NCBI RefSeq assembly: GCF_001681715.1
Contig: NZ_LNWY01000005.1
Span: 124,001 to 188,000, forward strand
Length of the DNA: 64,000 bases
Direction: 5' to 3'
Source: Tritonibacter mobilis
Lineage (GTDB): Bacteria > Pseudomonadota > Alphaproteobacteria > Rhodobacterales > Rhodobacteraceae
This document shows, piece by piece, positions 1 through 64,000 of this stretch. Each line of letters begins with the position of its first letter. Position 1 is the first letter of the stretch. The translations under genes were made by a program, and so were the position numbers. The notes beneath the pieces were generated by a model. That model saw nothing but the letters and a program-made list of their open reading frames with translations, ran no database searches and was not told where the DNA came from.

Positions 1-954
1 CGCAAGCCCCTCGGCCTCAGATTTCAGATAGTCGCTATAGGTAACGCCCGTTTTGACCAGATCTTCTGAGAAGACGATGCACATGCGCGGATCAGCGCTG
101 TCGGCCTCAACCCGCGTGTCGCTGACCCGAAAGCCGTATTTCGCCACCGCATTGTTCAGAAGTTCAGCAATTTGTTTGCGCGGCTGGATTTCCTCTGCCA
201 GTCGCAGCACGGAAATCATATCGCGACCGCGACCCAGCTTCTCCAAGGATTGTGCGGCCTCGATCAATGCGTTCACCTGCATCGGCGCTGCATCGGCCCG
301 CAAATAACCGTTCAGCGCGGCAGCAACGGACTCCGCAAGGTTGCGACGGGTTTCGCTGCTGTTGTCGGTGGGCATCGCACGCACGTAGCGGGCATACTCA
401 ACCCAGAGGTCCGGCGCATCGCTCAGTGCCACAGCTTCGCCCATCCAACGCGCAGCCATAGTCGCGTTATTCCCGGCAAAGAACTGTTGCGCGCCGTCAA
501 TCAACGTTCCGATGTCACGACCGCTCAACTGATAGCGTGTGCCGATCTCGCTGGCGAGTTTGCGCGCCGACGCCACATCGGCAGTCCCCGGCAAAGTGAG
601 CCGCGACGCACGGTCTGCAGCGCGAGCGGCCAGTCCCGCATCTACCTGGAGTTTGCGCACCGTGAGCGCGCCAACAAATGTCGATGGGTCGCGTAATTCT
701 GATTTTGGGAAACAGGCGTTGGATTTCACATTGTACACAAAGCCGACGCAGGCGCTCTGTGTGGCGCATGCGCGCTGGCAAGATTGCAGCGATGTATCGA
801 ACAACGCCTGCAAATCTGCCCCGAAATGATCTGTATCCGGTTGGGTTACAAACCTCTGCGTGGGCAAAGGCCCAGAATCACTGCCCTGCGCCTGCACTGC
901 GGGGCTCAGAACATTGGAAAAAAGAAAAACGAATAAAATCAATAGGCGCCGCAT
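1..954 (-). CDS. alpha-2-macroglobulin family protein, N-terminal part (runs off left edge)
   Basis: The reading frame opens at an ATG at 954 and stays open for 318 codons to the window edge. It begins with a secretory signal peptide (MRRLLILFVFLF, hydrophobic to about residue 20, then QAQG). A PAN/Apple-like cysteine module follows at about residues 40-100 (CQRAC, ACVGFVYN, NACFPKS), then a helical stretch. This order matches the N terminus of the long bacterial alpha-2-macroglobulins of Rhodobacteraceae, periplasmic protease traps that often pair with a PbpC-type transglycosylase. The bait region and the thioester motif, if present, lie outside the window. The family call rests on resemblance of this N-terminal part only. 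The gene is divergent from the histidine kinase gene. Confidence 0.8.
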   Translation of the reverse strand, partial: MRRLLILFVFLFSNVLSPAVQAQGSDSGPLPTQRFVTQPDTDHFGADLQALFDTSLQSCQRACATQSACVGFVYNVKSNACFPKSELRDPSTFVGALTVRKLQVDAGLAARAADRASRLTLPGTADVASARKLASEIGTRYQLSGRDIGTLIDGAQQFFAGNNATMAARWMGEAVALSDAPDLWVEYARYVRAMPTDNSSETRRNLAESVAAALNGYLRADAAPMQVNALIEAAQSLEKLGRGRDMISVLRLAEEIQPRKQIAELLNNAVAKYGFRVSDTRVEADSADPRMCIVFSEDLVKTGVTYSDYLKSEAEGLA

Positions 955-1105
955 GGAATCCTCCCTGTCACCGCGCAAAGGCTGACACGCGATTAACCTC
1001 ATAGCAAGCATGCTCGCCATAACACCAACGCTAAAGGCAAATTAAGGAATGCCTGCGAGATTGAGGCAGCAGGTGTGGAAATAACAAGTGTTGGAGTTGG
1101 CGCAG

Positions 1106-3349
1106 ATGTCGCTTGCTGAAAAATTGGCGCAGGAACGCAGGGCCCGATTGGCGGCTGAGCGGCTTCTGGAGCTGAAACAGGCGGAATTGACTGATGCGAA
1201 TCGCAAACTCGGTCGTCATGCGCTTGCGCTAACCAAACGCATCGGTGCGACCCAGGCAGAAATCGCCACGTTCAGAAACGAGAATGAGCGCGTTAAAAGC
1301 GACCTTAACACCGCCAATGAAAAGGTTGAGCAGGCCGAGCGACGGCTTTGGCACTCCATTCAGGCGTTTCAGGATGGGTTTGCCTTCTTTGACAGCAACA
1401 GCAAGCTGATCGGTGCCAACACCGCATATCTGAATATATTCGAGGGCGTCGAGGAAGTTGCGCCAGGCGTATCCTATGTCCGCATTCTGCAAGTCCTGAC
1501 CGATGAAGGGCTGATCGACACTGAGGAACTCTCGGCGGATGCATGGCGTGCGATGATGACCGAACGCTGGATGTCCCCTGCGCCGGAACCCACCGTGATT
1601 CGTCTCTGGAATGACCGTTACCTGAAGCTGATCGACCAGCGCGGCCATGACGGCGATATCGTAAGCCTGGCACTCGATATCACGGCGACGGTCCACTACG
1701 AGGAAGAGTTGCGCACCGCACGTGAACGCGCCGAGGCGGCCAACCGCGCCAAATCCGCTTTCCTTGCCAATATGAGCCATGAGATCCGCACGCCGATGAA
1801 TGGCGTTGTCGGCATGGCGGAGCTATTGAACGACACCAGCCTTACCGAAGAACAGCGCCTTTATGCCAATACGATCAAGAACTCTGGCGAGGCGCTTCTG
1901 GTCATCATCAACGACGTGCTCGACTACTCCAAGATCGAGGCCGAGAAACTGGTTCTACACCCTGAACCCTTTGATCTTGAGGCTTGCATGCATGAGGTGG
2001 TCATGCTGCTGCAGGCCAATGCGCGCGATAAAGGGCTGACGCTTCTGGTCGATTACGATCTCTTTATGCCGACGAGCTTTATCGGTGATCCGGGGCGTAT
2101 TCGTCAGATTCTGACCAACCTCATTGGCAATGCGGTGAAGTTCACAAATGAGGGCCACGTCACCGCCCGCGTGACCGGTGTTCCTCATCCCGAAGACAAC
2201 ACCGTGATGCTGCACATTTCCATTGAAGATAGCGGCATCGGTATTCCCGAAGAGAAAATTCAGCACATCTTTGGTGAGTTTAATCAGGTCGAGGATGAAA
2301 CCAACCGGCAATTCGAAGGCACGGGTCTTGGTCTTGCAATCACCGAGCGCCTCATCAAGATGATGGATGGCGAGATTTGGGTGGAAAGCGAGTTTGGCAA
2401 AGGGTCCTGCTTTGGCTTCCGCCTGCCATTGGTGGTGGCCGATGGCAGTCAGGTCAACGCACCGGAGCTTCCAGACGATCTCAATTGTGTGATGATCGTC
2501 GACGATATGGAAATCAATCGCGAGATCCTCAATCGGCAGCTTCAGCGCCTCGGCTTGAAAGTTATCCCTGTAACCAGCGGTGCCGGGGCGCTTGAACAGA
2601 TGTCCAAGGATGTCGATCTGGTGATTACCGATCGCAATTTGCCGGGAATGGACGGATTGAAACTGGCGCGTAGCCTGCGTCATGCTTGGTCAGATGTGCC
2701 GGTTCTGTTGCTCTCTTCCGACCCCGCCGACGCAAGCGATCCCGCCATCCGGGATATCTTTGCGGGCGTGCTGCAAAAACCGATACCACGCGGCGCATTG
2801 TTCACCGCGCTCTCCAAGCTCAGCGCGCCCAGCGGGCAGCCACCTTCTGCATCGCACGCGGTTGAGGCGGCTCCTAGCCCAGCGATGACCCAATCAACGG
2901 CGACGGCTGAGATAGCCTCTGATTTGCGCCGAATGCGCGTATTGGCGGCAGAGGACAACCGCACCAACCAGTTGGTGTTCCGTAAGATGGTCAAAGATAT
3001 GAACATCGATCTGCGGTTTGCTGGAAATGGTCAAGAAGCGGTCGAACTATATCAGAGCTTTGTGCCCGACATGATCTTCATGGATATTTCCATGCCGAAA
3101 ATGGACGGCAAACAAGCCACTCAGGCCATTCGCGAGCTGGAGAAGGAAAATGGCCGCAAGGTGCAGATTGTTGCGCTGACCGCCCATGCGATGGATGGCG
3201 ATTCTGAGGGGATCCTTGCGGCAGGGCTTGATGACTATCTCACCAAACCTCTGCGCAAATCGCTGATCCACGAACGGATCATGAAGAACATGCCAGCCGC
3301 CGTGGCCCCCCTTCAATGCGAAGGGGGAGACCTTCAGGCAACCGGTTAA
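1106..3349 (+). CDS. hybrid sensor histidine kinase with two receiver domains
   Basis: This soluble hybrid kinase has no membrane segment. In order it has an N-terminal coiled coil (about 5-80), a PAS-like domain (about 82-200), a HisKA domain with the phospho-acceptor in SHEIRTP (His225), and a HATPase_c domain (N box near 340, DSGIGI near 376, GTGLGL near 405). A first receiver follows (VDD, Asp509 in [10 protein letters not shown]), then a second receiver (AEDN, Asp660 in [10 protein letters not shown], Lys714 in LTKP). There is no Hpt domain and no adjacent response regulator gene, so its output is unknown. GTG 1088 is possible in the same frame. ATG 1106 is preferred because GGAG at 1093-1096 is well spaced for it. 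Confidence 0.92.
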
Positions 3350-3373
3350 AGCCGCCTGAAGGAACCACTTTTT
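3331..3373 (+). terminator. hairpin terminator overlapping the end of the hybrid kinase gene
   Basis: CCTTCAGGC (3331-3339) is complementary to GCCTGAAGG (3354-3362), and a TTTTT run follows at 3369-3373. The kinase stop codon (3347-3349) is in the loop, and the T run touches the stop codon of the convergent lpd gene. Confidence 0.7.
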
Positions 3374-4730
3374 AGATGTGCAGAGCGTGACCCAGCGCCT
3401 TGAGGCATGCCTCTTGCAAGCCTTCGGATTGCGTGGGATGCGCGTGCACTGTCGCTGCGATATCTTCCAGACAGGCCCCCATCTCGATCGCGAGTGAGAA
3501 CGCCGCCGAAAGTTCGGAAATCCCTGCTCCAACGCCCTGAAGCCCGACGACGGCATTATCGGCCTCACGCCACACCACACGAATAAACCCATCATCACGT
3601 TCGGTCGTCATCGCACGGCCATTGGCGATGAAGGGGAACTCCGCCGATTTAGTGCCGTCATTCTCTCCCGGCAGCGCGCCGCAGGTAACGATCTCCGGAT
3701 CGGTGAAACAGACTGCGGGGATCGCCCTTTTGTCCCATTCGACGGAATGCCCCGCCAGATATTCCGCAACCATTTCGCCCTGTGCCATCGCCCGATGGGC
3801 CAGCATCGGCTCTCCAGTCACATCCCCAATGGCGTAAATGCCGCGCATGGAGGTCTGGCACATTTTGTCGATGCGAATGAAGGGCCCGTTCATGGTAAGG
3901 GACAGCTCATCAATGCCGATCCCTTGCGTGCGCGCACGGCGTCCGACAGTAACCAGAACGCGCTCGGCCTCCACATCCCCGGCATCTGTTGTCAGCACAG
4001 ACGCCTCATGTGATTGCGCCTTGGTGCCTGTCATCACGGTAACGCCCAACTCCTCCAGACGTTTGTGAACCGGACGGGTCAGCGCCTTGTCGTAAAGCGG
4101 CAGGATACGATCTTCGGCCTCAACAATTGTCACCTTGGAGCCGAGTTTGGCAAAGACCGTACCCAATTCCAGACCGATGTAGCCGCCGCCAACCACCGCG
4201 AGGCTTTTGGGAACTTCGGTCAGCGACAGCGCCTCGGTCGAGGACATAACCGCGCCGCCAAAGGGCAAGAAGGGCAACTCAACCGGGGCCGATCCTGTGG
4301 CGATCACAATGTAGTCCGCGCGGATCTGCGTGTCGCCATCCGCGCCTTTCACCACGACTGTCTTGCCGTCCACGAAACGTGCGCGGCCCGACACCATCTT
4401 TACGCCCGCTTTATGCAAAAGCCCACCGACACCGCCGGTCAGACGCTCCACAATGCCATCTTTCCACGCGACGGTTTGCTTCAGGTCAATGGTCGGCGCA
4501 GAAGCCGAAATTCCCAAGGGACCAGAAGCAGCATGGGTCATCTTGTAAAACTCATCCGCCGCATGGATCATCGCTTTGGACGGGATACAGCCGATATTAA
4601 GGCATGTGCCCCCCGCGCGCGCCTCATCGACGACGACAGTGTCCAATCCCAGCTGCCCTGCGCGAATGGCACAGACATAGCCACCTGGTCCGGCACCGAT
4701 CACCAGAACTTTGCATTTAATGTCAGTCAT
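3372..4730 (-). CDS. lpdA: dihydrolipoyl dehydrogenase (E3 of the branched-chain complex)
   Basis: This 452-residue flavoprotein disulfide reductase reoxidises the lipoyl group of the E2 subunit with NAD+. It shows the FAD motif GAGPGG near residue 12 and the redox-active disulfide GGTCLNIGC (Cys43, Cys48). It also has an NAD-binding GGGYIG motif in the middle, an FAD-contacting AIGD motif, and the C-terminal HAHPTQSE signature with the catalytic His-Glu pair. Its ATG (4728-4730) directly abuts the stop of the E2 gene, so it is the last gene of the branched-chain keto acid dehydrogenase operon. That context suggests the branched-chain-specific E3 (LpdV type) rather than the pyruvate or oxoglutarate one. 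Confidence 0.95.
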   Translation of the reverse strand: MTDIKCKVLVIGAGPGGYVCAIRAGQLGLDTVVVDEARAGGTCLNIGCIPSKAMIHAADEFYKMTHAASGPLGISASAPTIDLKQTVAWKDGIVERLTGGVGGLLHKAGVKMVSGRARFVDGKTVVVKGADGDTQIRADYIVIATGSAPVELPFLPFGGAVMSSTEALSLTEVPKSLAVVGGGYIGLELGTVFAKLGSKVTIVEAEDRILPLYDKALTRPVHKRLEELGVTVMTGTKAQSHEASVLTTDAGDVEAERVLVTVGRRARTQGIGIDELSLTMNGPFIRIDKMCQTSMRGIYAIGDVTGEPMLAHRAMAQGEMVAEYLAGHSVEWDKRAIPAVCFTDPEIVTCGALPGENDGTKSAEFPFIANGRAMTTERDDGFIRVVWREADNAVVGLQGVGAGISELSAAFSLAIEMGACLEDIAATVHAHPTQSEGLQEACLKALGHALHI

Positions 4731-5999
4731 CTAGCCCTCGACAAACAGCATCGCTGGCGTTTCCAGCAGGAGTTTCAGTTTTTGCACAAATACAGCCGCG
4801 TCCCAGCCATCAATCACCCGGTGATCGAAAGAGCAGGAGATATTCATCATCTTGCAGGGCTGAAACTGCTGACCGTCCCAGACAGGGCGCATCTGCAGTT
4901 TGTTTACGCCAACAATCGCCACTTCGGGGTGATTGATGATCGGCGTGGTCGCAATCGCGCCGAGCGCGCCAAGCGAGGTGATAGTGATGGTTCCGCCCAT
5001 CAATTCATCCCGCTTGATCGAGCCATCCCGCGCCGCTTCTGCCAGACGTGTAAGCTCTGACGCATTGTCCCAAAGGCTGCCCGACTCCGCATGATGCACC
5101 ACAGGAACATTGAGCCCGTTCGGTGTTTGCGTGGCGATCCCGACATGGACGCCGCCATGACGATAGATGATCCCTTCGTCATCATCGTAGCGCGCGTTCA
5201 GTTCTGGCTGCTCGCGCACAGCTTCGACAATCGCGCGCATCAGGAACGGCAACAAAGTCAGCTTCGGGCGCTGGTCTTTGTACTTTCGATTCAACGCCGC
5301 GCGCAGATCTTCGAGCGCGTCCATCTCGATCTCTTCAACGATGGTGATATGCGGGATCTGGCGCTTGGAGATTGCCATCTTCTCGGCGATCTTGCGACGC
5401 ATCCCGACCACGCGCACCTCTTCAACGCCGGTGTTTTTGCCGCGCGTGACACTGCCCTGCTGAATGCCACCCGACGCGATCCAGTTTTCTAGGTCCGCAT
5501 GACTGATGCGTCCCCCCGGGCCGCTACCGGGCACTTGTCTCAGATCAACGCCCTCTTCGCGCGCCCGTGCCCTTACAGACGGAGCGGCCAGCGGTTTGGT
5601 ATTCTTGGCCCGCGCGACGGGTTTACTGGTTTTCACCAGAGGGCGCGCGGGTTCTGCCGCCTTGGCCTGAGGTTCAGGCTTGGGTTCGGGCTTATCTTCT
5701 TTGGGGGCGGGCGTTGGCTTTGACGCTTCCGGCGCAGAGGCATCTTCATTGCCATCGCCGTCCACTTCGATACGCACCAAAACGGAGCCGATCGCCAACA
5801 TATCACCGATCTCACCGCCGAGTTCGACCACCTTTCCTTCGACGGAAGAAGGCACTTCTACGGCGGCTTTGTCGGTCATCACAGCGGCTAGCACATCGTC
5901 TTCCTTGACGATATCGCCGGGTTTTACATGCCATTCAGTGAGTTCCGCCTCTGCGATGCCTTCACCCACGTCTGGCAGGCGGATTGCATAGATCCCCAT
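4731..5999 (-). CDS. bkdB: branched-chain alpha-keto acid dehydrogenase E2, dihydrolipoamide acyltransferase
   Basis: This is a 422-residue acyltransferase. It has one lipoyl domain (residues 1-80, lipoylated Lys44 in MTDKAAVEV), a Pro/Ala/Lys/Glu-rich linker (about 90-150), a peripheral subunit-binding domain (about 155-195, ending GSGPGGRI) and a catalytic domain with the HxxxDG motif (His393, Asp397). The start is ATG 5999, preceded by GGAGG; the frame is open further upstream but nothing there looks like a lipoyl domain. It follows the E1 beta stop by four bases. E2 transfers the branched acyl group from E1 to CoA and forms the core of the complex. Confidence 0.94.
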   Translation of the reverse strand: MGIYAIRLPDVGEGIAEAELTEWHVKPGDIVKEDDVLAAVMTDKAAVEVPSSVEGKVVELGGEIGDMLAIGSVLVRIEVDGDGNEDASAPEASKPTPAPKEDKPEPKPEPQAKAAEPARPLVKTSKPVARAKNTKPLAAPSVRARAREEGVDLRQVPGSGPGGRISHADLENWIASGGIQQGSVTRGKNTGVEEVRVVGMRRKIAEKMAISKRQIPHITIVEEIEMDALEDLRAALNRKYKDQRPKLTLLPFLMRAIVEAVREQPELNARYDDDEGIIYRHGGVHVGIATQTPNGLNVPVVHHAESGSLWDNASELTRLAEAARDGSIKRDELMGGTITITSLGALGAIATTPIINHPEVAIVGVNKLQMRPVWDGQQFQPCKMMNISCSFDHRVIDGWDAAVFVQKLKLLLETPAMLFVEG

Positions 6000-6003
6000 C
6001 CGC

Positions 6004-7017
6004 TCAATCCTCCATGCATTTTTTGAGGGCTTCACCGACCCGTTCGGGGCCGGGGAAGTAATTCCATTCCTGCGCGTGCGGATAGGGCGTATCCCAGCCC
6101 GTGACGCGGATAATCGGTGCCTCAAGATGGTAAAAACAATTCTCTTGCACGATCGACATCAATTCCGCGCCAAAGCCTGAGGTCTTGGTCGCCTCATGCA
6201 CGATCACGCAGCGCCCGGTTTTTTCCACAGAAGCCACAATGGTCTCCAGATCCAGCGGCAGCAGGGTGCGCAGGTCGATCACCTCAGCGTCAACGCCCGT
6301 CTCTTCGGCGGCGGCTTCGGCCACGTAGACCATGGTGCCATAGGCCAGCACAGTCACGTCGCTGCCTTCGCGACGAATGGCGGCCTTGCCGAGCGGGATC
6401 GGCTCGTACCCGTCCGAAACATCACCCAAGGGATGCTTCTTCCAACTGGTGACGGGACGGTCGTGATAACCATCAAAAGGCCCATTATAGAGCCGCTTCG
6501 GCTCGAGAAAGATCACCGGATCGGGGTCTTCGATGGCGGCCAAGAGCAGACCTTTGGCATCGCTTGGATTGGACGGCACCACCGTTTTTAGACCCGACGA
6601 ATGGGTGAAAAACGCCTCGGGTGACTGGCTGTGCGTCTGGCCGCCAAAGATACCGCCGCCGGTGGGCATGCGGATCACAATCGGGCAGGTGAAATCCCCT
6701 GCCGAGCGATGCCGCAGACGCGCAGCCTCTGAGACGATCTGATCAATTGCCGGATACACGTAATCGGCAAACTGGATCTCGATCACCGGGCGCAATCCGT
6801 AGGCAGCCATTCCAATCGCGGTGCCGACAATGCCTGCCTCGTTGATCGGCGCATCAAAGCAGCGTGATTTTCCATACTTCTTCTGCAGGCCTGCGGTGAC
6901 GCGGAAGACGCCGCCGAAATAGCCTACATCTTCGCCGTAGACGACCACGCGGTCGTCTTTTTCCATGGCCACATCATGCGCATCGCGCAGGGCCTCGATC
7001 ATGGTCATCTGGGCCAT
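6004..7017 (-). CDS. bkdA2: branched-chain keto acid dehydrogenase E1 component, beta subunit
   Basis: This 337-residue transketolase-like beta subunit pairs with the alpha subunit next to it to decarboxylate 2-keto acids from valine, leucine and isoleucine. Visible family signatures are GEDVGYFGGVFRVT near residue 30, the conserved PINEAGIVG segment, and the C-terminal transketolase domain (about 205-325, DLRTLLPLD). The full length is typical. Its ATG lies one base from the stop of the alpha gene, indicating translational coupling within the operon. Confidence 0.94.
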   Translation of the reverse strand: MAQMTMIEALRDAHDVAMEKDDRVVVYGEDVGYFGGVFRVTAGLQKKYGKSRCFDAPINEAGIVGTAIGMAAYGLRPVIEIQFADYVYPAIDQIVSEAARLRHRSAGDFTCPIVIRMPTGGGIFGGQTHSQSPEAFFTHSSGLKTVVPSNPSDAKGLLLAAIEDPDPVIFLEPKRLYNGPFDGYHDRPVTSWKKHPLGDVSDGYEPIPLGKAAIRREGSDVTVLAYGTMVYVAEAAAEETGVDAEVIDLRTLLPLDLETIVASVEKTGRCVIVHEATKTSGFGAELMSIVQENCFYHLEAPIIRVTGWDTPYPHAQEWNYFPGPERVGEALKKCMED

Positions 7018-7018
7018 G

Positions 7019-9327
<2,309 letters not shown>

Positions 9328-9353
9328 GGTCTCTCCACCGGGCAGAAATCTGA

Positions 9354-9374
9354 TTTGGCGATTTTATCGCAAAA
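9354..9374. promoter_or_regulatory. possible Lrp/AsnC operator in the ldh-regulator divergent promoter
   Basis: GCGAT-TTT-ATCGC (9358-9370) is an inverted repeat with T/A-rich extensions on both sides, midway between the divergent ldh and Lrp-type genes. It has the short-palindrome-in-AT-tracts look of AsnC-family sites. The assignment is by position only. Confidence 0.35.
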
Positions 9375-9449
9375 CACTGGTGGAAAAATCGAACATCCCC
9401 CATGTATATTGCGAATGATTGGTGTTTACCGCTACAAATGAGGCTTATT

Positions 9450-9914
9450 GTGGCTAGATACGCTGCAGACAGGTTAGACCGTGCGATTCTACGCGCTCTG
9501 CGAGAAGACGGTCGTATGTCTCTGGTCCAGCTGTCCGACCGTGTTGGATTATCTCCGACCCCTGTAAAACGACGCCTGCGACAGCTGGAAGACAGCGGGT
9601 TGATCGAAGGTTACGTCGCCCGCATCGATCGCAAGACAGCGGGCTTTGGCATTACTGCGTTTGTATCGGTTGAACTGGAGAAACAGGACGCCGAAGCAGT
9701 GGCTACCTTTCAAAAGAAAGTCGCGCAATTTGAAGAGGTTGTCACAGGCAGCCTGATGACAGGCGCGCAGGATTTCCTGCTGGAAGTCGTGGTGGAGAGC
9801 CTCGAAGAATTCGAGACGTTTCTTCAGACCAAACTCATGCGTGTGGAGGGGCTGCGCGCGGTGCGTTCTCGCTTTGCGCTGCGCAAGTTCATCGACCGCA
9901 CGCGCATCCCTTAA
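9450..9914 (+). CDS. Lrp/AsnC family transcriptional regulator of branched-chain catabolism
   Basis: About 154 residues. An N-terminal winged HTH (LDRAILRALREDGR, then LSDRVGLSPTPVKRRLRQLEDSGLI) is followed by the RAM/AsnC ligand-binding domain (FGITAFVSVELEK to the end). The divergent position next to ldh and bkd suggests a BkdR-like activator that senses branched-chain amino acids (inference). GTG 9450 is chosen because TGAGG (9439-9443) is six bases upstream. ATG 9438 is an alternative that would add four residues but has a poor ribosome site. The gene converges on the iron alcohol dehydrogenase gene. Confidence 0.9.
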   Translation: MARYAADRLDRAILRALREDGRMSLVQLSDRVGLSPTPVKRRLRQLEDSGLIEGYVARIDRKTAGFGITAFVSVELEKQDAEAVATFQKKVAQFEEVVTGSLMTGAQDFLLEVVVESLEEFETFLQTKLMRVEGLRAVRSRFALRKFIDRTRIP

Positions 9915-9922
9915 GAATAAGA

Positions 9923-9955
9923 AGAGGCCGCCCCCACAATGTAGGCGCGGCCTCT
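9923..9955. terminator. bidirectional hairpin between convergent genes
   Basis: AGAGGCCGC (9923-9931) pairs perfectly with GCGGCCTCT (9947-9955) between the stop of the Lrp-type gene and the stop of the iron alcohol dehydrogenase gene. No long T run follows on either strand. Confidence 0.55.
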
Positions 9956-9985
9956 GGATCGGTTTTTCGGGGACCGATTATTCAA

Positions 9986-11131
9986 TCAAAGTGCGGCTTT
10001 GAACAGCTGTGTCAGGTTTTCCTCGGTCAGTTTGACGGGATTGCCGCCACAGCTGGGATCAATGATCGCGCCTTTGACCAGTTCGGGGATGGAGTTCTCG
10101 GTGACGCCGAGTTCCGCAAGGCCGCGCGGAATGCCGAGGCTGTCGTTGAACTCCTGCACAAACGCCTTGAACCCGTCAAAGCCGCCCGCGATGCCAAGGT
10201 AAGCCGCCGCCATGTCAAAACGTTCGGCAATCTCAGAGGCGTTGAACTCCAGCACAGCAGGCATGCAGACCGCATTGGTGGTGCCGTGGTGGGTGTTGAA
10301 ATGTGCGCCAATAGGGTGGCTCATCGCGTGGATTGCGCCGAGGCCCTTCTGGAACGCGGTCGCGCCCATGGCCGCCGCAGACATCATATGCGCTCGCGCC
10401 TCTATGTCGGTGCCATCTGCGTAGGCGCGCGGCAGGTAATCCTTGACCAGGCGCATACCTTCAAGCGCCATGCCCTGCGACATCGGGTGGTAATGCGGCG
10501 AGGAGAAGGCCTCGACACAATGGGCGAAGGCATCAAGGCCGGTGCCGGCAGTGATGAACTTGGGCATACCCACGGTCAGTTCGGGATCGCAGATCACCAC
10601 GGTGGGCAGGACCTTGGGGTGGAAGATGATCTTTTTCTGATGGGTGACGCTGTCGGTGATGACAGAGGCGCGGCCCACCTCAGACCCGGTGCCCGCAGTA
10701 GTGGGCACCGCGATGATCGGCGCGATGGCGTCGGCATCGGCGCGGGTCCACCAATCGCCAATGTCCTCAAAATCCCAGACCGGGCGAGTCTGGCCCGCCA
10801 TGAAGGCGACCATCTTGCCCAGATCGAGACCGGAGCCGCCGCCAAAGGCGATCACCCCGTCATGGCCGCCTGCCTTGTAGGCCGCGACACCGGCATCGAG
10901 GTTCTTCTCGTTCGGGTTGGGATCTACCTCGGAGAACATCCCGCGACCAAGGCCGGCGGCCTCCATGATGTCGAGGGTGGATTTTGTCACGGGCAGATCC
11001 GCAAGCCCCTTGTCGGTGACCAGCAGTGGCTTCTCGATCCCGGCCTGCGCGCAGGCATCGGCCAGTTCCTTGATCCGGCCTGCGCCGAATTTGATTGCGG
11101 TCGGGTATGACCAGTTTCCAATGAGAGACAT
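9986..11131 (-). CDS. iron-containing alcohol dehydrogenase
   Basis: This 381-residue group III metal-dependent alcohol dehydrogenase has the NAD-binding GGGSGLD motif near 95. The metal-ligand region includes GTGLDAFAHCVEAF (Asp and His) and GAIHAMSHPIGAHFNTHHG (two more His). The start is ATG 11131, eight bases after AGGA; the ATG two codons upstream is too close to that site. It is the last gene of the TRAP/ligase operon. By context it would oxidise a hydroxyl group on the imported substrate or on its gamma-glutamyl adduct (inference); the actual substrate is not readable from the sequence. Confidence 0.9.
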   Translation of the reverse strand: MSLIGNWSYPTAIKFGAGRIKELADACAQAGIEKPLLVTDKGLADLPVTKSTLDIMEAAGLGRGMFSEVDPNPNEKNLDAGVAAYKAGGHDGVIAFGGGSGLDLGKMVAFMAGQTRPVWDFEDIGDWWTRADADAIAPIIAVPTTAGTGSEVGRASVITDSVTHQKKIIFHPKVLPTVVICDPELTVGMPKFITAGTGLDAFAHCVEAFSSPHYHPMSQGMALEGMRLVKDYLPRAYADGTDIEARAHMMSAAAMGATAFQKGLGAIHAMSHPIGAHFNTHHGTTNAVCMPAVLEFNASEIAERFDMAAAYLGIAGGFDGFKAFVQEFNDSLGIPRGLAELGVTENSIPELVKGAIIDPSCGGNPVKLTEENLTQLFKAAL

Positions 11132-11157
11132 CAGCATGTTCCTGTGGTGAGCCGGAG

Positions 11158-11222
11158 GTAGGGGCGCTGCCCCCGCTTGCCATACGGCAAGCTCCCCCGA
11201 GATATTTTCAAGAAGTTGAAGG
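11158..11222 (+). repeat. dispersed intergenic repeat, copy A
   Basis: A GC hairpin GGGGCGCTGCCCC is followed by a second hairpin (GCTTGCC/GGCAAGC), the core CCCCCGAGATATTTTC and an AAGAAG tail. The same architecture recurs five more times in this window (12650, 41518, 56511, 56587, 63762). Here it fills the gap between the aldehyde dehydrogenase and alcohol dehydrogenase genes, in the orientation opposite to transcription. Confidence 0.7.
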
Positions 11223-11225
11223 GCC

Positions 11226-12608
11226 TCAGCCCGTGACTTTTTTCAGGTGGTAGGACTTGGGGCGGGTCAGGTTGTGATAGCCGATCACCGAAAGGCCACC
11301 GCCGCGCCCGGTGTTCTTGCAGCCGGTCCAGCACAGAGCCGGATCGAGGTAGTCGGCGCGGTTCATGAACACGGTGCCGGTCTCGATCTGGTCACCCACC
11401 GCCTGTGCGCGCTCCAGATCCTTGGTCCAGATCGAGGCGGTGAGACCAAATTCGCTGTCGTTCATCAGCTTGATCGCTTCTTGGTCGGAAGAGACCTTCA
11501 TGATGCCAACGACCGGGCCGAAACTCTCGTCGCGCATCACCCGCATCTCATGAGTGACATTGGTCAGGATCTGCGGTGTCAGATAGGCGCCGCCATCATC
11601 GGCCTCCATGGTGGCGATATGGGCCACGGCGCCCTGTTCGACCGCCTCGGAGATCTGGTCGCGCACCTCTTTGGCAAAGCGCACATTGGCCATCGGGCCG
11701 ATGGTCGTCTCCGCCTCAAGCGGGTTGCCGAGCTTGTAGCCGTTGACCACCGCCAGCGCCTTTTCAAGGAAGCTGTCATAGAGGCTTTCATGCACGTAGA
11801 TGCGTTCGATGCCACAGCAGCACTGGCCGGAGTTGAACATGGCCCCGTCGATCAGCGTGTCGACCGCCGCATCCACATCGGCGTCCTCCATGACATAGCC
11901 GGGATCCTTGCCGCCCAGTTCGGTGCCCACGCCGGTGAAAGTGCCCGCTGCGGCACGTTCCATTGCCTGACCACCGCCGACGGAGCCGGTGAAGTTCACA
12001 AAATCAAACGCCTTCTCGGCAATCAGTGCCGAAGTGATGTCGTGATCGAGGAACACATTCTTGAACACATCCTGGGGTACGCCTGCCGCGTGGAAGGCCT
12101 GCGCCATACGCTCGCCTACCAGCAGGGTCTGGGTTGCATGTTTCAGCACCACGGTGTTGCCCGCGATCAGCGCCGGAGCAACCGTATTGATCGCTGTCAT
12201 GTAAGGATAGTTCCAAGGCGCCACCACAAAGACCACGCCATGGGGAATGCGCTTGATGTAGCGTTTGAACGTCGCGTCCTCACCGACCTCGATATCCGCC
12301 AGCGACTCAGCCGCGATCTTCGCCATATGCGATGCGCGTTCGTTGAACCCGCCAAACTCGCCGCCAAACCGCACGGGACGGCCCATCATATGGGCAAGCT
12401 CGGGCACGATGTCATCGTTCATCTCGCCAATGGCGGCGACACCTGCCATCACGAGGTCAATGCGCTCCTGAAGCGGGCGCGCCGCCCAAGCCTTCTGCGC
12501 AGTCCGCACCGCAGCCACCTCGGCGCGGGCGGCGTCCAGATCCAGCGTCTCGCGGCTGGCGTAGACCGATCCATCGATCGGCGAAATACAATTCAGTGTC
12601 TTGCCCAT
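11226..12608 (-). CDS. aldehyde dehydrogenase family protein
   Basis: This 460-residue NAD(P)-dependent aldehyde dehydrogenase has the cofactor segment PWNYPYMTAINTVAPAL (131-147), FTGS near 206-209, the general base Glu230 in TELGGKDP, and the nucleophile Cys264 in FNSGQCCCG. Three consecutive cysteines (263-265) mark the active site. It is slightly short for the family (about 480-500). The start is ATG 12608 after GGAGGAG; the frame continues upstream through a repeat element without homology. It sits between the glutamine synthetase-like ligase and the iron alcohol dehydrogenase, suggesting sequential alcohol-aldehyde-acid oxidation (inference). Confidence 0.92.
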   Translation of the reverse strand: MGKTLNCISPIDGSVYASRETLDLDAARAEVAAVRTAQKAWAARPLQERIDLVMAGVAAIGEMNDDIVPELAHMMGRPVRFGGEFGGFNERASHMAKIAAESLADIEVGEDATFKRYIKRIPHGVVFVVAPWNYPYMTAINTVAPALIAGNTVVLKHATQTLLVGERMAQAFHAAGVPQDVFKNVFLDHDITSALIAEKAFDFVNFTGSVGGGQAMERAAAGTFTGVGTELGGKDPGYVMEDADVDAAVDTLIDGAMFNSGQCCCGIERIYVHESLYDSFLEKALAVVNGYKLGNPLEAETTIGPMANVRFAKEVRDQISEAVEQGAVAHIATMEADDGGAYLTPQILTNVTHEMRVMRDESFGPVVGIMKVSSDQEAIKLMNDSEFGLTASIWTKDLERAQAVGDQIETGTVFMNRADYLDPALCWTGCKNTGRGGGLSVIGYHNLTRPKSYHLKKVTG

Positions 12609-12649
12609 TGGCCAACTCCTCCGGGGGCGCAGGATACGGCCCCGATTAT

Positions 12650-12697
12650 CTTCATCTTCTCCCAAATATCCCGGGGGTGCGGGGGCTGGCCCCCGCC
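12650..12697 (-). repeat. dispersed intergenic repeat, copy B
   Basis: Read on the minus strand this is GGGGGCCAGCCCCC, then the core CCCCCGGGATATTTGGG, then AGAAGATGAAG. It lies between the ligase stop (12711) and the aldehyde dehydrogenase start, in the same orientation as transcription. It matches copies A, C, D1, D2 and E. Confidence 0.7.
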
Positions 12698-12710
12698 TAT
12701 CCGCCAGATA

Positions 12711-14063
12711 TCAGGCTTTCTCAAACCCGCGTGCGATCTCGTAATCTGTCACCACACGGTTGAACTCTTCGATCTCCCACTCCGCCGCGCGGGCGTAATG
12801 GGTGATCACCTCTTCGCCAAACGCCTCGCGCAGCATGTCGGACGCCAAAAGCGCCTCGCGCGCCTCAAGCAGGCTGCGCGGAATATGTTGCGGAGCGTCG
12901 TTCGCATAGGCGTCGCCGTTGAACGGATCTTGCAGGTCCAGCTTTTCCTCGATCCCCTTGAGGCCCGCCGCCAGCATTGCCGCCTGTGCCAGATAGGGGT
13001 TCATGTCGGACCCCGGAACCCGGCATTCAACCCGTACGCCTTTGGTGCTGTCACCGCACAGGCGGAACGCCGCCGTACGATTGTCCACCGACCAAACCAC
13101 CTGCGTCGGCGCAAAGGTGCCCTTGGCGAAACGCTTGTAGCTGTTGATGTAGGGCGCCATGAAATAGGTGTAGTCAGCGGCGTATTTCAACAGCCCCGCC
13201 ATATAATGGTCCATCAACTTGGACTTGCCCAGCGGTGCGCTCTCATCGAAAAACGCGTTTGACCCTTCTTTCCACAACGACTGATGCACATGCGCGGCAG
13301 AGCCGACCCGCTCGTGGTGCCATTTGGGAAGGAAAGTCGCGGCAAAGCCCTGCTGATGCGCGATTTCTTTAATACCATGTTTGGCGATAGTGTGATGATC
13401 CGCAGTTGCGAGCGCCGCATCATATTTGATGTTGAGCTCTTCCTGACCAGCCTCTGCCTCGCCCTTGGAACCTTCAATCGGTAGCCCCATGGCGCGCAGA
13501 TGATTGCGGATCGGGCGCATCACAGGTTCCTCCTTGGAGGTCTGCATGATGCTGTAATCTTCGTTGTAGGTGGAGATCGGTTCAAGGTTCTGAAACCCAC
13601 CTGCGGCGATCTCATCATGGGTGCCTTTAAAGAGGAAGAACTCCAGCTCGGTCGCCATCACTGGCGACAGGCCCAGCTCTTCGCAGCGGGCGATCTGCGC
13701 CTTCAGCATTTCGCGCGGCGAATGCGCGACGGGTGCATGGGTGTGGTGATCAATCACATCGCACAAAACCATGGCAGTCCCGTCGAGCCATGGCACCGGC
13801 CGCAGCGTCGAGAGGTCCGGCTTCATGATATAGTCGCCGTAGCCGCGCTCCCAACTGGTGGAGGCATAGCCATCGGGCGTGGCCATCGCAAGGTCGGTGG
13901 CCAGCAGATAGTTGCAGCAGTGGGTTTCACCCTCGGCCATCTCAAGAAAGGCCTCGGCGTGGAAGCGTTTGCCCATCAGGCGGCCTTGCATATCCACAAT
14001 GCAAACCAAAACCGTATCCACCTGTCCGGCGGCGATCTGTTCCTTGAGATCCTCGAAAGTCAT
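12711..14063 (-). CDS. glutamine synthetase-like gamma-glutamyl ligase (PuuA/IpuC type)
   Basis: This 450-residue protein has the glutamine synthetase fold: beta-grasp N domain (1-100), catalytic ELEFF near 145, EAEAGQEELNI near 210, AHVHQSLW near 260, NSYKRF near 315, and RVECRVPGSDMNPYL near 355. The adenylylation tyrosine segment of assimilatory GlnA is not evident. Relatives with this pattern (PuuA, IpuC, actinobacterial GlnA3/GlnA4) ligate glutamate to amines rather than ammonia. The neighbouring dehydrogenases and amidohydrolase support such a catabolic role (inference). ATG 14063 is chosen with GGGA upstream. Confidence 0.88.
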   Translation of the reverse strand: MTFEDLKEQIAAGQVDTVLVCIVDMQGRLMGKRFHAEAFLEMAEGETHCCNYLLATDLAMATPDGYASTSWERGYGDYIMKPDLSTLRPVPWLDGTAMVLCDVIDHHTHAPVAHSPREMLKAQIARCEELGLSPVMATELEFFLFKGTHDEIAAGGFQNLEPISTYNEDYSIMQTSKEEPVMRPIRNHLRAMGLPIEGSKGEAEAGQEELNIKYDAALATADHHTIAKHGIKEIAHQQGFAATFLPKWHHERVGSAAHVHQSLWKEGSNAFFDESAPLGKSKLMDHYMAGLLKYAADYTYFMAPYINSYKRFAKGTFAPTQVVWSVDNRTAAFRLCGDSTKGVRVECRVPGSDMNPYLAQAAMLAAGLKGIEEKLDLQDPFNGDAYANDAPQHIPRSLLEAREALLASDMLREAFGEEVITHYARAAEWEIEEFNRVVTDYEIARGFEKA

Positions 14064-14138
14064 CTGGCGTTCCCTGTTGTTCTGACAGGGGGCAAGGTAA
14101 AACCCCGCCCCCGACATATGTTGGTTTTATTGTTGCGA

Positions 14139-15173
14139 TCAGCCGTAGCGGTACGGACGACCAGCCTTCGCCATATCGGCGTTGTATTTTTTGAAGACTT
14201 CCACGACCTTTGCCTTGGTCTCGGACTCGGCGGCGATTTCGTCCCAGAACTTCACGGCGGCGTCTTCGACCTGCTGCCATTCGGCATCGGGGATCGATGT
14301 GAGCTTCAGCTTGTCGCCATTCACGCGCAAAGACGCCTCGCCACCCCAGTACCACCACTGACGGTAGTAGTGCGACTGATCTGTACAGACGCGGAACAGA
14401 GCCTGTAGATCCTCAGGCAGCTCATTCCAGCGATCCATGTTGGCAAAGAAGCTCCCCGCCCATGCACCGGAAATGTTGTTGGTCAGGAAGTAGTTGGTCA
14501 CATCGGCCCAACCCACGGTGTAGTCCTCGGTGATCCCGGACCACGCAACGCCATCCAGCTCGCCGGTCTGCATCGCAACTTCGATGTCTTCCCACGGCAG
14601 GGTCACAGGCACCACGCCAAACTGGCTCAGGAAACGACCCGCAGTCGGGAAGGTAAAGACCCGCTTGCCTTTGAGATCCTCAAGCGAGTTGATCGGATCT
14701 TTGGTGGCAAAGTGGCAGGGATCCCAGGAACCGGCAGAGATATGCTTGACGCCAACTTTGGAATATTCCGCGTCCCAGATCTCATTGAGGCCGTATTGGT
14801 TAAACAGCACGGGCACGTCGAGGGAATAGCGGGATGCAAATGGGAAGTAGCCGCCAAAGACGGTGACTTCGGTCGGCGACGCCATGGAGTCATCATCTGA
14901 CTGCACCGCATCAATCGTGCCTTTTTGCATGGCGCGGAACAGCTCGCCGGTTGGGACAAGCTGATCGGCGTAGAACAGCTCGATCTGCATGCGGTCGCCT
15001 GCGATCTTGTTAAACATCTCGATCGCCGGATCAATCACATGAGCCGCAAGCGCAGGACCTGCATAGGTCTGCATACGCCATGTGATTTTGCCGGAAGCCA
15101 GAGCCGGGGCAGCCAGTGGCGCAGCCGCAGCGCCCAGCGCTGTGGTCTTTAGAAAATTACGACGTGTTGTCAT
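14139..15173 (-). CDS. dctP: TRAP transporter substrate-binding protein, DctP family
   Basis: This 344-residue periplasmic receptor carries a twin-arginine-type signal (TRRNFLK near residue 3, hydrophobic to the ALAS cleavage region near 27). The mature part is a DctP/TakP-like solute receptor (YADQLVPTGELFRAMQKGTIDAVQ, then LKGKRVFTFPTAGRFLSQFG and QTGELDGVAWSG). It delivers the substrate to the DctQM membrane proteins encoded upstream in the same operon. The start is ATG 15173, ten bases after GGAG. The ligand cannot be predicted with confidence; most relatives bind carboxylates, but the neighbouring enzymes point to an amine or amino alcohol. Confidence 0.9.
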   Translation of the reverse strand: MTTRRNFLKTTALGAAAAPLAAPALASGKITWRMQTYAGPALAAHVIDPAIEMFNKIAGDRMQIELFYADQLVPTGELFRAMQKGTIDAVQSDDDSMASPTEVTVFGGYFPFASRYSLDVPVLFNQYGLNEIWDAEYSKVGVKHISAGSWDPCHFATKDPINSLEDLKGKRVFTFPTAGRFLSQFGVVPVTLPWEDIEVAMQTGELDGVAWSGITEDYTVGWADVTNYFLTNNISGAWAGSFFANMDRWNELPEDLQALFRVCTDQSHYYRQWWYWGGEASLRVNGDKLKLTSIPDAEWQQVEDAAVKFWDEIAAESETKAKVVEVFKKYNADMAKAGRPYRYG

Positions 15174-15202
15174 GTCTTTCAGTCTCCTCTGTCGGACTTG
15201 GT

Positions 15203-15940
15203 TCAATGGCTGTGTGCGCAGGGCTTCAGCCGTCTGAATCCTTCCCGGAGCCGTTGCGGTGCATTCTCGCGAAGGATGTCGCCATGCGCGAGCACGACGA
15301 TTTTGGGGTGCCAATCCAGCATACGGGTCAGTGCATTGCGCAATTTGTCCCGACCGCCTGTGAAGGACATCCAGATGTCCAGCGGCATTTTTCCGTGGGG
15401 CGCGAGAATTCCCGCAACCCATGCAAAGGGCCGCACCCACAAGGGCAGATCCTTTGCGTGCATGTTCTCAATGAGGTCAGTCAGCACAAGCGTGCGGCTC
15501 TTTTTGTGGAAAAAGACGACCTCAGTGTGAACCTTACTTCCCTCGACAATGAGTTGGTCTAAGTCCTCTGCCCATTCAGGCGCGGGTGCTTCGGCCAAAT
15601 CTCGGTCGAAAGTAATCTTTACATTCCGGCTTTCTGCACGTGCGCGCACTCCCGGTGACGCCCAACTGGTGGCCTCAGGATAGCGAGCCGCCCAGTCCCC
15701 GATATAGGCGTAGTGAATCCAGTTTGGCGAGACCAGATGCCGGATCGGCCCCAGCTCTTCAAGTGCCGCTGCCAGTTCTGGTGTCCAGTTAATGGGCGAG
15801 TGCAAAAACAGATCCCCGTTGGCCAGCCGAATGACCGTCATCCGCGTCGGGAAAGGGATCCGGTAAAAGTCGATGGTCGGGCCATCTACGATCCAGATAT
15901 CCTCCGCCAATGGCGTCAGAAGGGGCGCCTCACTTGCCAT
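15203..15940 (-). CDS. DUF4336 domain protein (metallo-beta-lactamase-like fold)
   Basis: This 245-residue cytoplasmic protein has no signal peptide or membrane segment. It resembles the DUF4336 family, which keeps the overall outline of a metallo-beta-lactamase fold (DIWIVDGPTIDFYRIPFPTRM at the start, SPNWIHYAYIGDW, LTDLIENMH, VVLAHGDIL). The HxHxDH metal motif of active hydrolases is not visible, so enzymatic function is uncertain. It overlaps the dctM stop by 11 bases and sits between the membrane and receptor genes of the TRAP transporter, which ties it to that system. Its function is unknown. Confidence 0.8.
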   Translation of the reverse strand: MASEAPLLTPLAEDIWIVDGPTIDFYRIPFPTRMTVIRLANGDLFLHSPINWTPELAAALEELGPIRHLVSPNWIHYAYIGDWAARYPEATSWASPGVRARAESRNVKITFDRDLAEAPAPEWAEDLDQLIVEGSKVHTEVVFFHKKSRTLVLTDLIENMHAKDLPLWVRPFAWVAGILAPHGKMPLDIWMSFTGGRDKLRNALTRMLDWHPKIVVLAHGDILRENAPQRLREGFRRLKPCAHSH

Positions 15941-17249
15941 ACACGGTCTCCGGCAGCCAGAGCGCGATTTGCGGGAACACCATGATGATTCCGAGCGCTA
16001 CAACCATGATCGCCACAAAGGGCACGATGGAGCGGTAGATATCGGTAAGCGAAATCTCTGGCGGGGCCATAGCCCGCATCAGGAACAGATTGTAGCCGAA
16101 GGGAGGCGTCATATAGGCGATCTGGGTGGTGATCGTATAGAGCACGCCATACCAGACCAGATCAAAGCCAAGTGCCGCAACCAGAGGCACATAGAGCGGT
16201 GCCACAATCACCAGCATCGCGGTATCATCAAGGAAGGTGCCCATGATGATGAAGCTGAGCTGCATCAGGATCAGGATCATCCAAGGATTGAGGCCCAGCT
16301 GCTCGGTGAACAGGCTATCGATGGCCTTCACGGCACCAAGCCCGTCAAACACCGCGCCAAAACCAAGCGCTGCAAGGATGATCCACATGAACATGCAGGA
16401 AATCGCCAGCGTGTTCTTGGTGCAGGATTCAAAGATCTTCCACGTCATGCGCCGCTTAGCAATGGATGCAGCCAGCGCGGTCAGCGCACCGATGGCGGAG
16501 CTTTCCACCAGCGAGGTCCAGCCATTCACGAAAGGCACCATCATCGCGGCAAAGATCAAGAGCGGCAGAGCACCGGCCCCGAGGAGGCGTAGTTTCTCGG
16601 CACGCGGCACCTCATGGGCATCTTCCATCGCAGGACCGAGCGCCGGGTTCGCCTTGCAGCGCAGCCAGATGTAGATGATGAACAGGCCCGCCATCATCAG
16701 CCCCGGCAACACGCCTGCAAGCCACAGTTGCCCCACCGGCTGGCGCGCGATCATCGCATAGAGCACCAGCACCACCGAGGGCGGCACCAGAATGCCGAGC
16801 GAAGACCCGGCCTGAATAACACCGGTCACCATGGTTTTGTCATAGCCACGGCGCAGCAGCTCCGGCAGCGCGATCGTGGCGCCGATCGCCATACCCGCGA
16901 CCGACAGACCGTTCATCGCCGAAACCAGAACCATCAGACCAATGGTGCCGATTGCGAGACCGCCATTGATCGGCCCCATCCAGACATGGAACATCTTGTA
17001 AAGGTCATCGGCGAGGCGGCTCTCGCTCAGCACGTAGCCCATGAAGATGAACATCGGCAGCGTCAGCAGCGGATACCATTTCATCAGCTTCATCGCCGCT
17101 GAGAACGGGATATCGTACCCCCCCACGCCCCAGAGCAGGAGCGCCGCCACGGCCCCAACGGCACCGATCGCACCAAAGACGCGCTGCCCGGTGAAGAGCA
17201 TCAGCATCATCGATGCAAACATGAAGATGGCGATATATTCCTGGCTCAT
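15930..17249 (-). CDS. dctM: TRAP transporter large permease, DctM family
   Basis: This 439-residue membrane protein has about 12 hydrophobic segments. Family landmarks are LFTGQRVFGAIG at the start, PLLTLPMFIFMGYVLS, IQAGSSLGILVPPSVVLVLY in the middle, and the C-terminal PPFGYNLFLMRAM. It forms the sodium-driven transport channel with DctQ and the receptor. The start ATG 17249 overlaps the dctQ stop (ATGA). The frame is open upstream inside dctQ but without homology. Confidence 0.93.
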   Translation of the reverse strand: MSQEYIAIFMFASMMLMLFTGQRVFGAIGAVGAVAALLLWGVGGYDIPFSAAMKLMKWYPLLTLPMFIFMGYVLSESRLADDLYKMFHVWMGPINGGLAIGTIGLMVLVSAMNGLSVAGMAIGATIALPELLRRGYDKTMVTGVIQAGSSLGILVPPSVVLVLYAMIARQPVGQLWLAGVLPGLMMAGLFIIYIWLRCKANPALGPAMEDAHEVPRAEKLRLLGAGALPLLIFAAMMVPFVNGWTSLVESSAIGALTALAASIAKRRMTWKIFESCTKNTLAISCMFMWIILAALGFGAVFDGLGAVKAIDSLFTEQLGLNPWMILILMQLSFIIMGTFLDDTAMLVIVAPLYVPLVAALGFDLVWYGVLYTITTQIAYMTPPFGYNLFLMRAMAPPEISLTDIYRSIVPFVAIMVVALGIIMVFPQIALWLPETVYGK

Positions 17250-17833
17250 GAGAGGCGCTCGCTTGGGATGTCGTGGCCCTTGAGGCGGGCAATGTCTTTG
17301 AAGAGTTCCGAGATGGCCTGCAACAGCATCAGGAAAAAGCCGAAGACCATGATGGATTTGATCGGCCAGATGAAGGGGCGCCACGCGGTGGAGGCACGCT
17401 CCATATGACCCACTTCCTCAGCCCCGGTGATCAAACCCCAGAAGAAGGCAAAGGGATTGTCGCCCCAATAGCCTAAGGAATAGGCCGTGGAGCCGAGGCC
17501 GCCGTAGAACAGAATGCCCAGATAGGTGATGAGCGCCAGCACGGTGAAGGCGTCAAACCAGGCTTTCCGACGCGTCGACCAGTTGTGATAGAACAGATCC
17601 ATACGCACGTTTGACCCGATCTGAATCGAATAGGGGCCACCGAGAATGTAGTAGGTGACCATCGCAAACTGGGCCATTTCCAGCGTCCAGAGCGAAGGCA
17701 GAAAGAAGGTCTTGGAGATCGAGGACCACAGGAGGATCCCCATCATCGCAAACAGCCCCCACATCATCAGGCGGCCGATGCGATAGTTCACCGCATCCAC
17801 CACTCGTACATATCCCAGCATGGCTCCGATCAT
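17246..17833 (-). CDS. dctQ: TRAP transporter small permease, DctQ family
   Basis: This 195-residue membrane protein has four hydrophobic helices (about 20-40, 55-80, 95-115, 150-175). It has the DctQ pattern of a polar LWTLEMAQFAMVTYYILGGPYSIQIGSNVRMD segment in the second half, given here in parts: LWTLEMAQFAM then GSNVRMD. ATG 17833 has GGAGGAGAGG upstream and overlaps the amidohydrolase stop by ATGA. It is the small membrane subunit that pairs with DctM. Confidence 0.92.
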   Translation of the reverse strand: MIGAMLGYVRVVDAVNYRIGRLMMWGLFAMMGILLWSSISKTFFLPSLWTLEMAQFAMVTYYILGGPYSIQIGSNVRMDLFYHNWSTRRKAWFDAFTVLALITYLGILFYGGLGSTAYSLGYWGDNPFAFFWGLITGAEEVGHMERASTAWRPFIWPIKSIMVFGFFLMLLQAISELFKDIARLKGHDIPSERLS

Positions 17834-18603
17834 GCGAACCTCTCCTCCAGAGTGGCGCGAATCCAAGGCGCGAGCACCGCAGCCCAATGGTCCTGCTGAT
17901 CCGCTGTGGCAATCAGATCGTTGCGGATCTCGAGCATCACGTTCAGCAATCCGTTGTCGCAACCGTGCATATCCAGCGTATGGGCGACGCCGTCGCTGGC
18001 GCTGTAGGGTTCATTGAGGCGCGTATTCCATTGCAGGCCCTCGGGTTGATGCGCCAGCATCGCCTGCGCAAAGCGGTCATCGCGGCCGTGCAGCAGACCC
18101 AGTTCCACCGCGCGGGTTTCGCCCTTGTAGACCGGGGTGAAGCTGTGCACCGTAACCATCAGGCGCAGTGCCGTTTTGCGGGCGGCGATTTCCGCGGCCA
18201 AAGCGGCGCGGAACGGTTCATAGACCGCCTCCACCCGCTGCGCGCGCGCCGCATCCGAAAGGTCGCGGTTGCCGGGAACGTCGAAAATCTCTGAGGTTGC
18301 GGGAATCGCTGTCGGCGATTCAGGCGGGCGGTTCAAATCATAGACCAGCCGCGAAATACACCCCTCAATCAGTGGCCCTTGCAACAGTTCAGCCAGCTTG
18401 CGCGCCACACCCAGTGCACCAGGATCCCAGGCGATGTGGCTCTGACGGACCTCATCATCCAAGCCCAGCGCATCCAACTGTGTTGGAATCCAATTGGCAG
18501 CATGTTCACAGACAATGATAACCTCCGCATTTGCAGCGGAGGGCGTCTTGGCGAAGGAGGGACCGAAGTCAGAGGCAAGGGTATCCGTATTCATATGAAG
18601 CAT
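17830..18603 (-). CDS. N-formylglutamate amidohydrolase family protein
   Basis: A protein of about 257 residues with the FGase/HutG-type fold: VIIVCEHAANWIP near 27-40 (metal ligands Glu and His), DLNRPP near 113, MVTVHSFTP near 165 (metal His), and a late HTLDMHGCDNG region. Family members hydrolyse an N-acyl or amide bond next to glutamate. There are no histidine-degradation genes here, so N-formylglutamate itself is unlikely. Hydrolysis of a gamma-glutamyl amide made by the downstream ligase is a fitting guess (inference). It is the first gene of the operon, divergent from the RpiR gene. ATG 18594 is an equally possible start. Confidence 0.85.
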   Translation of the reverse strand: MLHMNTDTLASDFGPSFAKTPSAANAEVIIVCEHAANWIPTQLDALGLDDEVRQSHIAWDPGALGVARKLAELLQGPLIEGCISRLVYDLNRPPESPTAIPATSEIFDVPGNRDLSDAARAQRVEAVYEPFRAALAAEIAARKTALRLMVTVHSFTPVYKGETRAVELGLLHGRDDRFAQAMLAHQPEGLQWNTRLNEPYSASDGVAHTLDMHGCDNGLLNVMLEIRNDLIATADQQDHWAAVLAPWIRATLEERFA

Positions 18604-18707
18604 GCTCTTCAGCCTGCCCCCTTCTGTCAATATACTTTCTGTAAAAATTCTTTCATCACGATCAAACCTGTAATAAAATGCTAAAAACACGAGCAGGAGG
18701 GCCGTGG

Positions 18708-19565
18708 ATGCCGACGATCGCCGAGAAACTCAAAGCACGTGAATCTGACCTGACACGCGCAGAGCGGCAACTATCGGCAGCTATTCTGGACAACTACCCA
18801 ATTCCTGGCCTCGGCAGCATCACGGAGCTTGCCGAACTGGCTGAGGTCTCCACGCCCACGGTGGCGCGTATGGTGCAAAAACTAGGGTTCTCGGGGTATC
18901 CGGAATTTCAACATGCCCTGCGGGAAGAGTTACGCGAAATCATCTCTAACCCAGTGGAAAAACGCGCAGAACAGACTCCCGATCTGCCAGAATCCCATAT
19001 GCTGAACCGGTACGCGGTCGGTGTTTACGACAACATTCGGGCGACGCTGGAAAACGTAAATCTCGATGAGTTTGATACGCTCTGCACACTATTGGCAGAC
19101 ACAGATCGGCGGGTGCATATCGCAGGCGGAAGACTAAGTGGAACGCTCGCGCAGAACTTCTACCTGCACCTGCAAATGGTGCGAAGAGATGTCTTCATGA
19201 TCCCACCGCGTGCCTCATGGACACACTCAGTTCTGGACCTCTTGCCCGGTGATACGCTGATTCTTTTTGACATCCGCCGCTATGAAAATGCCACGCTGTT
19301 GCTTGCCGAAATGGCGCATGAGCGCGGGGTGCAGGTTGTTCTGCTCACCGATCAGTGGCGCTCTCCGATCCAAAAAGTGGCAAAGTTCACCTTTGCCGCA
19401 CGTATTGCTGTCCCCTCCGCATGGGATTCCGGCGTAGCACTTCTTTTGTTGATCGAGAGCATAATCGCCAAGATCCAAGAGGATCACTGGGAGACGGTCA
19501 AAGCACGCACGGACGAGTTGGAAGCCGCTTTCGACCGTACGCGCCTGTTTCGCAAATTCACCTGA
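18708..19565 (+). CDS. MurR/RpiR family transcriptional regulator
   Basis: A 285-residue regulator with an N-terminal RpiR-type HTH (about 1-77, ITELAELAEVSTPTVARMVQKLGFSGY, shown as ELAEVSTPTVARMVQKLGF) and a SIS sugar-isomerase-like sensor domain (about 120-255, VHIAGGRLSGTLAQN). The start ATG 18708 lies eight bases after AGGAGG. It is divergent from the TRAP/ligase operon and 61 bases upstream of an acyl ligase and a thiolase on its own strand, so it could control both sides. RpiR members often sense phosphosugars, but catabolic relatives sense other small molecules; the ligand is unknown. Confidence 0.9.
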   Translation: MPTIAEKLKARESDLTRAERQLSAAILDNYPIPGLGSITELAELAEVSTPTVARMVQKLGFSGYPEFQHALREELREIISNPVEKRAEQTPDLPESHMLNRYAVGVYDNIRATLENVNLDEFDTLCTLLADTDRRVHIAGGRLSGTLAQNFYLHLQMVRRDVFMIPPRASWTHSVLDLLPGDTLILFDIRRYENATLLLAEMAHERGVQVVLLTDQWRSPIQKVAKFTFAARIAVPSAWDSGVALLLLIESIIAKIQEDHWETVKARTDELEAAFDRTRLFRKFT

Positions 19566-19626
19566 GGTCTGTTCCCGGCCCCGATCCAGCGATACCTTGC
19601 GCTGATAGGGACACGTGAGACGAACA

Positions 19627-20781
19627 ATGACCAACAGCCACGACAGATTTCAACTCTCGCCAGAGACACGAGTCCTGACACCAGACGTGAAGGGGCTGTC
19701 GGAATTGTTGCTGGCGCTGCGTGAAGGACACTCCATTCTCGCACGTCCAAGCGACACTCCCATCGAGATCCGTCCAGAGCCGGTGCAGTGGCTCTATTGT
19801 CAAAGCTCTGGCTCCACCGGTTTTGCCAAAACCATTCGACGCACGCCGCACAGTTGGATCAGCAGCTTCGAGATGGATCGAGAGATATTTGCGCTCCACT
19901 CAGGGGATGTCTACGCGAGCCTCGGCAACCTCTCTCACTCACTGACCTTATTTGCAGCCGTCTCCGCCTGCCATATCGGTGCGGATCTGGCGATGCTTGG
20001 CGGGAGCGGGCCGCGCAGGCAACTGGAGCAGCTGGAGACGCTGGGGGTAACGGTGCTATATGCCACGCCAGCACAGCTACGCCTGCTATTGCGTGCGGCA
20101 GAAGAGAAGTACCTGCCTCACGTCCGGCTGCTGTTTTCATCTGGCGGCAAGCTTGACGATGACACGCGGTCAAACTTGATGCACCTGCTCCCACACTGCA
20201 ACATTCATGAGATCTTTGGCGCGACGGAGACAAGCTACATGACCCTTGCAGGCCCGGATGCACCGGCGGGTTCTGTTGGCAAGCCCTACCCGAGTGTCGA
20301 GATTAAGGTCACGGATGCCGATGCGAACGGCGTGGGTGAGATCTGGATCCGCAGCCCGTTTGTCTTTGACGGCTATGCAGAAGGTCACAGCGCTGAAACC
20401 CGCTGGGAGGAGGGGTGGCTTTCCATTGGCGAAATGGGCAGGCTCGATGCTTCTGGAAATCTTTACCCGAAGGGGCGGCGTAACCGCATGGTCACGGTCG
20501 CCGACAAAAACGTATTTCCCGAAGAGATCGAAGCTGTCTTAATGCGCGCTGATGGCGTGGAGATGGCGGTTGCGCTCTCTTTTCCTGATGAACTGCGCGG
20601 GCATCAAATCGTGGCGGTTGTTCAGGGGAGCGCTGATCTGAACGCACTCAGGCATCTGTGCCGCGCCGAAATCGGCGGCCATGCGGTCCCGCGTGAGTTC
20701 CATGTAGTTGAGTCCATTCCGATGCTGGCTGCGGGCAAACCTGACCTGCAAACCTTAAAGCGCATGTGGGACGCATCCTGA
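19627..20781 (+). CDS. short AMP-forming acyl/aryl ligase (ANL superfamily)
   Basis: This 384-residue adenylate-forming enzyme has the P-loop-like SSGSTG at residues 60-65 with Lys68, FGATETSYM (A5-type, near 195), a GEMGRLD variant of the usual GD motif, the hinge region PKGRRNRMVTVADKNVFPEEIE, and the catalytic Lys in AAGKPDLQTLKRMW near the end. The P-loop normally sits near residue 170, so about 100 residues of the N domain are missing. The gene nevertheless starts cleanly at ATG 19627 and looks intact. The stop overlaps the thiolase start (TGATG). The substrate is unknown. Confidence 0.82.
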   Translation: MTNSHDRFQLSPETRVLTPDVKGLSELLLALREGHSILARPSDTPIEIRPEPVQWLYCQSSGSTGFAKTIRRTPHSWISSFEMDREIFALHSGDVYASLGNLSHSLTLFAAVSACHIGADLAMLGGSGPRRQLEQLETLGVTVLYATPAQLRLLLRAAEEKYLPHVRLLFSSGGKLDDDTRSNLMHLLPHCNIHEIFGATETSYMTLAGPDAPAGSVGKPYPSVEIKVTDADANGVGEIWIRSPFVFDGYAEGHSAETRWEEGWLSIGEMGRLDASGNLYPKGRRNRMVTVADKNVFPEEIEAVLMRADGVEMAVALSFPDELRGHQIVAVVQGSADLNALRHLCRAEIGGHAVPREFHVVESIPMLAAGKPDLQTLKRMWDAS

Positions 20782-21887
20782 TGCCACGGATCATTGCTGC
20801 GCGCAGAACGGCTGTGGTGCCAAAGGGTGGGAAATTTGCCTTATTAGAGCCGCATGAGCTGGCCTCACCAGTTATTCGCGCCTGCCTTGCAGATGCAGGT
20901 ATTGCGGCACATGAGGTCGGAGAGTTGATCCTGTCAAATGCACTTGCCGGGGGTGGTAACCCCGCCAGAATTGCAGCATTGGCAGCGGGTTTACCCGAAC
21001 ATGTGGCCGGGCTCAGCATAGATCGCCAATGTGCAGGCGGGCTTGATGCGATCCTGCTCGGGCATGCCTTGGTGCAGGCAGGACACCATAAGGTGGTCAT
21101 CGCCGGTGGCGCTGAGAGTTACTCCCGCCGCCCGCTGCGCAGCCGCACCTTTGCTGATGGACGCCCGCCCGAGCCCTACTCACAAGCCCGATTTACACCT
21201 TGGCCAGAACGCGACCCAGACATGGCTCAGGCGGCGGCGGAACTGTCACGCAAGATTGGTATCACGCGCGCAGAACAAGACGCATGGGCCCAGCGCAGCC
21301 ATGCGCTTGCTTTGTCACATGCGACCTGCCGCATGCGTGAAATCACTCCAGTAAGTGATGTTTCCGAGGATGCCTTCACCCGCAATTTGACGTCGCGCCA
21401 TTGCGAGCGGGCCAGAGTTGTGAGCGGTGATATCACAGCCGCAAATATGGCGGTTGCAGCGGATGCAGCGGCATTTGTGGTCATTGTCAGCGACCAAATG
21501 GCAAAACGCCTAAATATGCGGGGGCTGACCCTGATCGAGGGCGCAACCCTTGGCGCGGTACCCGATCAACCCGGCCTTGCCCCAATCTCTGCCATCAAAC
21601 ACGTGCTGAAACGCGCAGACGTAGATCACAAAACCCTACAGCGGGCCGAGATTATGGAAGCCTTTGCAGTTCAGGCGCTGGCCTGCATCCGCGGCGCCCA
21701 TCTGTCTGATAAGATCGTAAACCCCGCTGGTGGAGCATTGGCGCAAGGGCATCCGGTTGGGGCATCCGGTGCGATCCTTGTCGTGCGGCTGTTTCATGCC
21801 TTGCGGACAGGTGATGCCCCTGCCCTTGCAGCAATTGCCGCTGCGGGTGGCATTGGCAGTGCGGCACTTTTTGAAGCCATAGAATAA
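20781..21887 (+). CDS. thiolase-like protein with altered active site
   Basis: This 368-residue thiolase-fold protein keeps the nucleophile Cys84 (IDRQCAGG) and the GHPVGASG histidine (His324). The canonical NEAFA is MEAFA (Met292 for Asn), and the C-terminal CxG cysteine is absent (IAAAGGIGSAA). It may be a condensing or hydrolytic variant rather than a standard acetyl-CoA acyltransferase (inference). It is translationally coupled to the short AMP ligase (TGATG at 20779). The two most likely act on the same acyl substrate. Confidence 0.85.
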   Translation: MPRIIAARRTAVVPKGGKFALLEPHELASPVIRACLADAGIAAHEVGELILSNALAGGGNPARIAALAAGLPEHVAGLSIDRQCAGGLDAILLGHALVQAGHHKVVIAGGAESYSRRPLRSRTFADGRPPEPYSQARFTPWPERDPDMAQAAAELSRKIGITRAEQDAWAQRSHALALSHATCRMREITPVSDVSEDAFTRNLTSRHCERARVVSGDITAANMAVAADAAAFVVIVSDQMAKRLNMRGLTLIEGATLGAVPDQPGLAPISAIKHVLKRADVDHKTLQRAEIMEAFAVQALACIRGAHLSDKIVNPAGGALAQGHPVGASGAILVVRLFHALRTGDAPALAAIAAAGGIGSAALFEAIE

Positions 21888-21902
21888 ATAAGTCTGATAA
21901 TA

Positions 21903-21931
21903 AAAAGGCGCCGCGACATGCGACGCCTTTT
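21903..21931. terminator. bidirectional terminator between thiolase and katG
   Basis: AAAAGGCG (21903-21910) pairs with CGCCTTTT (21924-21931), giving an A/T-flanked GC stem between the two convergent stops. It serves either direction. Confidence 0.75.
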
Positions 21932-21954
21932 CCATGCTCATGAACGTGTGAAGA

Positions 21955-24213
<2,259 letters not shown>

Positions 24214-24297
24214 TTAGTGGGCAAGCCGGATTGATCCGCAATTTGGCGAATCTCAGTGCCCGGCATCTGCCCTTGGTGATGACCCTAGCAAAGGTTC

Positions 24298-24308
24298 AGA
24301 ATTATTCT
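24298..24308. promoter_or_regulatory. possible OxyR-type site in the katG-oxyR intergenic region
   Basis: AGAAT-T-ATTCT is a short perfect palindrome in an AT-rich stretch about 40 bases before oxyR. LysR regulators bind T-N11-A-type palindromes in the shared promoter. The match is weak and rests on position. Confidence 0.3.
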
Positions 24309-24345
24309 AAGTTGCATTTTTTCATGGCAACGATAAGAAAAACCT

Positions 24346-25269
24346 ATGATGAATATTACGCTCAAACAGCTCCGTTATTTTGAGGCCCTGACCCGGCATG
24401 GGCATTTTGGCCGTGCCGCAGACACCTGTGCAATCTCGCAACCGGCCTTGTCTGTGCAGATCAAGGAATTGGAGGAAACACTGGGCATCGTTCTGTTTGA
24501 ACGTAGTGCGCGACATGTGCGGCTGACAGGGTTCGGGCAGGAATTTGCCGAGCGCGCGCGCGTGATCCTGCGTTCGGTGGATGAGTTGGGCGATCTGGCA
24601 CGCGTGGCCCAAGACCGGATGGTCGGGCGTTTGCGGATCGGAGTGATCCCAACCGTTGCCCCATACCTGCTGCCCACTTTGATCCAACACTTGAATGCCA
24701 AACACGAAGGGCTTGATGTTCACATCCGCGAGACGCTGACCCAGCGGCTGATTACTGAGCTGCTGGATGGGCGTCTGGACACGGCTATCGTCGCTTTGCC
24801 CGTTTCAGAGCCGGGACTTACGGAAACCGCGCTCTTTGAGGAGAAATTTGTGCTGGTCCGTCAGGCCGAAGACGCAGATGCGCCTGTTCCTTCACCCGAG
24901 GGTATGCGGGAGATGAAGCTGCTGTTGCTGGAAGAAGGTCATTGTTTCCGCGACCAAGCCTTGTCCTTTTGCAGCCTGCGCCCAGTATTACCGCGCGACG
25001 GGCTGGATGGCAGCTCATTGTCCACGCTGGTCCAGATGGTCGGCGCGGGCATTGGGGTCACCATCATCCCAGAGATGGCGGTTCCTGTCGAAACCCGCTC
25101 TGCGCCAGTCTCACTTGCCCGTTTCCCCGGAGAAGAGCCGGGCCGCACCATCGGTATGGTCTGGCGTAAGACCAGCCCACTCGCCCCGCACCTGCAGAAC
25201 ATTGCCGAGGTGGTGCGCGACGCTGCCGAAGCGCTCGCTGACAGGCACAAGGACATCCTGCCAGCGTAA
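24346..25269 (+). CDS. oxyR: hydrogen peroxide-sensing LysR regulator OxyR
   Basis: This 307-residue LysR regulator has an N-terminal HTH (ITLKQLRYFEALTRHGHFGR, then SQPALSVQIKELE) and a substrate-binding-like effector domain. The peroxide-sensing pair is present as GHC-FRDQALSF-C, with eight residues between the cysteines. With initiation at the second Met (24349) they fall at 199 and 208, the same numbers as in the E. coli protein. Divergent placement from katG is the classic arrangement. Oxidation to a disulfide would switch it into an activator of katG. Confidence 0.95.
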   Translation: MMNITLKQLRYFEALTRHGHFGRAADTCAISQPALSVQIKELEETLGIVLFERSARHVRLTGFGQEFAERARVILRSVDELGDLARVAQDRMVGRLRIGVIPTVAPYLLPTLIQHLNAKHEGLDVHIRETLTQRLITELLDGRLDTAIVALPVSEPGLTETALFEEKFVLVRQAEDADAPVPSPEGMREMKLLLLEEGHCFRDQALSFCSLRPVLPRDGLDGSSLSTLVQMVGAGIGVTIIPEMAVPVETRSAPVSLARFPGEEPGRTIGMVWRKTSPLAPHLQNIAEVVRDAAEALADRHKDILPA

Positions 25270-25280
25270 CCCATTCTGTC

Positions 25281-26069
25281 TTAGCGCCCCTTCCAGACCG
25301 GGTCGCGTTTCTCCGCAAAGGCGCGGGCACCTTCTAGGTTATCCTCAGACCCATAGAGCACATCCACCGTGCGCAGCTGCCGACCGGTGACACGATTCAT
25401 CGCATCCTGAAATTTGGCGTCTTCGGCATCGCGCACGATCTCCTTGATCGCCGCATAGACCAGTGGCGGGCCAGAGGCCAAGAGGCGGGCCAGCTCCCAC
25501 GCGCGGTCCATCAACTGATCCGCCGCGAGGATCTCGTTCACCAGCCCCCAACGTTGCGCTTCTTCGGCGTCAAACCAGCGGCCCGTCAGCAAAAGCTCCA
25601 TCGCAATGTGGTAAGGAATGCGCTTGGGCAGCTTGATCGACGCCGCATCCGCCACAGTGCCGGAGCGGATTTCCGGCAAAGCAAAGCTGGCGTGATCCGC
25701 GGCGAGGATCATGTCCGCAGAAAGCGCCAGCTCCAACCCGCCGCCACAGGCAATACCGTTCACCGCAGCAATCACCGGTTTGTTGAGGTCGCGCAGCTCC
25801 TGCAGTCCACCAAAGCCACCAACGCCATAATCGCCGTCCACCGCGTCACCGCCCGCTGCAGCCTTCAAATCCCAACCGGGACAGAAGAATTTTTCGCCAC
25901 CGCCCGTGATGATGGCCACGCGCAGTTCATCGTCATCGCGAAAAGCCTGAAACGCCTCGCCCATCATGCGCGAGGTTGCAAGGTCAATGGCATTGGCCTT
26001 GGGCCGGTCCAACGTCACCTCTAAAACGGCGCCCTCGCGGCGGGTCTTAACCGGCGTGTGCTCAGTCAT
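25281..26069 (-). CDS. enoyl-CoA hydratase/isomerase family protein (CaiD-like)
   Basis: This 262-residue crotonase-fold protein has the oxyanion-hole segment GGGEKFFCPGWDLKA near 63-77 and ACGGGLELALSADMILAA near 107-123, with a Glu in LPEIRSG near 135. It is similar in style to crotonobetainyl-CoA hydratase CaiD but the substrate is not proven. The start ATG 26069 overlaps the synthetase stop (ATGA at 26066-26069); the upstream extension lies inside that gene. It is the last gene of the acyl-CoA operon. Confidence 0.9.
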   Translation of the reverse strand: MTEHTPVKTRREGAVLEVTLDRPKANAIDLATSRMMGEAFQAFRDDDELRVAIITGGGEKFFCPGWDLKAAAGGDAVDGDYGVGGFGGLQELRDLNKPVIAAVNGIACGGGLELALSADMILAADHASFALPEIRSGTVADAASIKLPKRIPYHIAMELLLTGRWFDAEEAQRWGLVNEILAADQLMDRAWELARLLASGPPLVYAAIKEIVRDAEDAKFQDAMNRVTGRQLRTVDVLYGSEDNLEGARAFAEKRDPVWKGR

Positions 26070-28105
26070 CGCAACATATCCTTTCTGCGTATCAGCGCAT
26101 CTGCGGCCACCGCGTCGGACGGGGTACACAACAGCGGGTTGATTTCGATTTCTTCAAGGCCTTCAGCCTCCGCAACCACATAGGCCTCAACCGCGCGAAT
26201 GGCGCGTAGAATCGCAGCACGATCCGCTGGCGGCGCACCGCGATACCCGGACAACAACGGCGCGATGCGCAAACTGTCGAGCGCCGTGTTCAGTGCTGCA
26301 TCCGAGGCCGGCAACAACACGGAGGCGCTGTCTTGCATGATCTCTGTCAGCGTACCACCAGCCGCCAGTGTCAGCACAAACCCATGTGCAGGGTCTTTGA
26401 CGACACCGACGAGCAATTCCGCCACCGCGCCGGTGACCATCTCTTCGACCAGAAACCGGTCTGTCGGCATGGCAACCGCGGCATCGCTCACGTCTTGGCC
26501 GCAAGTGAGGTTCAGCCTGACCGCGCCTTCTTCTGTTTTATGGGCGATACCTTCGCCCTTGAGCACCACTGGATAGCCGATATCGGCGGCGACCGCGCGG
26601 GCTGCAACCACACTGCGGGCCGGTTTGGAGCGCGGCACGCGTAGCCCAAATCGCGCCAGCCACGCCTTGGCTTTGCCCTCGGGCACCAGATCCGGATCGG
26701 GGTGGCTCTTAGTAGGAAGCAGCAACGGATGAGCCAGTTCCGGCAAGGGAAGCCCCGCAGCCTCAACCGCAGACATCGCCTCAGACAATCCCAACATCGG
26801 CACTACGCCCGCCGCAAGAAGCTGTTCGGCTACGTCTTCGGGCAACAGCTCTGGCAAGGACGCAACTATCGCGATGGGCTGACCTGTTTGCTGCCGCACC
26901 GCAATGGCTGCCTGAGTGACGCACTCCCAGTCTGACGGATCACAACGATCACCACGCGGAAAGTCCACCACAAGAAGCGTCATCGCCAATTGCGGATCAA
27001 CCATGGCAGAGAAAGCCCGCGTCATCGCGTCAACGTCACGCCAGATATAAGTGTGATAGTCGAGCGGGTTTGCAAGCGCGACCATAGGGCCAAGCGCGGC
27101 ACGCAAATCGGTGCGCTGTCGGTCATTCAGCGCCGGCAAGCTGACACCGCGCCCGTGCGCCGTATCGGCAGCAAGGCTTGCCTCGCCCCCGGAGCAACTG
27201 ATTGTCGCGATGCGGGTCGAGGGCAGGCGTCCAACCACATGCATCAGCTTCAAGGTTTCCAGAAAAGACGGCAGATCATAAAGACGCGGGATGCCAAGTC
27301 GTGCCAACAATGCACCGGCTCCGGCATCCCCTCCTGCCAATGAAGCGGTATGTGACACTGTTGCGGCCCGCGCTTGTGCGGATCGGCCAACCTTTAGGGC
27401 GACGATCTGCTTTCCCAACTGACGCGCTTTCAGCGCCAACGCCTCAAACGCGCGCAGGTCGCCAAACCCCTCAATGTGGAGGCCGAGAACCGTGACGCGA
27501 TCATCCTCCAACAGCGCCTCACCGATCTCTGCCAAGCCCGTCTGCGCCTGATTTCCGCAGGTCACAACATAGGCCAGCGGTAAGGCACGTTTCTGCATCG
27601 TCAGGTTGATCGCAATATTGGAACTTTGGGTGACAATCGCCACACCTTTTTCCACCCGCTGTCCACCATGCTGATCAGGCCAAAGGAGCGCTCCATCGAG
27701 ATAATTGATAAAGCCGTAGCAATTGGGGCCCAAGACAGGCATATCGTCCGCTGCTTCCAGCAAGCGTTGCTGAAGACCAGCCCCTTCGCTGTCTTCAGCC
27801 TCGGCCTCTAAAAACCCGGACGCAAAACAAACCGCCCCACCTGCTCCACGCGCTGACAGCGCTTTGACCACATCAATGGTGGCAAGCCGGTTGATCCCGA
27901 TGAAACTGGCATCCGGTGCGAAGGGCAGTGCCTCAATATCCCGGTACGCAGGCAGACCCGCAACCTCCTCGGCCTTTGGATGCACAGGCCAGATATCACC
28001 TGCAAATCCCATTTTGCGACATTGCTCAATCACTGCCGAACACCAGGTTCCGCCACCAATGACGGCGATTGAATCGGGTCTAAATAGCCTTTTTAGAGAC
28101 TTCAT
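26066..28105 (-). CDS. fused ADP-forming acyl-CoA synthetase
   Basis: A 679-residue NDP-forming acyl-CoA synthetase (acetate-CoA ligase ADP-forming type) with alpha and beta parts in one chain. It has an N-terminal CoA-binding Rossmann domain (SIAVIGGGTW near 12, VHPKAEEVAGLPAY near 42), a succinyl-CoA ligase-like middle (phosphohistidine region about 230-290, VSHTASLAGGDAG), and a C-terminal ATP-grasp domain (about 465-679, YPVVLKGEGIAHKTEEGAV). It makes an acyl-CoA while hydrolysing only ATP to ADP. It follows the small SelW-like gene by six bases. The substrate is unknown. Confidence 0.9.
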   Translation of the reverse strand: MKSLKRLFRPDSIAVIGGGTWCSAVIEQCRKMGFAGDIWPVHPKAEEVAGLPAYRDIEALPFAPDASFIGINRLATIDVVKALSARGAGGAVCFASGFLEAEAEDSEGAGLQQRLLEAADDMPVLGPNCYGFINYLDGALLWPDQHGGQRVEKGVAIVTQSSNIAINLTMQKRALPLAYVVTCGNQAQTGLAEIGEALLEDDRVTVLGLHIEGFGDLRAFEALALKARQLGKQIVALKVGRSAQARAATVSHTASLAGGDAGAGALLARLGIPRLYDLPSFLETLKLMHVVGRLPSTRIATISCSGGEASLAADTAHGRGVSLPALNDRQRTDLRAALGPMVALANPLDYHTYIWRDVDAMTRAFSAMVDPQLAMTLLVVDFPRGDRCDPSDWECVTQAAIAVRQQTGQPIAIVASLPELLPEDVAEQLLAAGVVPMLGLSEAMSAVEAAGLPLPELAHPLLLPTKSHPDPDLVPEGKAKAWLARFGLRVPRSKPARSVVAARAVAADIGYPVVLKGEGIAHKTEEGAVRLNLTCGQDVSDAAVAMPTDRFLVEEMVTGAVAELLVGVVKDPAHGFVLTLAAGGTLTEIMQDSASVLLPASDAALNTALDSLRIAPLLSGYRGAPPADRAAILRAIRAVEAYVVAEAEGLEEIEINPLLCTPSDAVAADALIRRKDMLR

Positions 28106-28111
28106 GTGACT

Positions 28112-28426
28112 CTATTCACCTGCAGTTGGGCGGTCCAGATGCCCAAGGCTCTGTTCCGGGTTGATACAGTCACGTACGCGAGATTTAAGCTCCTTCACAT
28201 CCGGAAACCCACCGTTCCGCTTACGCTCCCAGATGAGGTTCCCATCCACAGTAATTTCAAAGGTTCCGCCAATTTCGCCGGGTATCAATGTGACCCCGCC
28301 CAACTGGTCCTGAAACGTCGACAACAGTTCCTGACTCATCCACGCGGCGCGCAACAGCCAGTTGCAGCCAATGCAATAGGTGATGGTGACATGCGGTTTC
28401 TGTTCGGTCTGAGCGGGGTTGGACAA
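28112..28426 (-). CDS. SelT/SelW/SelH (Rdx) family redox protein
   Basis: This 104-residue thioredoxin-like Rdx protein has the redox motif CIGC (Cys18, Cys21) after TIT, and the FEITVDGNLIWERKRNGGFPD segment typical of the C-terminal half (given here in parts: FEITVDGNLIWERKR, GGFPD). Selenocysteine of the animal homologues is cysteine here. The start is TTG 28426, confirmed by GGAGG six bases upstream and by position two bases after the acyl-CoA dehydrogenase stop. Tight coupling within an acyl-CoA operon suggests a redox or thiol partner for the enzymes there (inference). Confidence 0.88.
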   Translation of the reverse strand: MSNPAQTEQKPHVTITYCIGCNWLLRAAWMSQELLSTFQDQLGGVTLIPGEIGGTFEITVDGNLIWERKRNGGFPDVKELKSRVRDCINPEQSLGHLDRPTAGE

Positions 28427-28428
28427 GG

Positions 28429-29592
28429 TCAGCCTCCAAGCGGTCTCAGCATCTCGCGGCTGATGATATGCCGCTGGATTTCACTGGTGCCCTCCCAGAT
28501 ACGCTCCACGCGCGCGTCGCGCCAGATGCGTTCGAGAGGGAGCTCGTCCATCAGCCCCATACCGCCATGGATCTGGATCGCCTCATCCGCAACCATGGCG
28601 AGCATTTCAGTGGCCTTCAGCTTGGCCATCGACATATCGCTCTCGGTAACAGTGCCCTGATCGAACTTCCAACCTGCCTCCCAAGTCAGCAGGTTTGCAG
28701 CTTTAAGCTCTGTCGCCATATCGGCCAGTTTAAAAGACACGCCTTGAAACTTGCCAATTTGCTGACCGAATTGTTTGCGTTCGGCGGCGTATTCCACCGC
28801 ATGTTGCAACGCGCGTTCAGCGCGTCCGAGGCAGGTTGCCGCGACCTGAAGGCGGGTGGCACCCAGCCATGTATTTGCGACCTCAAACCCTTTATTCACC
28901 TCTCCCAAAACAGCCGAAGAAGGCAGGCGGCAGTCGTCGAACTCCAACACCTGATTGGTATAGCCCCGGTGTGAAACATTGCGATAGCCATCGCGCACGG
29001 TGAACCCAGGCGTGCCTTTGTCCACAAAAAACGCAGTGATCTTTTTCTTCTTGCCGCGTGGGGTTTCCTCCTCACCGGTTGCCATAAACACAATGGCGAA
29101 ATCAGCCACATCTGCGTGTGATATGAAGTGCTTGGTCCCGTTGAGAATCCAGTCATCGCCATCGGTGCGCGCGGAGGCTGTCATGCCACGCAGATCAGAT
29201 CCGGCGCCCGGCTCAGTCATCGCCAGACAGTCCCATTTCTCCCCACGAATACAGGGAAAGAGGTATTTTTCTTTCTGTTCTTCAGTGCCTGCCAACAGGA
29301 TATTCGAAGGCCGCGCCACACCAGTCCAGTGAAGCGCATAATTCGCGCGGCCCAGTTCTTTTTCGTACATCAGCCAGGTGAGCGTATCGAGCCCTGCTCC
29401 CCCCACCTCTTCGGGCATGTTGGCGGCATACAGCCCGGCCTCGATGGCTTTTGTCTGGATCTCTTTCACCAGATCCATATCAAGATGACCGCTACGTTCG
29501 ATTTCCAGCTCATGCGGGTAGAGTTCATTCTCAACAAAAGCCCGCGTGGTCTCGACGATCATCGCTTGTTCTTCTGTCATCCCAAAATGCAT
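28429..29592 (-). CDS. acyl-CoA dehydrogenase
   Basis: This 387-residue FAD flavoenzyme has TEPGAGSDLRG near 130 and the C-terminal RIWEGTSEIQR near 360, which carries the catalytic glutamate region in CaiA/short-chain types. It introduces a double bond into an acyl-CoA and passes electrons to ETF. The start ATG 29592 has GGGAGG six bases upstream. It is the first gene of the operon with the Rdx protein, the ligase and the hydratase, and is divergent from a GlxA-type regulator. The set describes activation, dehydrogenation and hydration of one acyl substrate. Confidence 0.92.
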   Translation of the reverse strand: MHFGMTEEQAMIVETTRAFVENELYPHELEIERSGHLDMDLVKEIQTKAIEAGLYAANMPEEVGGAGLDTLTWLMYEKELGRANYALHWTGVARPSNILLAGTEEQKEKYLFPCIRGEKWDCLAMTEPGAGSDLRGMTASARTDGDDWILNGTKHFISHADVADFAIVFMATGEEETPRGKKKKITAFFVDKGTPGFTVRDGYRNVSHRGYTNQVLEFDDCRLPSSAVLGEVNKGFEVANTWLGATRLQVAATCLGRAERALQHAVEYAAERKQFGQQIGKFQGVSFKLADMATELKAANLLTWEAGWKFDQGTVTESDMSMAKLKATEMLAMVADEAIQIHGGMGLMDELPLERIWRDARVERIWEGTSEIQRHIISREMLRPLGG

Positions 29593-29661
29593 TGGCGCCT
29601 CCCGCATGCTGTTCGCTTGCGGTTGAGGGTAGGTCAGACTTAAGGTCACAACCATGCAGAG

Positions 29662-30621
29662 ATGGCAGAAATCATGCGGAAGTGGACAAATGAATTCGCG
29701 GGGGTTCAGCAGGTAGATATCCTGCTGTTTGATGAATTTTCCGCCCATTGCCTCGCAAATACGGTGGAACCCATGCGCGCCGCGAACACTCTGGCGGGGC
29801 GTGAGCTCTACCGGTGGCGCTTTTTGTCCCTAACAGGTGCGCGGGTTGTATCGTCTTCGGGTATGGAGGTTACAGCGCATGCACAGCTCACAAAATGCAG
29901 CGGTGATATGCTGGCGATCATGCCAAGCTATAACTTTCAGCATCACGACAGCGCTCAAACGCGGCGCGCGCTGCGTGCTGCGGCCACACGCTATAAAGAG
30001 ATTGCAGGGTTTGACACGGGACCATGGCTGATGGCCGCAGCGGGTCTCTTGGACGGGCGAAATGCAACGATCCATTGGGACGAGACAGATCGGCTGGCCG
30101 AGGATTTTCCTGAGGTGAGCGTTCAACGCGTCCGCTCCGTGCAGGACGGCAACAGAATAACATGTTCCGGCGCGCTGGCCGCCTTTGACCTGATGATTGC
30201 GCGGATTGGGGAAGAGCATGGGCAAGCTCTGAGGCTTGAAGTCGCAGCCTTGTTCATGAGCCCAGAGAGCGGTGGCGCTGCGCCAGAAACGGCGCTGGCG
30301 CGAACGCGCGTCGTCGCGCGCGCGGTTGCTTTGATGCAGGCTCATCTGGAAGAGCCGCTCCCCATCCCCGAAATCGCCCGTCTGATCGGACGTCCACGCA
30401 AAGATCTGGAGGCGCGAATGAAGGCCGATCTTGGTGCAACGCCCGCAACGATATATCGACGATTGCGGCTCATTCAGGCTAGAAAGCTCTTGTTAGAGAC
30501 TGATATTAGTGTCTCAGAGATTGCTGCGCGCACGGGCTATGAAAATGCCAGCGCCCTTACGCGGGCGTTTAAAGCTGAATTCGCAACCACACCACGCACT
30601 ATGCGCAAGGCACACGCATAA
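29662..30621 (+). CDS. GlxA family AraC-type transcriptional regulator
   Basis: This 319-residue regulator has an N-terminal DJ-1/PfpI (GATase1-like) domain (about 15-180, VDILLFDEFSAHCLANTVEPM, shown as VDILLFDEFSAHC) and a C-terminal AraC HTH (about 215-315, ISVSEIAARTGYENASALTRAF, shown as SVSEIAARTGYENASALTRAF minus ends). This layout is the one used by carnitine, arginine and glycine betaine regulators such as CdhR and GbdR. It faces the acyl-CoA operon across about 70 bases and is the obvious candidate to control it. ATG 29674 is an alternative start. Confidence 0.88.
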   Translation: MAEIMRKWTNEFAGVQQVDILLFDEFSAHCLANTVEPMRAANTLAGRELYRWRFLSLTGARVVSSSGMEVTAHAQLTKCSGDMLAIMPSYNFQHHDSAQTRRALRAAATRYKEIAGFDTGPWLMAAAGLLDGRNATIHWDETDRLAEDFPEVSVQRVRSVQDGNRITCSGALAAFDLMIARIGEEHGQALRLEVAALFMSPESGGAAPETALARTRVVARAVALMQAHLEEPLPIPEIARLIGRPRKDLEARMKADLGATPATIYRRLRLIQARKLLLETDISVSEIAARTGYENASALTRAFKAEFATTPRTMRKAHA

Positions 30622-30642
30622 TCCGCTGCAACCGGGCCGAGT

Positions 30643-31842
30643 TCAGCCCTGCTCCTGCCGTGAAACCATCCAATGGTTCAGACGCCAAATGCCCCACGCC
30701 AGCGGAATAGCCCCAAGCCCCCCGATGACATAGGCAAGCGGCTCGTCAGAAAAGCTTTCAAACATTTGGGTGTAAAAGTGGATTGCCGCAAAGGTTAGCG
30801 CAGCATTGAACAGGGCCCGCTGGTGTCGCATCGCGCTCCATATGATCATCGCCACCAATGCCAGCGCCCAAAGCACCGAATAGGTCAGATCAGAGATTCT
30901 AAATGCGGTGGCGTGAAAGGCATCTCTGGCGGCGCTGTAACTATCATAATCGGCCCAACCACTTCGGTACCGTCCCGGCCCCCACAGGTGTTCGCCCACA
31001 TAATCGCCCCAAAGTGACCCCACCAGAGCGCAGAGATTCGCCACGATGAACCCCATCACAGCAAGAATGCGCAAGTGGCGCGCGTCCCGCTCCATAGCGC
31101 CTGAAGAGACCCATATGCATACTGTGATCAGCAGACCCATTTGCAAGATCGTCAGGGTCGGCTCGGGCGAGTAAAACGCATAGACGGCATGAAAATACGC
31201 GGTGCCCGTCTCTAACACCTGCGCAAAGGGGATCAGAGCTGTGGCCGTGATCAGCCGGACATCCAGCTGCCAGCCCGCCACGCCCAGCGCGACGGCGTAA
31301 TATAGCAAAACCAGATTTCTCAGCGGTGCGCCCCAATTGTATTGGTGTACCAACGCCTCGATCCCGCCAAGGTGCATGGCGAGACCCATCATCATAACAG
31401 TGCCCAGCACAAAACGCGCCGACCAACCACCCAAGCGCCAGCGCCACAAGCTGATTACGGTTACCAGCAACCCTGCTGGAGTGAGGACCCAACCTGCAAC
31501 TCCCTCGTATTTATCGATTAGCTCCACGGATGCACCGCCCAGCAACATCCCAACACCAATCAGAACTGCCGAGTTGCCGAAAATCGCATAGGTCGTGCCC
31601 CCACGGGACAGGACCGCAAGCCCCGCCGCAAGCATAAGCGCGCCAGTAACCGTCACCGCAAGCGGCTCTGCCAACCAGACAATGAAGCCCGCGATCGCCG
31701 CGATGATCCCACAAAACAGGATCGCATTCACCGCCATGGACACCATCACGTCGCGAGAGCGTGCCTCAAGCACGCGTGCCTGATCCTGTGTCAAAGTGCC
31801 ATCAGCGACCAGCGCATCAGTGTCGGCAATTACATGCATCAT
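30643..31842 (-). CDS. multi-pass membrane protein, DUF2157-like
   Basis: This 399-residue protein has a short soluble N-terminal part (LVADGTLTQDQARVLEARS, about 1-30) and about ten hydrophobic segments through to residue 390. The N-terminal pattern, a helix followed by a string of paired helices, resembles DUF2157 membrane proteins. There is no catalytic motif I recognise. It has AAGGA upstream and converges with the GlxA regulator gene. Its function is unknown. Confidence 0.75.
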   Translation of the reverse strand: MMHVIADTDALVADGTLTQDQARVLEARSRDVMVSMAVNAILFCGIIAAIAGFIVWLAEPLAVTVTGALMLAAGLAVLSRGGTTYAIFGNSAVLIGVGMLLGGASVELIDKYEGVAGWVLTPAGLLVTVISLWRWRLGGWSARFVLGTVMMMGLAMHLGGIEALVHQYNWGAPLRNLVLLYYAVALGVAGWQLDVRLITATALIPFAQVLETGTAYFHAVYAFYSPEPTLTILQMGLLITVCIWVSSGAMERDARHLRILAVMGFIVANLCALVGSLWGDYVGEHLWGPGRYRSGWADYDSYSAARDAFHATAFRISDLTYSVLWALALVAMIIWSAMRHQRALFNAALTFAAIHFYTQMFESFSDEPLAYVIGGLGAIPLAWGIWRLNHWMVSRQEQG

Positions 31843-31930
31843 CGAATTCCTTGGCGGTTATCGCATCCGCCAAAGATGAACATTTTGTCCGCGCGTGAAA
31901 AGGCCGGGAAATCCGTAAGTGACGCCAGCG

Positions 31931-31953
31931 CCCTTATTAGACCCTAATAAGGG
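31931..31953. repeat. perfect 10-base inverted repeat downstream of arsC
   Basis: CCCTTATTAG-ACC-CTAATAAGGG is a perfect hairpin seven bases beyond the arsC stop and upstream of the membrane protein gene. It could be a weak terminator, since no T run follows. A similar half (CCCTTATTAGA) follows msrA at 38322. Confidence 0.55.
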
Positions 31954-31959
31954 ATATTC

Positions 31960-32379
31960 TTATACTCTGTTCCCGTCAGCATCGATGAGCAAGGTGCCAT
32001 CTTCCTTGGACCAAGGACCGCTGGGCCATGACTCGAGCAGATCAAGGACCCGCTCGGGGGGACGACAAAGCGCTACGCCCTTTTTGCAGGCCACGATGGG
32101 CCGGTTGACCAAGCTTGGGTGCAAAAGCATCTGGTCAAGGATCTGGTCAGCGGTGACATTATCCTCCAACAAGCCAAGCTCCTTGGCGGGCGAACGCTCT
32201 TTGCGCATGGCGCTGTAGGGGGTCAACTCAGCTGCGGCAAACAGCGCCTGAAGCTGCCCCCGGGTCCAACCCGTTTGCAGATACTCCACCACAACCGGCT
32301 CATAGCCTGCATCCCGGATCAGGCGCAGCACATTGCGCGAGTTGCTGCAATCTGGATTGTGGTGAATGACGATGTCCAT
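31960..32379 (-). CDS. arsC: arsenate reductase, glutaredoxin-linked type
   Basis: This 139-residue thioredoxin-fold ArsC has the nucleophile in HHNPDCSNSR (Cys10), the LVNRPIVACKKG arginine region near 93, and LCRPPERVLDLL near 110. It would reduce arsenate to arsenite using glutathione and glutaredoxin. There is no arsB or arsR beside it, so a role in other thiol chemistry (YffB-like) cannot be excluded. The start is ATG 32379; an ATG eight codons upstream is possible. The frame is open far upstream across adenine deaminase, which is a different gene on the other strand. Confidence 0.85.
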   Translation of the reverse strand: MDIVIHHNPDCSNSRNVLRLIRDAGYEPVVVEYLQTGWTRGQLQALFAAAELTPYSAMRKERSPAKELGLLEDNVTADQILDQMLLHPSLVNRPIVACKKGVALCRPPERVLDLLESWPSGPWSKEDGTLLIDADGNRV

Positions 32380-32466
32380 GAGTTTGCTCTGCCTGTGGTT
32401 CATGACGCTGTGATGATCGCGGATTAGGGGTCTTGCACCCCTCAGCGCAATCAATAACAGTAGGCC

Positions 32467-34272
32467 ATGACACACAAGACCTTCCCAAGCTGGCCCGACG
32501 TCGCCCCCCAACTGATCGAAACCGCTGCCGGACGCAGCCCTGCCGATACCGTGATCCGGAACGGCAAATGGGTGAATGTCCATACACGTGAGGTTCTCGA
32601 TGGGCATGACATCGCCATTAAGGCGGGCCGGATTGCCTATGTAGGACCGGATGCGTCCTATTGTACCGGGCCAGACACGCAGGTGATCGAAGCCGAGGGC
32701 CGCTATATGGTGCCCGGCCTGTGTGATGGGCACATGCATATTGAATCGGGCATGCTGACGCCTGCGGAATTTGCCCGCGCGGTGATCCCCCACGGCACCA
32801 CCACCATGTTCACCGACCCGCATGAGATCGCCAATGTTCTGGGCCTTGAGGGCGTGCGGCTGATGCATGACGAGGCGCTTTTGCAGCCCGTCAATATCTA
32901 TACCCAGATGCCCTCCTGCGCGCCGTCTGCACCTGGGCTGGAAACCACAGGTTATGAAATCTCCGCCGAGGACGTAACTGAGGCAATGACCTGGCCCGGT
33001 ATCATCGGTTTGGGTGAGATGATGAACTTTCCCGGCGTTGCCAATGGCGACGCCAAGATGCTGGCCGAGATCGCTGCCACCCAGCGCGCGGGCAAAACGG
33101 TGGGCGGGCATTATGCCTCGCCCGACCTCGGCCCTGATTTCGCGGCCTATGTGGCCGGCGGCCCGGCGGATGATCACGAGGGCACCTGCGAGGCGGATGC
33201 CATCGCGCGGATGCGACAGGGGATGCGGACCATGGTGCGGTTGGGGTCCGCCTGGTACGACGTCGAAGCGCAGATCACCGCCATCACGGAAAAGGGTCTC
33301 GACCCGCGCAACTTCATTCTCTGTACCGATGACTGCCATTCGGGCACGCTGGTCAATGATGGCCATATGAACCGGGTGGTGCGTCACGCAATAGACTGCG
33401 GCTGTGATCCGCTGGTGGCGATCCAGATGGCGACGATCAACACTGCCACGCATTTTGGTCTGGAGCGCGAGATTGGCTCTATCACTCCGGGTAGACGCGC
33501 GGATGTGATCCTGACTTCTGATCTGAAAACACTCCCGATCGAAGTGGTGATCGCACGCGGGCAGATTGTCGCGGAATCAGGCTCTATCAAGGTCGAATGC
33601 CCGCATCTGGACTGGCCGGCACACGCGCGCGGTACCGTGCATCTGGGGCATGAATTGACGACAAAAGACTTTGAACTCGCTGCGCCCGAAGGCGCAAATT
33701 CTGTCACCGCCAATGTAATCGGGGTGGTCGAAAACCAAGCCCCGACAAAGGCGCTGAAGGCCGAGCTTCCCGTTCAGGATGGTTTGGTTGAAGGCACCGA
33801 AGATGTCTGCCAGATTGCCCTCGTCGAACGTCACCGTGCCACGGGTGGCGTGACCAATGCCTTCGTATCTGGTTTTGGCTACGAGGGGAAAATGGCGATG
33901 GCCTCCACCGTGGCCCACGACAGCCATCATATGATCGTGGTCGGCACGGATCGCGCACAAATGGCCCTAGCTGCCAACCGTCTAGCCGAGGTTGGCGGTG
34001 GCATCACGATCTTTCGTGATGGAGAGGAACTGGCGCTGGTGGAGCTGCCGATCGCGGGCCTGATGTCCGATAGCCCGGCTTCTGAGGTCGCCGCAAATGC
34101 ACAAAAACTGGTCGAGGCCATGGAGGCCTGCGGCTGTAAACTGAACAACGCCTATATGCAGCACTCGCTTTTGGCGCTGGTCGTGATCCCGGAACTGCGG
34201 ATCAGCGACCTTGGCCTTGTCGATGTGCGCAGCTTCAAAAAAATTCCAGTAATCGAGCCGTTCAATGAATAA
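32467..34272 (+). CDS. ade: adenine deaminase
   Basis: This 601-residue metal-dependent amidohydrolase converts adenine to hypoxanthine and ammonia. It shows the amidohydrolase opener DGHMHIESGML near 86, the metal-binding GGHYASPDLG near 214, CTDDCHS near 278, and the C-terminal adenine deaminase domain (DGLVEGTEDVCQIALVERH near 437, given in part: EDVCQIALVERH). The length is that of the bacterial Ade family. It overlaps the AMP nucleosidase gene by eight bases, so the two probably work in sequence: AMP to adenine to hypoxanthine. Confidence 0.95.
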   Translation: MTHKTFPSWPDVAPQLIETAAGRSPADTVIRNGKWVNVHTREVLDGHDIAIKAGRIAYVGPDASYCTGPDTQVIEAEGRYMVPGLCDGHMHIESGMLTPAEFARAVIPHGTTTMFTDPHEIANVLGLEGVRLMHDEALLQPVNIYTQMPSCAPSAPGLETTGYEISAEDVTEAMTWPGIIGLGEMMNFPGVANGDAKMLAEIAATQRAGKTVGGHYASPDLGPDFAAYVAGGPADDHEGTCEADAIARMRQGMRTMVRLGSAWYDVEAQITAITEKGLDPRNFILCTDDCHSGTLVNDGHMNRVVRHAIDCGCDPLVAIQMATINTATHFGLEREIGSITPGRRADVILTSDLKTLPIEVVIARGQIVAESGSIKVECPHLDWPAHARGTVHLGHELTTKDFELAAPEGANSVTANVIGVVENQAPTKALKAELPVQDGLVEGTEDVCQIALVERHRATGGVTNAFVSGFGYEGKMAMASTVAHDSHHMIVVGTDRAQMALAANRLAEVGGGITIFRDGEELALVELPIAGLMSDSPASEVAANAQKLVEAMEACGCKLNNAYMQHSLLALVVIPELRISDLGLVDVRSFKKIPVIEPFNE

Positions 34273-35731
34273 TGTAAACACCCCCACCCTTCCCGACGCT
34301 GAGAGCTTTACCGACGCAAAAGCCGCCGTTGCCCGCCTGATTGAGCTTTATGACAGCGCGACCAATTTCCTGTGTGATGAATTCATCGCCGCAATGAGCG
34401 CCAGGGCCGCGCCCGGCAGCCGCGTGCGCGCCTTTTACCCAGAGGTTCGCTTCACCACCACGACCTATGCACAGGTGGATAGCCGTCTGAGCTTTGGCCA
34501 TGTGGCCGATCCGGGCACCTATTCCACCACGGTGACACGACCGGATCTGTTCCGTCACTATCTGGAGCAACAAATCGGACTGCTGATCAAAAACCACGAC
34601 CAGCCCGTGACCGTCGGCGTGTCCGCTACACCAATGCCGGTGCATTTTGCGGTCGCCTCCCGCCCCGGACTGACCGTTCCACAGGAAGGGGCTGCGCGTT
34701 TCACCCTGCGTGACGTCTTTGATGTGCCGGATCTGGCCACCACAAACGACGACATCGTCAATGGGACCTATGTGCCTGAAAATGGCGTGGGTCCGCTGTC
34801 GCTCTTCACAGCACAGCGCGTGGATTACTCTTTGGCGCGTCTTGCGCATTATACCGCCACGGACCCGGAGCATTTTCAGAACCATGTGCTGTTTACGAAC
34901 TACCAGTTCTACGTCACCGAGTTTGAGGCCTATGCGCGCGAACAACTCGCCAATCCCGACAGCGGCTACACCAGTTTTGTGTCGACCGGGAACATTGAGA
35001 TCACAACTGCCGATGGCGAATTGCCGGCCTCTCTTAAGATGCCGCAAATGCCGACCTATCACCTGAAGCGGCCGGACGGGAACGGCATAACGCTGGTCAA
35101 TATCGGGGTGGGGCCGTCGAATGCCAAAACCGCCACCGATCACATCGCCGTTCTGCGTCCGCATGCATGGCTGATGGTTGGCCATTGCGCCGGGCTCAGA
35201 AACTCTCAGGCGCTTGGCGATTTTGTTCTGGCCCATGCCTACCTGCGCGAGGATCACGTACTGGACGATGACCTGCCGGTCTGGGTGCCGATCCCGGCGC
35301 TGGCGGAAATTCAGGTTGCTCTGGAAGAAGCGGTGGCACAGGAAACAGGCCTTGAAGGATACGACCTCAAACGGATCATGCGCACCGGCACCGTTGCCAG
35401 CCACGACAACCGCAACTGGGAGCTGCGGGATCAATCCGGCCCGGTGCAACGCCTGAGCCAATCCCGCGCCATCGCTCTGGATATGGAGAGCGCCACCATC
35501 GCCGCAAACGGCTACCGCTTTCGGGTGCCCTACGGCACGCTTCTGTGTATCTCCGACAAGCCCCTGCACGGCGAATTGAAGCTACCTGGCATGGCCTCAG
35601 ACTTCTATCGCACGCAGGTTTCACGGCACCTTCTGATCGGGATCAAGGCGATGGAACGGCTCAGAACCATGCCTCTGGAGCGCCTCCACAGCCGCAAACT
35701 GCGCTCTTTTGACGAAACGGCCTTCCTGTAA
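34265..35731 (+). CDS. amn: AMP nucleosidase
   Basis: This 488-residue enzyme hydrolyses AMP to adenine and ribose 5-phosphate. It has an N-terminal AMN domain (about 1-175) and a C-terminal purine phosphorylase-like domain (LVNIGVGPSNAKTATDHIAVLRPHAW, shown as LVNIGVGPSNAKTATDH near 277; ALDMESATIAANGYRFRVPYG near 407). ATG 34265 overlaps the adenine deaminase stop, so translation is coupled. Together with that gene it drains AMP to hypoxanthine. Confidence 0.95.
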   Translation: MNNVNTPTLPDAESFTDAKAAVARLIELYDSATNFLCDEFIAAMSARAAPGSRVRAFYPEVRFTTTTYAQVDSRLSFGHVADPGTYSTTVTRPDLFRHYLEQQIGLLIKNHDQPVTVGVSATPMPVHFAVASRPGLTVPQEGAARFTLRDVFDVPDLATTNDDIVNGTYVPENGVGPLSLFTAQRVDYSLARLAHYTATDPEHFQNHVLFTNYQFYVTEFEAYAREQLANPDSGYTSFVSTGNIEITTADGELPASLKMPQMPTYHLKRPDGNGITLVNIGVGPSNAKTATDHIAVLRPHAWLMVGHCAGLRNSQALGDFVLAHAYLREDHVLDDDLPVWVPIPALAEIQVALEEAVAQETGLEGYDLKRIMRTGTVASHDNRNWELRDQSGPVQRLSQSRAIALDMESATIAANGYRFRVPYGTLLCISDKPLHGELKLPGMASDFYRTQVSRHLLIGIKAMERLRTMPLERLHSRKLRSFDETAFL

Positions 35732-35874
35732 TGGCGAAAATATGCTGTTTTCCACGGAAATTTGCTTGTTTGGCGCTTGATCTTGCACGCTACGCGTTGT
35801 GTTGTCCCACAACATAACGCTAATGTTACGCGATGAGGCCCCAACACGTCGGGCAGTTTCAAGGAGAGCTAAGA

Positions 35875-36168
35875 ATGTCCAAACCGATGACCAAAACTCA
35901 GCTTGTGGCAGCGCTGGCTGAGGAAATGGACAGCGATAAGAAAACCGCTGGTGCCGCTCTGGATGCCGTTTGCAACCTGATCACCCGCGAAGTGTCCGGC
36001 GGCGGTGCCGTGACTCTGCCGGGTGTTGGCAAGATCTACTGCCGTGAGCGTCCCGAGCGCGAAGTGCGCAACCCCGCCACCGGCGAGAAGTTCATGAAAG
36101 AAGCAGACAAGGTCGTGAAAATGACCATCGCCAAAGCGCTGAAAGACAGCGTCAACGGCGACGCCTGA
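35875..36168 (+). CDS. hup: HU family DNA-binding protein
   Basis: This 97-residue histone-like protein has MTKTQLVAALAEEMDSDKK at the N terminus, the VTLPGVGKIYCRERPER arm region and RNPATGEKF, followed by a basic C terminus. It is slightly diverged from classic HU (a cysteine and IYCRERPER in the arm). AAGGAGAG precedes ATG 35875. It is a single gene closed by a strong terminator. Confidence 0.92.
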   Translation: MSKPMTKTQLVAALAEEMDSDKKTAGAALDAVCNLITREVSGGGAVTLPGVGKIYCRERPEREVRNPATGEKFMKEADKVVKMTIAKALKDSVNGDA

Positions 36169-36198
36169 TCCATATCTGGATCAGAGCCAATGGCTTCG

Positions 36199-36225
36199 GG
36201 GCTGCCCATTTGGGCGGCCCTTTTT
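36199..36225 (+). terminator. Rho-independent terminator of the HU gene
   Basis: GGGCTGCCC (36199-36207), loop ATTT, GGGCGGCCC (36212-36220), then TTTTT: a textbook stem with T run 30 bases after the HU stop. Confidence 0.9.
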
Positions 36226-36310
36226 GTATTGTACCAATCCGCCCTCTCACCCTATCCAGCGCGCAGACAACTGGCTAACGTGCCGCCTAATCGGGGAAGG
36301 GACTAGTCAG

Positions 36311-37222
36311 ATGGATTTGCGCGCAATTGCCATGGGGTTGGCTTTCGCCCTCATGTGGTCCTCGGCCTTCACCTCAGCCCGGATCATCGTGGCAGATGCG
36401 TCTCCGTTGTTCTCACTTGCGATGCGGTTTTTGATCTCTGGTCTGATCGGCGTCATGATCGCCCGTGCCATGGGGCAGACATGGCGGCTGACACGCGGTC
36501 AATGGAAGGCCACGATCCTCTTCGGGATCTGCCAGAATGCCCTGTACCTCGGGTTGAACTTTGTTGCGATGCAATGGGTTGAGGCTTCGATGGCTGCGAT
36601 CATCGCATCTACCATGCCGCTTCTGGTGGCGCTGGCCTCTCTGGTGCTGTTTCGCGAACGGATTCGCCCCCTCGGCATGTTGGGTCTGGTCGCAGGGGTT
36701 GCAGGCGTTGCGCTTATTATGGGTACAAGGATCAGCGCTGGTGTCGATCTTCTGGGCGTCGCGCTTTGCGGGCTTGGAGTATTGGCGCTCACAACTGCAA
36801 CGCTCGCGCTGCGCGGAGCAACCTCAGGTGGCAATTTCATGATGGTTGTAGGCCTGCAAATGCTGGTGGGTTCCGCAGCATTGTTTCCAGCCGCCTTTGC
36901 CTTTGAAACCATTCGCGTAGAGCCCAGCTGGCCTCTTGCTATCGCATTTGCTTACACCACTTTTGTCCCGGGACTGGCCGCCACACTGATCTGGGTGATG
37001 CTGCTCAATCGGATTGGCACGGTCCGCGCAGCGACATTCCACTTCCTGAACCCTGTCTTCGGCGTCGCGGTCGCAAGCGTCCTTTTGGGAGAAAGCCTCG
37101 GGATGCTTGATATGATCGGTGTCGGGGTGGTGACGCTTGGCATTCTAGCGGTGCAGCTTGCGCGCCAACCCGCGCCTGCGAAACCGCCACTTTCGGCTGC
37201 ACTGCAACCGCAGGCGGATTGA
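36311..37222 (+). CDS. EamA/DMT family transporter
   Basis: This 303-residue membrane protein has ten hydrophobic helices in two EamA repeats (about 7-140 and 150-290). Landmarks are the paired LMWSSAFTSARII at the start and the second-repeat LNPVFGVAVASVLLGESL near 255. It is a putative exporter of amino acids or other small metabolites (the family is broad, so the substrate is unknown). ATG 36311 follows GGGAAGGGA. An upstream in-frame start would fall inside the HU terminator. Confidence 0.85.
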   Translation: MDLRAIAMGLAFALMWSSAFTSARIIVADASPLFSLAMRFLISGLIGVMIARAMGQTWRLTRGQWKATILFGICQNALYLGLNFVAMQWVEASMAAIIASTMPLLVALASLVLFRERIRPLGMLGLVAGVAGVALIMGTRISAGVDLLGVALCGLGVLALTTATLALRGATSGGNFMMVVGLQMLVGSAALFPAAFAFETIRVEPSWPLAIAFAYTTFVPGLAATLIWVMLLNRIGTVRAATFHFLNPVFGVAVASVLLGESLGMLDMIGVGVVTLGILAVQLARQPAPAKPPLSAALQPQAD

Positions 37223-37359
37223 TCCCGCGCAGACCGAACACGCGCGTTCACATTTGCTCACATCTGGCGCACAGGATATCTATGCTTGGATAGTTTGGGG
37301 TTTGAAAATGGACCGATCGACCCCAGTTATAGCCTCATCAAATCAGGTGGGAGGGCCCC

Positions 37360-37809
37360 ATGTCCAATTACTTCAAGAACCCTGACGCCATTGCAGCGCT
37401 GTCGGAAGAAGAATTCTACGTCACCCAGAATTCCGGCACCGAACGTCCCGGCACAGGAAAGCTGCTTTCCAACAAAGAACCGGGCATCTATGTCGATATC
37501 GTCTCTGGCGAGCCGCTCTTTGCGTCGTCAGACAAATATGAATCGGGCTGTGGCTGGCCGAGTTTCACCAAACCGATCGAACCCGCACATGTGCAGGAAC
37601 TCGAAGACCGGACCCTTGGCATGATCCGCACCGAGGTGCGCTCCACCCATGGTGACAGCCATCTCGGCCACGTCTTCCCCGACGGCCCCGCGGATCGCGG
37701 CGGTCTGCGCTACTGCATCAATTCGGTGTCGCTGCGCTTTATCCACCTCGACGATATGGAGGCGGAAGGCTACGGCGCCTACATCAATCAAGTGGAGGAC
37801 AACCGATGA
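37360..37809 (+). CDS. msrB: peptide-methionine (R)-S-oxide reductase MsrB
   Basis: This 149-residue repair enzyme has ESGCGWPSF (Cys64), the [14 protein letters not shown] substrate loop and [11 protein letters not shown] with catalytic Cys119. The zinc-binding CxxC pairs of some MsrB forms are missing. ATGA overlaps the msrA start, making a coupled pair that repairs both diastereomers of methionine sulfoxide. GGTGGGAGG lies upstream. Confidence 0.96.
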
Positions 37810-38321
37810 GCACGACTGAACGCGCCGTCCTGGCAGGCGGCTGCTTCTGGGGCATGCAAGAGCTGATCCGTCACCGCAAAGGTGTCCTTGGCACTCGCGT
37901 CGGCTACACGGGCGGCGATGTGCCGAATGCAACCTACAAGAACCACGGCACCCATGCCGAAGGGATCGAGATCACGTTTGACCCCGAACAGACATCCTAT
38001 CGTGAGATGCTGGAATTCTTCTTTCAGATCCACGACCCCACCACGACGAACCGTCAGGGCAATGACATCGGCATGAGCTATCGCTCTGCGATCTACTATG
38101 AAGATGCGCGCCAGAAACAAATCGCCGAAGACACAATCGCCGATGTCGAGGCCTCTGACATCTGGCCCGGCAAGGTCGTGACCGAGGTGGAACCTGTCGG
38201 CGATTTCTGGGAGGCTGAGCCTGAGCATCAGGATTACTTGCAGCGGCTTCCCAATGGCTACACCTGCCACTTCCCGCGCCCTGATTGGGTTTTGCCCAAG
38301 CGCGATCAGGCTGCTGAATAG
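37806..38321 (+). CDS. msrA: peptide-methionine (S)-S-oxide reductase MsrA
   Basis: This 171-residue enzyme has the catalytic motif GGCFWGMQE (Cys13), the GYTGGDV loop and [11 protein letters not shown]. It overlaps msrB by ATGA. It reduces the S-diastereomer of methionine sulfoxide using thioredoxin; recycling cysteines typical of longer MsrA C termini are not obvious here. The C terminus ends at a TAG followed by a hairpin-rich spacer. Confidence 0.96.
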
Positions 38322-38358
38322 CCCTTATTAGAGCCTAATTCAGGCTCTCCGTTTTGAG

Positions 38359-38394
38359 GATCAGGCCGCCCAATAAGTGCGACCTGATCTTTTT
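38359..38394. terminator. terminator after msrA
   Basis: GATCAGG (38359-38365) pairs with CCTGATC (38383-38389), followed by TTTTT at 38390-38394. It lies between msrA and the convergent hyuA-like stop. A smaller stem GAGCCT/AGGCTC sits just upstream (38331-38347). Confidence 0.75.
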
Positions 38395-38397
38395 GTA

Positions 38398-40404
38398 TCA
38401 ATCGTGCGCCACCCGTGGACGGCCGCTGGCCTCCACCGTGACGGTCGCCTCGACGAAAACCTGCTGCGCTTCGACCTCCGCCATGCGCAGGTCGCGGCTC
38501 ACATGGACATGAATATCGCTTGCCCCGGCCTCTTCAGCCGCTGCAACAGCCTCAGCACGCAGCGCAGCTTCCAGCACCTCCAGCGCCTTTGAACTGGCGG
38601 TGAAGTCTTGCGGCCCGTCGGATAAATGCACGCGAAACCGACCTTCGGAGGGGGCGGTGACAGTTCCGGTTCTGCGTTGGATGATCCGCCCCACCACGGC
38701 CCCAATCGCATTGGCGACACCCGCATGTTCCGGCAGGATCATATTGCAGCGCAAACGCTCTCCGACCGCAGGATAATAGCTCGGTGCAGAGGCGCCCAAC
38801 CCGATCACATCCACATTCACATGAGCGTCTATCGACAAAAGGCTCTTGTGCCCCTGAAGCCCCCGCTGAAGCAGGATATGCCTTGCAAGTTCGCTTGGGC
38901 TTCCTCCAAACAGAGCCTGTTCTTCGGAAAAAATAGACTCTAACAAGGTTAGTGATGTCTGTTCAGTCAACTGATCTACGATCATCAGAGCAAGAGCCTC
39001 AGCATCTCTTGCCACTGAATCACCCCTGCCGACACGGCGTCTGGCAAAAATGGTAAGCGCCTTCTCTGCGGCTCCTCGATCCCATGCGGCCACACGGCCC
39101 AGGACGTGACTTGCGTCCGACGGTGTGATCCCGGCGACTTGCACCAATCCGCGATCCACCAGACGATTTAATGCGCCTTGCTCCATGCGGGTGCGTAAGA
39201 CGTCGCCCATCGGCAGGACGCTGGTGCCGATGCGCGCCAATAGTGCCGCCTCTCGTTCCGAGAGGCCCACCGCAGCTTGCCCCACAACGCCGCGCACAAA
39301 ACATCCGTCATACTCCCCCACCACTGGGGCGTGCAGTTGTGCATCCAGCGCCGCATGCACCACCTCAGGTGCCTCTGTGGCGACCAAAGACACCGGCAAC
39401 ACACGCCTTGACCCAAGCGAGACACCGCCTCGCAGACCCTCACTCTTCAGGTGGACCTGGCTGTCACCGCCCAAACCGGAGGTGCGCATGGCCACCGCCT
39501 CAACCATGGTCCGGAAGCCCCCGACCTGTGCCCCATCCGGGTCGATCTTCGGCAAGCCTCTCTCGATCAGGGCAACGTCAGTGGTCGTCCCGCCGATATC
39601 GCTGACCAAGGCGTTCTCAGCCCCTGTCATCCAACGCGCGCCAACAATCGAGGCCGCCGGCCCGCTCAGGATTGTCTCGATGGGGCGCGCACGGGCTTGC
39701 GCAGCAGACATCAGCGCGCCATCACCACGCACGACCATCATGGGCGCTTCTATTCCTATCGCTGCAAGCGTGTCAGCGGCGCGGTTTATCAACCCGTCAA
39801 TCATTCCAATGAGGCGGGCATTCAACACCGCGGTCAGCGCGCGTTTAGGCCCGTTCAACCTAGCGGACAGTTGGTGAGAGCAGGTCACAGGCGCGCCGGT
39901 CCGTTCCTGAATGATGCGCGCAACTTCCAACTCATGAGTCGGGTTGCGGGTGGCAAAAACTCCGGCAACTGCAAATCCACTCACGCCCACAGATTCAGTC
40001 TCTAAAAAGGCAATGAGGCTCTCTGTATCCAGCGGAGCAGCCTCTCCACCCGCGTGTGTGTGTCCGCCCGACAGGATCAAAACCGGATCGCCCTTAAGTG
40101 CATCATTCAGCCCATGTCGCTCCAAGTCTTGGGCATTAAACCCGATATAGATGAGAGCGACACGCCCCCCCTGCCCCTCCACCAAGGCATTGGTGGCAAG
40201 CGTCGTTGAAAGCGCAGCCATTGAAATGTCGTCCGGCGGGACACCCGATTGCTCCAGCACCGCCCGCACCGCACCACCAACGCCAATGGCCAGATCATGC
40301 CGCGTTGTAAGCGATTTGGCCGAGGCGATTACCTCACTCTCGTTCCGGATCAACACTGCATCCGTGTAGGTGCCCCCAGTATCGATCCCAAGCAGTAGCG
40401 CCAT
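38398..40404 (-). CDS. hydantoinase/oxoprolinase family protein (HyuA-like)
   Basis: This 668-residue ATP-dependent ASKHA-fold protein starts MALLLGIDTGGTYTDAVL, with the hydantoinase A N-terminal domain (about 1-180) and the ATP-binding HyuA domain (SDIGGTTTDVAL near 275, again characteristic). In most bacteria it works with a HyuB subunit on cyclic amides such as hydantoins or 5-oxoproline, but no HyuB gene adjoins it here. Start ATG 40404 follows GAGG. Activity and substrate are uncertain. Confidence 0.85.
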   Translation of the reverse strand: MALLLGIDTGGTYTDAVLIRNESEVIASAKSLTTRHDLAIGVGGAVRAVLEQSGVPPDDISMAALSTTLATNALVEGQGGRVALIYIGFNAQDLERHGLNDALKGDPVLILSGGHTHAGGEAAPLDTESLIAFLETESVGVSGFAVAGVFATRNPTHELEVARIIQERTGAPVTCSHQLSARLNGPKRALTAVLNARLIGMIDGLINRAADTLAAIGIEAPMMVVRGDGALMSAAQARARPIETILSGPAASIVGARWMTGAENALVSDIGGTTTDVALIERGLPKIDPDGAQVGGFRTMVEAVAMRTSGLGGDSQVHLKSEGLRGGVSLGSRRVLPVSLVATEAPEVVHAALDAQLHAPVVGEYDGCFVRGVVGQAAVGLSEREAALLARIGTSVLPMGDVLRTRMEQGALNRLVDRGLVQVAGITPSDASHVLGRVAAWDRGAAEKALTIFARRRVGRGDSVARDAEALALMIVDQLTEQTSLTLLESIFSEEQALFGGSPSELARHILLQRGLQGHKSLLSIDAHVNVDVIGLGASAPSYYPAVGERLRCNMILPEHAGVANAIGAVVGRIIQRRTGTVTAPSEGRFRVHLSDGPQDFTASSKALEVLEAALRAEAVAAAEEAGASDIHVHVSRDLRMAEVEAQQVFVEATVTVEASGRPRVAHD

Positions 40405-40477
40405 CTTATCCTCGCATTTCACTCACGCATGCTCGGGTGTAACGGCTGGCTGCGTCACGTCCACTCTGTTTGCGTCA

Positions 40478-41521
40478 TTACGGCAACCGCATCACAGCCC
40501 AACGCGCCGCCTCCGCGACGGTTGGGTCGGGATCATCACACAGCTGCATGGCATAGGGGCGCAACTTCGCCTCCCTGGAGTTTCCAATCGCATAGAGCAC
40601 ATTGCGCACAAAGCGATCCCGGCCAATCCGCTTGATCGGAGAGCCCGAAAACCGTTCGCGAAACGCCGCATCATTCAGTTGCGACAGTTCAGCAAGCGGC
40701 GGCGCAACCGTGCCCTCACGCGCGGCATAGCGCATGTCCGAGGCCTCTACGGCGAATTTGTTCCATGGGCAGGCTGCAAGACAATCATCACAGCCATAGA
40801 TCCGATTGCCGAGTTTTGCGCGCAACTCTTCCTCAATGGGCCCCTTGTGCTCGATCGTCAGGTAGGAAATGCATCGCCGCGCATCAAGTTGGTAGGGCGC
40901 GGGAAAGGCATCTGTGGGACACGCCGTCAAACAGGCACGACAGGACCCACAATGATCTGGCTCTACCGGATCTACCGGCAATTCCAATGTGGTAAAAATA
41001 GAGCCTAAAAAGGCCCAATTGCCCCAATCTCGACTCACCAGATTGGTGTGCTTACCCTGCCAACCAAGTCCCGCAGCCTGCCCCAGTGCTTTCTCTGGCA
41101 CAGGCGCGGTGTCGACAAAGACCTTTACCTCGGCCTCATCACCCGCCTCGGAAATTAACCACCTCGCCAGACGCTTCAGCCGCTTTTTGACCAAATCGTG
41201 ATAATCCTTGCCGCGCGCATAGACCGATATTGCCGCGCGATCCGGCAGTCCCACCACCGCCATCGGGTTCTCGTCTGGCGTGTAGCTTTCTGCCAGCATG
41301 ATGACCGAACGCGCCTCCGGCCAAAGCGCCGCCGGATTTTCGCGCCAGTTCACTCGCTCCGCCATCCATGCCATCTGGCCGTGATAGCCAGCGTCCAGAA
41401 ACGCACGCAATCGTTCGGGTACCTCGGGTACATCCCACGGGCGACAGATGCGCGTGGAGACAAAGCCCTCCGCCCGAGCCTGCGCGATCAGACGCGCCTT
41501 GATATCCCCTGCCGCTTTCAT
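40478..41521 (-). CDS. queG: epoxyqueuosine reductase QueG
   Basis: This 347-residue cobalamin- and [4Fe-4S]-dependent enzyme catalyses the last step of queuosine synthesis on tRNA. It shows [15 protein letters not shown]-like [15 protein letters not shown] (near 137), two ferredoxin clusters [15 protein letters not shown] (near 193) and [14 protein letters not shown] (near 246), and a C-terminal HEAT-like repeat. The ATG lies inside the AGAAGATGAAA end of an intergenic repeat (copy C), whose GAGAAG may act as its ribosome site. Confidence 0.95.
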
Positions 41522-41589
41522 CTTCTCAGAAATATCCTCGGGGGTGAACGGGCCGCAAGGCCCGGAGGGGGCAGACAGCCCCCTGCACC
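41518..41589 (-). repeat. dispersed intergenic repeat, copy C (holds the queG start)
   Basis: On the minus strand: GGGGGCTGTCTGCCCCC, a second hairpin (CGGGCC...GGCCCG), then CCCCCGAGGATATTTCTGAGAAGATGAAA (given in parts). The tail AGAAGATGAAA contains the queG start codon (41519-41521). It matches copies A, B, D and E. Confidence 0.7.
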
Positions 41590-41592
41590 ATC

Positions 41593-42258
41593 TCAGAAAT
41601 CAAGATCCGCGTAATGCGACGGAGGACGAAAGCCGGGGACCTGATCCGCCAAAATTGACCGGAAGGCAGGGCGGGATTTGATCTTAGCGTACCAGTCCTT
41701 CACCACCGCAGAGCGGTTCCAGTCCACATCAGAGATATAATCGAGCGACGACAGATGAGCAGCGGCCGCAAAATCCGCAAGGGTCATATTGTCTCCGGCC
41801 AGCCAGCGGCGATGGTCGAGCAACCACGACAGGTAATCGATGTGATATTTGATTGCCTTGGCACCGGATTTGACATTGCTGCTGTCGGGATAGCCTTCAC
41901 CGGTCATCTTTTTATTCACCCGCTCATAAAGCAGCTTCGACGTGACCTCATGATGGAACTTATCGTCAAACCAGCTCACCAGCCGACGCACTTCGAGCCG
42001 TTCGGCGGGTTTCTTTGGCATCAAGCAGGGATCGGGGCGCGTTTCCTCGATATATTCACAGATGGCCGCACTTTCGGCCATCAGCATCCCGTCGAGGCGC
42101 AGAACCGGGACCTTGGCCGCCGGGTTACGGCGCAGAAAATCCGCGTCCTGTTCCCAGTAGCGTTCCTCGACAAGCTCCACCTCGATCTTCTTTTCCGCCA
42201 GAGACAGACGCACTTTGCGACAGAAGGGGGACAGGGGGACATGATAGAGACGAGCCAT
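41593..42258 (-). CDS. glutathione S-transferase family protein
   Basis: This 221-residue protein has a thioredoxin-fold N domain ([20 protein letters not shown], with the catalytic Ser-Pro-Phe-Cys; [12 protein letters not shown] near 50; [11 protein letters not shown] near 67) and an all-helical C domain ([15 protein letters not shown] near 170). It likely binds glutathione; the reaction is unknown. The start ATG 42258 has AGGA upstream; the longer frame start lies in the mtgA gene side. Confidence 0.88.
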
Positions 42259-42327
42259 GGGCGTCCTGAGCTCTCCGGTTGTTGCGGGGTTGTGTTCCTC
42301 CAGCAATGCCTTGCCAGAACGGAAACT

Positions 42328-43080
42328 TCAATGCTCGAAACAGGCGGAGCGCCCGTCGCGCTCGATTGTGGCAGCCCCATCCATGATTTGACGCGCTCTT
42401 TTGCGCATGAAATTGCCGGGATTGGCGGCAGATCGCTCTTTGGGGTTGGGTAGAAGCGCTGCAATCAGGGCTGCCTGCTGCGGGCTGAGCTTGTCCGCGC
42501 CCACCCCAAAGTAATGTCGCGCAGCTGCATCGGCACCAAATACACCTTCGCCCATCTCGGCCACGTTCAGATAGACCTCAACAATGCGCTTCTTGCTCCA
42601 TGTGGCCTCGACGACGGGCGTGATGAAGGTCTCCAGCGCCTTGCGAAACCAACTGCGCCCCTGCCAGAGAAACACGTTTTTGACCACTTGCTGCGTGATG
42701 GTCGATGCCCCACGATTGGCGCCAGACTCGAGCGCATTGCGGATCGCGTTGACGTCGAATCCCCAGTGCTCGCAAAAGCGTGCATCTTCTGCGGCCACAA
42801 CGGAACGGGCCAGGTTGGGCGAGATTTGCTCTATAGGAACCCATTCACGATCGACGTCCCCGAGACGGCGTTTTTCTGCCCAGATCGTATGGGTGATTGG
42901 CGGATTCACGACGGAGTACAACAGAATCAGCGCCAACAAAAACGCCACGCCCCCCAGCACGCCGCGCAGCACCCATCTGCGCAGGCGCAGATAGAGCGCA
43001 CGCGGCGAATAGCGCGCGCGCGAAGGTCGCGAAGGTTTGGATCTTGCGGGTGATTTCTTTTTGCGTACTGCCTTTGCCAT
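42328..43080 (-). CDS. mtgA: monofunctional biosynthetic peptidoglycan transglycosylase
   Basis: This 250-residue GT51 enzyme polymerises lipid II into glycan strands. It has a basic cytoplasmic N terminus, one membrane anchor (about 36-60), and the family motifs AAEDARFCEHWGFD (near 93, catalytic Glu), GASTITQQVVKNVFLWQGRSW (near 118, shown as GASTITQQVVKNVFLW), KRIVEVYLNVAEMGEGVFG (near 157, in part EVYLNVAEMG) and SPQQAALIAALLPNP near 190. No transpeptidase domain is present, as expected. Confidence 0.95.
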   Translation of the reverse strand: MAKAVRKKKSPARSKPSRPSRARYSPRALYLRLRRWVLRGVLGGVAFLLALILLYSVVNPPITHTIWAEKRRLGDVDREWVPIEQISPNLARSVVAAEDARFCEHWGFDVNAIRNALESGANRGASTITQQVVKNVFLWQGRSWFRKALETFITPVVEATWSKKRIVEVYLNVAEMGEGVFGADAAARHYFGVGADKLSPQQAALIAALLPNPKERSAANPGNFMRKRARQIMDGAATIERDGRSACFEH

Positions 43081-43151
43081 GCCCCTCTATAGGACAGAGC
43101 GTTCCACCACTCCAACAGAGAAACGCATGTGATGCACGTTCATGCGCAGCT

Positions 43152-43186
43152 AAAAAAGCGCCCCACAGATGCAATATCTGCGGGGC
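43152..43186 (-). terminator. Rho-independent terminator of gltB
   Basis: On the minus strand GCCCCGCAGAT, loop ATTGC, ATCTGTGGGGC, then GCTTTTTT. The stem is 11 pairs with one G-U. It lies 45-80 bases after the gltB stop. Confidence 0.9.
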
Positions 43187-43231
43187 TCAGGCTCAGGAAT
43201 AAGAGAAATCTTATTCGTGGGGATTATTGCG

Positions 43232-46200
43232 TTACTCTGCCGGGATCGCCGACGCCTCAATGGCAATGGGATGCGCCAGCTTGTTCAACATTTCCTTCGG
43301 GCAGACCTGCAGGAAGTGCACTTTCTCGCTGTCCCAATGCTGCAGGATTTCGGCGGCCTTACGGCTGCCGGTCTCTGCGACATGGCGCTCAATCAGATCT
43401 TTCAGCTGTGCTTCCCAATGATCCACGGTCACCGGGCAGGTGACGATGCTCTCCATGTTCATCAGCGTCTCGGCAGTTCGGTCGGGATCATAGAGATAGG
43501 CCATACCGCCCGTCATCCCGGCACCGAAGTTCGCGCCAATGCTGCCAAGGATCACCGCGACGCCGCCAGTCATGTATTCGCAGCCGTTGGTGCCACAGCC
43601 CTCGATCACGACTTTTGCGCCCGAGTTTCGCACCGCAAACCGCTCACCTGCACGACCTGCCGCAAAGAGATAACCATCGGTGGCACCATAAAGTACGGTA
43701 TTGCCAACAATAGTGTTCTCTGCCGCGTTCAACGGCGAGGCCATCGGCGGGCGCACGACGATCGTGCCGCCCGACAGACCTTTGCCAACATAGTCGTTTG
43801 CGTCGCCAGAGACTTCGAGCTTCAGGCCCGGAGCCGCAAAAGCGCCCAAAGACTGACCAGCGGAGCCTTGCAGCTTCACCGTCAGGTGATCGGGTTGCAA
43901 GGTATTGCGCATGCCGAAGTTCTGCACGATGTGGCTCGAAGTGCGCGTGCCCACAGTCCGGTGCGTGTTCTGCACCGCATAAGAGAGCTGCATCTTCTCG
44001 CCATCCTTCAGGAACCGCGCGGCGTCACGCACGATTTCCGCATCCAGTGTGTCCGGCACCGCATTGCGGTCCTTGTCGCGGTTGTAAACAATGCTCGCGG
44101 AGCCATCGACGGTGATCAGCAGCGGGTTCAGGTCAAGGTCATCAAGGTGGGCCGAGCCACGCGACACCTGTGCCAGAAGATCCGCGCGACCGATCACCTC
44201 ATCAAGGCTACGTGCTCCGATGGAGGCGAGGATTTCGCGAACTTCCTGTGCGTAGAAGGTGATGAGGTTCACCACCTTGTCGGCGTTGCCGGTGAACTTG
44301 CCACGCAGAGCCTCATCCTGAGTACACACACCGACGGGGCAGGTGTTCGACTGGCACTGACGCACCATGATGCAGCCCATCGCGATCAACGCGGCGGTGC
44401 CGATGCCATATTCCTCGGCCCCCATCATCGCAGCCATCACAATGTCACGCCCGGTGCGCAGACCACCATCGGTCCGCAGGGTCACACGACCGCGCAGGTT
44501 GTTCATCGCCAGCACCTGATGCGCCTCGGTGAGGCCCATCTCCCACGGCAGACCGCAGTATTTGATCGAGGTCGCAGGAGAGGCCCCGGTGCCACCGTTG
44601 TGGCCCGAGATCAGGATGATGTCCGCCTTGGCCTTCGCCACGCCGGCAGCAATGGTGCCAACACCGGAGGAGGCCACCAGCTTTACCGTTACCTTGCAGC
44701 GCGGGTTGATCTGCTTCAGGTCATAGATCAGCTGCGCCAAATCCTCGATCGAATAGATATCGTGGTGCGGCGGCGGCGAAATCAGGGTCACCCCCTTGGT
44801 GGAGTGACGCAGACGCGCGATCAGATCGGTGACCTTCATGCCGGGCAGCTGGCCACCCTCGCCGGGCTTTGCACCCTGCGCGACCTTGATTTCCAATTCT
44901 TCGCACTGGTTCAGATATTCGGCTGTCACACCAAAGCGACCCGACGCCACCTGCTTGATCTTCGCAGAGGGGTTGTCGCCATTGGATTCTGGCACAAAAT
45001 GCGCCGGATCTTCGCCACCCTCGCCAGAGTCGGACTTTGCACCGATCCGGTTCATCGCCACGTTCAACGTCTTATGCGCCTCGGGCGAAAGCGCGCCCAG
45101 CGACATCCCCGGCGTGACAAAACGCTTACGGATTGCGGTGATGCTCTCCACTTCTTCCAGTGGGACTGGTTTACCGAGTGGCTTGATATCCAAAAGGTCG
45201 CGCAGGTGGATCGGCGGGTTCGATTGCATCTTGGCCGAATATTGCTTCCACAGCTCAAACGAGGCCTTGTTGCACGCCATCTGCATCATATGCATTGAGG
45301 TCGCTTCCCACGCGTGGGTCTCGCCGGATTTGCGAGCCTTATAGAAACCGCCGATGGGCAGAACATTCTCTGTGGTATTCCAGCCTTTCGCGTGGATCTC
45401 CTCGGCCTTCACCTGAATACCAGAGACACCGATGCCGGAGATCCGCGAGGTCATGCCGGGGAAAAACTCCGCCACCATGGCGCGCGAGAGGCCCACCGCC
45501 TCAAAGTTCAGACCACCGCGATAAGAGGAAATCACCGAGATCCCCATCTTCGCCATGATCTTCAACAGGCCTTGGTCAATCGCTTCACGATAACGGGCGA
45601 CGTTCTCTGTGAGGCTGCCTTCGAGCAGGCCGCGCTCAATACGGTCTGCCAGCGAATCTTCGGCCAGATAGGCGTTCACAACGGTCGCGCCACATCCGAT
45701 CAGAACCGCAAAATAATGCGGGTCGATACATTCGGCAGAGCGCACGTTCAGCGAGCAGAAAGTCCGCAAGCCTTGACGGGTCAGATGCGAATGCACCGCA
45801 GAGGTCGCAAGGATCATCGGCATTGCGACCTTATCCGCACCGGAGTGCTGATCGGTCAGAACGATATGCCCAGCGCCCGAACGCACCGCCTCTTCGGCCT
45901 CAGCACGGATACGGGCCAGCGCCGCATTGAGCGCGCCGCGACCCGGCGCAAAGCTACAGTCGATCTCGGCCAGCGTAGAGCCAAGATTCTCCACCAGCTT
46001 GTCCCATTGAGCATTGCCGACAAAGGGGCTTTCCAGCACGACGATTTCGGTCTGGGAGCTGTCCTCGTCCAGCACGTTCTTGAGATTGCCAAAGCGCGTC
46101 TTCAGGCTCATCACACGGAATTCGCGCAAGCTGTCGATTGGCGGGTTGGTGACCTGAGAGAAGTTCTGGCGGAAGAAATGGCTCAGCGGGCGATACTGTT

Positions 46201-47764
46201 TGGACAGAACGGCAGAGGGCGTATCATCACCCATGGACGCGAGGCTCTCTTTGCCGTCCTCGGCCATCGGCGCAAGGATTTGCTCCAACTCTTCGATGGT
46301 ATAGCCAGCCGCCACCTGGCGGCGGCGTAGATCTTCACCAGAAAACAGCGGCGTTTCCTGAACGCCACCAAGGATTTCATCCAGATCGGTAACCTTCTCG
46401 ACCCACTCGCCAAAAGGCAGGGCGCGAGCGAGTTTATCTTTGATCTCAACGTCGTGATAGAGTTGGCCCTTGGCCATATCCACGGCGAGCATCTGGCCGG
46501 GACCAAGCGCGCCTTTTTCCACGACAGACGCCTCGTCAATCGGCACCATACCGGCCTCAGAACCCGCGATCACCAGACCATCACCGGTCACGACATAACG
46601 CATCGGGCGCAGACCGTTGCGATCCAGGCCTGCACAGACCCAACGACCATCGGTCATTGCCAGTGCGGCGGGGCCATCCCATGGCTCCATTACCGCGTTG
46701 CAGTAGGAATACATATCGCGCCATGCCTGTGGCAGCTCTTCGGCCTGCTTGGACCAGCTCTCCGGCACCAGCATGGTTTTTGCCATCGGCGCGGAACGGC
46801 CTGCGCGCACCAGAACCTCAAACACCGAATCCAGCGCAGCAGAGTCGGAAGATCCGGACGCCACAATCGGTTTGATATCCTCGGCGTGGTCGCCGAAGGT
46901 CGCCGAAGCCATGCGAATCTCATGGCTTTTCATCCAGTTGACGTTGCCCTTGAGGGTGTTGATCTCGCCGTTGTGAGCCAGCATTCGGAAGGGCTGCGCC
47001 AGCCACCATTGCGGGAAGGTGTTGGTGGAATACCGCTGGTGATAGATCGCAAATGCGCTCTCGAACCGCTCATCCATCAGGTCGGGGTAGAAGACCGCGA
47101 CCTGCTCGGCGAGCATCATGCCCTTGTAGATGATCGAACGGCAGGACAGCGACGCGATATAAAGCCCGCCCACATGGGCCGCGGCGGCCGCTTTCTCAAT
47201 CCGGCGACGGATCACATAGAGCTCGCGCTCGAATGTTTCCTCGTCCACACCCTTTGAGTTGGAGATCAGGATCTGTTCAATTTCAGGCCGTGTCGCATTG
47301 GCCTTATCCCCAAGGCAGGTCACATCCACCGGCACATGACGCCAGCCGTAGATATAGTAGCCCATCCGCAAAACCTCGGTTTCAACGATGGTTCGGCAGG
47401 TTTCCTGTGCACCAAAATCCGTGCGGGGAAGAAAAACCTGACCCACGGCCAAGAGTTCGTGCTCGCGAGGATTGTGCCCGGTGCGCTTCACCTGATCCCA
47501 GAAGAACGGCACGGGAATTTGTACGTGGATACCTGCGCCATCACCGGTCTTGCCATCAGCGTCAACAGCGCCCCGGTGCCAGATCGCTTTTAGGGCGTCG
47601 ATACCAGCTTCAACCACCTTGCGGCTGCGGGAGCCATCGACGGAGACCACCAGACCCACACCACAGGAAGAATGCTCTTCTTCCTCGGAATAGAGACCGT
47701 TTTCGGCCATCCACTGACGCTTTGCTTCTTCGGCACGCACCCAGTTTTCATCATATTTCGTCAT
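43232..47764 (-). CDS. gltB: glutamate synthase large subunit
   Basis: This 1510-residue protein combines a class II glutaminase domain (the propeptide ends and the N-terminal nucleophile is Cys34 in HSSCGVG), a central inactive domain, an FMN-binding synthase domain (about 800-1180) with the 3Fe-4S ligands CIMVRQCQSNTCPVGVC near 1120, and a C-terminal beta-helix (about 1240-1480). With GltD it makes glutamate from glutamine and 2-oxoglutarate using NADPH. ATG 47764 has AGGAG eight bases upstream; a GTG two codons earlier is possible. gltD lies upstream in the same direction. Confidence 0.97.
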   Translation of the reverse strand: MTKYDENWVRAEEAKRQWMAENGLYSEEEEHSSCGVGLVVSVDGSRSRKVVEAGIDALKAIWHRGAVDADGKTGDGAGIHVQIPVPFFWDQVKRTGHNPREHELLAVGQVFLPRTDFGAQETCRTIVETEVLRMGYYIYGWRHVPVDVTCLGDKANATRPEIEQILISNSKGVDEETFERELYVIRRRIEKAAAAAHVGGLYIASLSCRSIIYKGMMLAEQVAVFYPDLMDERFESAFAIYHQRYSTNTFPQWWLAQPFRMLAHNGEINTLKGNVNWMKSHEIRMASATFGDHAEDIKPIVASGSSDSAALDSVFEVLVRAGRSAPMAKTMLVPESWSKQAEELPQAWRDMYSYCNAVMEPWDGPAALAMTDGRWVCAGLDRNGLRPMRYVVTGDGLVIAGSEAGMVPIDEASVVEKGALGPGQMLAVDMAKGQLYHDVEIKDKLARALPFGEWVEKVTDLDEILGGVQETPLFSGEDLRRRQVAAGYTIEELEQILAPMAEDGKESLASMGDDTPSAVLSKQYRPLSHFFRQNFSQVTNPPIDSLREFRVMSLKTRFGNLKNVLDEDSSQTEIVVLESPFVGNAQWDKLVENLGSTLAEIDCSFAPGRGALNAALARIRAEAEEAVRSGAGHIVLTDQHSGADKVAMPMILATSAVHSHLTRQGLRTFCSLNVRSAECIDPHYFAVLIGCGATVVNAYLAEDSLADRIERGLLEGSLTENVARYREAIDQGLLKIMAKMGISVISSYRGGLNFEAVGLSRAMVAEFFPGMTSRISGIGVSGIQVKAEEIHAKGWNTTENVLPIGGFYKARKSGETHAWEATSMHMMQMACNKASFELWKQYSAKMQSNPPIHLRDLLDIKPLGKPVPLEEVESITAIRKRFVTPGMSLGALSPEAHKTLNVAMNRIGAKSDSGEGGEDPAHFVPESNGDNPSAKIKQVASGRFGVTAEYLNQCEELEIKVAQGAKPGEGGQLPGMKVTDLIARLRHSTKGVTLISPPPHHDIYSIEDLAQLIYDLKQINPRCKVTVKLVASSGVGTIAAGVAKAKADIILISGHNGGTGASPATSIKYCGLPWEMGLTEAHQVLAMNNLRGRVTLRTDGGLRTGRDIVMAAMMGAEEYGIGTAALIAMGCIMVRQCQSNTCPVGVCTQDEALRGKFTGNADKVVNLITFYAQEVREILASIGARSLDEVIGRADLLAQVSRGSAHLDDLDLNPLLITVDGSASIVYNRDKDRNAVPDTLDAEIVRDAARFLKDGEKMQLSYAVQNTHRTVGTRTSSHIVQNFGMRNTLQPDHLTVKLQGSAGQSLGAFAAPGLKLEVSGDANDYVGKGLSGGTIVVRPPMASPLNAAENTIVGNTVLYGATDGYLFAAGRAGERFAVRNSGAKVVIEGCGTNGCEYMTGGVAVILGSIGANFGAGMTGGMAYLYDPDRTAETLMNMESIVTCPVTVDHWEAQLKDLIERHVAETGSRKAAEILQHWDSEKVHFLQVCPKEMLNKLAHPIAIEASAIPAE

Positions 47765-47839
47765 ATTCACTCTCCTCTGCCTGGCGGTGGCGCCGCGCCT
47801 TTTGTCAGGGGCGCCGGACCGCTCGGGGAAACCTGTTGA

Positions 47840-49282
47840 TTACTCGGCTGCGACGGCGGCCTTGGTGTTGAAACGCTCGATGATCGCCTCTGCACAGTCG
47901 CGGCCATCCTTGATCGCCCAGACCACCAGCGAGGCACCGCGCACGATGTCGCCCACGGCATAAACACCATCGAGATTGGTCGCGCCGGTTCTGAACTCTG
48001 CCTTGATGGTGCCCCAGCGGGTCACAGGCAGATTTGGCTGGTCCCACAAGGTAGGCAGCTCTTCCGGTTCAAAGCCCAGCGCCTTGATGACCAGATCGGC
48101 CTCTTCGACGTAATCCGCGCCCTCGATCACTTCGGGGGCCTGACGACCCGACGCATCGGGCTGTCCCAGACGCATCTTCTGCACCATCACACCCGAAACC
48201 TTGCCAGCTTCATCGGTGAAGCCTTTGGGGGCCGAGAGCCACTCAAAGATCACGCCCTCTTCCTCGGCATTTTGCGTTTCACGCTGCGAGCCCGGCATAT
48301 TCGCGCGGTCACGACGATAGAGACATTTCACCGACTCGGCGCCCTGACGAACCGAGGTCCGCACACAGTCCATCGCGGTGTCACCGCCGCCGATGACCAC
48401 AACCTTCTTACCCTTGGCATTGAAGGTGCCGTCCTCATACTCAGGCACAGTATCGCCAAAATTCGCCACACGGTTGGATGCGGTCAGGAAGTCAATCGCT
48501 TTGACGATGCCCGTCGCACCAGAGCCCGGCATGTTCAGATCACGGGATTTATAAACGCCGGTGGCAATGATAATCGCATCGTGCTTGGCGCGGATCTCCT
48601 CAAACGAGATATCCTCGCCGATGTTGCAGTTCATCACGAAGGTCACGCCACCCTCCGCCAGCAACTCGTTGCGGCGCATGACGATCTCTTTTTCCAGCTT
48701 GAAACCGGGGATACCATAGGTCAGCAGACCGCCCGCACGATCATAGCGATCATAGACGGTGACCTGCACGCCAGCCTTGCGCAGCATATCGGCGGCCGCC
48801 AGACCGCCGGGGCCTGCGCCAATGATGCCGACGGATTCCGCGCGTTCCGCCAATGGGGCATTGGGTTTGACCCAACCTTTGTCCCATGCGGTGTCAGTGA
48901 TGTATTTCTCGACCGCGCCGATGGTCACAGTGCCGTGACCGGATTGTTCGATCACACAGTTGCCTTCGCAGAGACGATCCTGCGGGCAGATACGACCACA
49001 GATCTCCGGAAAGGTGTTCGTCGCTTGCGAGGTTGCATAGGCTTCCTCAAGCCGCCCGGTTGCGGTCAGACGCAGCCAGTCGGGGATGTTGTTGTGCAAG
49101 GGGCAATGCGACTGGCAATAAGGCACGCCACACTGGCTGCACCGGCTCGCCTGCTCTTCCGCCTTGGCCGCCGCGAATTCCGCATAGATCTCGTCGAAAT
49201 CTTCTCTACGCGTGTCCGCGTCCCGCTTCACGGGCATATCGCGATCAATCTTCACGAACTTCAGCATCGGTTGCTTGGCCAC
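47840..49282 (-). CDS. gltD: glutamate synthase small subunit
   Basis: This 480-residue FAD protein supplies electrons from NADPH to GltB. It has N-terminal Fe-S ligands (CSQCGVPYCQSHCP near 43, CGRICPQDRLCEGNC near 94, given in parts CGRICPQDRLCEGNC), an FAD-binding GAGPGGLAAADMLRKAG near 152, and NADPH-binding GGGDTAMDC near 294. The start is GTG 49282 with GGAG nine bases upstream. It lies upstream of gltB with 75 bases between. Confidence 0.96.
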   Translation of the reverse strand: MAKQPMLKFVKIDRDMPVKRDADTRREDFDEIYAEFAAAKAEEQASRCSQCGVPYCQSHCPLHNNIPDWLRLTATGRLEEAYATSQATNTFPEICGRICPQDRLCEGNCVIEQSGHGTVTIGAVEKYITDTAWDKGWVKPNAPLAERAESVGIIGAGPGGLAAADMLRKAGVQVTVYDRYDRAGGLLTYGIPGFKLEKEIVMRRNELLAEGGVTFVMNCNIGEDISFEEIRAKHDAIIIATGVYKSRDLNMPGSGATGIVKAIDFLTASNRVANFGDTVPEYEDGTFNAKGKKVVVIGGGDTAMDCVRTSVRQGAESVKCLYRRDRANMPGSQRETQNAEEEGVIFEWLSAPKGFTDEAGKVSGVMVQKMRLGQPDASGRQAPEVIEGADYVEEADLVIKALGFEPEELPTLWDQPNLPVTRWGTIKAEFRTGATNLDGVYAVGDIVRGASLVVWAIKDGRDCAEAIIERFNTKAAVAAE

Positions 49283-49516
49283 GGCGATACTCTCCTTTTG
49301 GCTGGCGGCGATAGTACAGAGCCTCTGAATGTTAAATAGGTCAGCATTGGTTACTCATTTAACAACTAGCTCCCTGTGAATAGCCAATTCTCAGTCATTG
49401 TATAGTTGTTTTAGGTCCGATTCGGACTTAAAAACGGACTTCCCCATAAAAACAATGGCTTTATACAGTCGGCACAGCTGCTTCACTTTCGCAGCGCCAT
49501 CCCGGATAGAGATATT

Positions 49517-50320
49517 ATGCCATTGCTTCAGCTGATCCTTGTGGCCCTGATTCAGGGCATAACCGAATTCCTTCCCGTATCGTCCTCCGGACATCTGATT
49601 CTACTCCCCAGCTTGACCGGCATGGAGGATCAAGGGCAGGCTATTGATGTGGCCGTCCATGTCGGCACCCTTGCCGCGGTGGTATTGTTCTTCTGGAGCG
49701 ACGTGCGCGAGGCGATATTGGGACTTCCGCGCGCGTTAACCGGGCGCATCGATACAGCCGGTGCGCGGTTGGCGCTTGGGCTTATTGTTTCGACCATTCC
49801 AACCGTCATCTTTGGAGCTGTTTTACACTTCACTGGCCTGAGTGACGCGCTGCGCTCTATCACTGTGATCGGCTGGACCATGCTGATCTTTGGGATCGTG
49901 CTCTATGTAGCCGACCAGCGCGGCAGCTCTCACAAAACCGCCTCCGACTGGGGACCAAAAGACGCGCTGATCATAGGCCTCTGGCAAATGCTGGCACTTA
50001 TTCCGGGAACATCCCGTTCGGGCATTACCATCACAGGCGCACGAGGCCTTGGGTACAACCGCGAAGACGGCGCGCGCATTGCCATGCTGATGTCGATCCC
50101 CACCATCATCGCTTCGGGCTTACTGCTTGGAACAGAGGTGGCCCTGAATGCCGATGTTGGATTGATGCGCGACATGGGAATCGCGGCTCTGCTGGCGATG
50201 GTCTCCGCTCTCGCAGCACTTGCGCTGATGATGCGTCTGCTCAAATCCGTGAGCTTCACCCCCTACGTCATATATCGGGTGGTGCTCGGCATCGTGCTGC
50301 TGATCATCGCCTATCAGTGA
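49517..50320 (+). CDS. uppP: undecaprenyl-diphosphatase UppP (BacA)
   Basis: This 267-residue membrane phosphatase recycles the lipid carrier used in cell wall synthesis and confers low-level bacitracin resistance. It has eight hydrophobic segments and the family motifs EFLPVSSSGHLIL (near 17) and PGTSRSGITI (near 162, catalytic Arg and Ser). The ATG at 49517 is preceded by GGATAGAGATATT; the ribosome site is weak. It converges with the NDUFA9-like gene. Confidence 0.95.
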   Translation: MPLLQLILVALIQGITEFLPVSSSGHLILLPSLTGMEDQGQAIDVAVHVGTLAAVVLFFWSDVREAILGLPRALTGRIDTAGARLALGLIVSTIPTVIFGAVLHFTGLSDALRSITVIGWTMLIFGIVLYVADQRGSSHKTASDWGPKDALIIGLWQMLALIPGTSRSGITITGARGLGYNREDGARIAMLMSIPTIIASGLLLGTEVALNADVGLMRDMGIAALLAMVSALAALALMMRLLKSVSFTPYVIYRVVLGIVLLIIAYQ

Positions 50321-50325
50321 GACAA

Positions 50326-50355
50326 ACAAAAAGGGTGCGACCCAGATCGCACCCT
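50326..50355 (-). terminator. terminator of the NDUFA9-like gene
   Basis: AGGGTGCGA (50332-50340) pairs with TCGCACCCT (50347-50355); on the minus strand the stem is followed by TTTTT. It also lies just after the uppP stop, so it can serve both genes. Confidence 0.85.
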
Positions 50356-50385
50356 CTCAACGTCTCTTTAACTCAGACCTTCGCC

Positions 50386-51375
50386 TTAGACGTCGCCGCG
50401 CAGGTTTCCGGCGGATTTCATCAGTTCGTCATACTGTCCGGATGGACGGAATTTCCAAAGATAGTCGGGCAGCACCGAACCGAGCGTAACCGGCTCAATA
50501 CCAAGATCCGCCAGCCCTTTAGCCCCCTCGGCCACCACATTGTCGCTGTTCAGGTTCTTCAGCTGATCGCGGGTCAGCAGACCATTGGTAAACAGGCCAA
50601 AGGTGGCGGACTGCGCCAGATCAAACCCAAAGGCCATGATGCGCGCGACAAAATTCGGCAGAGACACGATGATGCGGCGGCGGTGGATCACATCGAGCAT
50701 CTGCGCCATCAGATCGGCAAAGCTCTTTACCTCCGGACCACCAAGCTCATAGGTGCCTGGCGCCGCAGATCCCGTCAGCCCCGCGACTGCGGCCTTGGCA
50801 ACATCATCGACATAAACAGGCTGGAACCGAGTGGCGCCCCCTGCGATCGGCAGGATCGGGCCAAATCGGGTCATGCCCGCAAACCGATTAAAGAACTGAT
50901 CTTCCGCACCAAAGATAATGGAAGGCCGAAGAATCATCGCACCGGGGAAAGCCTCAAGCACCGCAGCCTCGCCTGCGGCCTTGGTGCGGGCATACTCGCT
51001 GGCGCCCTCGGCATCTGCACCAATGGCGGAGACATGAACCAGACGCTCTACCCCCGTGTCAGCCGCGATCCGGGCGATCCGCCCCGCGCCTTCAGACTGA
51101 ACCGCGGAGAATGTGTTCTTGCCAATCTCATTCAGGACACCGACGCAGTTCACTACCGCATCCGAGCCCGCCATTACCGCAGCAACAGAGGCATCGTCGC
51201 GGATGTTGCAAAACACCGGCTCGACCTGACCGGGCACGCCGTAGGGTTTGACATGCATTGCCTCATTGGGGCGGCGTACTGCGACGCGTACGCGCCAGCC
51301 CTCTTTCGCCATGCGGCGCGCGATATAGCGACCGACAAACCCTGAACCGCCATAAATGGTGACCAGTTTGGACAT
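50386..51375 (-). CDS. complex I NDUFA9-like NAD(P)-binding protein
   Basis: This 329-residue atypical short-chain dehydrogenase has the NAD-binding [15 protein letters not shown] at the N terminus, a Rossmann core, and [11 protein letters not shown] near 80. It matches the NDUFA9/NuoE-associated family in alphaproteobacteria, an accessory subunit of respiratory complex I. The genes for other complex I subunits are not in this window, so the link is by family only. The start ATG 51375 has GAGGAG upstream. Confidence 0.85.
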
Positions 51376-51518
51376 GACTTGGCTCCTCTCGCGTAGCTGT
51401 TGTCCCGATTTACCGCTCTGGCCCCTTTCAAACAAGGCGCAAAACGTCGCTGATTGACGCAAGCCACAGAGCCGAAGCAGTTACGCCGCATGATTTTGCA
51501 AAAATGTCAAAATTCCGT

Positions 51519-51547
51519 TTGACCCTCCCCAAGACTCGGCTTATACG
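51519..51547 (+). promoter_or_regulatory. promoter of the first tRNA-Leu gene
   Basis: A -35 TTGACC (51519-51524) and a -10 TATACG (51542-51547) are separated by 17 bases, about 20 bases before the mature tRNA 5' end. Confidence 0.7.
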
Positions 51548-51566
51548 CCGCTCTCACGACATCTGT

Positions 51567-51653
51567 GCCCAGATGGCGGAATTGGTAGACGCGCTAGCTT
51601 CAGGTGCTAGTGTCCGTATGGACGTGGAGGTTCGAGTCCTCTTCTGGGCACCA
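51567..51653 (+). tRNA. tRNA-Leu(CAG), copy 1
   Basis: 87 bases with GCCCAGA at the 5' end pairing with TCTGGGC, a D arm GCGGAATTGGTAGACGC, the anticodon loop TTCAGGT (anticodon CAG, decoding CUG), a long variable arm (GTCC-GTAT-GGAC), T loop TTCGAGT and encoded CCA. All class II leucine tRNA features are present. Confidence 0.97.
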
Positions 51654-51765
51654 TATCTCCCCCTTCTAAAACATCGATAAGTTGCTGTTTGCAAACGGCT
51701 TACCCCGTCATCTTGCTGTGATTGAGCAGACTGCGCATTGAACCTTCGCGAACGCATTTTTCCAC

Positions 51766-51794
51766 TTGCTGCCCTGTTGATTCCCGCTTATACG
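51766..51794 (+). promoter_or_regulatory. promoter of the second tRNA-Leu gene
   Basis: A -35 TTGCTG (51766-51771) and a -10 TATACG (51789-51794), also 17 bases apart. The stretch from the -10 to the tRNA (TTATACGCC...CTCACGACATCTGT) is nearly the same as that before copy 1. Confidence 0.65.
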
Positions 51795-51813
51795 CCCACC
51801 TCACGACATCTGT

Positions 51814-51900
51814 GCCCAGATGGCGGAATTGGTAGACGCGCTAGCTTCAGGTGCTAGTGTCCGTATGGACGTGGAGGTTCGAGTCCTCTTCTGGGCACCA
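51814..51900 (+). tRNA. tRNA-Leu(CAG), copy 2
   Basis: 87 bases, identical to the copy at 51567-51653 throughout, including the encoded CCA. It lies 160 bases downstream and has its own promoter, so this is a tandem duplication rather than one polycistronic unit. Confidence 0.97.
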
Positions 51901-51942
51901 TATCCTTCCGAACACACTATAAATATTGGCAAATGCCACTGA

Positions 51943-52299
51943 TTATTCTCGGCAGGCGCGTCGTGATTCCACGATTGCAAGGTGATGCACATCCGCCCAG
52001 TTAATCAAGATATTGAGCGGCTCCATGAAGGAGCGGCCCAGATCCGTCAGCGCATATTCCACTCGCGGCGGCACCTCGGGGTAAATCGTGCGCGTCACGA
52101 ACCCATCCTGCTCTAGGCGTCTGAGAGTCTTTGACAGCATCTGCTTTGACACATCGCCAATCTCACGCTGCAACGTATTAAAGCGCCACGTCTGCTCCGA
52201 AAGCGCCTCCAGCACCAGAAGACTCCACTGATCGCCAATCCGGTCGAGAACATCACGGATCGGGCATGGTTGCTCAAAGGGAGTCGGTTCGCTGGTCAT
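51943..52299 (-). CDS. HxlR family transcriptional regulator
   Basis: This 118-residue winged-helix protein has CPIRDVLDRIGDQWSLLVLEAL (shown as DRIGDQWSLLVLEAL), RFNTLQREIGDVSKQMLSKTLRRLEQDGF (shown as SKQMLSKTLRRLEQDGF) and RVEYALTDLGRS, the whole HxlR pattern. It is divergent from a small secreted SnoaL-like protein with strong palindromes in between, suggesting autoregulation and control of that gene. The N-terminal cysteine (CPI) could act as a redox or electrophile sensor, as in some family members (inference). Confidence 0.93.
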   Translation of the reverse strand: MTSEPTPFEQPCPIRDVLDRIGDQWSLLVLEALSEQTWRFNTLQREIGDVSKQMLSKTLRRLEQDGFVTRTIYPEVPPRVEYALTDLGRSFMEPLNILINWADVHHLAIVESRRACRE

Positions 52300-52321
52300 T
52301 CTTCACCTTTTCAACTGGTTA

Positions 52322-52360
52322 TAGGTCACTGCGCAGTGACCTAGTCACGGTCCGGTGACT
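52322..52360. promoter_or_regulatory. palindromic operator candidates of the HxlR divergon
   Basis: Two inverted repeats: a perfect 22-base palindrome at 52322-52343 (half-site TAGGTCACTGC), then AGTCAC-N6-GTGACT at 52343-52360. They share the half-site GTCAC, present four times. They lie about 20 bases upstream of the HxlR start and between divergent genes. Confidence 0.75.
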
Positions 52361-52513
52361 TCTTGCGCGGGGAAATGGTGCTTCCTAACTGTCCCCATGC
52401 GATCGAAATCAGACCGGTTTTGCATGCTTCATACCCATGGTGCGCAGACAGTCAAACTGACCACATCATGATCCGGGCAAGCACACCGTAATTTGATTTC
52501 GAGCCACAACAAA

Positions 52514-52990
52514 ATGGACACGAAAATGAACAAAATCCTCAAATTCACCGCACTTGCTGCAATGATCTCTGCGGCTCCCCTCTCTGTTCTGGCAGAGACC
52601 TCAGAGCGTGATCTTGCGACAGAAGAAGCCAACCGTGCGCTGGTCGTCGAATTCTATGACCAGTTCTTCAACGAGCATAACATCGCAGCCAGCGATCTGA
52701 TTGCCGAAGACTATATTCAGCACAACCCCAACGTCCCCGACGGCAAAGCCCCATTGGTATCGTTTTTCTCTGGATATTTTGCCGAAAATCCCGAATCCCG
52801 CGCCCGCATCGTGCGCAGCGCTGCCGACGGTGATCTCGTATGGCTGCATGTGCAGTCTACGAATGGCGAAGAAGACCTAGGCGAGGCTGTGGTCGACATC
52901 TTCCGGGTGGAAGATGGCATGATCGTTGAACACTGGGATGTCATCCAGCCTGTCCCATCAGAGGCTGCAAACAGCAACACCATGTTCTGA
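52514..52990 (+). CDS. secreted SnoaL-like (NTF2-fold) protein
   Basis: A protein of about 158 residues with a signal peptide (MNKILKFTALAAMISAAPLS, cleavage near LAE) and a SnoaL-like NTF2 fold (LVVEFYDQFFNEHNIAASDL, shown as VVEFYDQFFNEHN; EDYIQHNP; EHWDVIQPVPS at the end). Family members are small cyclases or ester/lactone-type enzymes; the substrate is unknown. Start ATG 52514 or 52526. It is divergent from the HxlR regulator across the palindromic region. Confidence 0.8.
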   Translation: MDTKMNKILKFTALAAMISAAPLSVLAETSERDLATEEANRALVVEFYDQFFNEHNIAASDLIAEDYIQHNPNVPDGKAPLVSFFSGYFAENPESRARIVRSAADGDLVWLHVQSTNGEEDLGEAVVDIFRVEDGMIVEHWDVIQPVPSEAANSNTMF

Positions 52991-53038
52991 TTGAACGAAG
53001 GCGAACCCACCCATTTGGCAGGTTCGCCTCTACGTGGT

Positions 53039-54841
53039 TTATTCGGCCGCGATGGCGCTGACTGGGTCGAAACCTCCCGACTGCGTCAGTTTGAATTGCG
53101 AAACGGTCAGCGACAGGCGTTGTGCATCATTCTTCATGCGAACGCTGGCGGTGTCGGCGTTGCTTGCCACAGCCGCACTTTCCTGAGTTGCAGTATCCAG
53201 ATCACGGATACCCATGTTAATCTCGCTAAGACCTTGCGTCTGGTTTTGCACTTCGGTGGTGATATCAGACACAAGCGCACCCAGGTTATTGATCTGCTCA
53301 AGAACCGCACGGATTGATTCCCCGGTTGTGGATACCAACCTTGATCCTTCCGAGACCTGCTTGATGTTCCCTTGTGTAAGGGCACGGATTTCTCCAACCG
53401 AATCCGACGCACGCTGAGCAAGGTTTCGCACCTCGGTTGCAACCACGGCAAAGCCTTGTCCCGCCTCGCCTGCCCGGGCGGCTTCTACCCCAGCGTTGAG
53501 CGCAAGCAGGTTGGTCTGGAACGCAATATCCTCAATCAGCCCGACAATCTTGTCGATCTCACCAGAGGCCTGTTCGATTTGCTCAATCGCCGTGATGGCT
53601 TCTTCCAGTTGCTCACCACTACGGCGCGATACGTCGGTACTCTGCGTGGCGAGATGATTGGCCTCGAGGATGCGCTCAGACACGTTCTTACCGCTGTTAT
53701 TCAGCTCTTCCAGCGCCGCTGCAGATTCTTCCAGCGTTGCGGCCTGACGCTCTACGCGGCGCGACAGATCAGAAGATACCATTTCCACTTCGCTTGCCGA
53801 GCCGCTGAGGTTTTCGGCCACGGTTGCGATCTCTCCCATCGCCGCAGCAAGGTTTTCTGCAACCGCATCAAAATCTTTGCGCAGCCCCTCATATTCTTCG
53901 GGAAAGCCGGAATTTTCGCCAATGCGATGAGACAAGTCGCGGCTGGCCAAACTGCCGAGCCCTTCCTGAAGCCGCGCAACTGCCGCGTCCTGTCGCATGC
54001 GTTGCTCTTTGGCGCGGTGCTCATCTTCAACGGCATTTGAGAGTTTTTGGCGGAACTGCTCAACACTGCGCGACACCCCACCAATCCCGTCGGGCCGATT
54101 GGTGAAGGGAACGACCGTATCGTAATCTTCATCCCGGATCGCGGTCACCGCCACCTCGAGCGATTGGATCGGACGCAACATATACCGGAGCGCGATCACT
54201 GTTAGTCCCATCGCCACCAGAAGACCGAGGACAGCAATCACGCCGCCCTCGACCAACATCTCGTTGATCGCAACTGTCAGGGCTTCCTTTGCGACACCGA
54301 CATAGAAGATACCAAGCGGCTCGCCGGCCTCACTGAGGACCGGTACATAAATGGTGAAATAGTCTTTCCCCAGGATGGTGGCTTGCCCGCGAAAGACCTC
54401 GCCCTTCATCATCGACGCATAAACCGGATTAGCTTTGCCGAGGACGGTCCCCACTGCCCGTGCACCATCATCCTTGATGATATTTGTGGTGCGGCGTACA
54501 AAGTCTTGCTCTGCATCATCCCAGACAAAGATCGTAGCCGTTTCCCCGGAAATTGAGCCGACCCTGTCGATCATGTCATGGTTCTCAAACGCGACGATCG
54601 ATTGCGCCGTCAGACCAGACACCTCGCCGTTGGTATCGGTGGTCACCTCGAAATCCTGATAATGTGCCATCTCATTCACAAGGATTTTGATGGACATCGC
54701 CTGCCGCGTCTCTGCCGCGTCGACAAGTGCGGTTTTGGATTGATTAAACAGGACAAAAAACAACGCTGCGGCCAATCCGCACAGCAACAAGGTAACACCG
54801 AAACCGATCTGAAAACCTAGTCTGTTGAACGCATGTTTCAT
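53039..54841 (-). CDS. methyl-accepting chemotaxis protein
   Basis: This 600-residue chemoreceptor has a TM helix at the N terminus (about 10-33), a periplasmic Cache-type sensor region (about 35-190), a second TM near 195-218, a HAMP domain (about 220-275), and a long cytoplasmic signalling domain with the conserved hairpin tip ([25 protein letters not shown], given as [18 protein letters not shown], near 450). It is methylated at glutamate pairs. There is no NWETF-like tail for CheR. GGAGG precedes ATG 54841. No che genes adjoin it. Confidence 0.94.
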
Positions 54842-55248
54842 AAGACACCTCCACAATGGAATACCTTGTCTCTAAACATCCGCACCTAAACAGAGCGTTA
54901 TCAAACTCCGGTACTATTCCACAAAACTGGACTCACTTTTAACGGTGTTTTGCGCGCAGGCGGTTTTGAAAAACCGAAATATACAAGGCCGTGCGCATCA
55001 TAATAACCAAGCCGGTTAGCAGATAAGTAAGCGTATTCTATAGTTTAATCATCGCAAAACACCTAGGAGACGGTGCCTATTCATCCAGGCCACCTTCCGC
55101 GAGCACAACAACAAAGAGAGCAACGCAAAATACTGCCTTGGCAGAACAAACGCTGACGCGTTTGCGCCGTCATTTATCCCCTTAGTCACAGATTAGGCAG
55201 CGACAGCACATGATGCGGCAATCCATGATTCTGTCGCTGGCGTCTAAT
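54842..55248. other. 407-base non-coding region before aroC
   Basis: No reading frame is supported here. It has small stem-loops CGGTTT-TGAA-AAACCG (54961-54976) and CAAACGC-TGAC-GCGTTTG (55147-55164), plus a larger pair CAGCGACAG (55198-55206) with CTGTCGCTG (55231-55239), the latter downstream of aroC and a candidate terminator. The rest is unstructured to the eye, and some of it must hold the chemoreceptor promoter. Confidence 0.6.
55198..55239 (-). terminator. possible aroC terminator stem
   Basis: CAGCGACAG and CTGTCGCTG pair perfectly over nine bases with a 24-base loop, ten bases after the aroC stop on the minus strand. No T run follows, so Rho-independent termination is not certain. 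Confidence 0.45.
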
Positions 55249-56352
55249 TCAGCCGATATGGCCCTGATTTTCACCAATCTGTCCCCGGTGCAGCAATAGG
55301 TGATCAAGGATCACGCAAGCCATCATCGCTTCGGCGACAGGTACCGCGCGGATACCTACGCAGGGATCGTGTCGACCTTTGGTAATGACTTCGGTTGTTG
55401 TGCCATCCTTGCGGATCGACTGGCGCGGCGTGAGAATGGACGAGGTCGGCTTCACAGCGAAACGCACCACCACATCCTGACCGGTAGAAATACCACCGAG
55501 AATGCCGCCTGCGTGGTTCGACGAATAAACCGGCGCGCCGTCATTGCCCATGAAGATCTCATCGGCATTCTCAGACCCTTTCAACTGGGCCGCATGCATC
55601 CCTTCGCCAATCTCGACGCCTTTGACCGCGTTAATCGACATCATGGCGGCAGCAAGATCGGTGTCGAGCTTGCCATATATCGGCGCGCCAATACCGGCAG
55701 GTACACCGCGCGCAACCACTTCGATCACCGCGCCAACCGAATCATGCTGTTTGCGCAAGGCTTGCAGATAATCTTCCCAAGGTTGAACAGCCGCCGCATC
55801 GGGAATCCAGAAGTCATTCTGATCAATCGCCGCCCAGTCAAAGCGCGTACGGTCAATCTCCATCTCACCCATCCGGGTCATATAGCCTTTGATCTCAAGC
55901 CCCGGCACCAACGCTTTGATCGCCTCACGGGCAACACCGCCCGCAGCCACTCGCGCCGCAGTTTCGCGTGCAGAAGACCGCCCGCCACCACGATAGTCAC
56001 GATTGCCGTATTTCTGGAAGTAGGTGATGTCCGCATGCCCCGGGCGGAAAGTTTGCGCAATCTCGCCATAGTCCTTTGAGCGCTGGTCGGTGTTCTCGAT
56101 CATCAACTGGATCGGTGTTCCGGTGGACTTACCCTCAAACACGCCCGACAGGATTTTTACGGCATCCGGCTCATTGCGCTGCGTGGTATTCTTGTTTTGA
56201 CCGGGGCGACGTTTATCCAGCCAATGCTGCAACATCTCTGGTGAGATGGGCACATTGGGCGGGCAACCATCCACAGTCGCCCCCAAAGCGGGCCCATGGC
56301 TTTCACCCCAAGTGGTGACACGAAAAAGGTGGCCGAAAGAATTCATGGACAT
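55249..56352 (-). CDS. aroC: chorismate synthase
   Basis: This 367-residue FMN-dependent enzyme makes chorismate from 5-enolpyruvylshikimate 3-phosphate, the branch point of aromatic synthesis. Signatures: [14 protein letters not shown] at the start, [30 protein letters not shown] (given in part: [14 protein letters not shown]), [15 protein letters not shown] near 220, and the C-terminal [16 protein letters not shown]. Start ATG 56352 has GGAG upstream. Confidence 0.97.
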
Positions 56353-56510
56353 GCGTGCGGGTCTCCTTTGGTTTGTTCCTTTAGCGGCAAAGCCCGCCGG
56401 GGAAAAGAGATCCGCGCATTACCGCCACACAAAGGACAGAAGAATCCCCCTTCTTCGCCCGAGAAATGGTAGGTCCGTGAACACAACACGGATGGCAGAG
56501 TACATTCAAA

Positions 56511-56574
56511 GGGGGGGCGCTGCCCCCTCTGCCCCATGGGCCTCACCCCCGGGGTATTTCAGGTTAGAAGAAAG
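56511..56574 (+). repeat. dispersed intergenic repeat, copy D1
   Basis: GGGGGGGCGCTGCCCCC, then CTGCCCCATGGGC, then the core CACCCCCGGGGTATTTC and tail GGTTAGAAGAAAG. It is the plus-strand member of a facing pair with D2. Confidence 0.7.
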
Positions 56575-56586
56575 GGGAACTTCGGC

Positions 56587-56639
56587 CTTCTTCTAACTCA
56601 AAATATCCCGGAGCGCGAGGCAGCGCCTCGCATGCGCCA
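56587..56639 (-). repeat. dispersed intergenic repeat, copy D2
   Basis: On the minus strand: GCGAGGCGCTGCCTCGC, then CTCCGGGATATTTTGAG and TTAGAAGAAG. Its tail pairs with that of D1: GTTAGAAGAA (56563-56572) with TTCTTCTAAC (56588-56597), a 10-pair stem around AGGGGAACTTCGGCC. Confidence 0.7.
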
Positions 56640-56676
56640 CCTTGCCAAGCCATGCAACCACACCTAGTGTCACCCC

Positions 56677-56764
56677 ACCTCGGGGTGCGCGTAAGTAATG
56701 CGCTGAGATGCCGATCTGGCGAACCCGCTGAACCTGAACCGGATTATACCGGCGGAGGGAAGGT
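56677..56764 (+). promoter_or_regulatory. TPP riboswitch (THI element)
   Basis: This is the thiamine pyrophosphate aptamer: closing stem ACCT/AGGT, GGGGTGC, CTGAGATG, and the signature ACCCGCTGAACCTGAACCGG with the GGATTATACCGG and GGAGGGAAGGT parts. It lies upstream of the thiamine transporter genes. Between aptamer and thiB, CTCCTCC (56795-56801) is complementary to the thiB ribosome site GGAGGA (56818-56823), so ligand binding could favour sequestration of the ribosome site and turn off translation (inference). Confidence 0.95.
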
Positions 56765-56827
56765 TTGGGACGATTTGGAGCAATAGCGCTCAGTCTCCTC
56801 CTTACCAACGCCGCATTGGAGGACAAC

Positions 56828-57805
56828 ATGAAATCCCTCATCCTTGCGAGCGCCACATTGGTTGCCACCGCTGCCTCGGCAGACACACCTCAGTTGGTGG
56901 TCTACACATACGACAGCTTTGTTTCGGAATGGGGCCCCGGGCCCGCTGTAGAAGCCGCGTTTGAGGCCACCTGTGACTGTGATCTTAAGTTCGTTGGTGC
57001 AGGTGATGGCGCGGCCTTACTTGCGCGGATCAAATTGGAAGGTGAACGTTCAGATGCCGATATCGTGTTGGGGCTCGACACCAATCTGACCGCAGCAGCT
57101 AAAGAAACAGGCCTCTTTGCACCGATGTCTGTCACAGCGGAATATGCGCTGCCGATCGAGTGGAAAGATACGCATTTTGCTCCTTACGACTGGGGTTATT
57201 TTGCCTTTGTCCACAACGCGGATGCCGATGTGCCGTCGAACCTCAAAGCGCTGGGTGAGAGCGACGTGAAAATCGTCATTCAAGACCCGCGCTCCTCAAC
57301 ACCGGGGCTGGGCCTGCTGATGTGGGTTAAGGCCGCCTATGCAGATGAGGCCCCCGCAATCTGGGAAAGCCTCAGTGACAACATCGTCACCGTGACCAAA
57401 GGATGGTCGGAGGCCTATGGTCTCTTTCTCGAAGGCGAGGCCGACATGGTGCTCTCTTACACCACCTCGCCTGCCTACCATCTGATCGCCGAAAACGACG
57501 ACAGCAAAGCGGCGGCGCTTTTTGACGAAGGACACTACATGCAGGTCGAAGTTGCGGGCAAACTTGCCGCAAGCGACCAGCCGGAGTTGGCAGATCAGTT
57601 CCTGCAGTTCATGGTATCTGATGCTTTCCAATCGGTTATCCCGACCACAAACTGGATGTATCCGGCGGTAACTCCCTCCGAAGGTCTGCCGCAGGGGTTT
57701 GAAACCCTCGTCAGCCCGGAAAAATCTCTGCTGCTGCCCGAAGAGGAAGCCGCATCTATACGCGCCGAGGCGCTGGACGAATGGCGCGCAGCGCTCAGCC
57801 AATAA
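56828..57805 (+). CDS. thiB: thiamine ABC transporter substrate-binding protein
   Basis: This 325-residue periplasmic receptor has a signal peptide (MKSLILASATLVATAASAD) and the ThiB-type fold (LVVYTYDSFVSEWGPGP near 24, DIVLGLDTN, PRSSTPGLGLLMW, and the LVSPEKSLLLP region). It binds thiamine for the ThiP/ThiQ transporter. ATG 56828 follows GGAGG; the frame is open from 56765 but that part is riboswitch. It is the first gene of thiBPQ. Confidence 0.95.
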   Translation: MKSLILASATLVATAASADTPQLVVYTYDSFVSEWGPGPAVEAAFEATCDCDLKFVGAGDGAALLARIKLEGERSDADIVLGLDTNLTAAAKETGLFAPMSVTAEYALPIEWKDTHFAPYDWGYFAFVHNADADVPSNLKALGESDVKIVIQDPRSSTPGLGLLMWVKAAYADEAPAIWESLSDNIVTVTKGWSEAYGLFLEGEADMVLSYTTSPAYHLIAENDDSKAAALFDEGHYMQVEVAGKLAASDQPELADQFLQFMVSDAFQSVIPTTNWMYPAVTPSEGLPQGFETLVSPEKSLLLPEEEAASIRAEALDEWRAALSQ

Positions 57806-59352
57806 CCTTGCCTGTGGTCGCGATCTGGCCCGGAACCTGCGCCGCCCTTGGGGTGGCGCTTCTGGTTTTGGGCACTCTTGTTGCGGTGGCATTGCGGGCA
57901 GATGACCTTAGTGGTTTTGCAGCCGCCGACTGGGCGGCATTGCGTTTCACGCTGGTGCAGGCCTGCCTGTCGGCATTCTTGAGTGTGGCGCTGGCAATCC
58001 CGGTGGCAAAAGCGCTGGCACGGCGGCGGTTTTTCGGGCGGCGTGTGTTGATCACCCTATTGGGTGCGCCATTTATCCTGCCCGTCATTGTTGCAATTCT
58101 CGGGCTACTAGCTGTGTTTGGCCGCTCGGGCTGGATGAGCGATCTACTCGGGCTTGCAGGTTTGCCACCCGTGCAGATCTATGGGCTGCACGGGGTAGTG
58201 ATCGCGCATGTATTCTTCAATCTTCCCTTGGCGACCCGACTTATTCTGCAAGGCTGGCAAGAAATCCCCGCGGAACGGTTTCGCCTTGCCGCACAACTGA
58301 ATGCAGGCCCTCGCGCCATGTGGCAACTGACTGAAGCCCCAATGCTGCGGCAAGTCGTGCCGGGAACGGCTGCGGTAATCTTTGCCATCTGCTTGTCGAG
58401 CTTCGCGGTTGCGCTGACCCTGGGTGGCGGTCCCAAAGCCACCACGATCGAACTGGCGATTTATCAGGCCTTTCACTTTGATTTTGACCTTGGACGGGCA
58501 GCGATGCTGTCGGGCGTGCAGCTTGTCCTGACAGTGGTGGCCGCATTTCTAGCGCTCAAAGCCTCTTCGAGTGAGGGGTTTGGCGCAGGTCTTGATCGTG
58601 CCGTGATACGTTGGGATGGCAAAGGAACCTGTGCACGCATAATCGACGGGTTCTGGATCGCAGCCGCAGCGCTTTTCCTCATGCTACCTTTGCTTGCCGT
58701 ATTGATTTCAGGGCTGCCGGGGCTTGTGTCACTGCCCGCATCTGTCTGGGGCGCAACGTGGGTTTCCCTACAGGTTGCCGCACTCAGCACTGTGTTTTTG
58801 TTATGTGTGGCTCTACCGTTATCGGCCAGCATTGCGTTGGGACGCAAAAGGCTCGGCGAAGTGGCTGGCATACTTGGCCTTGCTGCCTCTCCACTGGTGA
58901 TCGGGACCGGACTGTTTGTGATGGTATACCCTTATATTGACCCGTTCCTGTTGGCCCTGCCTGTCACAGCACTGGTGAACATGGTGATGGCACTCCCCTT
59001 TGCGCTGCGGATACTCGTCCCACGTATGCGGCAAGTGCTGCACCATAATGCCAGGCTTGCACTTGCACTCGATATGAACGGGCGCACGTTCTGGAGACGC
59101 GTTCTTCTGCCTCGATGTCGCGCGCAGATCGGTTTTGCGGCGGGGCTAACGGCGGCGCTGTCACTTGGGGACCTCGGTGTGATCGCACTCTTTGCGGACC
59201 CCGAAGTGGCCACTCTGCCCTTGCAAGTCTATCGCCTGATGGGAGCCTACCGGATGGAAGCGGCACAAGGGGCTGCGCTGCTGTTGTTTGTCATATCCAT
59301 GGGCGCGTTCTGGATTTTGGACCGAGGGGGGCGTCTTCATGCTGAGGCTTAA
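57781..59352 (+). CDS. thiP: thiamine ABC transporter permease
   Basis: This 523-residue integral membrane protein contains two copies of the ABC permease domain, about 12 hydrophobic segments in all, with the EAA-type coupling motifs around LAAQLNAGPRAMWQLTEAPML (near 163-183, in part: NAGPRAMWQLTEAPML) and LALDMNGRTFWRRVLLPR (near 425). The start at 57781 overlaps thiB by 25 bases; TTG 57808 or GTG 57814 are alternatives with poorer ribosome sites. Confidence 0.93.
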   Translation: MARSAQPITLPVVAIWPGTCAALGVALLVLGTLVAVALRADDLSGFAAADWAALRFTLVQACLSAFLSVALAIPVAKALARRRFFGRRVLITLLGAPFILPVIVAILGLLAVFGRSGWMSDLLGLAGLPPVQIYGLHGVVIAHVFFNLPLATRLILQGWQEIPAERFRLAAQLNAGPRAMWQLTEAPMLRQVVPGTAAVIFAICLSSFAVALTLGGGPKATTIELAIYQAFHFDFDLGRAAMLSGVQLVLTVVAAFLALKASSSEGFGAGLDRAVIRWDGKGTCARIIDGFWIAAAALFLMLPLLAVLISGLPGLVSLPASVWGATWVSLQVAALSTVFLLCVALPLSASIALGRKRLGEVAGILGLAASPLVIGTGLFVMVYPYIDPFLLALPVTALVNMVMALPFALRILVPRMRQVLHHNARLALALDMNGRTFWRRVLLPRCRAQIGFAAGLTAALSLGDLGVIALFADPEVATLPLQVYRLMGAYRMEAAQGAALLLFVISMGAFWILDRGGRLHAEA

Positions 59353-60034
59353 CGCATTGGACATCCGCAAAGGAGAATTCCGCCTTTCCGGCACCGCCGA
59401 CATCAAAGCCGGCGCACGGGTTGCGGTGATCGGCCCGTCCGGGGCTGGCAAGTCCACCCTTCTCGAGGCGATTGCAGGGTTTCAACCACTCGACAGCGGA
59501 AAGATACTTTGGCGCAGCGACGATCTGACGGCGCGCGCACCGGGAAAGCGCCCCATTGCGATGCTATTTCAGGATGGCAACCTGTTTCCACATTTGACAG
59601 TCGCGCAAAACGCGGGACTAGGGATCAATCCCAATCGCAAACTCACTCCCGACGAAATGAAGACTGTAGAAGTCGCGATATCGCGCGTGGGCTTGAGCGG
59701 CATGGAGGGGCGCAAACCGGCTGAACTGTCGGGAGGGCAGCAAAGCCGGGCCGCACTGGCGCGTGTGTTGGTGCAACAACGCGACCTGTTGCTGTTGGAC
59801 GAACCCTTTGCCGCGCTTGGGCCTGCGCTCAAGGCGGAGATGCTGGATCTGGTCAAGGAGATCGTGGCCGAACGCAATATTACGCTCCTGATGGTAAGCC
59901 ACGATCCAGATGATGCCCGACGTATCACCGACGAGGTCCTGCTCATCGCAGAAGGAAAACTGCATCCTCCCGCCCCAACCGCAGACACATTAGACAATCC
60001 GCCAGCAGCGCTTCGAGAGTATTTGGGAACATGA
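59339..60034 (+). CDS. thiQ: thiamine ABC transporter ATPase
   Basis: This 231-residue ABC ATPase has Walker A GPSGAGKSTLL near 31, signature LSGGQQSRAALARVL near 125 and Walker B LLLLDEPFAALGP near 147, then the switch His in SHDPDDARR. It powers ThiBP uptake of thiamine. The start ATG 59339 overlaps thiP by 14 bases, with GAGGGGGGC upstream. Confidence 0.95.
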   Translation: MLRLNALDIRKGEFRLSGTADIKAGARVAVIGPSGAGKSTLLEAIAGFQPLDSGKILWRSDDLTARAPGKRPIAMLFQDGNLFPHLTVAQNAGLGINPNRKLTPDEMKTVEVAISRVGLSGMEGRKPAELSGGQQSRAALARVLVQQRDLLLLDEPFAALGPALKAEMLDLVKEIVAERNITLLMVSHDPDDARRITDEVLLIAEGKLHPPAPTADTLDNPPAALREYLGT

Positions 60035-60147
60035 GCGGAGCTGGCCACCACCTCAACTTACCTGCTCTGCTTCATTTTTTATGATAGCCCATTTCCCTCA
60101 TTGCACACCTCGCGCTAGAGTTGCGACAATCAGGGAGATCCAGTGAG

Positions 60148-60750
60148 ATGAAGCTCTATTATTCGCCCGCCTCGCCCTTTGTGCGCAAAGTCGTGTTGGT
60201 ACTGCATGAGACTGGCCAGATGGATGACGTCGAATTGCTGCCCGTCAGCACCTCTGTGACCGGGCCAGATTCGGCGCTGGCAGCCAGTAACCCGCTGGCA
60301 AAAATCCCGGCCTTAATCCGCGAAGGCGGCCCGACGCTTTATGACAGCCGGGTCATATGCGAATTTTTAGACGCGCGTGCAGGCGGGGTGCTTTACCGCG
60401 GTGGCTGGGACATGAAAGTTTTGGAAGCCACGGCGGATGGCATCATGGATGCAGCAGTTTCCATGTCCTATGAAAAACGCCTGCGCCCCGCTGAGAAGCA
60501 ATGGGACGCGTGGCTTGAGGGGCAGCTGAGCAAGGTGGTCGGAGCCTGTACCGCAATCGAGACTCGTTGGATGCCATTGCTGTCGGGACCCATAAATATT
60601 GGCCAATTGGCCATTGCCGCAGCTCTGGCTTATGTGGATTTCCGACACCCTGATGCGGGTTGGCGAAACGCCTCGCCCCAGCTGGCAAAGTGGTTTGAGA
60701 CCTTTGAAACACGGCCTTCAATGCAGGCAACTCGACCTGACGCAACCTGA
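60148..60750 (+). CDS. glutathione S-transferase family protein
   Basis: This 200-residue protein has a thioredoxin-like N domain (KLYYSPASPFVRKVVLVLHETG, shown as YYSPASPFVRKVVLV; NPLAKIPALIREGGPTLYDS near 48, shown as NPLAKIPALI; SRVICEFLDARAG) and a helical C domain. It belongs to the YibF-like group. The start ATG 60148 follows GGAGA; the frame is open from 60121. It is unrelated in position to the petABC operon that follows. Confidence 0.87.
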   Translation: MKLYYSPASPFVRKVVLVLHETGQMDDVELLPVSTSVTGPDSALAASNPLAKIPALIREGGPTLYDSRVICEFLDARAGGVLYRGGWDMKVLEATADGIMDAAVSMSYEKRLRPAEKQWDAWLEGQLSKVVGACTAIETRWMPLLSGPINIGQLAIAAALAYVDFRHPDAGWRNASPQLAKWFETFETRPSMQATRPDAT

Positions 60751-60974
60751 AGCAAAGAGTTCACTTCGTTTTAAAGGAGGGTGAGTCAGATAGGAGGCGA
60801 AGGCGCAGCAGTGCAACAGTTCTGTGAAAGAATGCAACACTCAGGCGGGCCTGCGCTGCTTTGACCGCTAGACGAACCCGGTTTGCATCGCTAGACACGC
60901 GGCTGAGTCACCGCGTTTATTGCGGTGTAAGCGCATGTTTGCCCTAAACGGGCGCTGAAACTTGGAGAAAACTC

Positions 60975-61535
60975 GTGTCCCACGCAGAAGACCACGAAGG
61001 AACCCGGAGAGATTTCCTCTACTACGCCACAGCTGGCGCAGGGGCAGTCACCGCGGGTGCCGCCGTTTGGCCACTGGTCAACCAGATGAATCCCTCGGCT
61101 GACGTTCAGGCCCTGTCCTCCATCCTTGTGGACATTTCAGGCGTTGACGTCGGCACACAAATCTCAGTCATGTTCCTCGGCAAACCGGTGTTTATTCGCC
61201 GCCGCACGCAGGAAGAAATTGACGAAGCGCGCGCAGTCGAGATGCAGGAACTGATCGACTCGTCCTCGGAGAACCCCAACAAGCCAGGCACCGATGCTTC
61301 GGATGAAAACCGTACTCTTGACGAGAACGGCGAATGGCTGGTGATGATGGGTGTCTGTACCCACCTCGGCTGTGTACCGCTTGGCGATGGTGCCGGTGAA
61401 TTTAATGGCTGGTTCTGCCCATGCCATGGTTCGCACTACGACACCGCAGGCCGTATCCGCAAAGGTCCCGCACCGCAGAACCTGCACATCCCGGTGGCTG
61501 AGTTCACCGACGAAACCACCATCAAGCTAGGATAA
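60975..61535 (+). CDS. petA: ubiquinol-cytochrome c reductase iron-sulfur subunit (Rieske)
   Basis: This 186-residue protein has a twin-arginine-style N terminus (TRRDFLYY near 10) and one membrane anchor (about 18-37). The Rieske 2Fe-2S site is Cys128, His130 and Cys133 in CTHLGC, and Cys148, Cys150 and His151 in CPCHGSHYD. It transfers electrons from ubiquinol to cytochrome c1. The start is GTG 60975, with GGAG seven bases upstream. It is the first gene of petABC. Confidence 0.97.
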
Positions 61536-61548
61536 GGGGGTCGCACGC

Positions 61549-62877
61549 ATGTCAGGAATTCCGCACGACCATTACGAACCCAAGACAGGCCCGGAAAAGT
61601 GGCTGCACAGCCGCCTGCCCATCGTCGGCCTCGTCTATGACACCATTATGATCCCCACCCCCAAGAACCTGAACTGGTGGTGGATCTGGGGTATTGTGCT
61701 CGCCTTCTGTCTGGCGCTGCAAATCGTTACCGGTATTGTTCTGGTGATGCATTATACGCCCCACGTAGATCTGGCTTTTGCCTCCGTTGAGCACATCATG
61801 CGCAACGTGAATGGCGGCTATATGATTCGATATCTGCACGCCAACGGCGCTTCGCTGTTCTTTGTGGCGGTTTACATCCACATCTTCCGCGGCCTGTTCT
61901 ACGGCTCTTACAAGGCCCCGCGTGAAATCACGTGGATTGTGGGCATGCTGATCTATCTGATGATGATGGGCACTGCCTTCATGGGTTACGTTCTGCCTTG
62001 GGGCCAGATGTCCTTCTGGGGTGCAACCGTGATCACCGGCCTCTTTGGCGCGATCCCATTCATTGGTGAACCAATCCAAACCTGGCTTCTAGGTGGACCT
62101 GCGGTTGATAACGCAACTCTGAACCGCTTCTTCTCGCTGCACTATCTGCTGCCCTTCGTGATTGCCGCTCTTGTGATCGTTCACATCTGGGCCTTCCACA
62201 CCACGGGCAACAACAACCCCACCGGTGTTGAAGTACGTCGCGGTTCGAAAGAAGAAGCCAAGAAAGACACCCTGCCGTTCTGGCCCTACTTCGTGATCAA
62301 GGATTTCCTTGGCCTCGCGGTGGTATTGGTGATCTTCTGGGCCATCGTCGGCTTCATGCCGAACTACCTTGGTCACCCGGACAACTACATCGAAGCCAAC
62401 CCGCTGCAGACTCCTGCGCACATCGTTCCGGAATGGTACTTCCTGCCCTTCTACGCGATCCTGCGGGCCTTCACCTCTGAGGTCTGGGTTGTGCAGATCG
62501 CGTCCTTTGTGACCGGCGGTATCATAGATGCGAAGTTCTTCGGTGTTCTGGCGATGTTTGGTGCGATTGCTGTTATGGCGCTGGCACCGTGGCTTGATAC
62601 CTCTCGCGTGCGCTCGGGCAAATACCGCCCCCAGTTCAAGTGGTGGTTCCTGCTTCTGGTCATCGACTTCTTCGCCCTGATGTGGCTGGGTGCGATGCCT
62701 GCGGAAGAGCCCTATGCGTCCTTCTCGCTGATCGCTTCTGCCTATTGGTTCGGTTACTTCCTCGTGATCCTGCCGCTCTTGGGTGTGATCGAGAAGCCCG
62801 AAGAGATCCCCGCAACTATCGAAGACGATTTCAATGCCCATTACGGCAAGAAATCCGAAGCTACTCCTGCTGAATAA
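61549..62877 (+). CDS. petB: cytochrome b of the bc1 complex
   Basis: This 442-residue membrane protein binds two b haems with eight hydrophobic helices. Quinol site and haem landmarks include [20 protein letters not shown] (near 42, shown as [14 protein letters not shown]), the haem ligands in HANGAS and [10 protein letters not shown], the [14 protein letters not shown] segment and the C-terminal [10 protein letters not shown]. It oxidises ubiquinol. Twelve bases separate it from petA. Confidence 0.97.
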
Positions 62878-62895
62878 GAAGAAGGACAGCTACCA

Positions 62896-63687
62896 ATGTT
62901 CAAGAAACTTGTAACCGGTGCTGCTTTCGCTCTGGCACTCGTCCCGGCCGCATCATTCGCGGCTGGAGGTGAGGGTCACATCGAAGACTTCGCCTTCTCG
63001 TTCGAGGGTCCGTTTGGCACCTATGATCAGAACCAGCTTCAGCGTGGCCTTCAGGTCTTCACCGAAGTCTGCGCTGCATGTCATGGTCTGAAACAGGTTC
63101 CGATCCGTACACTTTCAGACGAAAGCGGCCCCGGCATCCCCGAGGATCAGGTGCGCGCGTATGCGGCTGACAATTTCGAGGTGTTCGACGCAGCGCTGGA
63201 CGATTTCCGCCCGGCGACTCCGGTCGATCACTTCCCGGCCAACACCTCTCTGGGTGCACCAGACCTGAGCCTGATGGCAAAGGCCCGTGCTGGCTTTCAC
63301 GGCCCCTATGGTCTGGGTCTGAACCAGTTGTTCAAAGGTATGGGCGGTGCAGAATACATCGCGTCGCTGATGACGGGTTACACTGGCGAGACCAAGGTCG
63401 AAGCAGGCACAACCTTCTATGAGAACACAGCCTTTGCGGGCGGTTGGATTTCCATGGCGCCGCCTTTGGCGGATGAACAGGTCGAGTTCATCGACGGTCA
63501 TGAGAATGATCTGGAAAGCCTGTCAAAAGACGTCGCTGCTTTCCTGATGTGGACAGCAGAACCCAAGATGATGGCCCGGAAACAGGCTGGTTTCATCGGC
63601 GTGCTGTTCCTGACGGTATTGTCAGTGTTGCTGTACCTGACCAACAAGCGTCTGTGGGCCCCGCACAAGGGCAAGAAGACCTCCTGA
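62896..63687 (+). CDS. petC: cytochrome c1 of the bc1 complex
   Basis: This 263-residue protein has a cleaved signal ([18 protein letters not shown]), the haem attachment CAACH (Cys59, Cys62, His63), and a C-terminal anchor ([16 protein letters not shown] near 235). It accepts electrons from the Rieske protein and passes them to cytochrome c. It is the last gene of the operon, closed by a strong terminator. Confidence 0.96.
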
Positions 63688-63713
63688 GAGGTCTCCTCCT
63701 AACAAGATCAAGA

Positions 63714-63747
63714 AGCCCTCGTATCAGATGATACGGGGGCTTTTTTT
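63714..63747 (+). terminator. Rho-independent terminator of petABC
   Basis: AGCCCTCGTATC (63714-63725) pairs with GATACGGGGGCT (63730-63741), a 12-pair stem with one G-U, followed by a run of T at 63741-63747. Confidence 0.93.
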
Positions 63748-63761
63748 ATCAAGGAGGCCGT

Positions 63762-63822
63762 GAGGGGCCAGCCCCTCTGCGCCTGTGGCGCATTCACCCC
63801 GGGATATTTGGCGTTAGAAGAG
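63762..63822 (+). repeat. dispersed intergenic repeat, copy E
   Basis: GAGGGGCCAGCCCCTC, then GCGCC-TGT-GGCGC, the core CACCCCGGGATATTTGG and tail GTTAGAAGAG. The tail carries, in complement, the stop codon (63814-63816) of the kinase-like gene at the right edge. Confidence 0.65.
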
Positions 63823-64000
63823 ATTGGCCTCAGCAAAAAATCGTGACGGCATGGGCGGATTTTTGGTCATCGAAAGAATGGTCTCAACGCAGGTTTTCAG
63901 AGGCTGGGTACTGTCGAGTGAGACATCATACGAGAGGCCATTATGGACATGTGTAAAGTCCTGCGCGGCGCTTCCAGCGGGGCGATCTCCTCGCGCTGTT
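63814..64000 (-). CDS. C-terminal end of a chloramphenicol phosphotransferase-like kinase (partial)
   Basis: The frame is open from the window edge for 61 codons to a TAA at 63814. It reads ARGDRPAGSAAQDFTHVH, GLSYDVSLDSTQPLKTCV and then a tail ending EANLF. The GDRPxGxA and YDxxLDT pattern is like the C terminus of CPT-type AAA kinases (chloramphenicol phosphotransferase fold). The N-terminal Walker A is outside the window, so this call is tentative. Confidence 0.5.
   Translation of the reverse strand, partial: TARGDRPAGSAAQDFTHVHNGLSYDVSLDSTQPLKTCVETILSMTKNPPMPSRFFAEANLF

Follow-up and report, generated by a model that had tools for sequence, protein, structure and literature searches.

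In Phaeobacter sp. MED193, Westermann et al. (2023) described a single operon (MED193_10021-10056) that encodes an RpiR regulator, a gamma-glutamylglycine amidohydrolase (GGAH), EtoV, EtoW and EtoX, an ethanolamine gamma-glutamylase (ETAGA), a gamma-glutamylacetaldehydeamide dehydrogenase (GAADDH) and a gamma-glutamylethanolamide dehydrogenase (GETADH) (PMC10132767). EtoX bound ethanolamine with a Kd of 7.9 ± 1.9 µM and showed no binding of the other compounds that the text names, and GGAH, EtoX, ETAGA, GAADDH and GETADH were higher on phosphorylethanolamine (PMC10132767). EtoX was also raised in the no-phosphate condition (PMC10132767, Table 2), so its response is partly non-specific to phosphorylethanolamine. 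The pathway is termed predicted in the legend of Fig. 5, and the genes are called closely related to the Chromohalobacter salexigens and Agrobacterium tumefaciens genes of Vetting et al. 2015 (PMC10132767).

For C. salexigens, a pathway has been proposed with the enzyme families PF00120, PF00465, PF00171 and PF05013, with the N-formylglutamate amidohydrolase (FGase) family included (PMC9397018, Table 2). The C. salexigens protein Csal_0678 is an ethanolamine binder in which the arginine usual for TRAP proteins is missing (PMC4646407), and in structure 4UAB, Csal_0678 with ethanolamine, a platform residue Glu220 holds the ligand (PMC12410723, the CqsR paper). In Streptomyces coelicolor, GlnA4 is a demonstrated gamma-glutamylethanolamide synthetase that carries F331 at the flap position and lacks D50 (PMC6529630). 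The main texts of PMC6529630 and PMC9397018 do not name a TRAP transporter; 'trap' occurs once, as an instrument.

Gene content and organization

The window, a 64,000-nucleotide stretch of Tritonibacter mobilis DNA, carries eight genes on its minus strand between positions 9986 and 18603. The ORF list verified all eight together with their order and coordinates, and each matches a Pfam family above the cut-off. First in order is the FGase-type amidohydrolase (17830..18603; PF05013, 140 bits), a putative GGAH and counterpart of MED193_10026, which begins with an ATG at 18603. It is followed by the TRAP small permease gene etoV (DctQ; 17246..17833; PF04290), whose start is an ATG overlapping the FGase stop, and the large permease gene etoW (DctM; 15930..17249; PF06808). 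A DUF4336 protein with a predicted metallo-beta-lactamase (MBL) fold (15203..15940; PF14234) separates these from etoX (14139..15173), a TRAP solute-binding protein (DctP; PF03480) that carries a Tat-type signal (TIGR01409) and probably binds ethanolamine. The remaining genes encode a glutamine synthetase (GS)-like ligase (12711..14063; Gln-synt_C, PF00120), a putative ETAGA; an aldehyde dehydrogenase (11226..12608; Aldedh, PF00171), a putative GAADDH acting on the gamma-glutamyl aldehyde; and an iron-type alcohol dehydrogenase (9986..11137; Fe-ADH, PF00465), a putative GETADH acting on gamma-glutamyl-ethanolamide, with its stop at 9986.

With gene starts set by hand at likely ATG codons, FGase and etoV overlap by 4 bp, etoV and etoW by 4 bp, and etoW and the DUF4336 gene by 11 bp; the downstream gaps, in order DUF4336/etoX, etoX/ligase, ligase/aldehyde dehydrogenase and aldehyde/alcohol dehydrogenase, are 29, 75, 102 and 88 bp. 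These tight overlaps and short gaps make a single operon likely, and together with the ORFs and Pfam matches they bear out the earlier note, which had read the eight genes as one operon in this order. A divergent RpiR/MurR-type regulator on the plus strand (18678..19565; HTH_6 and SIS domains), the counterpart of MED193_10021, belongs with the operon but falls outside the span given in that note; it is presumed to be the operon's regulator. Promoter and terminator scans gave 6 matches against 4.0 in shuffled sequence and 10 against 8.0, little excess in either case, and as the promoter scan was barely above the shuffles we claim no promoter.

Read from the translations, the region at 3372-9914 of the window holds a gene resembling leucine dehydrogenase and, after it, genes resembling the E1 alpha, E1 beta and E2 components of branched-chain 2-oxoacid dehydrogenase. 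A divergently oriented Lrp/AsnC regulator lies at 9402-9914, its assignment backed by a domain search. Beyond the RpiR gene, an AMP-dependent ligase and a thiolase form a pair at 19615-21887 on the plus strand, which is also found in near-relative loci (L086-L088 and L109).

Comparison with published systems

The window shares with the MED193 operon the same RpiR regulator and the same order GGAH-EtoV-EtoW-EtoX-ETAGA-GAADDH-GETADH, and adds the DUF4336 gene. We compared proteins with our Roseobacter sp. MED193 locus, L143, which we take to be the published one because organism name and gene order agree. Identities were 91% for the alcohol dehydrogenase, 83% for the aldehyde dehydrogenase, 70% for the GS-like ligase, 88% for EtoX, 71% for EtoW and 61% for EtoV, whereas the FGase (50%) and RpiR (47%) are far less like their MED193 counterparts. 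At L143 about 65 bp separate etoW from etoX, leaving no room for the DUF4336 gene that the window has there, and the main text of PMC10132767 does not mention DUF4336.

The window also shares four enzyme families with the C. salexigens pathway of Csal_0678, and here PF00120, PF00465, PF00171 and PF05013 stand together with the TRAP genes in one operon. The S. coelicolor GlnA4 pathway has the same four proposed reactions, and in both its ligase and ours Phe occupies the position of the flap Glu (PMC6529630, PMC9397018); its regulator is EpuRI, in contrast to RpiR in the window (PMC9397018). Judged by sequence, the operon is the already published eto system, now in another genus. The FGase-type hydrolase is already part of the published ethanolamine pathway, and the pairing of a TRAP transporter with such a hydrolase, which the earlier note had offered as new, was in print (PMC10132767, PMC9397018).

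Proposed pathway

Based on these comparisons, we put the probability at roughly 94% that the operon is an eto system for ethanolamine uptake and gamma-glutamyl catabolism; for this strain, we infer which substrate each enzyme takes and what RpiR does. EtoX would capture periplasmic ethanolamine and EtoVW would import it. The GS-like ligase would then join ethanolamine to glutamate at the expense of ATP, the alcohol dehydrogenase would oxidize the hydroxyl of the resulting gamma-glutamyl-ethanolamide to the aldehyde, and the aldehyde dehydrogenase would convert this gamma-glutamyl aldehyde to gamma-glutamylglycine. Hydrolysis by the FGase-type amidohydrolase would release glycine and regenerate glutamate, with the whole operon presumably under RpiR control.

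Support observed here comes from gene content, gene order, the correspondence with MED193, the replaced flap residue of the ligase and the absence of EutB. By analogy, the relatives lend support through ethanolamine binding by MED193 EtoX and Csal_0678 and through the five operon proteins raised on phosphorylethanolamine. The route deduced in the earlier note, in which an amino alcohol is gamma-glutamylated, oxidized twice and hydrolysed to an amino acid and glutamate, agrees with the reported MED193 operon (PMC10132767) and the C. salexigens pathway (PMC9397018), as does ethanolamine, its example of a substrate; the pathway is real and had already been described. A search for EutB (PF06751) gave no match in this genome while the E. 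coli control was positive, and we therefore rejected the eut pathway (ethanolamine ammonia-lyase), which has its substrate in common with the operon but differs in chemistry.

The solute-binding protein and its ligand

EtoX is identical to the PDB 4uab chain at 264 of 316 residues (83.5%). A second entry, 4xf5, has a sequence identical to that of 4uab, and we take its ligand to be 2-amino-1-propanol; the substrates may therefore include further small amino alcohols. This alaninol complex would favor a reading in which the operon's chief substrate is a different small amino alcohol (alaninol, serinol or aminopropanol), handled by identical chemistry, and ethanolamine takes second place. We consider that reading very improbable, as both Csal_0678 and MED193 EtoX, the close relatives of the window's EtoX, are reported to bind ethanolamine, and the MED193 operon proteins respond to phosphorylethanolamine. 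The Glu nearest to the ligand-coordinating Glu220 of Csal_0678, at chain position 217 (motif TED), is shared by the window's protein and does not vary across the 16 rows of an alignment of 16 chosen sequences (L023, with a stop in the given span, was left out); equating it with Glu220 would assume a 3-residue numbering offset.

EtoX proteins fall into two types, about 69-99% and 58-67% identical to that of the window; the operons that hold them are of one kind. The second type, which occurs family-wide (for example at L074-L079, about 61-67% identical) in eto operons that are ordinary in all other respects, may prefer a different ligand.

The ligase and the amidohydrolase

The closest solved relative of the ligase is 5dm3 (E 9.4e-209), which we take to be Csal_0679, the neighbor of Csal_0678. 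Csal0679 has been counted among the glutamine-synthetase genes of C. salexigens (PMC5299690). L189, the GlnA of this genome, scores above the GlnA cut-off and reads FEAP where the operon ligase reads TFAP; the flap Glu (E327, in the ammonium site of ammonia-using GlnA) is thus kept in L189 and replaced by Phe in the ligase. Phe also occupies this position in 53 of 53 motif-bearing ligases from the best 80 of 577 EtoX loci. This count took ORFs of at least 350 aa whose start lies inside the locus and which show an NSYKR...AP pattern, one that Glu would also match, and compares with a GS match in 67 of the 80 loci. The Asp50 (DGSS) region of GlnA has no clear match in the ligase: DGYASTSW aligned to DGSSIAGW of GlnA, in a stretch where the alignment is uncertain. 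The flap Glu and D50, both missing from GlnA4, are also reported as lost in an amine ligase of 1-naphthylamine breakdown (PMC11335346).

For the FGase-type protein, the closest solved relative is 2odf, Atu2144. Two other FGase matches in the genome, at 251 and 235 bits, outscored that of the operon (141 bits in the same genome scan). It is scarcely tenable that the GS-like gene encodes a glutamine synthetase for ammonia assimilation and that N-formylglutamate is the substrate of the FGase, the TRAP grouping being incidental: the best family names are indeed generic (FGase, and GS models TIGR00653 and TIGR03105 at about 250 bits, under their cut-offs of 429 and 470), but operon order is conserved across loci, and we rejected this reading on the ligase's flap residue, the separate GlnA with DGSS and flap Glu, and the two better-scoring FGases.

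Distribution of the operon

A scan of genome contigs yielded 577 confirmed EtoX candidate loci, of which the best 80 were taken. At a threshold of E <= 1e-60, 87 of the 149 genomes from the family and 17 of the 18 from the genus contain an EtoX relative; each figure includes the window's own genome. Among the best 80 of 577 loci, where many contigs end early, matches were found to EtoW in 80, EtoV in 76, GS in 67, FGase in 64, aldehyde dehydrogenase in 62, alcohol dehydrogenase in 60, RpiR in 60 and DUF4336 in 2. Fifty-three of these 80 loci were fully covered, with at least 5 kb upstream and at least 5.5 kb downstream. RpiR, FGase, EtoV, EtoW, EtoX, GS, aldehyde and alcohol dehydrogenase are complete and in order in 41 of the 53, and at least one of the eight is missing from 11. 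The one other locus, L109 (Epibacterium sp. Ofav1-8, with DNA common to the same-genus genome G159), has all eight yet did not pass the order test, a failure that seems to stem from an overlap between its FGase and RpiR ORFs. Gene order is thus not due to chance. The co-occurrence that the earlier note had wanted checked in other genomes holds for seven of its genes, joined by RpiR, and fails for DUF4336.

Thirteen of the best 80 of 577 loci have no GS match, several of them at contig ends. No alternative ligase was recognised among 17 proteins from seven GS-less loci, which belong to assorted families apart from acyl-CoA dehydrogenases in three loci (L155, L165 and L167). In the stretches fetched, EtoVWX stands without a GS-like ligase at L113, L125, L145, L155, L159, L160, L166, L172, L181 and L186; the contigs of L160, L166 and L181 end shortly past EtoX. 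EtoVWX adjoins an MttB-type methyltransferase at L113 and lies downstream of urocanase-type genes at L166. At L165 and L167 the order is FGase-EtoVWX-aldehyde dehydrogenase-alcohol dehydrogenase, with no GS-like ligase between EtoX and the aldehyde dehydrogenase and two acyl-CoA dehydrogenase genes upstream; their ligase gene may be at some other place.

The DUF4336 gene in the etoW-etoX slot

The slot between etoW and etoX is held by a single DUF4336 clade (support 100/99) in seven genomes, and the 34 other DUF4336 loci that we read all lie outside eto operons. The alignment and tree leave out L034 (the window again), L199, L201 and matches without an assigned locus, as well as L043, L047, L052, L053, L054 and L060 (stops, partial or split). 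DUF4336 is an accessory gene of some eto operons. We rejected it as a general operon gene, since it was found in two of the best 80 of 577 EtoX loci (L109 and L122) and fills the slot in 4 of the 18 genomes of the genus and 3 of the 394 of the family (the window's own, G272 and G405), with the window's genome counted each time. A plasmid search returned only relatives below 60% identity (41 records), and in the literature we found no report of a DUF4336 gene in this slot.

The predicted fold of the protein is of the MBL type. HxHxDH, the canonical MBL metal motif, occurs nowhere in it; the likely region, by our own placement, reads PNWIHYAYI, and the metal motif is predicted to be degraded. 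Across 26 aligned rows, H145, D155 and H219 never vary and H76 hardly does. We regard it as possible, if rather doubtful, that the slot gene is a genuine undescribed eto component, either an MBL-fold hydrolase acting on a pathway intermediate or side product or a backup for the poorly conserved amidohydrolase.

Discussion

The DUF4336 gene specific to this slot, with its predicted MBL fold, has no counterpart in the MED193 operon and adds a small new feature to some eto operons. Beyond this, our analysis extends the eto pathway, as read from sequence, to a further marine genus, in which almost every genome (17 of 18) has EtoX.
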